Assembly: GCA_945897515.1 (NCBI GenBank)
Contig: CAMDFO010000045.1
Location: 1-35,903 of the forward strand
Reading direction: 5' to 3'
Length of the DNA stretch: 35,903 nucleotides
DNA from: Rhodoplanes serenus
GTDB lineage: Bacteria; Pseudomonadota; Alphaproteobacteria; Rhizobiales; Xanthobacteraceae
Made by a program: the position numbers and the translations under genes. Below, one piece after another: positions 1 through 35,903 of the stretch. How positions within the stretch are numbered: the stretch's first letter is position 1; each line of letters opens with the position of its first letter. A model generated the notes under the pieces. The model did not search any database and was not told the origin of the DNA. It saw only the letters and a list, made by a program, of their open reading frames with translations.

Positions 1-60
1 GGCAAGCGCCACCTTTGCCTTGAAGGCCGGTGTGTGGTTCCGGCGCGGTCGTCGGTTCAT
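1..60 (-). CDS. IS3-family transposase OrfA, N-terminal fragment
   Basis: The minus strand from 60 down to 1 codes for the first 20 residues of an OrfA and then leaves the window. The residues include the HTPAFKAKVALA stretch seen at the N-terminus of many IS3-family OrfA proteins, just before the helix-turn-helix. The ATG (60-58) has a strong ribosome binding site, AGGAG, six bases upstream, which fixes the start. OrfA is the DNA-binding half of the transposase and is normally joined to OrfB by a -1 frameshift. Only the start is visible here, so it cannot be judged whether the element is intact. Confidence 0.65.
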   Translation of the reverse strand, partial: MNRRPRRNHTPAFKAKVALA

Positions 61-157
61 GGTCTCTCCTGATTCGCAGGCCACAGCGTGCCCGCCGTCA
101 GGCAGAAACTCCACTTATCGTCCTGTGCAGATTTCCGGGACCGGCTCTGGGAGCCCA
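1..157 (-). mobile_element. End of an IS3-family insertion sequence (partial)
   Basis: The first bases read on the minus strand as the start of an IS3-family OrfA, and the stretch up to about 157 looks like the non-coding end of the element. The far end is cut by the window. The outer boundary is not certain: I place it near a terminal CA (TG on the minus strand) at 156-157, because IS3 ends usually finish that way. Neither the second inverted repeat nor a target duplication can be seen. The element lies directly upstream of two small membrane-protein genes and probably separates them from their original 5' sequence. Confidence 0.6.
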
Positions 158-165
158 CTGCTGCC

Positions 166-393
166 TTGAAGAGGCGCTATTCACATATTGTTGCCGATTA
201 TCTCTGCGTCATTGGAGCCACCGCTCTCTTCTCCATGTGTGCATACATGGTGATGAATGACGTAAGTTTTTTTGAACGCGAGTGGTCGCTTACGCGTTTC
301 TCATTCGGCATAATCATGAACCTTGCGGTTTTTCTAGGCGGACTTGTTCTGATGTCTTCACTGGCAGGCGACGAACGGAGAAAGCCGCAATGA
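166..393 (+). CDS. Small two-helix membrane protein, unknown; 5' end probably disrupted by the IS
   Basis: About 75 residues if translation begins at TTG 166. The frame stays open back to GTG 88, but that part lies inside the IS end and is unlikely to be native. Two hydrophobic stretches (around YLCVIGATALFSMCAYMVM and FGIIMNLAVFLGGLVLMSSL) suggest two membrane helices with a short acidic linker between them and a charged C-terminus. The stop codon overlaps the start of the next small gene (ATGA), so the two are probably translated together. No ribosome binding site stands out. The gene is low in GC compared with the rest of the window. I do not recognise the family; it could be the 3' part of a longer gene cut by the insertion. 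Confidence 0.4.
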   Translation: MKRRYSHIVADYLCVIGATALFSMCAYMVMNDVSFFEREWSLTRFSFGIIMNLAVFLGGLVLMSSLAGDERRKPQ

Positions 394-602
394 GCTCCAA
401 AAAATCGGCCTCCGTTTCGAAAGCTGCGAATTGGTTCATTCAGAGAATTGAGGTGCTTGGCCTTTTCTATTATGTAATCGTGATCGCGACCACATTATAT
501 TTCAGCATCTACAATCGCGAAACCGAAATACTTATTATGACTGGATCGCTAGTTGCGTTTGTTGCGTCGTTGGCGCCAAGCTACCTTAGACGTGATGATT
601 GA
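390..602 (+). CDS. Small two-helix membrane protein, unknown
   Basis: Seventy residues, starting at ATG 390 inside the stop of the preceding gene (ATGA overlap). It has a Lys/Ser-rich N-terminus, a hydrophobic helix around LGLFYYVIVIATTLYFSIY, a short acidic turn, a second helix around EILIMTGSLVAFVASLAPSYL, and a basic-acidic tail. The predicted topology is two membrane helices with both ends in the cytoplasm. Like its neighbour it is AT-rich for this window, which fits recent acquisition together with the adjacent insertion sequence. The coupling suggests that the two small proteins form a pair, for example a holin-like or two-component membrane system, but nothing in the sequence identifies a function. 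Confidence 0.45.
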   Translation: MSSKKSASVSKAANWFIQRIEVLGLFYYVIVIATTLYFSIYNRETEILIMTGSLVAFVASLAPSYLRRDD

Positions 603-605
603 TTT

Positions 606-2273
606 CTAGACCGGCTTGAAGCTGCGATCGAGCGCGACGTCGATCAGCACCGGCACGTTGTCCTTCAGTCCCTTGGCGATCAGGTCGGTCGCCTCTTTCA
701 CGGTCTTGGCGCTTGCACCTTCGATGCCGAGCGAGCGCGCCAGCCCGACGAAATCGATCGCCGGGTCGTTCAATTCCATGCCGACGAAGGTGTCGGCCTG
801 CTCGGCCAAGCCGCGCATGGCGACGATGCGCTGCTTGAGGATGCGATAGCTGGTGTTGTTGAAGATCACCCACACGACAGGGATCTTGTAGCGCGCCGCG
901 GTCCACAGCGCCTGCACGGTGTACATCGCGCTGCCGTCGCCAACCAGCGCCACCACCGGCCGGTCGGGCAGCGCGAGCTTGGCCCCGATCGCCGCCGGCA
1001 GGCCCCAGCCGATGCCGCCGCCGCGCAACGCGAAAAAGCTCTGCTCGTCGTCGCTGGCGATCAGCGAGCGCGCGCCGGGTGCGGACGACAGGATTTCCTC
1101 GATCACCACCGCATTCTTCGGCAGCATCGCACCGATGGCTTCGAGCAGCGCCAGCGGCTGCACCGGAACCTTGTCGGCAAGCGAGCGGGCCTTCGCCCGG
1201 AACGCCTCGCGCTCGGCGAGCGTGGCTTCGCTCGCGGATTTGAGCCGCGCCCTGGCTTCGCTCCGCGCGCCGGCAGTCATGCGGGTGCCGATGGCGGCTG
1301 TGATGTCGGGCAGTGTGCCCTTCGGGTCGCCGAAGATGCCGACCTGCGCCGGATAGTTCTTGCCGATCTGCCAGGGGTCGGTGTCGAGATGGATGAGCGG
1401 CAGCCCCGGCGGCATCGGGTCGATCGCGGACGGCAGCGACAGCGTGAACAGGTCGCCGCCGACCGAGAACAGCACGTCGTGCTGGTCGAGCACGTCGCGC
1501 ACGCCCTTCTGGGTGCGGGTCATCGAGCCGCGGAACAGCGGGTGGGAGGCCGGGAACGACGCGGTGTTCGGTACGAACTCGGTGTAGACCGGCGCGCCGA
1601 TCAGCTCGGCGAGCGCGACCAGCTCGGCATGCGCCCGGCTCTGCGCCACCGCGTCGCCGGCGATGATCACCGGGCGTTTCGCGTTGGCGAGAAGTTCGGC
1701 TGCGGCCGCGACGGCGTCGGCGTCGCCGCGCAGCCGCGGCGCGATGCGCGTCGGCGTCAGCAGGTCGATCTCGGCTTCGTTCTTGAGGATGTCGCCCGGC
1801 AGCGAGAGAAACACCGGCCCCATTGGGTGCGCCAGCGCGGTCTTGGCGGCGCGATGCACGTAGCGCGGCAAATCCTCCAGGCGGTGCACCTCGGCAGCCC
1901 ATTTGGTGAACGGCCGCGCCAGGGTCGGCAGGTCGCCGGTCAAGATCGGCTCGGTGACGACGTATTCCAGGTCCTGCTGGCCGGCCGTGACCAGCACCGG
2001 CGCGTTCGCCTTCATGGCGTCGTACATCATGCCCATGGCGTTGCCGAGGCCCGGCGCGACATGGAGGTTGAGCACCGCGAGCTTGCCGGAGGCCTGGGCG
2101 TAGCCGTCGGCCATCGCCATCAGCGCGGCTTCCTGCAGGCCGAGGATGTAGCGGATATCGTGCTCGACCGCGAACGCGTCCATCAGCGGCAGCTCAGTGG
2201 TGCCCGGATTGCCGAACACGATCTCGACGCCCTCCTGCTTGAGCAGTTCGAGGAAGGCGCGTTTGCCGGACAT
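606..2273 (-). CDS. Thiamine-diphosphate enzyme, benzoylformate-decarboxylase-like
   Basis: A 555-residue ThDP-dependent enzyme of the acetolactate synthase/pyruvate decarboxylase superfamily. It is closest in pattern to benzoylformate decarboxylase: NLHVAPGLGNAMG (His71), VTAGQQ, the cofactor-activating Glu48 in GLQEAA, and the ThDP/Mg motif GDGS at about 445-448 ending in NN near 472. The benzoylformate decarboxylase active site also uses a Ser in GNPGSNE and a second His in the middle domain. Here the first is Thr (GNPGTTE) and I find no His in the matching stretch, so the substrate may differ. The frame extends upstream to 2342, but ATG 2273 (MSGKRAFLELL) matches family N-termini better. 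It follows an NTF2-like gene on the same strand across a repeat. Confidence 0.8.
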   Translation of the reverse strand: MSGKRAFLELLKQEGVEIVFGNPGTTELPLMDAFAVEHDIRYILGLQEAALMAMADGYAQASGKLAVLNLHVAPGLGNAMGMMYDAMKANAPVLVTAGQQDLEYVVTEPILTGDLPTLARPFTKWAAEVHRLEDLPRYVHRAAKTALAHPMGPVFLSLPGDILKNEAEIDLLTPTRIAPRLRGDADAVAAAAELLANAKRPVIIAGDAVAQSRAHAELVALAELIGAPVYTEFVPNTASFPASHPLFRGSMTRTQKGVRDVLDQHDVLFSVGGDLFTLSLPSAIDPMPPGLPLIHLDTDPWQIGKNYPAQVGIFGDPKGTLPDITAAIGTRMTAGARSEARARLKSASEATLAEREAFRAKARSLADKVPVQPLALLEAIGAMLPKNAVVIEEILSSAPGARSLIASDDEQSFFALRGGGIGWGLPAAIGAKLALPDRPVVALVGDGSAMYTVQALWTAARYKIPVVWVIFNNTSYRILKQRIVAMRGLAEQADTFVGMELNDPAIDFVGLARSLGIEGASAKTVKEATDLIAKGLKDNVPVLIDVALDRSFKPV

Positions 2274-2346
2274 CACGGGCACGAGGAACTCCAATATTTG
2301 CGGATTAACGTCGGCTAGATGAGTCGGAGCGTTGCGCCGCATTCAA

Positions 2347-2459
2347 TGTCACCCCCGGGCTTGACCCGGGGGTCCATGAGATGGCGCAACGAGAATAATC
2401 GTATGTCTCGCGCTCGTGGAAGGATCGTATGGATTGCCGGGTCAAGCCCGGCAATGACA
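2347..2459. repeat. Composite palindromic repeat (two facing hairpins)
   Basis: Two hairpins face each other. One has a perfect 9-bp stem (ACCCCCGGG, loop CTTGA, CCCGGGGGT) at 2351-2373. The other has a perfect 9-bp stem (ATTGCCGGG, loop TCAAG, CCCGGCAAT) at 2433-2455. The outer ends are inverted TGTCA/TGACA. The same design recurs at 10120-10208, so this is a dispersed REP/BIME-like family of the kind abundant in Bradyrhizobium-type genomes. It lies upstream of the ThDP enzyme gene. Confidence 0.75.
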
Positions 2460-2502
2460 ACCGAGAGAGCACGATTGCCGCTACCATCGTTTATGCCCTG
2501 CG

Positions 2503-2961
2503 TCACATCGCTTCCGGGCGGTGGCCGTGCGACGGTGCGGGCGTGCCCGGCGTGAGCGACACGTGGGAGTGGTTGCACACCCACGGCGCTCCGACCGACG
2601 GCCGCTGAAGCGTCACCGTGGCGCGGCCGATGCGCTCGAATTTCGATCCGTCCTTGTGGATGCCGGTGGAGCGGAAGATCGAGGCGCCCATCGCCATCAG
2701 CCGGTCCGGCGAGACCACGACTTCCAGCGTGGACAGGTCGTAGAAATAGTCCTCGATGGTCGGCCAGATCGCGCGCCACTGGTCGCGCTCCAGCGCTTCG
2801 CGCGAGGTTACCATCTGGACCTTGGAGCCGAAGGCGATGGCGTCCTCGGTGAACATGCCGCGCACCGCCTTGAAGTTCACCGCCCCGACCCGGTCGCCCC
2901 AGGTCTGGAACCAATCGGTAATCGAGCGCCGATCCTCGTCCGCAACCGCCAGTCGCTTCAT
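2503..2961 (-). CDS. NTF2-like (SnoaL/DUF4440-type) protein
   Basis: A 152-residue soluble protein with the layout of the NTF2-like fold: an N-terminal helix (ITDWFQTWGDRVGAVNF), a short loop with DAIAFGS, a helix containing RDQWRAIWPTIEDYF, then strands ending in WVCNHSHVSLTP. Family members act as small isomerases, hydrolases or binding domains; many are of unknown function, and no catalytic residues can be assigned safely. Its ATG 2961 is preceded by a GAGGACG stretch. It is the upstream gene of a possible pair with the ThDP enzyme, although a 229-base repeat-containing gap separates them, so co-transcription is uncertain. Confidence 0.65.
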   Translation of the reverse strand: MKRLAVADEDRRSITDWFQTWGDRVGAVNFKAVRGMFTEDAIAFGSKVQMVTSREALERDQWRAIWPTIEDYFYDLSTLEVVVSPDRLMAMGASIFRSTGIHKDGSKFERIGRATVTLQRPSVGAPWVCNHSHVSLTPGTPAPSHGHRPEAM

Positions 2962-2991
2962 TTCGTCCTCTTATTCCCACTGCCGCCCAAG

Positions 2992-3073
2992 CGTAGCCCG
3001 CACGGGGAGAAGCGCAATCCGGGGATCGCAGAAATGCCGCACCCGGATTTCGCTTGCGCTCCATCCGGGCTAC
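2992..3073. repeat. Palindromic repeat, CCCGGAT...GGGCTACG family
   Basis: Inverted 9-mers CGTAGCCCG (2992-3000) and CGGGCTACG (3065-3073) enclose a longer imperfect palindrome pairing AGCGCAATCCGGG with CCCGGATTTCGCTTGCGC. This is a common dispersed intergenic repeat type of the Bradyrhizobium group. It ends only ten bases before the start codon of the kinase-like gene and fills the space between divergent genes, so it must form part of both leaders. Confidence 0.65.
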
Positions 3074-3082
3074 GGTTCGAGC

Positions 3083-4165
3083 ATGAGCAAGATCGACCGC
3101 CAGGTGGCTTTCACCGGCACCAAGGACGTGGCCGAGGCGCTGCAATTCGACGTGCCGCGGCTGGAGGCCTATCTGCGCGACCACGCGCCGGGCTTTGCCG
3201 GGCCGCTCACCGTGCGGCAGTTCAAGGGCGGCCAGTCGAACCCGACCTACATGCTGGAGACGCCGGGGCGGAGCTACGTGCTGCGACGAAAGCCGCCCGG
3301 CAAGCTGCTGCCGTCGGCGCACGCCGTCGACCGCGAGTTCCGCGTCATCCGCGCGCTGCATGCCCAGGGCTTTCCGGTCGCCGAGCCGGTGCACTTTTGC
3401 GCCGACGAGAGCGTGGCCGGCACGGCGTTCTACGTCATGGGTTTCGTCGCCGGCCGGGTGTTCTGGAATCCCGAGATGCCCGGCTCCAATCCCGACGAGC
3501 GCACGGCGGTCTACGACGCGATGAACGCCACGCTGTCGCGGCTGCATTCGTTCGATCCGGCGGCGATCGGCCTTGCGGATTTCGGCCGCGGCGAGAACTA
3601 CGTGGCGCGCCAGGTCGAACGCTGGTCGAAGCAGTACCGCGCCTCGCAGACCCAGGAGATCGACGCCATGGAGCGGCTGATCGAATGGCTGCCGGCGAAC
3701 CTGCCGCCGCCGCAGCCGTCGCGGCTGGTGCACGGCGACTACCGGCTCGACAACATGATTCTGCATGCGACCGAGCCCAAGGTGCTGGCGGTGCTGGACT
3801 GGGAGCTGTCCACGCTTGGCGATCCGCTCGCCGATTTCACCTACCATCTGATGCAATGGCACATGCCGCCTGAGGACACCGGCGCCGGCACCGGCTCGCT
3901 GGTCGGCTTCGATCTCGATGCGCTCGGCATTCCGACGCTCGCGGAATACGTCAACGATTATGTGATGCGCACCGGTCTCGATCCGCGGCCGTGCCTCGCG
4001 GTGTATCTCGCCTACAATTTCTTCCGCATCGCGGCGATCCTGCAAGGCATCGCCGGCCGGGTGCGCGACGGTACCGCGACCAACGAGCACGCCGCCGCCA
4101 AGGCGCAGATGGTGCGGCCGCTCGCCGAGACCGCATGGCGCTTCGCCCGCGAGGCCGGTGCGTGA
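3083..4165 (+). CDS. APH-family phosphotransferase (acyl-CoA dehydrogenase-associated kinase type)
   Basis: A 360-residue protein kinase-like/aminoglycoside-phosphotransferase fold. It has a nucleotide-loop region KGGQSNPTYML (about 48-58), a Lys in YVLRRK (about 65-70), the Brenner motif HGDYRLDN (His217-Asp219-Asn224) with the catalytic Asp, and the metal-binding Asp239 in VLDWELSTLGDPLAD. This pattern is typical of the family found as the N-terminal domain of ACAD10/ACAD11 and as stand-alone genes in fatty-acid degradation loci; the substrate is probably a hydroxyacyl or similar small alcohol (inference). The frame is open from 2756, but that part runs through another gene and a repeat, so ATG 3083 is chosen. 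It overlaps the following patatin gene by four bases (GTGA). Confidence 0.8.
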   Translation: MSKIDRQVAFTGTKDVAEALQFDVPRLEAYLRDHAPGFAGPLTVRQFKGGQSNPTYMLETPGRSYVLRRKPPGKLLPSAHAVDREFRVIRALHAQGFPVAEPVHFCADESVAGTAFYVMGFVAGRVFWNPEMPGSNPDERTAVYDAMNATLSRLHSFDPAAIGLADFGRGENYVARQVERWSKQYRASQTQEIDAMERLIEWLPANLPPPQPSRLVHGDYRLDNMILHATEPKVLAVLDWELSTLGDPLADFTYHLMQWHMPPEDTGAGTGSLVGFDLDALGIPTLAEYVNDYVMRTGLDPRPCLAVYLAYNFFRIAAILQGIAGRVRDGTATNEHAAAKAQMVRPLAETAWRFAREAGA

Positions 4166-4992
4166 AGAGCGTCGCGCTGGCGCTCGGCGGCGGCGGGGCG
4201 CGTTCGCTGGCGCATATTCCGGTATTGGAGGCGCTCGACGAGCTTGGCATCCGTCCCGTAGCCATTGCCGGCGCGTCGTTCGGCGCGGTGATCGCCGCCG
4301 CCTACGCCGCCGGCATGAGCGGCAAGGCGATCCGCCGCATCGCCATCAATACGGCGCACGACCGGGCGGCGATCTGGGCGAAACTCCTGGCCGCGCGTGT
4401 CGGCGGGCTGGCGGACTGGCTGTCGAGCCCGCTCGGCAATCCGCTGCTGCTTGACGCGGAGAAGTTCTGCTCGGGCTTTCTTCCATCGGATATTCCGGAC
4501 GACTTCGCTTCGTTACGCGTGCCGCTGACCGTGGTGGCCACCGACCTATACGGGCGCGGCGAGGCCGTTCTGACCTCCGGCGCATTGAAGTCCGCGTTGG
4601 CCGCGTCCATCGCGATCCCCGGCCTGATGCGGCCGATCGAACGCGAGGGCCGCGTGCTGGTCGACGGCGCCGCGGTCAACCCGCTGCCGTTCGATCTGCT
4701 GCGCGGCAAGGCCGATGTGGTGGTCGCCGTCGACGTGTCGATCGGACCGGGCGAGCCGCGCGGCGTGCCGGAGCCGTGGGAGGCGCTGGCCGCGACCATG
4801 CAGGTGATCGGCCACGGCATCCTCATGCGCAAGCTCGCCGATGGACGGCCCGACCTGTTGCTGCGGCCCAACGCCGATGCATTCCGGCTGCTGGATTTCT
4901 TCCTCGCCAGCGCGATCCTGCGCGCCGCCGACCCGATCAAGGCGCAGGTGAAGGAGAAGCTCGCCGCGCTGCTGCACACAAGCCAGGCGTGA
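4162..4992 (+). CDS. Patatin-like phospholipase (RssA-like)
   Basis: A 276-residue serine hydrolase of the patatin family. It shows the oxyanion-hole loop GGGGAR (residues 9-14), the nucleophile elbow GASFG with Ser39, and the DGA motif with catalytic Asp166 (VLVDGAAVNPLP). The short length, lack of a signal peptide and absence of beta-barrel parts resemble the cytoplasmic or peripheral RssA/YlbK type. It starts at GTG 4162 inside the stop of the kinase gene, so translational coupling is likely; together they suggest a lipid or acyl-ester pathway, which is inference. It converges on DUF2585 with only six bases between stop codons. Confidence 0.85.
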   Translation: MKSVALALGGGGARSLAHIPVLEALDELGIRPVAIAGASFGAVIAAAYAAGMSGKAIRRIAINTAHDRAAIWAKLLAARVGGLADWLSSPLGNPLLLDAEKFCSGFLPSDIPDDFASLRVPLTVVATDLYGRGEAVLTSGALKSALAASIAIPGLMRPIEREGRVLVDGAAVNPLPFDLLRGKADVVVAVDVSIGPGEPRGVPEPWEALAATMQVIGHGILMRKLADGRPDLLLRPNADAFRLLDFFLASAILRAADPIKAQVKEKLAALLHTSQA

Positions 4993-4998
4993 TCGCCG

Positions 4999-5583
4999 CT
5001 ATCCGCCGGATTGCCAATTCGAGATCAGTTCGCTCGGATGGATCAATTGAAGGATGTTCAGCGCGAGGTTGTCGCGGATCGTGAACAGGGCAAGCAATTC
5101 CATTGCCAGCACGAGCACGACGATAGACCAGACCGGCAACAACCGCGCGAGCCCGAATCCCAAGGCAGCGGCTAGCGTGTCGGAAACGGAATTGACGATG
5201 CTGTCGCCGAAATAACCCCTGGCCAACGCGGTCTGGCGATAACGGTCCATGATGAACGGCGTGTTTTCCAGCACTTCCCAGGCGACCTCGAGGCCGATTG
5301 CGATTGCAAATCGCAACCAGATCGGCAGCCCGGGAGCGATCAGCCAAAGCAGCAGGTAGAAGCCGAAGCCGTGAATCGCATGCGAATAGGTGTACCAGTC
5401 GGTGAGGTGTTGCGAGGTTTCGGCGCTGGAAGCGAGGCCGTGCCACAGCTTCACGCTGCCGCAGGCGCAGATCGCCGGATGGCCCATCGCCAGCAGCGCG
5501 GTCGACTGGATGGCGATGAAGCTGCCTGCCAGGATGAGGGCCATTCGGGACCCATCGCGGCTTCGTTGCGAAGCGGCGGTCAT
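4999..5583 (-). CDS. DUF2585 (UPF0314) family membrane protein
   Basis: A 194-residue integral membrane protein matching the DUF2585 pattern of Hyphomicrobiales: CxCGSVKLWHG, SQHLTDWYTYSHAIHGFGFY, EVAWEVLENTPFIMDRYRQ, GDSIVNSVSD, and IRDNLALNILQLIHP near the end. Four or five hydrophobic helices carry conserved His, Trp and Asp residues that face a probable membrane-embedded pocket. The family has no established function. The start ATG 5583 overlaps the stop of the upstream gene (ATGA), which implies coupled translation with the CPBP-like partner. Confidence 0.85.
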   Translation of the reverse strand: MTAASQRSRDGSRMALILAGSFIAIQSTALLAMGHPAICACGSVKLWHGLASSAETSQHLTDWYTYSHAIHGFGFYLLLWLIAPGLPIWLRFAIAIGLEVAWEVLENTPFIMDRYRQTALARGYFGDSIVNSVSDTLAAALGFGLARLLPVWSIVVLVLAMELLALFTIRDNLALNILQLIHPSELISNWQSGG

Positions 5584-6293
5584 GTGGCTGCGGAGGAAAA
5601 GACGCGTGGCATGGTCACAGTGATCGCATAGTAAACCCAGTGCACGATGTACGAATAGGCAAGCCCGTTCGGTACGCGCAAAATCAGAAACGGGAACAGC
5701 AGGCCGAAGGCCGCCGCAGCCACCATGAACCGGACGACGTATCCGAACGGCACCCCGCCAAAGGCGAGCAGAATGTGCGTCCCGCCGAACAGCACGGCAC
5801 AATACATCGAGATTTTTCGGAGTTCATAGCGCTGTGCCGACAGCACCAGGACCAGCGCCACGACAAGAAGCTGCTGAAACAGGATTTCGACGGATTTCGG
5901 TAGAAAATACCAGGGTGTGGCGATAGCGACGTCCGGCGGATTCCAGGGCTGTATCCATTTTGTCGGTGGCAGCAGCGGCAGCAGGTAGGCCGCGAACAGC
6001 GTGCAACCCGCGAATGCAAGGCACCAGACGAGATAGCTCGCGAGCCTGCGCTCGAACGTGGCCCACCGGCTGTAGAGCGGCCAGAACGTGATGACGGCGA
6101 CCCCCGTCCAGAATACGTAGTACAGGGCGATCGCAATGGAGCCGGCGTTGTAGCTGGGATCCAGTCCGAGCGCTGGAAACAGCAGATAATAGCCAAGGTC
6201 CGAAACGATCCATATCGACGCAATCTGCGCCAGCGTACCCATCAGCTGCAGCTTCTGCGGGTCCTGGATTCCGATGGAAAATCGATTGGACAT
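5580..6293 (-). CDS. Multi-pass membrane protein resembling a degenerate CPBP (CAAX protease-like) protein
   Basis: A 237-residue protein with about seven hydrophobic segments. I do not recognise it by close similarity. The C-terminal half follows the order of a CPBP/Abi intramembrane protease: VEILFQQLLVVAL where motif 1 would read EExxFRGxL, LFGGTH (FxxxH) for motif 2, and HWVYY where the last motif reads HxxxN. The Glu and two His survive, but the second Glu, the Arg and the Asn are lost, so peptidase activity is doubtful. It is coupled to the DUF2585 gene by an ATGA overlap and is divergent from the Crp/Fnr regulator, sharing a 163-base upstream region with it. Confidence 0.5.
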   Translation of the reverse strand: MSNRFSIGIQDPQKLQLMGTLAQIASIWIVSDLGYYLLFPALGLDPSYNAGSIAIALYYVFWTGVAVITFWPLYSRWATFERRLASYLVWCLAFAGCTLFAAYLLPLLPPTKWIQPWNPPDVAIATPWYFLPKSVEILFQQLLVVALVLVLSAQRYELRKISMYCAVLFGGTHILLAFGGVPFGYVVRFMVAAAAFGLLFPFLILRVPNGLAYSYIVHWVYYAITVTMPRVFSSAAT

Positions 6294-6366
6294 TCATCAC
6301 CGCGAAGCGCTGCACGAAAGAAGGGCGAAGTTCGAGCCCATAGATATACCTTAGACGCGAGGCCTA

Positions 6367-6380
6367 TTGATCCAACGCAA
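6367..6380. promoter_or_regulatory. Imperfect Fnr-like box upstream of the Crp/Fnr gene
   Basis: TTGAT-CCAA-CGCAA matches eight of ten specified bases of the Fnr consensus TTGAT-N4-ATCAA. It also shares the string GGCCTAT(T)GATCCA with the perfect palindrome found downstream of the regulator gene at 7052-7073. It lies about 77 bases before the regulator's start codon and in the region shared with the divergent membrane operon, so autoregulation is plausible. Only the left half is convincing. Confidence 0.35.
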
Positions 6381-6456
6381 CGACCGGGATGGTCCCATCT
6401 GGGAATCACAATGCCATGGTGAGCACCGGCATCAATCCCAATCCGAAGGCTTGCTC

Positions 6457-7050
6457 ATGAGCCAGCAAGACTGGTTGCCGCCCGCGGTTCGCGCCTCCGG
6501 TGTCGAGCGCAGGCTGAAGGCGGGCCAAGCGCTGTTCCGCATGGGACAATCCCCCGTCGGCCTCTATGAGTTGGTGAGCGGCAGTGTGCGGCTGGTGCGG
6601 GTCGATTCCAGCGGTCGGGAGGCCGTTCTGTTCACGGCCGGCGCCGGGGACACCATCGCCGAAGCATCGCTGTTCTCGTCCAGCTATCACTGCGATGCGA
6701 TTGCCACCACGAACTCAGTCGTCCGGCTCTATTCCAAGCCCGCAATCATCGCCGCGTTCGAGCGCGATCCCAAGGCGTCGCAGGCCTTCATGGCGGTGCT
6801 GGCTCGCCGGATCATGAACCTGCGCACCCGGCTTGAGCAGCGCAACATCCATTCGGCGCGCGATCGCGTCCGGCACTTTCTCACCGTCAACGCGGGGGCT
6901 GACGGGCGCACGGTCGTGTTGCCGGGGACGGTCAAGGACCTCGCCGCTGACCTTGGCCTGAGTCACGAGGCGCTGTACCGGACACTGTCTGAAATGGCGG
7001 CGGAAGGTGAAATCGAACGGCTGAAAGGCCGCATCCGCCTGACGTCTTGA
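6457..7050 (+). CDS. Crp/Fnr-family transcriptional regulator
   Basis: A 197-residue regulator with a cyclic-nucleotide-binding-like beta-roll (about 15-110), a dimer helix (about 110-140) and a C-terminal winged helix (about 158-195), with the recognition helix SHEALYRTLSEM at 169-180. Glu171 and Arg175 match the DNA-contacting Glu and Arg of Fnr; the Fnr Ser is Tyr174 here. There is no N-terminal cysteine cluster, so it is not an oxygen-sensing Fe-S Fnr. The canonical cAMP-binding residues are not obvious either, so the signal is unknown. ATG 6457 has a GAAGG site upstream; the frame is open from 6367 but lacks family sequence. A perfect Fnr-like palindrome begins two bases after the gene. 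Confidence 0.85.
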   Translation: MSQQDWLPPAVRASGVERRLKAGQALFRMGQSPVGLYELVSGSVRLVRVDSSGREAVLFTAGAGDTIAEASLFSSSYHCDAIATTNSVVRLYSKPAIIAAFERDPKASQAFMAVLARRIMNLRTRLEQRNIHSARDRVRHFLTVNAGADGRTVVLPGTVKDLAADLGLSHEALYRTLSEMAAEGEIERLKGRIRLTS

Positions 7051-7051
7051 G

Positions 7052-7073
7052 GCCTATGATCCAGATCATAGGC
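7052..7073. promoter_or_regulatory. Perfect Crp/Fnr-type operator palindrome
   Basis: A perfect inverted repeat: GCCTATGATC, then CA, then GATCATAGGC. Its core ATGAT-CCAG-ATCAT is an Fnr box with one base changed per half-site (TTGAT to ATGAT). It lies between the Crp/Fnr gene and the Met/His-rich gene. The centre (7062.5) is 41.5 bases from the start point expected for the -10 element TATTTA at 7092-7097, the classic position for activation by Crp/Fnr proteins. The palindrome is seen directly; binding and start point are inferred. Confidence 0.7.
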
Positions 7074-7091
7074 AAAACGCGGGCGCGGGCC

Positions 7092-7104
7092 TATTTAAGA
7101 TCGG
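7092..7104 (+). promoter_or_regulatory. Candidate -10 element and start point for the Met/His-rich gene
   Basis: TATTTA (7092-7097) is the only good -10 hexamer in the 80-base gap, and no -35 sequence lies at the right distance. That is expected for a promoter that depends on an activator bound at -41.5. Transcription would begin near 7104, giving a leader of about 27 bases with GAGG five bases before ATG 7131. Confidence 0.45.
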
Positions 7105-7130
7105 GGGCGCGCAAGACCAACGAGGTTGTC

Positions 7131-7811
7131 ATGTCCCCATCGTCATCGAAGACCGGCCTGGCCGGCGTGAGTGCCCGCAGCAAGATTATCGGCGTTACAG
7201 TCGCGGCTGCCGTAGCGGGCGGCCTGGCCACCTATGCCGTTACGGCCATGTCGGCCGAACGGGGCATGCACGCCGGTCCTGCGTCCATGCATGGAGCGGG
7301 ACCCCACGGCATGGGACCCGGCATGCGAGGCATGGGCCCGATGGGTCCAGGCATGATGGGCCGGAGCATGGATTCCCAAACCCAAGAGGAACTGGGCATC
7401 ATCCATGAACTGCTGGTCAACCATGACCGCATCACCCGCACGGTGACGAACCTGCCGGACGGGATCCGCACTGTGACGGAGTCGGACGATCCGCAGATCG
7501 CGCAATCGATCAAGACTCACGTTGCGACGATGGGACAGCGCGCCCGGGCGGGCAAAGCGATGAACTTGCCGATCGAGAGCGCTGCGTTGCGCGCGATCTA
7601 TCAGCACAAGGACAAGATCAAGACCAGCGTCGAGGTCACGGCCAAGGGCGTTGTGGTCGTCCAGACCTCGACGGATGCCGCAGCCGTCGCCGTGCTTCAG
7701 GAGCACGCCGCCGAAGTCACCGAACTGGTCAAAGGCGGCATGGAAGTGCTGCACAGCGCCATGATGCGCAACCACGGCGGTATGATGCGCGGCGGCATGA
7801 CGCACCGATAG
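7131..7811 (+). CDS. Periplasmic Met/His-rich protein of unknown function
   Basis: 226 residues. An N-terminal hydrophobic helix (about 19-40, IIGVTVAAAVAGGLATYAV) is a signal peptide or anchor. It is followed by a linker rich in Met, Gly, His and Pro (about 45-80, with GMHAGP, SMHGAGPHG, MGPGMMG), then a soluble domain (about 84-210) with EELGIIHELLVNHDRITRTV and two repeats of the type IHxLLxxHDxI/IYQHKDKI. It ends in another Met/His cluster (MMRNHGGMMRGGMTH). Such clusters often bind copper(I) or other soft metals, so metal handling in the periplasm is a reasonable inference. The palindrome upstream suggests control by the adjacent Crp/Fnr protein. Confidence 0.7.
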   Translation: MSPSSSKTGLAGVSARSKIIGVTVAAAVAGGLATYAVTAMSAERGMHAGPASMHGAGPHGMGPGMRGMGPMGPGMMGRSMDSQTQEELGIIHELLVNHDRITRTVTNLPDGIRTVTESDDPQIAQSIKTHVATMGQRARAGKAMNLPIESAALRAIYQHKDKIKTSVEVTAKGVVVVQTSTDAAAVAVLQEHAAEVTELVKGGMEVLHSAMMRNHGGMMRGGMTHR

Positions 7812-7844
7812 CCGAACTTGGGTTGTTGGCCGGCGCGTTGAGGT

Positions 7845-8273
7845 CTATCGCCGCGCCCTGAAGAATTCGCGCAGCAGCGCCGCCGATTCGGCTTCGCCGA
7901 GCCCGCCGTAGACCTCGGGCCGGTGGTGGCAGGTGCGCGAGTCGAAGAACGCCACGCCGTGCTCGACCGCGCCGCCCTTGGGGTCGCCGGCGCCGTAATA
8001 GAGCCTCCGGATGCGGGCGAACGAGATCGCCGCCGCGCACATCGCGCAGGGTTCGAGCGTCACGTAGAGGTCGCACTCGGGGAGCCGCTCGGAGCCGAGC
8101 ACGGTCGCCGCGTGGCGGATCGCCAGCATTTCGGCATGCGCGGTCGGGTCGTGGTCGGTCAGCGTGCGGTTGGCGGTCTCGGCGATCACGATGCCGTCGC
8201 GCACGATCACGCAGCCGACCGGCACTTCGCCCGCGGCCTGCGCCGCCTGCGCCAGTTCGAACGCGCGGTCCAT
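7845..8273 (-). CDS. tadA: Nucleoside deaminase, TadA-type (tRNA adenosine-34 deaminase)
   Basis: A 142-residue zinc-dependent deaminase with the signature HAE (His46, Glu48) and PCAMC (Cys76, Cys79), which bind zinc and protonate the substrate. VPVGCVIV and YGAGDPKGGAVEHG match TadA, which converts A34 to inosine in tRNA-Arg(ACG), rather than cytidine or guanine deaminases. The usual length is 150-170, so it is slightly short at the C-terminus. ATG 8273 is preferred; a TTG at 8285 would add four residues. It is divergent from the rluB-type gene with an 83-base gap. Confidence 0.85.
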   Translation of the reverse strand: MDRAFELAQAAQAAGEVPVGCVIVRDGIVIAETANRTLTDHDPTAHAEMLAIRHAATVLGSERLPECDLYVTLEPCAMCAAAISFARIRRLYYGAGDPKGGAVEHGVAFFDSRTCHHRPEVYGGLGEAESAALLREFFRARR

Positions 8274-8356
8274 GAAAGAGGGCAAGCTTGCGCTCCGTCC
8301 GGGACACGGTCCCGCATCTCTGCTATCAGGCCGGCACCTTAACGATCACGGACCCG

Positions 8357-9547
8357 ATGACCAAGGACTCCGACCCCCGGCAACAAGTTCCGCACCGCGG
8401 CCGCAAGTTCCGCGGCAAGCGGCTCAAGACCGCGCTGCCACGGCCTGCGCCGGTCGATGTGCTGCCGGAGCGGAAGGGAACCGAGCGCATCGCCAAGGCG
8501 ATGGCGCGCGCCGGCGTGGCCTCGCGCCGTGAGGCCGAGGCCTGGATCGCGGCCGGGCGGGTCGCGGTCAACGGCGCGGTGATTTCCTCGCCCGCACTCA
8601 ACGTCACGCCGGCCGACAAGATCGCCATCGACGGCCAGCCGATGCCGACGCGCGAACGCACCCGGCTTTTTCTCTTTCACAAGCCGCGCGGCCTCGTCAC
8701 CACCAGCGCCGACACCCATGACCGCCCGACCATTTTCGGCGCGCTGCCGAAGGGCCTGCCGCGGCTGATCAGCGTCGGCCGGCTCGATCTCAACACCGAA
8801 GGGCTGATCCTGCTGACCAACGACGGCGGGCTCGCCCGCGCGCTGGAGCTGCCCGCCACGGGCTGGCTGCGACGCTATCGGGTGCGCGCGCACGGCAAGG
8901 TGACGCAGGCGCAGCTCGACGGCCTGCGCAACGGCATCGAGGTCGACGGCGTCCAGTATGGCGCGATCGAGGCCACGCTGGAGCGCGAGCAGGGCGCCAA
9001 CGTTTGGCTCAGCTTCGCGATGCGCGAAGGCAAGAACCGCGAAATTAGGAACGTGATGCGGGCGCTTGGCTTGCAGGTGAACCGCCTGATCCGGGTGTCG
9101 TATGGGCCGTTCCAGCTCGCCGAACTGCCGGACGGCGCCATCGAGGAGGTCAAGACCCGGGTGCTGCGCGAGCAGCTCGGCGAGCGGATCGCGGCGCTCT
9201 CGGGCGCGGATTTCTCCGGGCCGGTCACGGAACGCGAGATTGCAGAGTCGCACGCCCAGCCCTCTCGCCGTCATTCCGAGGTACGAGATGCGCAACGGCG
9301 TCCTTCGAAGGTCGGAGGCGCAGCGCGGGGCGGCGAACGCACCGGCAAGCGCAATGAGAAAGCGGCGCCGCAACGCGATGCGAAGCTGCATCGTCACAAG
9401 ACGGATCGGAAACCTCGTCGCAACGACCGAGGAGACGCCGTGGCGCCTCCGCGCGAGGAGAAGAAAATCCCGCCGCGCAGCCGCCGGCAGCCGCACCGCG
9501 GCCGGCACGGATCGGGACCGCGGCCGTCGCGGCCCAAAGTCCACTGA
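8357..9547 (+). CDS. rluB: RluB/RsuA-type pseudouridine synthase with long basic tail
   Basis: 396 residues: a basic N-terminus, an S4 RNA-binding domain (about 42-90, RIAKAMARAGVASRREAE), a PseudoU_synth_2 domain with the catalytic Asp144 in GRLDLNTEGL, and a conserved RVSYGPFQL segment. It then has a tail of about 110 residues rich in Arg, Lys, Pro and His. It should modify a 23S rRNA uridine; RluB (U2605) and RsuA (16S U516) types are hard to separate by eye. The tail probably binds RNA without fixed structure. Part of it (9269-9312) looks like a captured palindromic repeat. ATG 8357 is chosen because upstream sequence has no family features. Its stop overlaps rsmD (TGATG). Confidence 0.85.
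   Translation: MTKDSDPRQQVPHRGRKFRGKRLKTALPRPAPVDVLPERKGTERIAKAMARAGVASRREAEAWIAAGRVAVNGAVISSPALNVTPADKIAIDGQPMPTRERTRLFLFHKPRGLVTTSADTHDRPTIFGALPKGLPRLISVGRLDLNTEGLILLTNDGGLARALELPATGWLRRYRVRAHGKVTQAQLDGLRNGIEVDGVQYGAIEATLEREQGANVWLSFAMREGKNREIRNVMRALGLQVNRLIRVSYGPFQLAELPDGAIEEVKTRVLREQLGERIAALSGADFSGPVTEREIAESHAQPSRRHSEVRDAQRRPSKVGGAARGGERTGKRNEKAAPQRDAKLHRHKTDRKPRRNDRGDAVAPPREEKKIPPRSRRQPHRGRHGSGPRPSRPKVH
9269..9312. repeat. Repeat-like segment inside the rluB tail
   Basis: The segment runs from CGTCATTCCGAG to CCTTCGAAGG. Those ends match, from memory, a dispersed intergenic repeat in Bradyrhizobium-type genomes that carries CATTCCGAGG and CTTCGAAGG. Here it is translated in frame as about residues 305-319 of the RluB-type protein. 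The match to a repeat family needs a genome search, so confidence is modest. Confidence 0.35.
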
Positions 9548-10101
9548 TGCGCGTCGTCGGCGGGCGCTTCCGCGGGCGCAACATCGCCGCGCCGAAGTCG
9601 CAGGCGATCCGGCCGACCGCGGACCGGCTGCGCGAGTCGCTGTTCAACATTTTGATGCACGCCTACGGCAATCCGCTCGAAGGCGCGCGCGTGCTCGACC
9701 TGTTCGCCGGCACCGGCGCGCTCGGCATCGAGGCCCTGTCGCGCGGCGCGGCGTTCGCGCTGTTCGTCGATGACGGCGCGGAGGCGCGCGCGCTGCTGCG
9801 CGAGAACGTCGAGGCGTTGGGGCTCGGAGGATCGAGCAAGGTGTTTCGCCGCGACGCGACCAAGCTTGGACCGGTCGCGCCGCTGGAGCCGTTCGGGCTG
9901 GTGTTTCTCGATCCGCCCTACGGCAAGGGACTTGCGGAGCAGGCGTTTACATCCGCGCGCGACGGCGGATGGCTGACCGCGGATGCTTTGGTCGTGGTGG
10001 AAGAAGCCGCGGAGGCGGGTTTCAAGCCGCCGGACGGATTCGAGGAGCTGGAGCGGCGGGATTACGACGACACGCAGTTTGTGTTTTTGCGGAGGCAATG
10101 A
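9547..10101 (+). CDS. rsmD: 16S rRNA (guanine-966-N2)-methyltransferase RsmD
   Basis: A 184-residue Rossmann-fold methyltransferase. It has the RsmD N-terminal pattern MRVVGGRFRGRNI and RPTADRLRESLFNIL, the SAM-binding loop VLDLFAGTGALGIEALSRGA, and the catalytic motif IV as LDPPYG, where many family members have NPPY or DPPY. It methylates G966 of 16S rRNA in the assembling small subunit. Its length fits the family. The start codon overlaps the stop of the pseudouridine synthase gene, so the two rRNA-modification genes form an operon. It ends before a large palindromic repeat and faces the Bug receptor genes. Confidence 0.93.
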   Translation: MRVVGGRFRGRNIAAPKSQAIRPTADRLRESLFNILMHAYGNPLEGARVLDLFAGTGALGIEALSRGAAFALFVDDGAEARALLRENVEALGLGGSSKVFRRDATKLGPVAPLEPFGLVFLDPPYGKGLAEQAFTSARDGGWLTADALVVVEEAAEAGFKPPDGFEELERRDYDDTQFVFLRRQ

Positions 10102-10119
10102 GTCCGTGAACCACTCCGC

Positions 10120-10208
10120 CGTCATCGCCGGGCTTGTCCCGGCGATCTCGACTAGGTGAGCACAGTGCCCTGATAATCGAGATGGCCGGGACAAGCCCGG
10201 CCATGACG
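10120..10208. repeat. Composite palindromic repeat, same family as 2347-2459
   Basis: Two facing hairpins: ATCGCCGGG, CTTGT, CCCGGCGAT (10124-10146) and ATGGCCGGG, ACAAG, CCCGGCCAT (10182-10204). The inner arms (ATCTCGA and TCGAGAT) also pair, so the whole unit can fold into one long cruciform. It lies between convergent genes (rsmD and a Bug receptor) and may work as a two-way transcription terminator. Confidence 0.75.
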
Positions 10209-10240
10209 AGGATGGAGGTGCGCTATTTCGCGGTAGAGGA

Positions 10241-11227
10241 TCAATCCATGCTGATCCCGGCAGCCTTGATCACCTTGCCCCACTTGTCGATGTCTTCCTT
10301 CAGCATCTTGGAAAGATACTCCGGCGAGCGCTGATCCGGCGGCACGATCTCGAGACCGAGATCCTCCAGCTTCTTGCGGACGTCGGGCCGCGCGATCATG
10401 TCCTGCAGCGCCTTGTTCATCTTCTGCACGATCGGCTGCGGCGTTCCCTTCGGGAAGAAGAAACCGTTCCACACCGTGGCCTCGACACCGGCAATCCCCT
10501 GTTCGCCGGTGGTCGCGAGATCGTTGATGATCGGCACGCGCTTGGGCGACATCACCGCGACGCCCTTCACGCTGCCGCCCTTGGCCTGCGCGGCGCCGGT
10601 CTGGATGGTGTCGCACATGTAGTCGATGCGTCCGCCGATCAGGTCCTGCATCACGGCGCCGGCGCCGCGATAGGGCACGTGGGTGATGTTGACGCCGATC
10701 ACGGTGTTGAACAGCGCGCACGGCAGATGCGTGCCGGAGCCGACGCCGGCGGAGCCGTACTGCATCTTGGCCTGGTTCGCCTTCGCGTAGGCGACGAACT
10801 CCTGCAGGTTGTTCACCGGCAGGTCCTTGCGTGCGACCAGGATACGCGGCGATTCCGAGACCAGCCCGATCGGCGTGAAGTCGGTGTTGGAATCGTAGGG
10901 CTTGTTCTTGTACAGCGCCTGGCTGTAGGCGTGGGTGCCGGTGTTGCCGATCATGAACAGGTAGCCGTCGGGCACAGCCTTGGCGACGCGCGCGCTGCCG
11001 ACGGTGCCGGCGGCCGCGCCGACGTTTTCCACGATGATGGTCTGTCCGAGCAGCTCGCTCAGAACCGCCGCCTGCAACCGTGCGCTGGCGTCGATGCCGC
11101 CGCCGGGCGCGAACGGCACCACCAGCGTGATGTTCTTGGTCGGCCAGTTGGTCTGTTGCGCGCTTGCGCCCGCGGTCAAAGCGGCGAGCGCGGCAAACGC
11201 GCCGAACAGGGCCTTCGTCATCGTCAT
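10241..11227 (-). CDS. Bug-type tripartite tricarboxylate transporter receptor (1 of 3 tandem)
   Basis: A 328-residue periplasmic solute-binding protein of the Bug/TctC family. It has a signal peptide (MTKALFGAFAALAALTAGASAQ), WPTKNITLVVPFAPGGGIDASAR as the first ligand loop, YGSAGVGSGTHLP, and HVPYRGAGAVMQDLIGGRIDYM near the second. Family members bind carboxylates such as tricarboxylates, nicotinate or terephthalate; the ligand here cannot be predicted. ATG 11227 has AGGAG six bases upstream. No TctA or TctB membrane subunits are present, so it must work with a permease encoded elsewhere or act as a sensor protein. Confidence 0.9.
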   Translation of the reverse strand: MTMTKALFGAFAALAALTAGASAQQTNWPTKNITLVVPFAPGGGIDASARLQAAVLSELLGQTIIVENVGAAAGTVGSARVAKAVPDGYLFMIGNTGTHAYSQALYKNKPYDSNTDFTPIGLVSESPRILVARKDLPVNNLQEFVAYAKANQAKMQYGSAGVGSGTHLPCALFNTVIGVNITHVPYRGAGAVMQDLIGGRIDYMCDTIQTGAAQAKGGSVKGVAVMSPKRVPIINDLATTGEQGIAGVEATVWNGFFFPKGTPQPIVQKMNKALQDMIARPDVRKKLEDLGLEIVPPDQRSPEYLSKMLKEDIDKWGKVIKAAGISMD

Positions 11228-11274
11228 TGCAGACTCCTTGATGTGGACGTTTTTCAGCGGGTTTGGCTCGGGCA

Positions 11275-12261
11275 TCAGTCGATGCTGATGCCGGCGGCCT
11301 TGATCGGGGCCGCCCATTTGTCGATCTCGGCCTGAACGAACTTGGCGAGGAATTCCGGCGACCGGCGGTCGGGCGCCGCGGGCGTCATACCGAGCTCGCG
11401 CAGGCGTTGCGGCACCGGAGCCATGGCCTGGGCGCGGACCACCGCATCATGAAGCTTCTGCACCACAGGCGCGGGCGTACCCTTGGGGGCGAACAGCGCG
11501 TTCCAGGTCGACGCCTCGAAATTAGCGAGGCCCTGCTCGTGCGCGGTCGGCAGGTTCGGCAGCACGGCCAGGCGCTGCGTCGCCAGCATCGCGATCGGCT
11601 TCACGGTTTCGCCGATGATGTGGGACATGGCGGTGGTGCTGTAGGGACACCAGTAGTCGATCCGGCCCGCGATCAGGTCGGTCATCGCGGGCGCGCCGCC
11701 GCGATAAGGCACGTGCGTGAGATCGACGCCGATAGCGGCGTTGAGCAGGATGCAGCCGAGATGCGTCGCCGAGCCGACGCCGGCGGAACCGTACTGCATC
11801 TTGGCGTGGTTCGCCTTCACGTAGGCGATGAACTCCTGGAGATTGGCGACTGGAAGGTCCTTGCGCACGATCAGCAGCAGCGGCTGATCGGCGACCATCG
11901 CAATCGGTGCGAAATCGGTCGCCGCATTGTAGAGTGGCTTCTTGTAGAGCGTCTGGTTGAAGGCGTGACTGCCCAGCGTACCGATGCCGAACGTGTAGCC
12001 GTCAGGCGCAGCCCTCGCCACGCGGTTGCCGCCGGTCATGCCGCCAGCGCCGGCGACATTCTCGATGATCACCGGTTGTTTCAACACCTCGGCGAGGGGC
12101 GGCGCGATGATGCGTCCCAGGATGTCGTTGCCGCCGCCGGCCGCGAACGGCACGACCATCGTCATCGGCCGGTTCGGAAAGTCCTGCGCCGCGGCGCTCG
12201 AGGCGAGTGCCAGCAGCGTGGCGATCGCGGCGAAGCTCGGCAGCCTGCGCGCGGCGGGCAT
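11275..12261 (-). CDS. Bug-type tripartite tricarboxylate transporter receptor (2 of 3 tandem)
   Basis: A 328-residue Bug/TctC paralogue with signal peptide (PSFAAIATLLALASSAAAQ), PNRPMTMVVPFAAGGGNDILGR, YGSAGVGSATHLGC and HVPYRGGAPAMTDLIAGRIDYW. It is similar in layout to its two neighbours but clearly diverged in sequence, so ligands probably differ. ATG 12261 overlaps the stop of the upstream paralogue (TGATG), which couples their translation. The gap to the downstream paralogue is 47 bases. The second loop carries YW in place of the YM of the first copy. Confidence 0.88.
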   Translation of the reverse strand: MPAARRLPSFAAIATLLALASSAAAQDFPNRPMTMVVPFAAGGGNDILGRIIAPPLAEVLKQPVIIENVAGAGGMTGGNRVARAAPDGYTFGIGTLGSHAFNQTLYKKPLYNAATDFAPIAMVADQPLLLIVRKDLPVANLQEFIAYVKANHAKMQYGSAGVGSATHLGCILLNAAIGVDLTHVPYRGGAPAMTDLIAGRIDYWCPYSTTAMSHIIGETVKPIAMLATQRLAVLPNLPTAHEQGLANFEASTWNALFAPKGTPAPVVQKLHDAVVRAQAMAPVPQRLRELGMTPAAPDRRSPEFLAKFVQAEIDKWAAPIKAAGISID

Positions 12262-13241
12262 CACTCCACCACCGCGCCGCTGGCCTTGATCGGCACCGCC
12301 CATCGCGCGATCTCATCCTGCACGAACTTGGTGAGATATTCCGGCGAACGGCGTTCCTTCGCGACCACCGTCACGCCGATGGTCTTGAAGCGCTCGATCA
12401 CGGTCGGCGTGTCGATGGCGTCGCTCGACGCCTTGGCGAGGCGGTCGATGATTACCCGCGGCGTGCCCTTCGGGAACGAGAACGCGCCCCAAGCGCCACA
12501 GTCGATGCCCTTCATGCCCTCCGATTCGGAAGTGGGAACGGTTTCGAGTCCTGGCCCGACCTCCGGCCCAAGCAACGCGAACGCCTTCACGGTGCCGCCC
12601 CGGATTTGCGGCACCGCCGTCGAAATCTGCTCCGGCATGAAGTCCAGGCGTCCGCCGATCAGGTCCTGCATCGCAGGGCCGGCGCCGCGATACGGGATAT
12701 GGGTGAGCTTGGTGCCCATCGCCTGATCCATCAGAATCCAACAGACGTGGCCGCCCGAGCCGACGCCGGCCGAGCCGTACTGCAGCTTGTCCGCGTTCGC
12801 CTTCACGTAGGCGACGAATTCCTTGAAATTGTTGGCCGGGAAATCCTTGCGTGCGATCAGCACCCGCGCCGAGTCGGTGTGGAGCGTAGCGTGCTCGAAG
12901 TCGGTGACCGGATTGTACTGCTGGCGCTTGTAGAGCGTCGGGTTCTGCGCCAGCACGGCACTTCCCGAGAGCAGAACGGTATAGCCGTCGGGCGCAGCCT
13001 TCGCGGCACGCGCCGCGCCGGTCTGACCGCCGGCGCCGCCGATGTTCTCGACGATGAACTGCTGGCGCAGCAACTCGCTGATCCGCGCAGCGATGATGCG
13101 GGTGACGGTGTCGACCGGGCCGCCGGCCGCGTAGGGCACGATCACGGTGACCGGCTTGTTCGGCCAGTCCTGTTGCGCGCTGGCCGGACCGACAAGGGCC
13201 AGCGTTGCGCCGGTCACGGCAGCCATCAACACGCGTCGCAT
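12261..13241 (-). CDS. Bug-type tripartite tricarboxylate transporter receptor (3 of 3 tandem)
   Basis: A 326-residue Bug/TctC paralogue and probably the first gene of the three-gene unit. It has a signal peptide (RRVLMAAVTGATLALVGPASAQ), WPNKPVTVIVPYAAGGPVDTVTR, YGSAGVGSGGHVCW and HIPYRGAGPAMQDLIGGRLDFM. The frame allows ATG 13256, but ATG 13241 is preferred because GGGGAG stands seven bases before it. Note GGP where the other copies have GGGN or GGGI in the first ligand loop, and the Cys-Trp after the second, which suggests a different ligand. Confidence 0.88.
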   Translation of the reverse strand: MRRVLMAAVTGATLALVGPASAQQDWPNKPVTVIVPYAAGGPVDTVTRIIAARISELLRQQFIVENIGGAGGQTGAARAAKAAPDGYTVLLSGSAVLAQNPTLYKRQQYNPVTDFEHATLHTDSARVLIARKDFPANNFKEFVAYVKANADKLQYGSAGVGSGGHVCWILMDQAMGTKLTHIPYRGAGPAMQDLIGGRLDFMPEQISTAVPQIRGGTVKAFALLGPEVGPGLETVPTSESEGMKGIDCGAWGAFSFPKGTPRVIIDRLAKASSDAIDTPTVIERFKTIGVTVVAKERRSPEYLTKFVQDEIARWAVPIKASGAVVE

Positions 13242-13349
13242 CAGCGTTCTCCCCATTCCAATGTCATTAATCTCCGCCGCGGCGGGTTTATTCCGCCGTT
13301 CGAGGGCGGCGCGGTGTCATTGTCGCACGGCTCGGGCCTGGAGCAAGAG

Positions 13350-15170
<1,821 letters not shown>

Positions 15171-15272
15171 GGGCGGTTCGGACCGATTCGAGATCGGAAC
15201 GAACCTATCGGGGCAATGCGACAGCCGCGAGGCCAAGCACGAAACTGCCCCCGCTATTTGCCATTCCACAGT

Positions 15273-15357
15273 TGTCGTCCCCGCGAAGGCGGGGACCCAG
15301 AGCCACGGGTCCGGTGATAAATTTGAAGCCTGGGTCCCTGCCTTCGCGGGGACGACA
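15273..15357. repeat. Long inverted repeat, TGTCGTCCCCGCGAAGGC family
   Basis: Two 28-base arms, 15273-15300 and 15330-15357, are inverted copies that differ at one position by my count. Each arm also forms its own small hairpin (GTCCCCGC...GCGGGGAC). A half-copy of the same family is at 22419-22444. It lies in the leader of mutL, downstream of a Bug gene, so it could end transcription of that gene or affect mutL RNA. Confidence 0.75.
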
Positions 15358-15373
15358 GCGGAGTGTGACGCGC

Positions 15374-16396
15374 CTACTGCGCCACCGTCCGAGCGCGCTC
15401 GATCACGTCCTTGGGCGTGGCATAGACCCGCTCCAGGAGCTTGTGGATGTGCTCGCCGCCGAGGTGCTGCACCTCGATACCCATCTTTTCGGCCTCGGCG
15501 AGATACGCCGGGTCCTTCAAGGTCTTCTCGAACGCGTCGCGCAGGGCGCGCACGCGGTCGGCCGGCACGTCGGGCGGCGCGAAGAACGGCCGGCCCATCT
15601 CCTGCGGCGCAAACAGGAACTCGAACACCTTGCGGTCCTCCGGGGTGCGCGCGTGATCGATGATCGCCGGCACGTGCGGCAGGTCCGGGTGCTTCTGCAT
15701 CGAAATCTGGAACAGGATGTTGACCTTCTTGTCGCGCAGCCAGTCGGCCTTGCGCAGCTTCACGAAGGTCCAGCCGATGCCGCAGAAGCCCTGCGTCTCG
15801 CCGCGCTCCATCGCGAGGATCAGCTCCGAGCTGCCGTGATAGCCGAGCACGACCTTGAACTTGGTGCCGGCGAGCTTGTTCGCGGCCTTCGGAAACACGA
15901 CCTCGGTCGCGTCCGCGCCGGAGCCGCCGACGATCAATTCCTTCTCCATCGCCTCCTGCAGCGTCTTCACCGGCGCGGTGTGCCATGCCACGCAGGTCGT
16001 GTACTCGACGTTGGCGGTGCCGAGCCAGTTGAACTTCTGCGCGTCGAAGCGCGCCTGCTTGTTGCCGAGCAGCGGCTCGATCGCGGCGGTGCGGCCGGTG
16101 GTGGCGAACACCGTGCCGTCGCGCGCCGCGGTGTTGTAGATGTGGTTGGCAACCACGAGCCCACCGGCGCCGGGCATGTGCTGCATGATGAAGTTGGGGC
16201 TGCCCGGCAGGTGCTTGCCCATGTGACGGGACAACGCCTGGGCATACAGGCTCGAACTGCCGCCGGGCGTGAAGCCGACCATGATGGTGACGGTCTTGCC
16301 GCGGTAGAAATCGGCGACGGCATTCTGCGCGGCGCATTCGATCGCCGAGGCGCACAGCGTGGATGCAGCGAGCATCAGGACGCGGGCACGGATCAT
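15374..16396 (-). CDS. Bug-type solute-binding protein, divergent subfamily
   Basis: 340 residues with a signal peptide (MIRARVLMLAASTLCASAIECAAQ), FYRGKTVTIMVGFTPGGSSSLYAQ in place of the VPFAxGG loop, NFIMQHMPGAGG, and a C-terminal domain with FFAPPDVPADRVRALRDAF. The FYRGKT start marks a subfamily separate from the three tandem receptors at 10241-13241, so it is not a recent duplicate of them. It should bind a carboxylate in the periplasm for a tripartite carrier; no membrane subunit is nearby. ATG 16396 is preceded by AGGGGGAAC. It lies between arfB and mutL on the same strand. Confidence 0.85.
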   Translation of the reverse strand: MIRARVLMLAASTLCASAIECAAQNAVADFYRGKTVTIMVGFTPGGSSSLYAQALSRHMGKHLPGSPNFIMQHMPGAGGLVVANHIYNTAARDGTVFATTGRTAAIEPLLGNKQARFDAQKFNWLGTANVEYTTCVAWHTAPVKTLQEAMEKELIVGGSGADATEVVFPKAANKLAGTKFKVVLGYHGSSELILAMERGETQGFCGIGWTFVKLRKADWLRDKKVNILFQISMQKHPDLPHVPAIIDHARTPEDRKVFEFLFAPQEMGRPFFAPPDVPADRVRALRDAFEKTLKDPAYLAEAEKMGIEVQHLGGEHIHKLLERVYATPKDVIERARTVAQ

Positions 16397-16424
16397 GGCG
16401 TTCCCCCTTTTGGTTGGGGCAATC

Positions 16425-16850
16425 CTAATCCGAATCCGGCCGGGTCCGGCGCAGGTTTTTGATGCCGGAGCGCAGCTTTTTGCCCTCGATGCGGCGCTGC
16501 TTCGACGCCTTGGTCGGCTTGGTGGCGCGGCGCGGCGTCGGGCGCACGGCGGCCTCCTGGATCAGCGCGACCAGCCGGTCCAGCGCCTCGGCGCGGTTGC
16601 GCTCCTGGGTTCGGTGGTTCTGCGCCATCAGCACCAGCACGCCGTCCTTGGTTACGCGGCGGCCGGCGAGCCGCATCAGCCGCAGCGCCACGTCGTTCGG
16701 CAGCGACGGCGACCGCCGCACGTCGAATCGCAATTGCACGGCGGTGGAGAGCTTGTTGACGTTCTGCCCGCCCGGCCCCGACGAGCGCACGAAGCTTTCA
16801 TCAAGCTCGGACTCGTCGATGCTGATGCTATCGGTGATGCGGATGGCCAT
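16425..16850 (-). CDS. arfB: Alternative ribosome-rescue factor ArfB (YaeJ-type peptidyl-tRNA hydrolase)
   Basis: A 141-residue class I release-factor-like protein with SSGPGGQNVNKLST carrying the catalytic GGQ (residues 27-29) that cleaves peptidyl-tRNA on stalled ribosomes. The C-terminal tail is strongly basic (RRATKPTKASKQRRIEGKKLRSGIKNLRRTR), as expected for insertion into the empty mRNA channel. There is no codon-recognition domain, which sets it apart from RF1/RF2. It starts three bases after the pgi stop codon, so the two are co-transcribed. Confidence 0.92.
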   Translation of the reverse strand: MAIRITDSISIDESELDESFVRSSGPGGQNVNKLSTAVQLRFDVRRSPSLPNDVALRLMRLAGRRVTKDGVLVLMAQNHRTQERNRAEALDRLVALIQEAAVRPTPRRATKPTKASKQRRIEGKKLRSGIKNLRRTRPDSD

Positions 16851-16853
16851 GGG

Positions 16854-18125
16854 CTATGACCCGGCCAAATACCGCTTCGCCAGCACCTTGCCCTCTTCCA
16901 CCGCGGGTTGATCGAACGGATCGACACCGATCAGATGCGCGGCGACGATGGTCTCCAGCATGAAATGCATCAGCAGCTCGCCGAGCGCGCGCTCGTCCAG
17001 CGTCTCGATGTGGATGGTCCGCACCGGGCAGCCATGCTTGGCGAGCGTCTCCGCGGTGGCGCGGCCCTGCGCCGCCACCAGGTCGCCGATGGTCTTGCCG
17101 CCGAAATCGGGCTCGCCCGCGAGCCTCGCCAGTTCGCCGTCGATCTTCGGCCCGCGGCCGGCCGTACCCACCGTGACGATGGTGAACAGCTTGTCGGGCG
17201 GGCCGTCGATGAAAAGCTGAAGCTGGCTGTGCTGGTCGACCGGGCCAAGCGCCGCGAGCGGCGTGGTGCCCTTGCCGCCCTTGCCGAGGCTCTCGGCCCA
17301 GAGCTGGACGTACCAGCGGGTGAAGCGTTCCAGCTTGTCGGCGTAGGCCAGCATCACGGTGGTGGGCTTGCCGGCCGCGACCGACAACGCCGCGCCGACC
17401 GCCGCCGGCACGTCGCCCGGCGCTTTGCCCGCCAGCACCGGAGCTAGGGCATCTGCCGCGCCAGCGCGAATTGCGCCGATGTCGAGACCGCAAACGGCGG
17501 CCGGCAGCAGCCCGACGTTGCTCAGCACCGAGAATCGCCCGCCAACGCCGGGGTCGTGATCGAGCATCGGAATTTGATGGGCGGCGAGCAGGTCGCGCAG
17601 GCCGTTGCGCTTGCCCGGCGTCGCCGGCTCGGTGAGCCCGACGATATGTTCGCCGGCGTCGCGCCCCGCGGCCTTGAGCGCGCTGATCGCCGCCACGGTC
17701 TGCATCAGGGTCTCGCCGGTGCCGCCGGATTTCGATACGGCGACGAACCGCGCCGACTTCAGCGGCAGCCGCGCAAGCAGCGTGCCGTAGCTTTCGGGAT
17801 CGAGGTTGTCCATGAAGTGGATGCGCGGCGGATCGCGCAATGCGCCGACGCCCGGGATGGCATGGCCGGCAAGCTGGGCCAGGGTCTGGCCGCCGAGGCT
17901 CGATCCACCAGTGCCGAGGAATACGACGTCGGTGGTTTGTTCGCGCAACAGGCGGGCGAAGCCCAGGGTCGGCGCGATGTCGTCGCGCTTTTCCGGCAGG
18001 CGGAGCAATGGCAGCGAGCCGTCGGCGTGGCGCTTGCGCAGGGCGTCCAACGCCGCGCCGGTGCGCGCGAGCGCATCGTCGAAGCCGGAGGAACGTGCCT
18101 TGTCGATGGATTGTCTGAGGGGCAT
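16854..18125 (-). CDS. pgi: Glucose-6-phosphate isomerase
   Basis: A 423-residue phosphoglucose isomerase made of two SIS-type domains. It has GTGGSSLGGQTLAQL and SKSGGTGETLMQT for phosphate binding, and the C-terminal PGI signature VDPFDQPAVEEGKVLAK with the catalytic Lys. It interconverts glucose-6-phosphate and fructose-6-phosphate in the cytoplasm. It is shorter than the roughly 550-residue enterobacterial form and closer to the compact bacterial type. The frame continues 29 codons upstream, but that stretch is translated repeat sequence (18141-18224), so ATG 18125 is chosen. It is followed three bases later by arfB. Confidence 0.9.
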   Translation of the reverse strand: MPLRQSIDKARSSGFDDALARTGAALDALRKRHADGSLPLLRLPEKRDDIAPTLGFARLLREQTTDVVFLGTGGSSLGGQTLAQLAGHAIPGVGALRDPPRIHFMDNLDPESYGTLLARLPLKSARFVAVSKSGGTGETLMQTVAAISALKAAGRDAGEHIVGLTEPATPGKRNGLRDLLAAHQIPMLDHDPGVGGRFSVLSNVGLLPAAVCGLDIGAIRAGAADALAPVLAGKAPGDVPAAVGAALSVAAGKPTTVMLAYADKLERFTRWYVQLWAESLGKGGKGTTPLAALGPVDQHSQLQLFIDGPPDKLFTIVTVGTAGRGPKIDGELARLAGEPDFGGKTIGDLVAAQGRATAETLAKHGCPVRTIHIETLDERALGELLMHFMLETIVAAHLIGVDPFDQPAVEEGKVLAKRYLAGS

Positions 18126-18140
18126 AGCGCTATCCGCGAG

Positions 18141-18224
18141 TCTCTCCCTCGCCGTAGCGCGTCGAAAGACGCGCGTAAACGCGCTTATGGCGAGGTCGAC
18201 CTCTCCCTGCAAGCGGGGAGAGGT
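18141..18224. repeat. Palindromic repeat with GAAA-loop hairpin and ACCTCTCCC hairpin
   Basis: It contains a 7-bp hairpin with a GAAA loop (GCGCGTC, GAAA, GACGCGC), nested in arms CTCGCCGTA/TATGGCGAG. Next to it is a 9-bp hairpin (ACCTCTCCC, TGCAAGC, GGGAGAGGT) at 18199-18224. This resembles the rhizobial RPE-type repeats. It lies just upstream of pgi and after the M16 gene, and could act as a terminator. Confidence 0.65.
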
Positions 18225-18232
18225 AAGAAAAC

Positions 18233-19570
18233 TCAGTTCGCCGGCGCGGTGGACACGATGCCCTTGGGACGACCAACCGCCGTCACCAGCAGCCCACCCT
18301 TGGCGAGCCGCTCGGCCGCGCGCTTGGCGTCGGCGAGCGTGACCGCGTCGATCAGGCCGTTGCGCTTTTGGATGTAGTCGATGCCGAGGTCGTCCATCTG
18401 GATCGCCAAGAGCTGCGAGGCGATGCTGGACGAATTGTCGAAGCGCAGCGGATAGGACCCCTTGAGATAGGCCTTGGCCTTGGCCAGTTCGTCCTCGGTC
18501 GGGCCCTCGGCCGCGATCCGGCGGATCTCCGCATCGATGATTTCGAGTGCGTCGCCGGCCCGGTCGCCGCGGGTCTGGGTGCCGCCCATGAACAGCGCGG
18601 CGTGATCGAGCGGATAGAGATAGGTCGAGACGCCGTAGGCCAGGCCGCGCTTCTCGCGCACCTCGTTATAGAGCCGCGACGAGAACGAGCCGCCGCCAAG
18701 GATGTGGTTGACCACGAAGGCCGGGATGAAATCCGGGTCCTTGCGGGGGATGCCGCCGCCGCCGAGGGTCAGCACGGTCTGCGGCACGTCGAGATCGACG
18801 ACGATGCGCCGGCCGACCGCCTGCAACGGCGCAGGAGGCACCGGGGCAAGCTCGCCCTTCTCCGGCAAAGCGCCGAATACGCGATCGAGCATCGGGGCCA
18901 GGGTCGCGGCATCGATGTCGCCGACCACCGCGACCTTGAGCCGGTCGCGTGCGAAGACGCGGCGGTGGTAGCCCTTAAGATCTTCGGCGGTCAGCAGCGG
19001 GACGGTTTCCAGCGTGCCGTTGATCGACCGGCCATAGGGATGGTCGGGAAACGCCGTCCGCCACCACAGGCGGCTCGCGATGCTGTTCGGGCTCGTGGTC
19101 TCGCGCCGCAGGCCGGCGAGGATTTGCGAGCGAACGCGCTCGATCGCATCGGCATCGAAGCGCGGCGCGGTTAGCGCCAAGCGAAGCAGGTCAAAGCCCT
19201 GGTCCTGCCGTTCCCGCAGCATGCGCACCGATCCGGTGACGCTGTCGCGGCCGGCGTTGAAGCGCAGCTCGACGGCGGTTTCCTCCAGCCGCTGAGCGAA
19301 CGCCTTGGAATCGAGTTCGCCGGCTCCGTCGTCCAGCAGCGACGCGGTCATGCTCGCAACCCCCGGCTTGATCGCCGGGTCCTGGTTGGCGCCGCCCTTG
19401 AAGGCGAAGTGCATCGCGATCAGCGGGATGGCAGGTTCTCGCACCAGCCAGGCCTCGATCCCTCGGGGGGATACGACGCGCTCGATGGTGGTGGCGCGAG
19501 CGGGCTGCGCCAGCGAAACGAAGGCCGCGCAAACGGCGGCGAAAGCCAGGGAGGCGATGCGAATGGTCAC
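18233..19570 (-). CDS. M16-family peptidase homologue lacking the zinc site
   Basis: A 445-residue exported M16 protein with signal peptide (VTIRIASLAFAAVCAAFVSLAQPARA). The HxxEH zinc motif is absent: the matching stretch reads GVASMTASLLDDGAG, with Ser, Ala and Ser in place of His, Glu and His. The Arg-Tyr pair in REKRGLAYGVS, used for substrate binding, is kept. This is the pattern of a regulatory subunit that pairs with a catalytic M16 chain, and the catalytic gene is directly upstream with GTG 19570 overlapping its stop (GTGA). Together they should form a periplasmic heterodimer that degrades peptides. Confidence 0.85.
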   Translation of the reverse strand: MTIRIASLAFAAVCAAFVSLAQPARATTIERVVSPRGIEAWLVREPAIPLIAMHFAFKGGANQDPAIKPGVASMTASLLDDGAGELDSKAFAQRLEETAVELRFNAGRDSVTGSVRMLRERQDQGFDLLRLALTAPRFDADAIERVRSQILAGLRRETTSPNSIASRLWWRTAFPDHPYGRSINGTLETVPLLTAEDLKGYHRRVFARDRLKVAVVGDIDAATLAPMLDRVFGALPEKGELAPVPPAPLQAVGRRIVVDLDVPQTVLTLGGGGIPRKDPDFIPAFVVNHILGGGSFSSRLYNEVREKRGLAYGVSTYLYPLDHAALFMGGTQTRGDRAGDALEIIDAEIRRIAAEGPTEDELAKAKAYLKGSYPLRFDNSSSIASQLLAIQMDDLGIDYIQKRNGLIDAVTLADAKRAAERLAKGGLLVTAVGRPKGIVSTAPAN

Positions 19571-20931
19571 GAACGGGGATCCTTGCGAAGCGTTTCTTTG
19601 ATCAGATGGCCGGTGACGGAGCGCCGCTTGTCGAGCCACGTCTTCGCGGCCTGCTGCACCGTCTCGGCGGTCACGGTGCGGATGCGGTCGGGCCAGGTTT
19701 TCACCGCTTCGACCGACAATCCGGTCGTCAGCGCGACCCCGTACCACCGCGCCATCGTCGCCTGGTTGTCCTGGGCGTAGATCGCGTCGGCAATCAGCCG
19801 GTTCTTGGAGCGCTCCAGCTCCTCGGGTGTCACGCCCTTGGCGACCAGATCGTCGATCACCGTGTCGATCGCCTCTTCGAGCTGCGCCAGCGTGACGCCG
19901 GGCTTTGGCGAGCCATAGACGCCAAGCCGGGTCTGATCGAGCGCCGTTCCGGAGTACCAGCCGCCCGCGCTGACGGCCATGCTGCGGTCGACCACCAGCG
20001 CGCGGTAAAGCCGGCTGGTGGTGCCGTGACCCAGAATGTGAGCGAGCACATCGAGCGCTTCGGCCTCGCCGGGCTTTGCAGTGGCGGCGGAGGGCACGAG
20101 ATAGGACCGGTTCAGGCTCGGCTGCTCGACGCGCGGGTCGGCCAGCGTAACGTGGCGGGGCGAGATATGGGCGGGCTCCTGCGGACGCCGGCGCGGGCCG
20201 ATCTCGATGGTCGGCAGCACCTTGCCGTAGGTCGCTTCCGCCAGAGTCTTGACCTCGTCCGCAGATACGTCGCCGGCCACCACCAGGATTGCGTTGTTGG
20301 GCGTGTAGAAGCGCTTGTAGAACGCCAGCGCGTCTTCGCGGTCGAGCGTCTCGATCTCGTGCCGCCAGCCGATCACCGGCCGCCCGTAGGGATGATTGAG
20401 ATAGAGCGCCGCCTCGACCTGTTCGCCCAGCCGTGCGGCCGGGCTGTTGGCGACGCGTTGGTTCTGCTCTTCCAGCACGACGTTGAGCTCGGGCTTCACC
20501 ACGTCGTCGGTGAGCACCAGGCCGGTCATGCGGTCGGCCTCGAACTCCATCAGCGTCTTGAGATGCTCGCGCGAGGTGCGCTGGTAATAGCCGGTGTAGT
20601 CGCTGGAGGTGAACGCGTTCTCCTGCCCGCCGATGCCGGCAACGACTTGGGAGAACTTGCCGGCCGGGTTTTTCTTGGTGCCCTTGAACAGCAGGTGCTC
20701 CAGGAAGTGCGCGATGCCGGACTTGCCCGGCGGCTCGTCGGCGGAGCCCACTTTGTACCAGAGCATATGCGTGACGACCGGCGTGCGGCGGTCAGGGATC
20801 ACCACCACCTCCAGGCCGTTCCCGAGCTTGAAGGCGGAGACGTTGGGCGCGGCGACCGCGGGCTCGCCAGCGGGTGCGAGCAGGAGCACGAACGCGGCAG
20901 CGGCGATGAGTTGCGTCAGTCTGATGGCCAC
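19567..20931 (-). CDS. M16-family zinc peptidase (catalytic subunit)
   Basis: 454 residues with signal peptide (VAIRLTQLIAAAAFVLLLAPAGEPAVA), the zinc motif HFLEH (His75, Glu78, His79) and the third ligand Glu155, 76 residues after His79 as in insulinase/pitrilysin enzymes. GGQENAFTSSDYT and EEQNQRVANSPAARL also match. It should cleave peptides in the periplasm together with the inactive partner encoded downstream. GTG 20931 is preferred because a signal peptide starts there; an ATG at 21036 would add 35 residues without signal-peptide character. It follows the exported unknown protein of 21104-21790. Confidence 0.88.
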   Translation of the reverse strand: MAIRLTQLIAAAAFVLLLAPAGEPAVAAPNVSAFKLGNGLEVVVIPDRRTPVVTHMLWYKVGSADEPPGKSGIAHFLEHLLFKGTKKNPAGKFSQVVAGIGGQENAFTSSDYTGYYQRTSREHLKTLMEFEADRMTGLVLTDDVVKPELNVVLEEQNQRVANSPAARLGEQVEAALYLNHPYGRPVIGWRHEIETLDREDALAFYKRFYTPNNAILVVAGDVSADEVKTLAEATYGKVLPTIEIGPRRRPQEPAHISPRHVTLADPRVEQPSLNRSYLVPSAATAKPGEAEALDVLAHILGHGTTSRLYRALVVDRSMAVSAGGWYSGTALDQTRLGVYGSPKPGVTLAQLEEAIDTVIDDLVAKGVTPEELERSKNRLIADAIYAQDNQATMARWYGVALTTGLSVEAVKTWPDRIRTVTAETVQQAAKTWLDKRRSVTGHLIKETLRKDPRS

Positions 20932-21103
20932 GAAATCGGTCTCGCAAAATGGGTTGATGGGAATCTGCGGTTTCAGTCTGTTGTCGATCGGCAGCCGTAC
21001 CGACTGCGGGCAATCGCTGCGAACCACGGCGAACAAGGCGCCGGCAGGAGACTCACGCTGACATCAGGTAGTGAGCGGACCGCAGGTGACAAGCCAGCCT
21101 TGA

Positions 21104-21790
21104 CTACTCGCCCCGCATCGCCGGGGTGTCCATCGGGTTGGTGGCAGCGCTGTCGCCCTTGGATTTGCCAACGCCATAGGGCTGGCTCGGCGACGGGGTG
21201 CGATACCCGACCGGCGGCTGAGTGAGAGTGTAGCGCGGAGGCTCGTTGGTGAAGGTCCGGTATTCCTCGGTGCCCTGGCCCCAGAGGCCGCCCCAGCTGA
21301 AAATGCTTTTGGCGCCAAGCTCCTTTACCGAGCTTGGGTCGGCGGGATCCGTGACCGCACCGCCGCGCGCCCTGTGGCCCGGGCGGGCCGCAACCGTTCC
21401 CTTGTTGAGTTCGCTTGGGAGCAGCACGGCCTCGTCTTCCTCGACCGATTTGCGCGGCTTCCGGCGCTCGGCCTTGGCATCGCGGGCGCGCTTGACGTCG
21501 GGGTCAGCCGGCCATGCCGGGGTCTTCGCAGCGACTCCGGCGGTTTCCGGGGGCACCAGGCCAAGGCTCGGCGGAACCACCAGCGGCGAACGCTCACGGT
21601 ATTCGATCTGATTTTCGCTGCCGTCGCGCAGGCCGATCGACCGCAGCACGTTGCGGAAGAACTTGGTGTCCGGCGCCTCGTCATCGTCGTCGGCGCGGGC
21701 GTTGGTGCCCCAGCCCGCCACAAGGCCGACCGAAAGCGATCCGGCCAGTGCGGCCGACATCCACCAGCGTTTTGAACCTGACTTCATCAT
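21104..21790 (-). CDS. Exported protein of unknown function, Pro/charged-rich
   Basis: 228 residues. The signal peptide runs to about residue 33 (KRWWMSAALAGSLSVGLVAGWGTNARADD) and has no lipobox Cys. The mature part begins with an acidic DDDDEAPDTKFFRNVLRSIGLRDG segment, which may form an amphipathic helix. The rest is largely disordered and charged (RARDAKAERRKPRKSVEEDE), with a final Pro/Thr/Tyr-rich region. Position between lspA and the M16 pair matches that of DUF3035-type envelope proteins in other alphaproteobacteria, but I cannot confirm that family by eye. Two adjacent ATGs (21790 and 21787) could serve as start. Confidence 0.7.
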   Translation of the reverse strand: MMKSGSKRWWMSAALAGSLSVGLVAGWGTNARADDDDEAPDTKFFRNVLRSIGLRDGSENQIEYRERSPLVVPPSLGLVPPETAGVAAKTPAWPADPDVKRARDAKAERRKPRKSVEEDEAVLLPSELNKGTVAARPGHRARGGAVTDPADPSSVKELGAKSIFSWGGLWGQGTEEYRTFTNEPPRYTLTQPPVGYRTPSPSQPYGVGKSKGDSAATNPMDTPAMRGE

Positions 21791-21865
21791 GCCGTCATCC
21801 CGTAGCGCGCCGGACCCACAAACCCTCGGCGTTTGGCGGCTTTCAGCCAGCAAGTATGGCCGGGA

Positions 21866-22387
21866 TCAGGGCGCTTTTGCGGCGCCGTCCCCCCGGATGG
21901 ATTCATACAAGAGACCCGCCACCCCGGCAACGATAGCTACATCGGCGAGGTTAAAGACGTACCAATGGAACCGCCAGGTGGCCGTCTCCACGTGCAGGAG
22001 CACGAAATCGACCACCGCGCCGTGGGCCAGCCGGTCGATGGCGTTGCCCAGCGCCCCGCCGATGATCAGGCCGAGCCCCAGCGCCATCAGGCGGTTGGTG
22101 GCCCGCGCCAGCCAGATCCACAGCAGCGCCACCGCGATGACCTTCAGCGCCAGCAGAGCCCATTGGCCGAACGGCCCGTCCTGCTGGAACCAGCCGTAGC
22201 TGATGCCGGTGTTCCAGGTCAGGACCAGGTCGACGAACGGCGCGACCGGGACCATGCCTTTGTTGGCGAGATTGAAGACATACAGCAGCCAGAGCTTGAG
22301 CGCCTGGTCGAGCACACCGACGATCGCTGCGGCCGCGAGCCCCAGGCCGGTGAGGCGGCCCCAGAGATAGGCGGTGGGTTTATCCAC
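21866..22387 (-). CDS. lspA: Lipoprotein signal peptidase LspA
   Basis: A 173-residue inner-membrane aspartic protease with four transmembrane helices. The two catalytic aspartates are in GGALGNAIDRL and VFNLADVAIVAG. It cleaves the signal peptide of diacylglyceryl-modified prolipoproteins. The start is taken as GTG 22387 (VDKPTAYLWG); the longer frame to 22447 reads through a palindromic repeat. It is downstream of ileS, the arrangement seen in many bacteria. The start region happens to contain a TTATCCACA string on the plus strand (22380-22388), judged a coincidence. Confidence 0.92.
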   Translation of the reverse strand: MDKPTAYLWGRLTGLGLAAAAIVGVLDQALKLWLLYVFNLANKGMVPVAPFVDLVLTWNTGISYGWFQQDGPFGQWALLALKVIAVALLWIWLARATNRLMALGLGLIIGGALGNAIDRLAHGAVVDFVLLHVETATWRFHWYVFNLADVAIVAGVAGLLYESIRGDGAAKAP

Positions 22388-22418
22388 AGCGGGAATCTCG
22401 GGTCGCGAATTTCTCCGC

Positions 22419-22444
22419 TGTCGTCCCCGCGAAGCCGGGGCCAG
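22419..22444. repeat. Half-copy of the TGTCGTCCCCGCGAAG repeat
   Basis: TGTCGTCCCCGCGAAGCCGG followed by GGCCAG matches one arm of the inverted repeat at 15273-15357 with small differences. It can form a hairpin (CCCCG, CGAAGC, CGGGG). It lies in the short gap between ileS and lspA and does not prevent their grouping on the same strand. Confidence 0.6.
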
Positions 22445-22477
22445 CAAAGGCGGCAGCCGGGCCGAATCCGGCGGCGC

Positions 22478-25400
22478 TCACTCCGCGGCCTTGCGCATGG
22501 CGTCCCACTCGCGCAGCGCCTTGGCGTCGCGCGGCGTGACATCGGGATACTGCGGATCGGTGCCGACCGCGGGCGAGATTTTCCACGAGCGCGCGCATTT
22601 GGTGCCTTCGGCGCGATGCACCGTGACGGCGACGCCCGTGACTTCGGGCAGGCGGAACGCATCGGCCGGTCCCTCGCCCTCGAGCAGCGTCGCGGCCGAG
22701 GTGATGCAGACCTCCGGCAGGTCGATGTCGACCAGCGCCTCGAACAGATCGAGGTTCGACACGAACACCTGCGGCGCGGCTTCGAGCGAGGAGCCGATGC
22801 GCTTGCCGGCGCGCTCGATCTCGATCGCGCCGGTGACGACCCGGCGGACCAGCCGCACCTTGCGCCATTTCTCGGCGAGCTTGTCGTCGCGCCAGGCGGC
22901 CGGCACGTCGGGGAACGGCACGAGATGCACGGAAATGTCGCCGGAGCCGAAGCGTTCGAGCCAGGCTTCCTCCGCGGTGAAACACAGCATCGGCGCGAGC
23001 CACGTCACCGTGCAGCGGAACAGTTGGTCGATCACGGTCAGCGCGGCCTTGCGGGTGCGCGAAGAAATCGGATCGCAGTACAGCGCGTCCTTGCGCACGT
23101 CGAAATAGAACGCCGAGAGGTCGGTGGTCATGAAATGGCTGAGCGCCGCGAAGATGCGCTTGTAGTCGAACTCGGCGTAGGCCTTGCGCACCAGTTCGTC
23201 GAGCTCCGAGACCCGGTGCAGCATCAGCCGCTCCAGCTCCGGCATCTTGTCCGGAGCGATCCGGTCCTCTTCGTGGAAATGCGCCAGGCTGCCGAGCATC
23301 CAGCGAACGGTGTTGCGCAGCTTGCGGTAGGTCTCGATTGTGGTTTTCAGGATTTCCGGCCCGATGCGGAGGTCGTCGGCGTAGTCGGAGGCGCACACCC
23401 ACATCCGCAAAATGTCGGCGCCGGAATTCTTGATGACGTCCTGCGGCGCGGTGACGTTGCCGAGCGACTTCGACAGCTTGCGGCCCTGCTCGTCGAGCAC
23501 GAAGCCGTGGGTCAGCACCACGTCGAACGGCGCGCGGCCGCGCGTGCCGCTGCTTTCCAGCAGCGACGAATGAAACCAGCCGCGGTGCTGGTCGGAGCCT
23601 TCGAGATACATCACCGCGTCCGGGCCGCCGTCGTGCTTGCGTTTGATGCCGGCGAGGCTCGGGAAATGCTTCGGGTCTTCCAGCACGAACGCATGGGTCG
23701 AGCCGGAGTCGAACCAGACGTCGCAGATGTCGTCGACCTTCTTCCAGTCCTCGTTGGCGCGGCTGCCGAGGAAACGCTCGCGCGCCCCGGCCTGATACCA
23801 GGCGTCGGCGCCCTCCTGTTCGAACGCGTCGGCGATGCGCTTGTTGACTTGCTCGTCTTCCAGGATCGTGGCGGTGCCGTCGGCGTTCTCGCGCAAGAAC
23901 ACGGCGATCGGCACGCCCCAGGCGCGCTGGCGCGAGATCACCCAGTCCGGGCGGCTCTCGATCATGCCGTTGATGCGGTTCTCGCCGGCGGCGGGCACCC
24001 AGCGGGTCTCGCCGATCTCGCGCAGCGCGATCTCGCGCAGCGTACCACCGAACGCTGCGATCGGCTTGTCCATCGCGATGAACCACTGCGGCGTGTTGCG
24101 GAAGATCACCGGCTTCTTGGAGCGCCACGAGTGCGGGTACTGATGCTTCAGCCGTCCGCGCGCGATGATATTGCCGGCGGCGGCGAGCGCCTTGATGACG
24201 GCCTCGTTGGCGTCGCCCTTCTCACCCTTGTCGTTGATGACGCGCTTGCCCTGGAAGCCGGGCGCGTGGTCGGTGAACGCGCCGTTCTCGTCGACGGTGT
24301 AGGGGATGGCGGAGTTTATTGCGGACTTTTCCAGCCTTGCCGCATTCGCCATCCAAACATCAAAGTCCTCACGTCCGTGGCCGGGTGCGGTATGCACAAA
24401 GCCCGTACCTGTATCATCGGTAACGTGATCACCGGGCAAAAGCGGAACTCGAAATCTATATCCACTATCGAAGCCCGCTAACGGATGGCGACACTCCATT
24501 GAAAATAATTCTTTGGCTGAAATGGAACGAACTCTCCGAGATGCCGAAACGCGGGCTTGCTGCATTACCTCTTCGGCAAGCTTGTCAGCCAGGAGAAGCC
24601 GCTCTCCTTTTTTTAGCCAATTGCCGTCTGGCACGTCGGTCACTTCGTAAAGGCCGTATTCAATGGACGGCTTCCACGAATAACTGATTGCTCGATTGCC
24701 GGGGAGCGTCCAAGGCGTGGTCGTCCAGATTACGACCGCGGCGTTTTTCAGATCAGGATCAGGTTCAACGTGAATTAGTTTTCCAGGCTCGCCATCTGGG
24801 TGGTCGCTCTCCTCTGATTTAAGAGCGTGATCTACCGGAAACTTCACCCAAACCGTATCGCTCGTATAATCCTCGTACTCCACCTCGGCTTCCGCGAGCG
24901 CGGTCTTCTCCACCACGCTCCACATCACCGGCTTGCTGCCGCGATACAGCGTGCCATTGGCCGCAAACTTCATCAGCTCGCGCGCGATCTGCGCTTCGGC
25001 GGCAAAGCTCATCGTGGTGTAGGGCTTGTCCCAGTCGCCCTCGACGCCGAGCCGCTTGAACTCCTCGCGCTGCACCTCCAGCCAGTGCTGCGCATAGGCG
25101 CGGCACTCCTGGCGGAACGCGATCATCGCCGCCGGATCGGACAGGTTCGGCTTCTGCTTGTTCTTGGAGCGGTAGTTCTCCTCCTCGATCTTCCATTCGA
25201 TCGGCAGGCCGTGACAGTCCCAGCCCGGCACGTAGTTGCTGTCGTAGCCGAGCATCTGCTGGCTGCGCGTCACCACGTCCTTCAAAATCTTATTGAGCGC
25301 GTGGCCGATGTGGATGTTGCCGTTGGCGTAGGGCGGGCCGTCGTGCAGCACGAACTTGTCGCGGCCCTGGCCGGCCTCGCGCAGCCGCTCGTAAAGCCCG

Positions 25401-25537
25401 ATCCGCTTCCAGCGCGCCAGCAGGTCCGGCTCGCGCTGCGGCAGGCCGGCGCGCATCGGGAATTCGGTCTGCGGCAGGAAGAGCGTCTGGCTGTAGTCGC
25501 GCTCGCCGGATTTGGCGTCGCCGGGCTTGTCGGTCAT
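22478..25537 (-). CDS. ileS: Isoleucyl-tRNA synthetase
   Basis: A 1019-residue class Ia synthetase. It shows HIGH (76-79), the CP1 editing domain with [12 protein letters not shown] (271-281) and [10 protein letters not shown] (382-391), the KLSKS loop, and a C-terminal tRNA-binding region. It charges tRNA-Ile and hydrolyses Val-tRNA-Ile in the editing site. The C-terminus lacks the paired cysteine zinc knuckle found in E. coli IleRS. Codon use changes sharply between residues 224 and 411 (nt 24307-24868): by my count 25 of the first 47 codons there end in A or T, against 6 of the 50 codons at residues 171-220. This block covers the editing domain. Reading frame and catalytic motifs are intact. 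Confidence 0.97.
24307..24868 (-). other. Low-GC, rare-codon block within ileS (CP1 editing domain)
   Basis: A contiguous block with codons otherwise rare in the window (AGA, AGG, ATA, CTA, TTA, AAA) and about half A/T at third positions. It begins at Tyr224, just before the editing domain, and ends near Ile411, just after [10 protein letters not shown]. The sequence on both sides returns at once to GC-rich codons. This is what recombination of one domain from a lower-GC donor would leave; local selection on translation speed is another possibility. Confidence 0.7.
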
Positions 25538-25577
25538 GGGCGGGTTCTAGAGCAGTTTGTTGGTAACGAAAAGGCGT

Positions 25578-26567
25578 TCAAATCCCAGGATTTCCAAGCA
25601 CCGGAAACGCGTCCGGCGCCCGCCGGAGCGCGGCGCGGGCCTGGCGGGAGTCGTCGTCCATGCGGCGGATCAGTTCGTCGACGCCGTCGAACTTCAGCTC
25701 CGGGCGGATCCAGGCGACGAACGCCACGTCCATCGCCGCCCCGTAGAGGTCGCCGGAAAAGTCGAACAGGAACACTTCGAGCAGCACCACGCCCGAGTCG
25801 AACATCGGCCGCCTGCCGAAGCTCGCCACGCCGTCGTAGCGCTGGCCGTCGACGCCCACCCGCACCGCGTAGATGCCGTGCTTGAGCCCGCACTCCGGCC
25901 CAAGCTGCAGGTTGGCGGTCGGATAGCCAAGCTCGCGGCCGCGCTTGTCGCCGTGCACCACCTGCGCGGTGACGAAATAGGGGTAGCCGAGCAGTTCGGT
26001 GGCTTCCGCGACATGGCCGGCGGCCAGCGCATCGCGGATCGCACCCGAGGAGACGCGCCGCCCATCCAGCAGGAACGGCGGCACCACGTCGACCGAGAAG
26101 CCGCGGTGCGCGCCCTCCGCGGTCAGGAAGTCCGGCGTGCCCTGGCGCGCCTTGCCGAAATGGAAGTTGAACCCGATCACGGCGCCGCTGATGGCGAACC
26201 GGTCCACCAGCACCTGGTTGACGAACTGCTCGGCGGTCAGGCCGGCGAGCGGCGCGTCGAACGTCAGCACAATCGCCCCGTCGAGCCCGGTGGTCGCCAG
26301 CAGCCGCAGCTTGGCGGCCTCCGAGGTCAGCCGGAACGACGGCGCGTCCGGCTGGAAAAAGCTCCGTGGATGCGGTTCGAAGGATAGCGCCGCCGCCGGC
26401 CGCCCGGCGGCGCGGGCGCGGTCGATCGCGGTGCCGATCACGGCGCGGTGGCCGCGGTGCACGCCGTCGAAGTTGCCGATGGCGACCACTGCCCGGCGCA
26501 GCCGGTCAAGCGCCGGTCCGGCGTCGTGCGCGACGACGAACGGCTTGGTGTGATCGTGCTCGGTCAT
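25578..26567 (-). CDS. ribF: Bifunctional riboflavin kinase/FAD synthetase
   Basis: A 329-residue enzyme that phosphorylates riboflavin to FMN and adenylates FMN to FAD. The N-terminal nucleotidyltransferase has AIGNFDGVHRGHRAVI, FEPHPRSFF, VIGFNFHFG and the SSGAIRDAL motif. The C-terminal kinase has RGRELGYPTANLQL (with the PTAN metal/ATP motif), HGIYAVRV and LEVFLFDFSGDLYG. Its length fits the family. It ends 40 bases before ileS on the same strand, the usual ribF-ileS-lspA order, so the three are probably co-transcribed. The start ATG 26567 is 215 bases from the divergent receiver gene. Confidence 0.95.
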   Translation of the reverse strand: MTEHDHTKPFVVAHDAGPALDRLRRAVVAIGNFDGVHRGHRAVIGTAIDRARAAGRPAAALSFEPHPRSFFQPDAPSFRLTSEAAKLRLLATTGLDGAIVLTFDAPLAGLTAEQFVNQVLVDRFAISGAVIGFNFHFGKARQGTPDFLTAEGAHRGFSVDVVPPFLLDGRRVSSGAIRDALAAGHVAEATELLGYPYFVTAQVVHGDKRGRELGYPTANLQLGPECGLKHGIYAVRVGVDGQRYDGVASFGRRPMFDSGVVLLEVFLFDFSGDLYGAAMDVAFVAWIRPELKFDGVDELIRRMDDDSRQARAALRRAPDAFPVLGNPGI

Positions 26568-26591
26568 CGCCGTGATGTAGCGCCGGAACCG

Positions 26592-26609
26592 TTAAAAAGC
26601 CTTAACCAT
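26592..26609. promoter_or_regulatory. CtrA-like binding site between ribF and the CheY-like gene
   Basis: TTAA (26592-26595) and TTAACCAT (26602-26609) are six bases apart. The CtrA consensus is TTAA-N7-TTAA, and TTAACCAT is a known half-site form, so this is one base short of the full spacing. CtrA controls motility and cell-cycle genes in alphaproteobacteria, which would suit the divergent single-domain receiver. An extra GTTAAC lies near 26650. Confidence 0.4.
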
Positions 26610-26698
26610 TTTTATGAGGAAATCCGGATGGGCGCCGCCGTCGTATCCGGTTAACGGGATGTTCAAGGGGACCGCCTACCGTTGGCCCGTGGGGGAGG

Positions 26699-26713
26699 CC
26701 CGGCCTGGCCGGG
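26699..26713. other. Perfect short hairpin in the CheY-like gene leader
   Basis: CCCGGCC, T, GGCCGGG forms a 7-bp stem with a one-base centre. It lies about 70 bases before the receiver's start codon. There is no U-run, so it is not a standard terminator; it may be an RNA structure or a protein-binding palindrome. Confidence 0.35.
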
Positions 26714-26782
26714 ATCCCTTGCATTCGACCATGGCGTGAGCTGGCGCGCGTTTGAAGCCCGGCAGCGCCGCTGGAGGAACCG

Positions 26783-27175
26783 ATGGCCTTCGATGCGTCC
26801 ATGCCGATCCTCGTGGTCGACGACTACACGACGATGATCCGTATCGTTCGAAACCTGCTCCGGCAGCTCGGATTCGAGGATATCGACGACGCCTCGGACG
26901 GCTCAGGCGCCCTCGCCAAGATGCGCAGCAGGCGATACGGGCTGGTGATCTCCGATTGGAACATGGAGCCGATGACCGGCTACGATCTGCTCAAGCACGT
27001 GCGTTCCGATCCGAAGCTGGCGGCGACCCCGTTCATCATGGTCACGGCGGAATCCAAGACCGAGAACGTGGTGGCTGCGAAGCAGGCCGGCGTGAACAAC
27101 TACATCGTCAAGCCGTTCAACGCCGACACGCTGAAGGCCAAGATCGACGCGGTGTTCGCCGAGCCGGGCCAATAA
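26783..27175 (+). CDS. CheY-like single-domain response regulator
   Basis: A 130-residue receiver domain with no output domain. All active-site residues are present: Asp13/Asp14 for Mg, the phospho-acceptor Asp58 in ISDWNMEP, Thr88, and Lys110 in IVKPF. SDWNMEPMTGYDLL is close to chemotaxis CheY. ATG 26783 has GGAGG six bases upstream. No histidine kinase or chemotaxis gene is nearby, so it is an orphan in this window. It converges on the HAD hydrolase gene with only nine bases between stops. The upstream region carries a CtrA-like site. Confidence 0.9.
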   Translation: MAFDASMPILVVDDYTTMIRIVRNLLRQLGFEDIDDASDGSGALAKMRSRRYGLVISDWNMEPMTGYDLLKHVRSDPKLAATPFIMVTAESKTENVVAAKQAGVNNYIVKPFNADTLKAKIDAVFAEPGQ

Positions 27176-27184
27176 CCCGCCGCG

Positions 27185-28054
27185 TCACCACACCAGCCGG
27201 CTCGTCACCGCCTTCGGTGCAACGCCGGCCTCTTCGAACATCTGGTTGAGCGTCCCGAGATCGGGATCGTTGCGGTCGCCCAACTCCTCGGCATGGATGC
27301 CTGCGGTCACGAACAGGCAGTCGAGACCGGCTTTCGTCGCTCCGGTCAGGTCGGTGCGCACCGAATCTCCGATCGCCAGCACCCGGCTTCGCGATGGTGC
27401 ACGCCCGCGTAACGCTGTCACCTTGGCGAGCGCGAGATCGTAGATCGGCGCGTGCGGCTTGCCGGCGTAATACACCTCGCCGCCCAGCGCGGCGTAGAGA
27501 TCGGCCACCGCGCCGGCGCAAGCGATCAGCTTGTCGCCCCGTTCGACCACGAGGTCGGGATTGCCGCAGACCATGAACAGGTTGCGCGCGCGCATCTCGC
27601 CGAGCTCGTCGCGGTAGCTTTCCGCGGTCTCGATCTCGTCGTCGCGCAGTCCGGTGCAGACGACGTAGTCGGCTTCTTTCAGCGGCACGAAGTTCAATCC
27701 CAGTCCGTCGAAGATCGGCAGGTCGCGCTCGGGCCCGAGATGAAACACGTTCTTGCCCGGCCGCTCCGCCATCACCGATCGCGTCACGTCGCCGGAACTG
27801 ACGATGCCATCGTAGGCGCCGTGCGGCACGGCGAGCTTGTCGAGGAACTTGGTCACCACGGCTCCCGGCCGCGGCGCATTGGTGATCAGCAGCACGGTTC
27901 CGCCCTGCGCGCGGAAACGCGACAGCGCGTCGCATGCGGCGGGCGTGGCGGTGACCCCGTTGTGCACCACGCCCCAGACGTCGCTCAGCACGGCGTCGTA
28001 GTTCGAGGCGAGGACGGAGAAGCGGTCGATGAGGGGTGGTTTGGCGATCGGCAT
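27185..28054 (-). CDS. HAD-superfamily class IIA hydrolase (TIGR01459 type)
   Basis: 289 residues. Motif I is LSDVWGVVHNG with nucleophile Asp25; as in this subfamily the usual second Asp is Trp27. Motif II is LLITNAPR (Thr58), then GKPHAPIY and motif IV IGDSVRTDLTGA. The cap is of the NagD/pyridoxal phosphatase C2 type. The subfamily is common in alphaproteobacteria and its substrate is unknown; replacement of the second Asp suggests altered chemistry, since that residue is the general acid in most phosphatases of this class. ATG 28054. Confidence 0.88.
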   Translation of the reverse strand: MPIAKPPLIDRFSVLASNYDAVLSDVWGVVHNGVTATPAACDALSRFRAQGGTVLLITNAPRPGAVVTKFLDKLAVPHGAYDGIVSSGDVTRSVMAERPGKNVFHLGPERDLPIFDGLGLNFVPLKEADYVVCTGLRDDEIETAESYRDELGEMRARNLFMVCGNPDLVVERGDKLIACAGAVADLYAALGGEVYYAGKPHAPIYDLALAKVTALRGRAPSRSRVLAIGDSVRTDLTGATKAGLDCLFVTAGIHAEELGDRNDPDLGTLNQMFEEAGVAPKAVTSRLVW

Positions 28055-28130
28055 TGCGGCGCGAACCTAGAGAATTGACGCCGCTTCGTCACGTTGAAAC
28101 GGCATTCCGCCACGCTGCCGATGTGGGATT

Positions 28131-29426
28131 CTAGCCGGTTCCGGTGCTGGTCGCGACCTCACCGGCGTCGGCCGCCGCGGTCTGCAAGGCTTCCGCCCGT
28201 ACCGGCCGCGGCGGCGAGAACAGCGTGCCCTGGCCGAAGCGCAGCTCGTAGTCGAGCAGGTCGATGACCTGGTTCTCGGTCTCGACCCGATCGGCGATCA
28301 GCGCGATGCCGTGCCGGTTGAGCAGGTCGGCCACGTCGGCGGCGTGGATGTCGGAGCCGGTCTCGCCTTGGCCGAGCAGCAGCGCAGCCGGCGCCTTCAC
28401 GAAGCGGACGCCCCGCTCGCCCAGATCGCGCGGCTCGAACCGCAGATCGGTGACCTGATCCATGCAGAAGCGGAAGCCCAGTTCGCGCAGTTCGGCGAGG
28501 CTCTCCTGCTCGAGCGGTCCCATGTCGCGCCAGGTGGCCTGCTTGAATTCGAGCACCAGCGCGGAAGCGAGCGCCCGGTTGGCCTCCAGGAATTCCACCA
28601 TCTGCGGGAACAATTGCGGCTCGTTCAGTGTCGAGCCCGCAATGTTGCAGAACAGACCGATGTCGCGGTTCTTGAGCAGCAGCCGGCGCACCACCTGCAC
28701 GCTGCGGAACAGCAGCATGTGATCGATGCGCGGGAGCAGGTTGCCGGTCTCGGCCGGTCCGAGGAATTCCGAGGGCGTCAACAGCTTGCCCTCTTCGGTG
28801 CGCAGCCGTGTCAGCGCCTCGTAGTAGCGGACCTTGCGCTGCGGCAGCGTGACGATCGGCTGCAGGTAGAGGTCCACCCGGTTGGCGTCGACCGCGCTGC
28901 GGATCGCGGCGATCATCGCATCGCTGGCCATCGTGGCCGGGCCACGGGCGCCCGCGGGCTGGGCTTCGGATCGGGTGAGTGGATCGGCGGTCGCGGTTGT
29001 CGGCGCGGACACGAACTTGCCCGCGGCGAACGTCGCCTCATGCACGGCGACCGATTCCGCGAGATGCTTGACCAGCGTGCCGAGCTCGCTCAGCTCGGCC
29101 GAGAACGGCGCAACCGCCGCCCGGGCCTGATCGGCGCTGGCCCCGCGCTGGTCTTCGAGCTGCGCGGTGCGCCGGCCGAGCTCCGCCACCTGGCGCGACA
29201 GGTCGGCCATGCCCCGCGACATGTCGGCGATATGCGCGCCGACGTCGCTCCGGTCGCGCGGCCGCTTGGTCAGGACGTTGTAGAGAACCAGCGCCATCAG
29301 GATGGCGAGCGCGCCGAGCATCGCTTCCTGCGCGGCCAGAAGCCCGGCAAGATAGAGCGCCGCGCCGAGCGAGCCGGCGATCAGCACCATGCAGGCGACG
29401 ATGAAGATTGCGCCAAGGCGCAGCAT
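28131..29426 (-). CDS. Membrane-anchored degenerate EAL-domain protein
   Basis: 431 residues: two N-terminal membrane helices (about 3-51), a coiled-coil segment (about 70-130), a linker, then an EAL domain (about 170-410). The EAL motif is present (203-205), as are Asn261, Glu293, Lys344, Glu382 and Gln399. The DDFGTG loop reads DQVTDL, so the second metal-binding Asp is Gln324, and the Glu that stabilises this loop is Gln296. This suggests little or no c-di-GMP hydrolysis; it may bind the nucleotide or a partner protein instead. No GGDEF domain is present. ATG 29426 has GGGAG five bases upstream; a TTG at 29438 is less likely. Confidence 0.82.
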   Translation of the reverse strand: MLRLGAIFIVACMVLIAGSLGAALYLAGLLAAQEAMLGALAILMALVLYNVLTKRPRDRSDVGAHIADMSRGMADLSRQVAELGRRTAQLEDQRGASADQARAAVAPFSAELSELGTLVKHLAESVAVHEATFAAGKFVSAPTTATADPLTRSEAQPAGARGPATMASDAMIAAIRSAVDANRVDLYLQPIVTLPQRKVRYYEALTRLRTEEGKLLTPSEFLGPAETGNLLPRIDHMLLFRSVQVVRRLLLKNRDIGLFCNIAGSTLNEPQLFPQMVEFLEANRALASALVLEFKQATWRDMGPLEQESLAELRELGFRFCMDQVTDLRFEPRDLGERGVRFVKAPAALLLGQGETGSDIHAADVADLLNRHGIALIADRVETENQVIDLLDYELRFGQGTLFSPPRPVRAEALQTAAADAGEVATSTGTG

Positions 29427-29520
29427 GCACGCTCCCAAGAGCTCAAAAGCGACGCGGCCGCACTGATTCGCTGAATGGTGCCAATGTCCATGACCCCCGG
29501 GCGCTAGGCAAGCGCCGAAC

Positions 29521-29557
29521 TTGACCTCCGCGGAGCGGCGGCTTCATATCGCGCGAA
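29521..29557 (+). promoter_or_regulatory. Candidate promoter for the HMA gene with palindrome CTCCGCGGAG
   Basis: TTGACC (29521-29526) and CATATC (29545-29550) are 18 bases apart, with a perfect CTCCGCGGAG palindrome (29526-29535) in the spacer. Copper-responsive MerR-type promoters also combine a TTGAC -35 with a palindrome in a long spacer, but the -10 here is weak and the spacer is shorter than their usual 19-20. Treat it as a candidate only. Confidence 0.25.
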
Positions 29558-29571
29558 CCCTGAGAACGCCC

Positions 29572-29769
29572 ATGATCAAGCTCGAAGTGACCGGCATGAC
29601 CTGCGGCGGCTGCGTCAAGGCGGTGGAAGCCGTCATCAAGAGCGCCGACCGCGGCGCCGTCGTGGTAGTCGACCTGGCGAGCGGGCGCGTCGACGCCGAT
29701 ACCACGGCGCCTGCCGCGACCCTGGTGCGCGCGATCGAGGCGGCCGGTTTCGGCGCCAAGGCGATGTGA
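29572..29769 (+). CDS. HMA-domain metal-binding protein (CopZ-like)
   Basis: 65 residues forming a single heavy-metal-associated domain. MTCGGC (Met9, Cys11, Cys14) is the copper-binding loop, followed by the ferredoxin-like pattern of VKAVEAVIKSAD, VVVVDLASGRV and LVRAIEAAGF. It should carry copper(I) or a similar ion in the cytoplasm. ATG 29572 is chosen over upstream codons because the domain starts at once. Its stop overlaps the GTG of the glycosyltransferase gene (GTGA). No copper ATPase or regulator lies next to it, which is unusual for a CopZ-type gene. Confidence 0.85.
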   Translation: MIKLEVTGMTCGGCVKAVEAVIKSADRGAVVVVDLASGRVDADTTAPAATLVRAIEAAGFGAKAM

Positions 29770-31283
29770 GCGCGCTTCTGGAAGCGATCGAACAGCGTCC
29801 GGCTGCGGCGTTCGCAGCCTTTGCGGCACTGCACCTGGCGGTCTGGACGGCGCTGCCGGCGGCGCTCTATCCCAACCTGCCGCTCGACCTGATCGAGGCA
29901 CTGACCTACGGCCGCGAATGGCAACTCGGCTACGACAAGCTGCCGCCGTTGCCGTGGTGGCTGGTCGAAATCGTCTACCGGCTGTTCGGCTGGGATTTGT
30001 TCTATTACGCGCTCGCCCAGGTCGCGGTGATCGCGGCCTTCGCCGCGGTGTGGTCGATGGCGCGGCCGCTGGTCGGGGCGACCGGCGCTCTGGTGGCGCT
30101 GCTGCTGCTGGACGGGCTGCACTACGTCCATTTCACCGCAGCCAAGTTCAATCACGACGTGATCCAACTGCCGTTCTGGGCGCTGGCCGGATACGCTTTT
30201 TGGGCGGCGCTGCGCCAGGACGATCCGAAAGCCCGGCTGCTGCACTGGGTGCTGCTGGGGCTGGCGATCGGGCTGGCGCTGTGGGCCAAGTATTTCGTGT
30301 TCGTGCTCGCCCTGCCGCTGGGGCTGTTCCTGTTATTGGATCGCGATGCGCGGCGCGCGCTCGCAACGCCGGGGCCTTACGTCGCGGTTTTCGTGGCGCT
30401 TGTGGTGGCGGCGCCGCATCTGGTCTGGCTCGTCGGCAACGATTTCCTGCCGTTCCGCTACGCCGACGCGCGGTCGCTGCATTCGCGCGGCCTGTTCGAC
30501 CATGTGCTGCGGCCGCTGCAGTTCGTCGTCGGCCAGTTCTTTTTCGTGCTGCCGGTGTTCGTGATCGCGATCCCGCTGCTGGTGAAGCGCAGCCAGCCCC
30601 ACCGACCGGTCGTCACCGACTTCGACCGGCGGATCGTCACGCTGCTGGCGTTCGGACCGGCGGTGACGGTGGCGGCGCTCTCACTGCTCACCGGCCGCGG
30701 CACCATCGCGATGTGGGGCTATCCGCTCTGGATGTTTCTCGGGCTGTGGATCGTCATGGTGCCCGGCGCCGCGATCGACCGCGCGCGCCTGAAGCGCGTG
30801 GCTGTGCTCTGGACGATCGTGTTTTTCAGCTTCGCCACGGCTTTCGTCGTCAGCTATGCGGTGCTGCCGGCGTTCGACGGACGCTATCGCGCGGTGTTCT
30901 TCCCCGGCGACCGGCTCGGCGCCGAAATGTCGGCGCGCTTCCGCGCGCTGACCGGCCGCCCGCTGGCCTACGTGGTTGGCTCGATGTGGACCGGCGGCAA
31001 CGCCGCGCACTACGCGCCGGAGCGCCCGCGCGTGCTGATCGACGGCAGCCCGAGCCGCGCGCCGTGGATCGATCTCGGCGATCTGCGCGCCAAGGGCGCG
31101 ATCGTGGTCTGGACCGAGAGCGACCCGCGCGTGTTGCCGGTGCCGTTCCGCGACATCGCGGTGGATGCGGAAATCCAGCAGCCGTTCATGCTGCCCTATC
31201 GGCGCGGCAGGGGCGAGGTTCAGGTCGGCTGGGCGCTGTTGCGGCCGCGGCCGGTGGTGGCGGGCATCACGCCACCGCGTTGA
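29766..31283 (+). CDS. ArnT/PMT-type integral-membrane glycosyltransferase
   Basis: 505 residues with about eleven hydrophobic helices and a C-terminal soluble part (about 400-505). The first periplasmic loop PLDLIEALTYGREWQLGYDKLPPLPWW matches the GT-C pattern with an acidic residue near the membrane (Asp/Glu) and a GYxxxPPLxxW motif, as in the GT83/PMT_2 family (ArnT, dolichyl-phosphate-mannose mannosyltransferases). It should move a sugar from a polyprenyl-phosphate donor to an envelope acceptor such as lipid A or a glycan. GTG 29766 overlaps the HMA gene. Its 3' end overlaps the opposite-strand transaminase gene by 17 bases. Confidence 0.82.
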   Translation: MSALLEAIEQRPAAAFAAFAALHLAVWTALPAALYPNLPLDLIEALTYGREWQLGYDKLPPLPWWLVEIVYRLFGWDLFYYALAQVAVIAAFAAVWSMARPLVGATGALVALLLLDGLHYVHFTAAKFNHDVIQLPFWALAGYAFWAALRQDDPKARLLHWVLLGLAIGLALWAKYFVFVLALPLGLFLLLDRDARRALATPGPYVAVFVALVVAAPHLVWLVGNDFLPFRYADARSLHSRGLFDHVLRPLQFVVGQFFFVLPVFVIAIPLLVKRSQPHRPVVTDFDRRIVTLLAFGPAVTVAALSLLTGRGTIAMWGYPLWMFLGLWIVMVPGAAIDRARLKRVAVLWTIVFFSFATAFVVSYAVLPAFDGRYRAVFFPGDRLGAEMSARFRALTGRPLAYVVGSMWTGGNAAHYAPERPRVLIDGSPSRAPWIDLGDLRAKGAIVVWTESDPRVLPVPFRDIAVDAEIQQPFMLPYRRGRGEVQVGWALLRPRPVVAGITPPR

Positions 31284-32613
31284 TCACCTTCCCGACCTTC
31301 TCGAAAATCTCGCCGATCTGGCTTTCGCTCACGATCAGCGGCGGCGTTACCGCGATCGAATCCCCGACCACGCGGAACATGATCCCCTCGTCGTGGAAGC
31401 CGCGCTCCATCGCCTCGAAGCCGCGCTTGCCGACGGCGTCGGGGCGCGAGGCGAGATCGATGCCGGCGGTCAGGCCGACGCAGCGGATGTCGAGCACGCG
31501 CGGATTGCCCTTCAGCGTCATCGCGGCGTCGTACCAGACCGGCTCCATTTTCTTGGCGCGCGCGAACAGATCCTCGTCGCGATAGAGATCGAGCGCGGCG
31601 AGGCCGGCGGCGCAGGCCAGCGGATGGGCCGAATAAGTGTAGCCGTGGAAGAACTCCACGACATGCTCCGGCCCCTGCATGAACGCATCGTGGATGCCTT
31701 TGCGCACGATCACACCGCCCATCGGTACGCTGCCGGAGGTCACGCCCTTGGCGAAGGTGATCATGTCCGGCACCACGCCGTAGCGTTCGGCCGCGAAGGC
31801 GTGGCCGAGCCGGCCGAAGCCGGTGATGACCTCGTCGAAGATCAGCAGCAGGCCGTACTTGTCGCAGATCGCGCGCAGCCGCTTCAGATAGCCCTGCGGC
31901 GCCGGCAGCACCGCGGTCGAGCCTGCCATCGGCTCGACGATCACGCCGGCGATGGTGGTGTCGCTGTGCAGCGCCACAATGCGCTCCAACTCGTCGGCCA
32001 GATGCGCACCCCATTCCGGTTCGCCCTTGGAAAACGCCTGGTGCTCGCGATTGTAGGTGTGCGGCAGGTGGTCGACGCCGGGCAGCATCGCGCCGAACGC
32101 CTTGCGGTTATTCGCCAGCCCGCCGACCGCCATGCCGCCGAACCCGACGCCGTGATAGCCGCGCTCGCGGCCGACGAAGCGCGTGCGCTGCCCCTGACCC
32201 TTCGCCACCCAATAGGCCAGCGCAATCTTGAGCGCGGTGTCGGCGGCTTCCGATCCTGAATTGCAGAAGAACACGTGGTCGAGATCGGCCGGCGCCAGCG
32301 CCGCGATCCGGCTCGCCAACTCGAAGGCGCGCGGATGGCCGAACTGGAAGGTCGGCGCGAAGTCGAGCTCGGCGGCCTGGGCCTGGATCGCCCGCACGAT
32401 CGGCTCGCGGTTATGCCCGGCGTTGGTGCACCACAGGCCGGCGGCGCCGTCGAGGATCGGGCGGCCTTCCGGGGTGTAGTAGTGCATGTCCTTGGCCTTC
32501 GCGATCAGCCGCGGCCGCGCCTTGAAGGCGCGGTTGGCGGTGAACGGCATGAAGAAGGCATGCAGGTCGTTCGGCACTGTCGCCGTAACGGAGGTCTGGC
32601 GCTCCTGGGCCAT
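31267..32613 (-). CDS. Class III omega-aminotransferase (beta-alanine:pyruvate type)
   Basis: A 448-residue PLP enzyme of fold type I. It shows FFCNSGSEA for phosphate binding, GRERGYHG (Tyr153), DEVITGFGRLG (Asp260 to the pyridine nitrogen) and TFAKGVTSG with Lys289 as the PLP lysine. AAGLWCTNAGHN (Trp61) matches omega-amino acid:pyruvate transaminases, so beta-alanine or a similar omega-amine is the likely donor and pyruvate the acceptor. Length and motif spacing are those of the family. ATG 32613. The next gene upstream is divergent, 187 bases away. Confidence 0.9.
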   Translation of the reverse strand: MAQERQTSVTATVPNDLHAFFMPFTANRAFKARPRLIAKAKDMHYYTPEGRPILDGAAGLWCTNAGHNREPIVRAIQAQAAELDFAPTFQFGHPRAFELASRIAALAPADLDHVFFCNSGSEAADTALKIALAYWVAKGQGQRTRFVGRERGYHGVGFGGMAVGGLANNRKAFGAMLPGVDHLPHTYNREHQAFSKGEPEWGAHLADELERIVALHSDTTIAGVIVEPMAGSTAVLPAPQGYLKRLRAICDKYGLLLIFDEVITGFGRLGHAFAAERYGVVPDMITFAKGVTSGSVPMGGVIVRKGIHDAFMQGPEHVVEFFHGYTYSAHPLACAAGLAALDLYRDEDLFARAKKMEPVWYDAAMTLKGNPRVLDIRCVGLTAGIDLASRPDAVGKRGFEAMERGFHDEGIMFRVVGDSIAVTPPLIVSESQIGEIFEKVGKVINAVA

Positions 32614-32715
32614 GGATTGCGTCCTGGTTGGATTTTGCAGGCCGTTGGGCTGCGGATTTCCGCAAGCTAACAGGGAATGGCGTTCCCCGAAATGCGTGGG
32701 CGCGTGCAGAAGGTC

Positions 32716-32765
32716 TGTGGATAAGTCAAATGGAGTAGAATATTACAACTATAATATAATTTTTA
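32716..32765 (+). promoter_or_regulatory. AT-rich promoter region with a perfect DnaA-box string
   Basis: TGTGGATAA at 32716-32724 is the complement of the DnaA consensus TTATCCACA. It is followed by a run of AT-rich sequence with overlapping TATAAT hexamers at 32750-32755 and 32755-32760. A -10 element in this run would start transcription about 40 bases before ATG 32801, which has GGGAG eight bases upstream. One DnaA box near the -35 position could mean DnaA control of this gene. Confidence 0.4.
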
Positions 32766-32800
32766 CGAGCGTACGGTGTCTGACATTGGGAGCAGGCACG

Positions 32801-33268
32801 ATGTCGGTCGTTTCGTTCGAGAAAGGCTGCACCGAGCTTGAGGCCGGTGAAATCCGCGCCGCTTTGGGCCGTGTGGTTGGCAGCCGCCGGTTCCGGACCT
32901 CCCCCCGGCTGACGAGCTTCCTGCGCTTCGTGGTCGAGGCCACGCTGGCCGGCCGCGGCGACCGCATCAAGGGCTACACCATAGGGGTCGAGGCGTTTGG
33001 CCGTCCCGACAGTTTCGACCCCCAGACCGATCCGATCGTCCGGGTCGAGGCGACCCGGCTGCGGCGCGCGCTCGCGCAATACTACGCCGGCGAAGGCTCC
33101 GGCGACGCGATGACCATCGACCTGCCGCGCGGCTGCTACGTACCGGCGTTCCAGCTGCGCCTGCCGCATCCACCCCAAGCGGGGCCGAAATGGCTAAGGG
33201 CCGTCCGCAGCCTCCAGCGATTCCTGCAACTACGCCTGACCATCGACGCGCCCGCCGAACGCCGCTGA
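32801..33268 (+). CDS. Stand-alone N-terminal module of cyclase/TPR regulators
   Basis: 155 residues. The central part SPRLTSFLRFVVEATLAGRGDRIKGYTIGVEAFGRPDSFDPQTDPIVRVEATRLRRALAQYY matches a module that in Bradyrhizobium-type and acidobacterial genomes forms the N-terminus of much longer proteins with TPR or adenylate-cyclase parts. It probably has a winged-helix or DNA-binding-like fold (inference). Here it ends after FQLRLPHPPQ and a basic helix with no effector domain. ATG 32801 is used; the frame extends further upstream only through promoter sequence. It lies 68 bases before hisS on the same strand. Confidence 0.65.
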   Translation: MSVVSFEKGCTELEAGEIRAALGRVVGSRRFRTSPRLTSFLRFVVEATLAGRGDRIKGYTIGVEAFGRPDSFDPQTDPIVRVEATRLRRALAQYYAGEGSGDAMTIDLPRGCYVPAFQLRLPHPPQAGPKWLRAVRSLQRFLQLRLTIDAPAERR

Positions 33269-33336
33269 TCCGCGCGCTTGCCGCCTGCGGGCGACGCCTG
33301 CTACCACCCGCGCGTCCCTGACCTGCGGCGGAAGCG

Positions 33337-34893
33337 ATGGCCGACAAAACCAACAAGCTCAAAGCGCGCCTGCCGCCCGGACTATCCGATCGCGGACCGG
33401 CCGAGATCGCCGCTACGCGCCGCATGACCGAGGCGATCCGCGAGGTCTATGAGCGCTATGGCTTCGACCCGGTGGAGACGCCGGCGATCGAATACACCGA
33501 CGCGCTCGGAAAATTTCTGCCCGATCTCGACCGGCCGAACGAGGGCGTGTTCTCGTTCCAGGACGACGACGAGCAGTGGATGTCGCTGCGCTACGACCTG
33601 ACCGCGCCGCTGGCGCGCTACGTGGCGGAGAATTTCCAGAAGCTTGCGCTACCGTATCGTTCTTATCGATTCGGTTGGGTGTTCCGCAATGAGAAGCCGG
33701 GGGCAGGACGCTTCCGCCAATTCATGCAGTTTGATGCGGATACGGTTGGCTCTGGTTCGCCCGCGGCCGACGCCGAGATATGCATGATGGCGGCGGACAC
33801 GATGGAGGCGCTTGGCATCGCACGCGGCCAGTATGTGGTGAAGGTGAACAACCGCAAGATTTTTGACGGAGTTCTTGATGCTTTGGGGTTCGATGAAAAA
33901 GAGGAAGCGGGGCGCCGCTTAGCCATTCTTCGTGCGGTTGATAAGGCCGATAAATTTCCGTTGGTCGAAATCGAAAAGCTGCTAGGGCCAGGACGAAAAG
34001 ACGAGAGCGGTGACTATACTAGGGGTGCGCAACTTAGTCCGTTTCAGATCGAACGAGTTGTGTCGATTATTGCTCCTAGGCAAGAGACCGAGCGATTATT
34101 TAAGTTCTACAGCCGGAGTTACTCCAAACCTTTCACCGTTCGGAGATACGCGGAATATCTTGATAGATATTTCGGCCTATCGACTTTACCGCCACGGATT
34201 ATCGAGGGCTTGGAGGAGCTTGATCAGATTCGCCGACTTGTTCGTGCTTGTAGATATGGGCCAGATCGAATTCGCATCGATCCGACTGTCGTCCGCGGCC
34301 TCGAATACTACACCGGCCCGGTCTACGAGGTCGAACTCCTACTTGACACCAAGGACGAGAAGGGCCGCCCGGTCCGCTTCGGCTCGGTCGGCGGCGGCGG
34401 GCGCTACGACGGACTGGTGTCTCGCTTTCGCGGTCAGCCGGTGCCGGCGACCGGTTTCTCCATCGGTGTATCCCGATTGCAGGCCGCGTTAACCCTGATT
34501 GGCAAGCTCGATAATAAGTCCGTAGAGGGTCCAGTTCTCGTTACCATATTCGACCATCATCGCACTGCGGACTACCAGAAGATGGTGGCGGAGCTTCGCG
34601 AAAACGGGATCCGCGCGGAACTGTATCTCGGTAGTCGCAATCACAACTTGGCTCAGCAGCTCAAATACGCCGACAAGCGCGGCAGCCCCTGCGCGATCAT
34701 CCAGGGCTCCGACGAGAAGGCGACCGGCGAGATCCTGATCAAGGACCTGTTCCTGGGAGCCGAACTGGCGAAGCTGGAAAACCGCGAGGAGTATCTCCGG
34801 AAGCAGGCCGACGCCCAACGCAAGGTGCCGGAGGGCAAGCTGGTCGAGGCCGTCCGCGAGGTCCTGGCCCGCCATAGCGTGACCTGGAACTGA
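33337..34893 (+). CDS. hisS: Histidyl-tRNA synthetase
   Basis: A 518-residue class II synthetase, longer than the roughly 420-residue E. coli enzyme as usual in this order. It has motif 1 ([13 protein letters not shown]), [13 protein letters not shown], motif 2 ([20 protein letters not shown]), the HisA motif [13 protein letters not shown], motif 3 ([10 protein letters not shown] to FSIGVSRL) and a C-terminal anticodon-binding domain. Codon use shifts to low GC from about 33850 to 34285: by my count 38 of 70 codons at residues 187-256 end in A or T, against 9 of the first 50 after the start. A weaker second patch is at 34474-34650. Frame and motifs are intact. Confidence 0.96.
33850..34285 (+). 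other. Low-GC, rare-codon block within hisS
   Basis: This block codes for about residues 172-316, the segment between motif 2 and the HisA motif where HisRS carries its insertion domain. It contains codons such as TTA, CTA, AGG, CGA, AGA and ATT that are scarce in the flanks, and returns to GC-rich codons at the HisA motif. A milder change is visible from about 33645 and again at 34474-34650, so the mosaic may have several breakpoints. Confidence 0.65.
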
Positions 34894-35020
34894 GCCTCGT
34901 TCGCTCTCCGCTGTTGTCCTCCGCTGTCTCCTTCCAAAACGCGTCGCCGTGCGGAACGTTTCGCTAGATTTGGCGTTGGTTCCGCGTTAACGGCACAAAA
35001 ATAAGTGAGGGAGATTCGTC
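34894..35020. other. Gap after hisS
   Basis: The 127-base gap holds no palindromic terminator that I can see. It contains GTTAAC at 34986-34991, an AT-rich CACAAAAATAAG stretch and an AGGGAG site before a possible small gene. Together with the small reading frame at 35021-35209 it makes a region of about 330 bases without a firmly supported gene. Confidence 0.4.
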
Positions 35021-35209
35021 GTGCAGTCCCCCTGGGAAGGCGCAATTCCGCAAGCCATGCAACAGCATGGCGGCCGAAACCGGCCCGCCATGACCAAGCC
35101 TGCGCCGGAGGCGGCCTCAAGCCCCATTGTGCATGCGCCCGGCCTGGCGCCGGTTTCGGACGGCCCGTTGCCGACGGAGCCGAGTCCCAGCATCAGCCCG
35201 CAGTGCTGA
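35021..35209 (+). CDS. Possible small Pro-rich protein, unknown
   Basis: A 62-codon frame beginning with GTG 35021 and preceded by AGGGAG about ten bases upstream. The product is rich in Pro, Ala and Ser, has no hydrophobic segment and ends in Cys. The reading frame is closed by TGA just before the convergent NTF2-like gene. Nothing like a known family is visible, and a short open frame is expected by chance in GC-rich DNA, so the only support is the ribosome binding site and the lack of another gene here. Confidence 0.25.
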   Translation: MQSPWEGAIPQAMQQHGGRNRPAMTKPAPEAASSPIVHAPGLAPVSDGPLPTEPSPSISPQC

Positions 35210-35221
35210 GCGCTTTCGCTT

Positions 35222-35695
35222 TCAGATCGCGACCAGATTGCCCGTCCCGACGGGGTCCAACGTCGAACCGACGTGCGCCGTATCGATGGGATGGCCGAGG
35301 ACCTGCTCGGCAGCGTCGAAGCTGTCCAGGATCGAGTGGATTTCAATGACCTTGCCGCCGTCGAACCGGATGAACCGTGCGAGGCGATAGCTGATCCTGC
35401 GTCCGTGCTCGCGCTTGATGCCGGAAAGCGTGCCGAGGGTCGCGGCGCGGTCGCCATCGATCAGCATTGCCTCGGGATTGAATCCGGTCACCTCGAATTC
35501 CTCGGGCGAAAGCCGGTCGAAAAGCTGTAGCACCGCCGCTTTGCCGCGCCGCTCGCCGCAAAACCGCAATACATCGACCGGGCCGGAGATGACCCAATGC
35601 ACCTGCTCGTCAAGAAAAGGCGCGATCCGCGCCGGATCCCGCGATGCATAGGCTTGGAAAAAGTCCTGCACCGTGGAGCGCGAGACCGGACTCAT
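35222..35695 (-). CDS. NTF2-like (SnoaL/ketosteroid isomerase-type) protein
   Basis: 157 residues with the NTF2-like pattern: an N-terminal helix (STVQDFFQAYASRDPARIAPFLDEQVHWVIS), GKAAVLQLFDRL, and strands RISYRLARFIRFDGGKVIEIHSILDSFDAAEQVLG. The IHSILDSFDAAEQ ending is typical of nuclear-transport-factor-2 family proteins annotated as SnoaL-like; many bind or isomerise small hydrophobic molecules. ATG 35695 is preferred over ATG 35710 because a GGGGGA site sits before it at the usual distance. It is unrelated in sequence detail to the NTF2-like protein at 2503-2961. Confidence 0.75.
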   Translation of the reverse strand: MSPVSRSTVQDFFQAYASRDPARIAPFLDEQVHWVISGPVDVLRFCGERRGKAAVLQLFDRLSPEEFEVTGFNPEAMLIDGDRAATLGTLSGIKREHGRRISYRLARFIRFDGGKVIEIHSILDSFDAAEQVLGHPIDTAHVGSTLDPVGTGNLVAI

Positions 35696-35756
35696 CGTGT
35701 CGTCCCCCATAGCGGAGACAACTCAACTCCCGCTTGTTTGATAATTCCTTAACGAT

Positions 35757-35903
35757 GAGCCTCTTGCAAAACTCCCGACGGGAGGGCGGGTGTGGGAACG
35801 CTTTCGTCTGTTTGATGGGCGTAGCAGGTGAGACCGGTCATTTTTGACGTTTCTTGGCGGACCTCCGGCGCGGCTTGCCTGTGATATGTCCGTTTGCTGA
35901 TCT
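35757..35903 (-). mobile_element. Probable insertion-sequence end (partial)
   Basis: GAGCCTCTTGCAAAACTC at 35757-35774 looks like an IS terminal inverted repeat; the family is not certain, IS5-like being one option. It is followed by the hairpin CTCCCG, A, CGGGAG (35771-35783). A minus-strand frame that enters from outside the window stops 81 bases inside this end, as a transposase gene would. The other end of the element is beyond the window, so neither target duplication nor completeness can be checked. Confidence 0.4.
35838..35903 (-). CDS. C-terminal fragment of a probable transposase
   Basis: The last 21 codons of a frame that starts outside the window, ending with TGA at 35840-35838. 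The visible residues are strongly basic (GKPRRRSAKKRQK at the end), which is common at the C-terminus of DNA-binding proteins including transposases. The call rests mainly on the nearby terminal-repeat-like sequence; the catalytic part is not visible. Confidence 0.35.
   Translation of the reverse strand, partial: RSANGHITGKPRRRSAKKRQK

Follow-up and report, generated by a model that had tools for sequence, protein, structure and literature searches.

The ileS gene in the 35,903-nucleotide stretch of DNA analysed here (the window) carries an internal segment, residues 235-410 of isoleucyl-tRNA synthetase (IleRS), that stands apart from the rest of the gene: its edges are sharp, its codons agree with those of congeners only at the level of chance, its protein sequence is divergent, its tree differs in topology from that of the core, and comparable segments recur in relatives. 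We consider it probable, at about two chances in three, that this block was replaced in one piece by DNA of another lineage through homologous recombination, the core staying native; an exchange is favoured because the edges are sharp, codon agreement is random only inside them and the tree topologies differ. We propose a model whereby recombination would have been anchored in conserved codons on both sides of the block, the catalytic core would have stayed native with the editing active site still working in principle, and the donor would belong to a lineage outside those sampled. Similar replacement would have been repeated in ileS throughout the family, and this genome would have several further synthetase genes with it, the replaced segment always lying between conserved anchors and being the one least tied to the catalytic core. 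Homologous recombination as the carrier, and an incoming pool lower in GC3, are what we infer from these data.

Composition and limits of the ileS block

The window protein exceeds the curated cut-off of TIGR00392 and thus fits a bacterial isoleucyl-tRNA synthetase (Table 1). Its gene is present as one full match in its own genome (4.47 Mb, 119 contigs, 88.9% complete), and its position adjoining ribF is conventional.

Table 1. Coordinates of the genes, blocks and motifs discussed (window positions, unless a locus of the same genome is named)
Feature	Position	Strand	Basis
ileS, isoleucyl-tRNA synthetase	22478..25537	(-)	1019 codons/aa; NCBIfam TIGR00392 774.1 bits, cut-off 621.4
ribF, upstream of ileS, ordinary neighbour	25578..26567	(-)	NF004160 344.7 bits, cut-off 295
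ileS low-GC3 block by composition, codons 223-407	24317..24871	(-)	LLR 78.7; shuffle maximum 13.5
ileS block, putatively non-native, residues 235-410	24308..24835	(-)	codon match to majority of 8 congeners
ileS codons 223-234, low GC3 yet native	24836..24871	(-)	near letter-for-letter match with congeners
Hypervariable loop at block start, residues 235-262	24752..24835	(-)	alignment; codon match near 0
First conserved editing-site motif, residues 271-281 (W-T-T-T-P..N)	24695..24727	(-)	T272-T274, N281 kept
Second conserved editing-site motif, residues 382-391 (H..D)	24365..24394	(-)	H382, D391 kept
hisS, histidyl-tRNA synthetase	33337..34893	(+)	TIGR00442 366 bits, cut-off 286.75
hisS divergent block, residues 178-313	33868..34275	(+)	codon match to 6 congener loci, LLR 63.4
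hisS GC3 block, codons 175-317	33859-34287	(+)	LLR 28.2
ValRS with internal low-GC3 block	L310:540-3383		own genome
GlyS beta with internal low-GC3 block	L330:1902-4130		own genome
AlaRS with internal low-GC3 block, 718-777	L306:580-3237		own genome
SerRS with internal low-GC3 block, 184-250	L303:855-2207		own genome

A low-GC3 block within ileS is confirmed as real: GC3 is 0.50 in codons 223-407, compared with 0.915 over the remaining codons, and the change-point LLR of 78.7 compares with at most 13.5 in 200 codon shuffles. The original prediction, made from the letters alone, had located this block correctly to within a few codons and had named AGA, AGG, ATA, CTA and TTA as its rare codons; these occur 2, 1, 1, 2 and 2 times, respectively, among the 185 block codons and not once among the other 835. 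Its tally of A- or T-ending codons was exact at the start of the block (25 of 47) and one too low just before it, where codons 174-223 hold 7 of 50 rather than 6. Amino-acid make-up is not the cause of the low GC3, because GC3 still differs at positions where six or more of the eight congeners have the residue of the window protein (0.49 in the window, 0.52-0.89 in the congeners).

The limits of the block were resolved by scoring each ileS codon for equality with at least half of the eight congeners. The match is 0.16 within residues 235-410 and 0.78 elsewhere (LLR 119.2), and the edges are resolved to about one codon, at 234-236 and 409-411 (limits within 1.92 lnL). Aligned with Staphylococcus aureus IleRS, the block corresponds to roughly residues 214-346 of that protein; given what we take to be the structural limits of CP1, it lies inside CP1 and short of its structural ends. 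The limits had been predicted to coincide with the editing domain, but the first 12 codons of the low-GC3 stretch are native and the block sits within CP1. It opens with a loop of about 28 residues whose length and sequence are different in every congener and which is unalignable. The two editing-site motifs both lie inside the block, and their residues T272-T274, N281, H382 and D391, whose roles we assume from the E. coli IleRS editing site, are identical in all 206 ileS genes compared; judged by these residues, the editing active site of the exchanged IleRS would be functional in principle.

Divergence from the congeners is equally confined. Protein identity to the eight congeners is 51-65% in the block and 85-91% outside it. 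At conserved residues of the core, codon agreement with the eight is 0.76-0.81, where codons picked randomly according to the usage of each of the two sequences would give 0.58-0.62; at conserved residues of the block it is 0.30-0.41, against a random expectation of 0.32-0.36. Because agreement is random inside the block only, the codon relationship to every congener has been lost there and kept in the flanking codons, and rapid change of the protein alone is insufficient as an explanation. Of the states that are typical of the genus and uncommon elsewhere, 32 of 36 in the core are retained by the window and neither of two in the block, two sites being few. Several block substitutions are private to the window, some of them at otherwise conserved sites. 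A low-GC3 block in CP1 with LLR above 20 is present in the ileS of five of the eight congeners and absent from that of the other three.

Internal blocks in other synthetases of the genome

The window holds a second gene of this kind, hisS. Its GC3 is 0.45 in the block and 0.79 outside, its codon match to six congener loci is 0.08 within residues 178-313 and 0.60 outside, and the protein is 37-44% identical to congeners in the block and 82-85% elsewhere. Four of the six congener HisRS loci (L313-L318) have a low-GC3 block of their own at about the same place. The hisS block diverges more from congeners than the ileS block does.

We scanned 1.24 Mb of the genome (28%, window included), comprising 728 genes of at least 250 codons, choosing starts by codon score, keeping blocks only if they lay 30 codons from either end and naming block genes by NCBIfam. 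Three of the 728 contained an internal low-GC3 block with LLR above 20, namely IleRS (79.3), the GlyRS beta subunit (36.5) and HisRS (28.2), the next gene reaching 19.2. A targeted search added ValRS (LLR 62.7), AlaRS (32.3) and SerRS (25.7), and found no internal low-GC3 block in LeuRS, MetRS, CysRS, ThrRS, ProRS or AspRS (all LLR below 5). Apparent blocks in ThrRS and ProRS arose where the reading frame had been taken too far upstream, and with the correct start the LLR is 4.9 and 4.0. The frequency of blocks is therefore 6 of 12 synthetases, sought by name or family rather than drawn at random, against none of the other 724 genes in the scan, which may themselves include unrecognised synthetases (Fisher 4e-12; without ileS, 5 of 11, 3e-10). 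When only synthetases met in the scan are counted and ileS is excluded, the comparison is two of three against 0 of 724 (p 1e-5). Strongly marked internal blocks are thus confined to synthetases within the scanned part of the genome.

Comparison with congeners covered IleRS, HisRS, ValRS, GlyS and LeuRS. Codon match is 0.29 inside and 0.69 outside residues 297-512 of ValRS, and 0.02 inside and 0.53 outside residues 479-573 of GlyS, for which three of nine congener loci have an internal block with LLR above 20 in the same part; in LeuRS no such block emerged from a comparison spanning 672 residues. LeuRS has an editing domain, while HisRS and SerRS, to our knowledge, are without one in bacteria. 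Since the latter two have blocks and LeuRS presents the reverse case, the blocks do not track editing domains, and their limits do not follow such domains in general. An exchange of an editing domain, as originally predicted, is accordingly too narrow a description, given blocks in HisRS, SerRS, AlaRS, GlyS and ValRS that lie mostly away from editing domains. Across the few congener genomes available, the larger ones (G001, G005 and G007; 5.3-8.2 Mb) have few blocks in IleRS, ValRS and GlyS and the smaller ones (G002, G006, G008 and G010; 3.5-5.5 Mb) have more, with G003 mixed.

CP1 trees, donor search and relatives

In a core tree built by a quick method from the C-terminal part, the nine genus members form one clade (support 99), while in the CP1 tree they fall in five places and are together in none of 200 bootstrap trees. 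An AU test of the genus as a single CP1 clade gave p 0.158 with all 79 rows, which is no rejection, and p 0.0025, a rejection, with the 69 rows left when ten rows that were long or uncertain, including two from the genus, had been removed after the tree was seen. Narrower AU tests gave p 0.369 for the window with L001, L090 and L091, 0.258 and 0.0502 for L086 with L089, and 0.067 for the window with L086. Separate CP1 and core trees had been suggested as a check, with identical topologies and a block in all close relatives pointing to selection rather than transfer; the topologies differ, at the p values just given, and the block is found in five of eight congeners.

In the CP1 tree the window groups with L096 (support 97/90). 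At eight sites separating the genus from the L096 group, however, the window has five genus states, one group state and two that are neither, and the link to L096 may be long-branch attraction. Genus g9, suggested as donor by the CP1 tree, is unsupported at the separating sites. Among 198 family genomes, 182 of which have a CP1 match at E 1e-30, no close donor was found; the best CP1 elsewhere in this family sample reaches 66% identity over the full block (L096) and 71% over part of the block. Among 397 order genomes the own genome was the sole match at E 1e-66. Searches for a donor in viral contigs returned 16 pattern matches, none of them a relative, and those in plasmids (41 records) and phages (12 records) returned only sequences below 60% identity.

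Variation of CP1 was then compared across an order sample of 219 ileS loci, of which 216 were usable and 206 distinct after removal of 10 duplicates (window included). Relative to the core, GC3 of CP1 is lower by more than 0.1 in 65 of the 206, by more than 0.2 in 33 and by more than 0.3 in 11, and higher by more than 0.05 in three and by more than 0.1 in none. In four of the 206 rows the N-terminal part is short or poor, and the counts hold with the C-terminal core alone (drops of 60, 34 and 11 and rises of 6 and 0 at the same thresholds). Among 87 pairs with core identity of at least 0.95, six have a CP1 identity below 0.75 (4 of 59 by the C-terminal core). Such sister cores with unlike CP1 include L086/L089 (core 0.97, CP1 0.67), L036/L052 (0.96 and 0.70) and L103/L111 (0.95 and 0.66); the CP1 of L089 is 0.81 identical to that of L185, from another genus, with branch support of 99/96 in the CP1 tree. 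In 15 pairs with core identity above 0.97 and no GC3 drop, the median CP1 identity is 0.97, and since such vertical pairs keep CP1 as conserved as the core, CP1 is not inherently fast-evolving. The deficit in CP1 identity to the nearest neighbour correlates with the GC3 drop (Spearman -0.51, n=171; -0.52, n=164 with the C-terminal core only). In 105 pairs CP1 is more alike than the C-terminal core by at least 0.06. The pair L140/L178, which had appeared to be of this type, was rejected; the N-terminal part of L178 was misread, and once that part is excluded the two loci are as similar in CP1 as in the core.

Around ileS in 80 relatives we tested 407 genes of at least 250 codons, and an internal low-GC3 block with LLR above 20 occurs in 14 of 76 ileS and in none of the 331 others; in two of the 14 (L049 and L074) it lies near the C-terminus, outside CP1. 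Records without a MAG label account for eight of the 14: Xanthobacter agilis, X. tagetidis, Bradyrhizobium sp. Ec3.3, Bosea sp. Tri-44, Methylocella tundrae, Rhodopseudomonas sp. AAP120, R. palustris XCP and Mesorhizobium alhagi. In a Pseudolabrys MAG (L010), the CP1 loop (positions 481-600 of the locus) contains an in-frame palindromic repeat of dispersed type, parts of which had 110 blastn matches among the loci compared.

Origin of the block and comparison with known systems

The exchange by recombination that the original prediction put forward, with the catalytic core left native, agrees with the sharp edges, the codons and the differing tree topologies; the lower-GC donor that it supposed was not found. 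The main rival is that the block diverged in place, the segment having been freed from constraint in some lineages and having drifted under AT bias to lower GC3 with no import. We judge this unlikely, but it keeps some plausibility because GC3 only falls and no donor was found. Indeed, shifts in the downward direction alone, with CP1 more than 0.1 above the core in none of 206 ileS, are unlike random exchange inside a high-GC family and count against exchange; the private substitutions at otherwise conserved sites, the five genus states against one at the sites separating the L096 group and the AU value of 0.158 with all rows also speak for divergence in place. Codon agreement, however, is lost with all eight congeners inside edges of about one codon and kept next door, so that divergence in place would require a mutation rate greatly raised within the block alone; in addition, CP1 evolves no faster than the core in vertical pairs, and the CP1 type of L089 is common to another genus.

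A chimera assembled within the metagenome bin is very improbable as the source of the block. An assembly split into 119 contigs with 88.9% completeness, edges lying in conserved sequence and the many MAGs among the relatives would all suit such an artefact, yet a chimera would demand two in-frame joins to the correct homologous segment, and a like feature is present in ileS of the eight records that lack a MAG label. Selection for slow or paused translation during CP1 folding, which was the alternative first put forward, would keep rare codons in CP1 and fits their concentration in the block, but we find it scarcely credible: the drop is absent in three of eight congeners and in most of the 206 relatives, LeuRS has an editing domain without a block and HisRS a block, and such selection explains neither the difference in the protein itself nor the random codon agreement.

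Beyond the exchange in ileS, it is conceivable, though we offer this tentatively, that the synthetases of these alphaproteobacteria as a class carry exchangeable non-core segments between conserved anchors (IleRS CP1, HisRS 178-313, GlyS beta, ValRS 297-512, AlaRS 718-777 and SerRS 184-250), swapped repeatedly from an ancient allele pool of lower GC that persists longer than genera do and whose diversity is maintained by selection. Alleles of such a pool may have become too unlike to recombine inside, drifted for long to low GC3 and moved as whole segments, a possibility that would join the readings of exchange and of divergence in place. As to the selecting agents, synthetase-binding inhibitors or toxins, or changing tRNA or protein partners, are our guess. 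Synthetases serve as drug targets and as markers that are taken to be steady and vertically inherited. If repeated exchange has affected their non-catalytic segments and spared their cores, whole-gene synthetase phylogenies mix histories, and something acts specifically on these segments; because the sampled genes other than synthetases are unmarked, it is testable which binding partner or attacker sees them.

Mosaic genes formed by intragenic homologous recombination are familiar from penicillin-binding proteins and porins. The ileS block resembles them in being sharp-edged and probably of unlike descent, with native flanks, and shows the abrupt edges and the much higher synonymous divergence inside by which mosaic genes are recognised, although a donor was not found. 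It differs from them in that it concerns essential synthetases, recurs at the same segment across the family and involves a one-sided fall in GC3. Our literature search, which covered few subscription journals, returned no report of recurrent exchange of synthetase segments accompanied by a fall in GC3. Segmentally variable genes, described in 2004, combine a conserved enzyme core with a variable segment, an insertion in ProRS being among the examples, and IleRS is like them in this respect; by the definition given there, the variable region must span at least 70 residues without detectable similarity, and no general difference in GC between variable and conserved regions is reported (PMC387263). 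The IleRS block, by contrast, aligns at 51-65% with GC3 falling by 0.4, and only the loop of about 28 residues is unalignable, so that ileS falls outside the class as defined in PMC387263. Synthetase homeoalleles (PMC3191353) are divergent whole-gene forms spread by transfer within a group, and the likeness lies in divergent synthetase forms and transfer within a group. Here, unlike in homeoalleles, a segment of a single-copy ileS is concerned, with flanks 85-91% identical to congeners and one ileS in the genome, and ileS is thus not a synthetase homeoallele.
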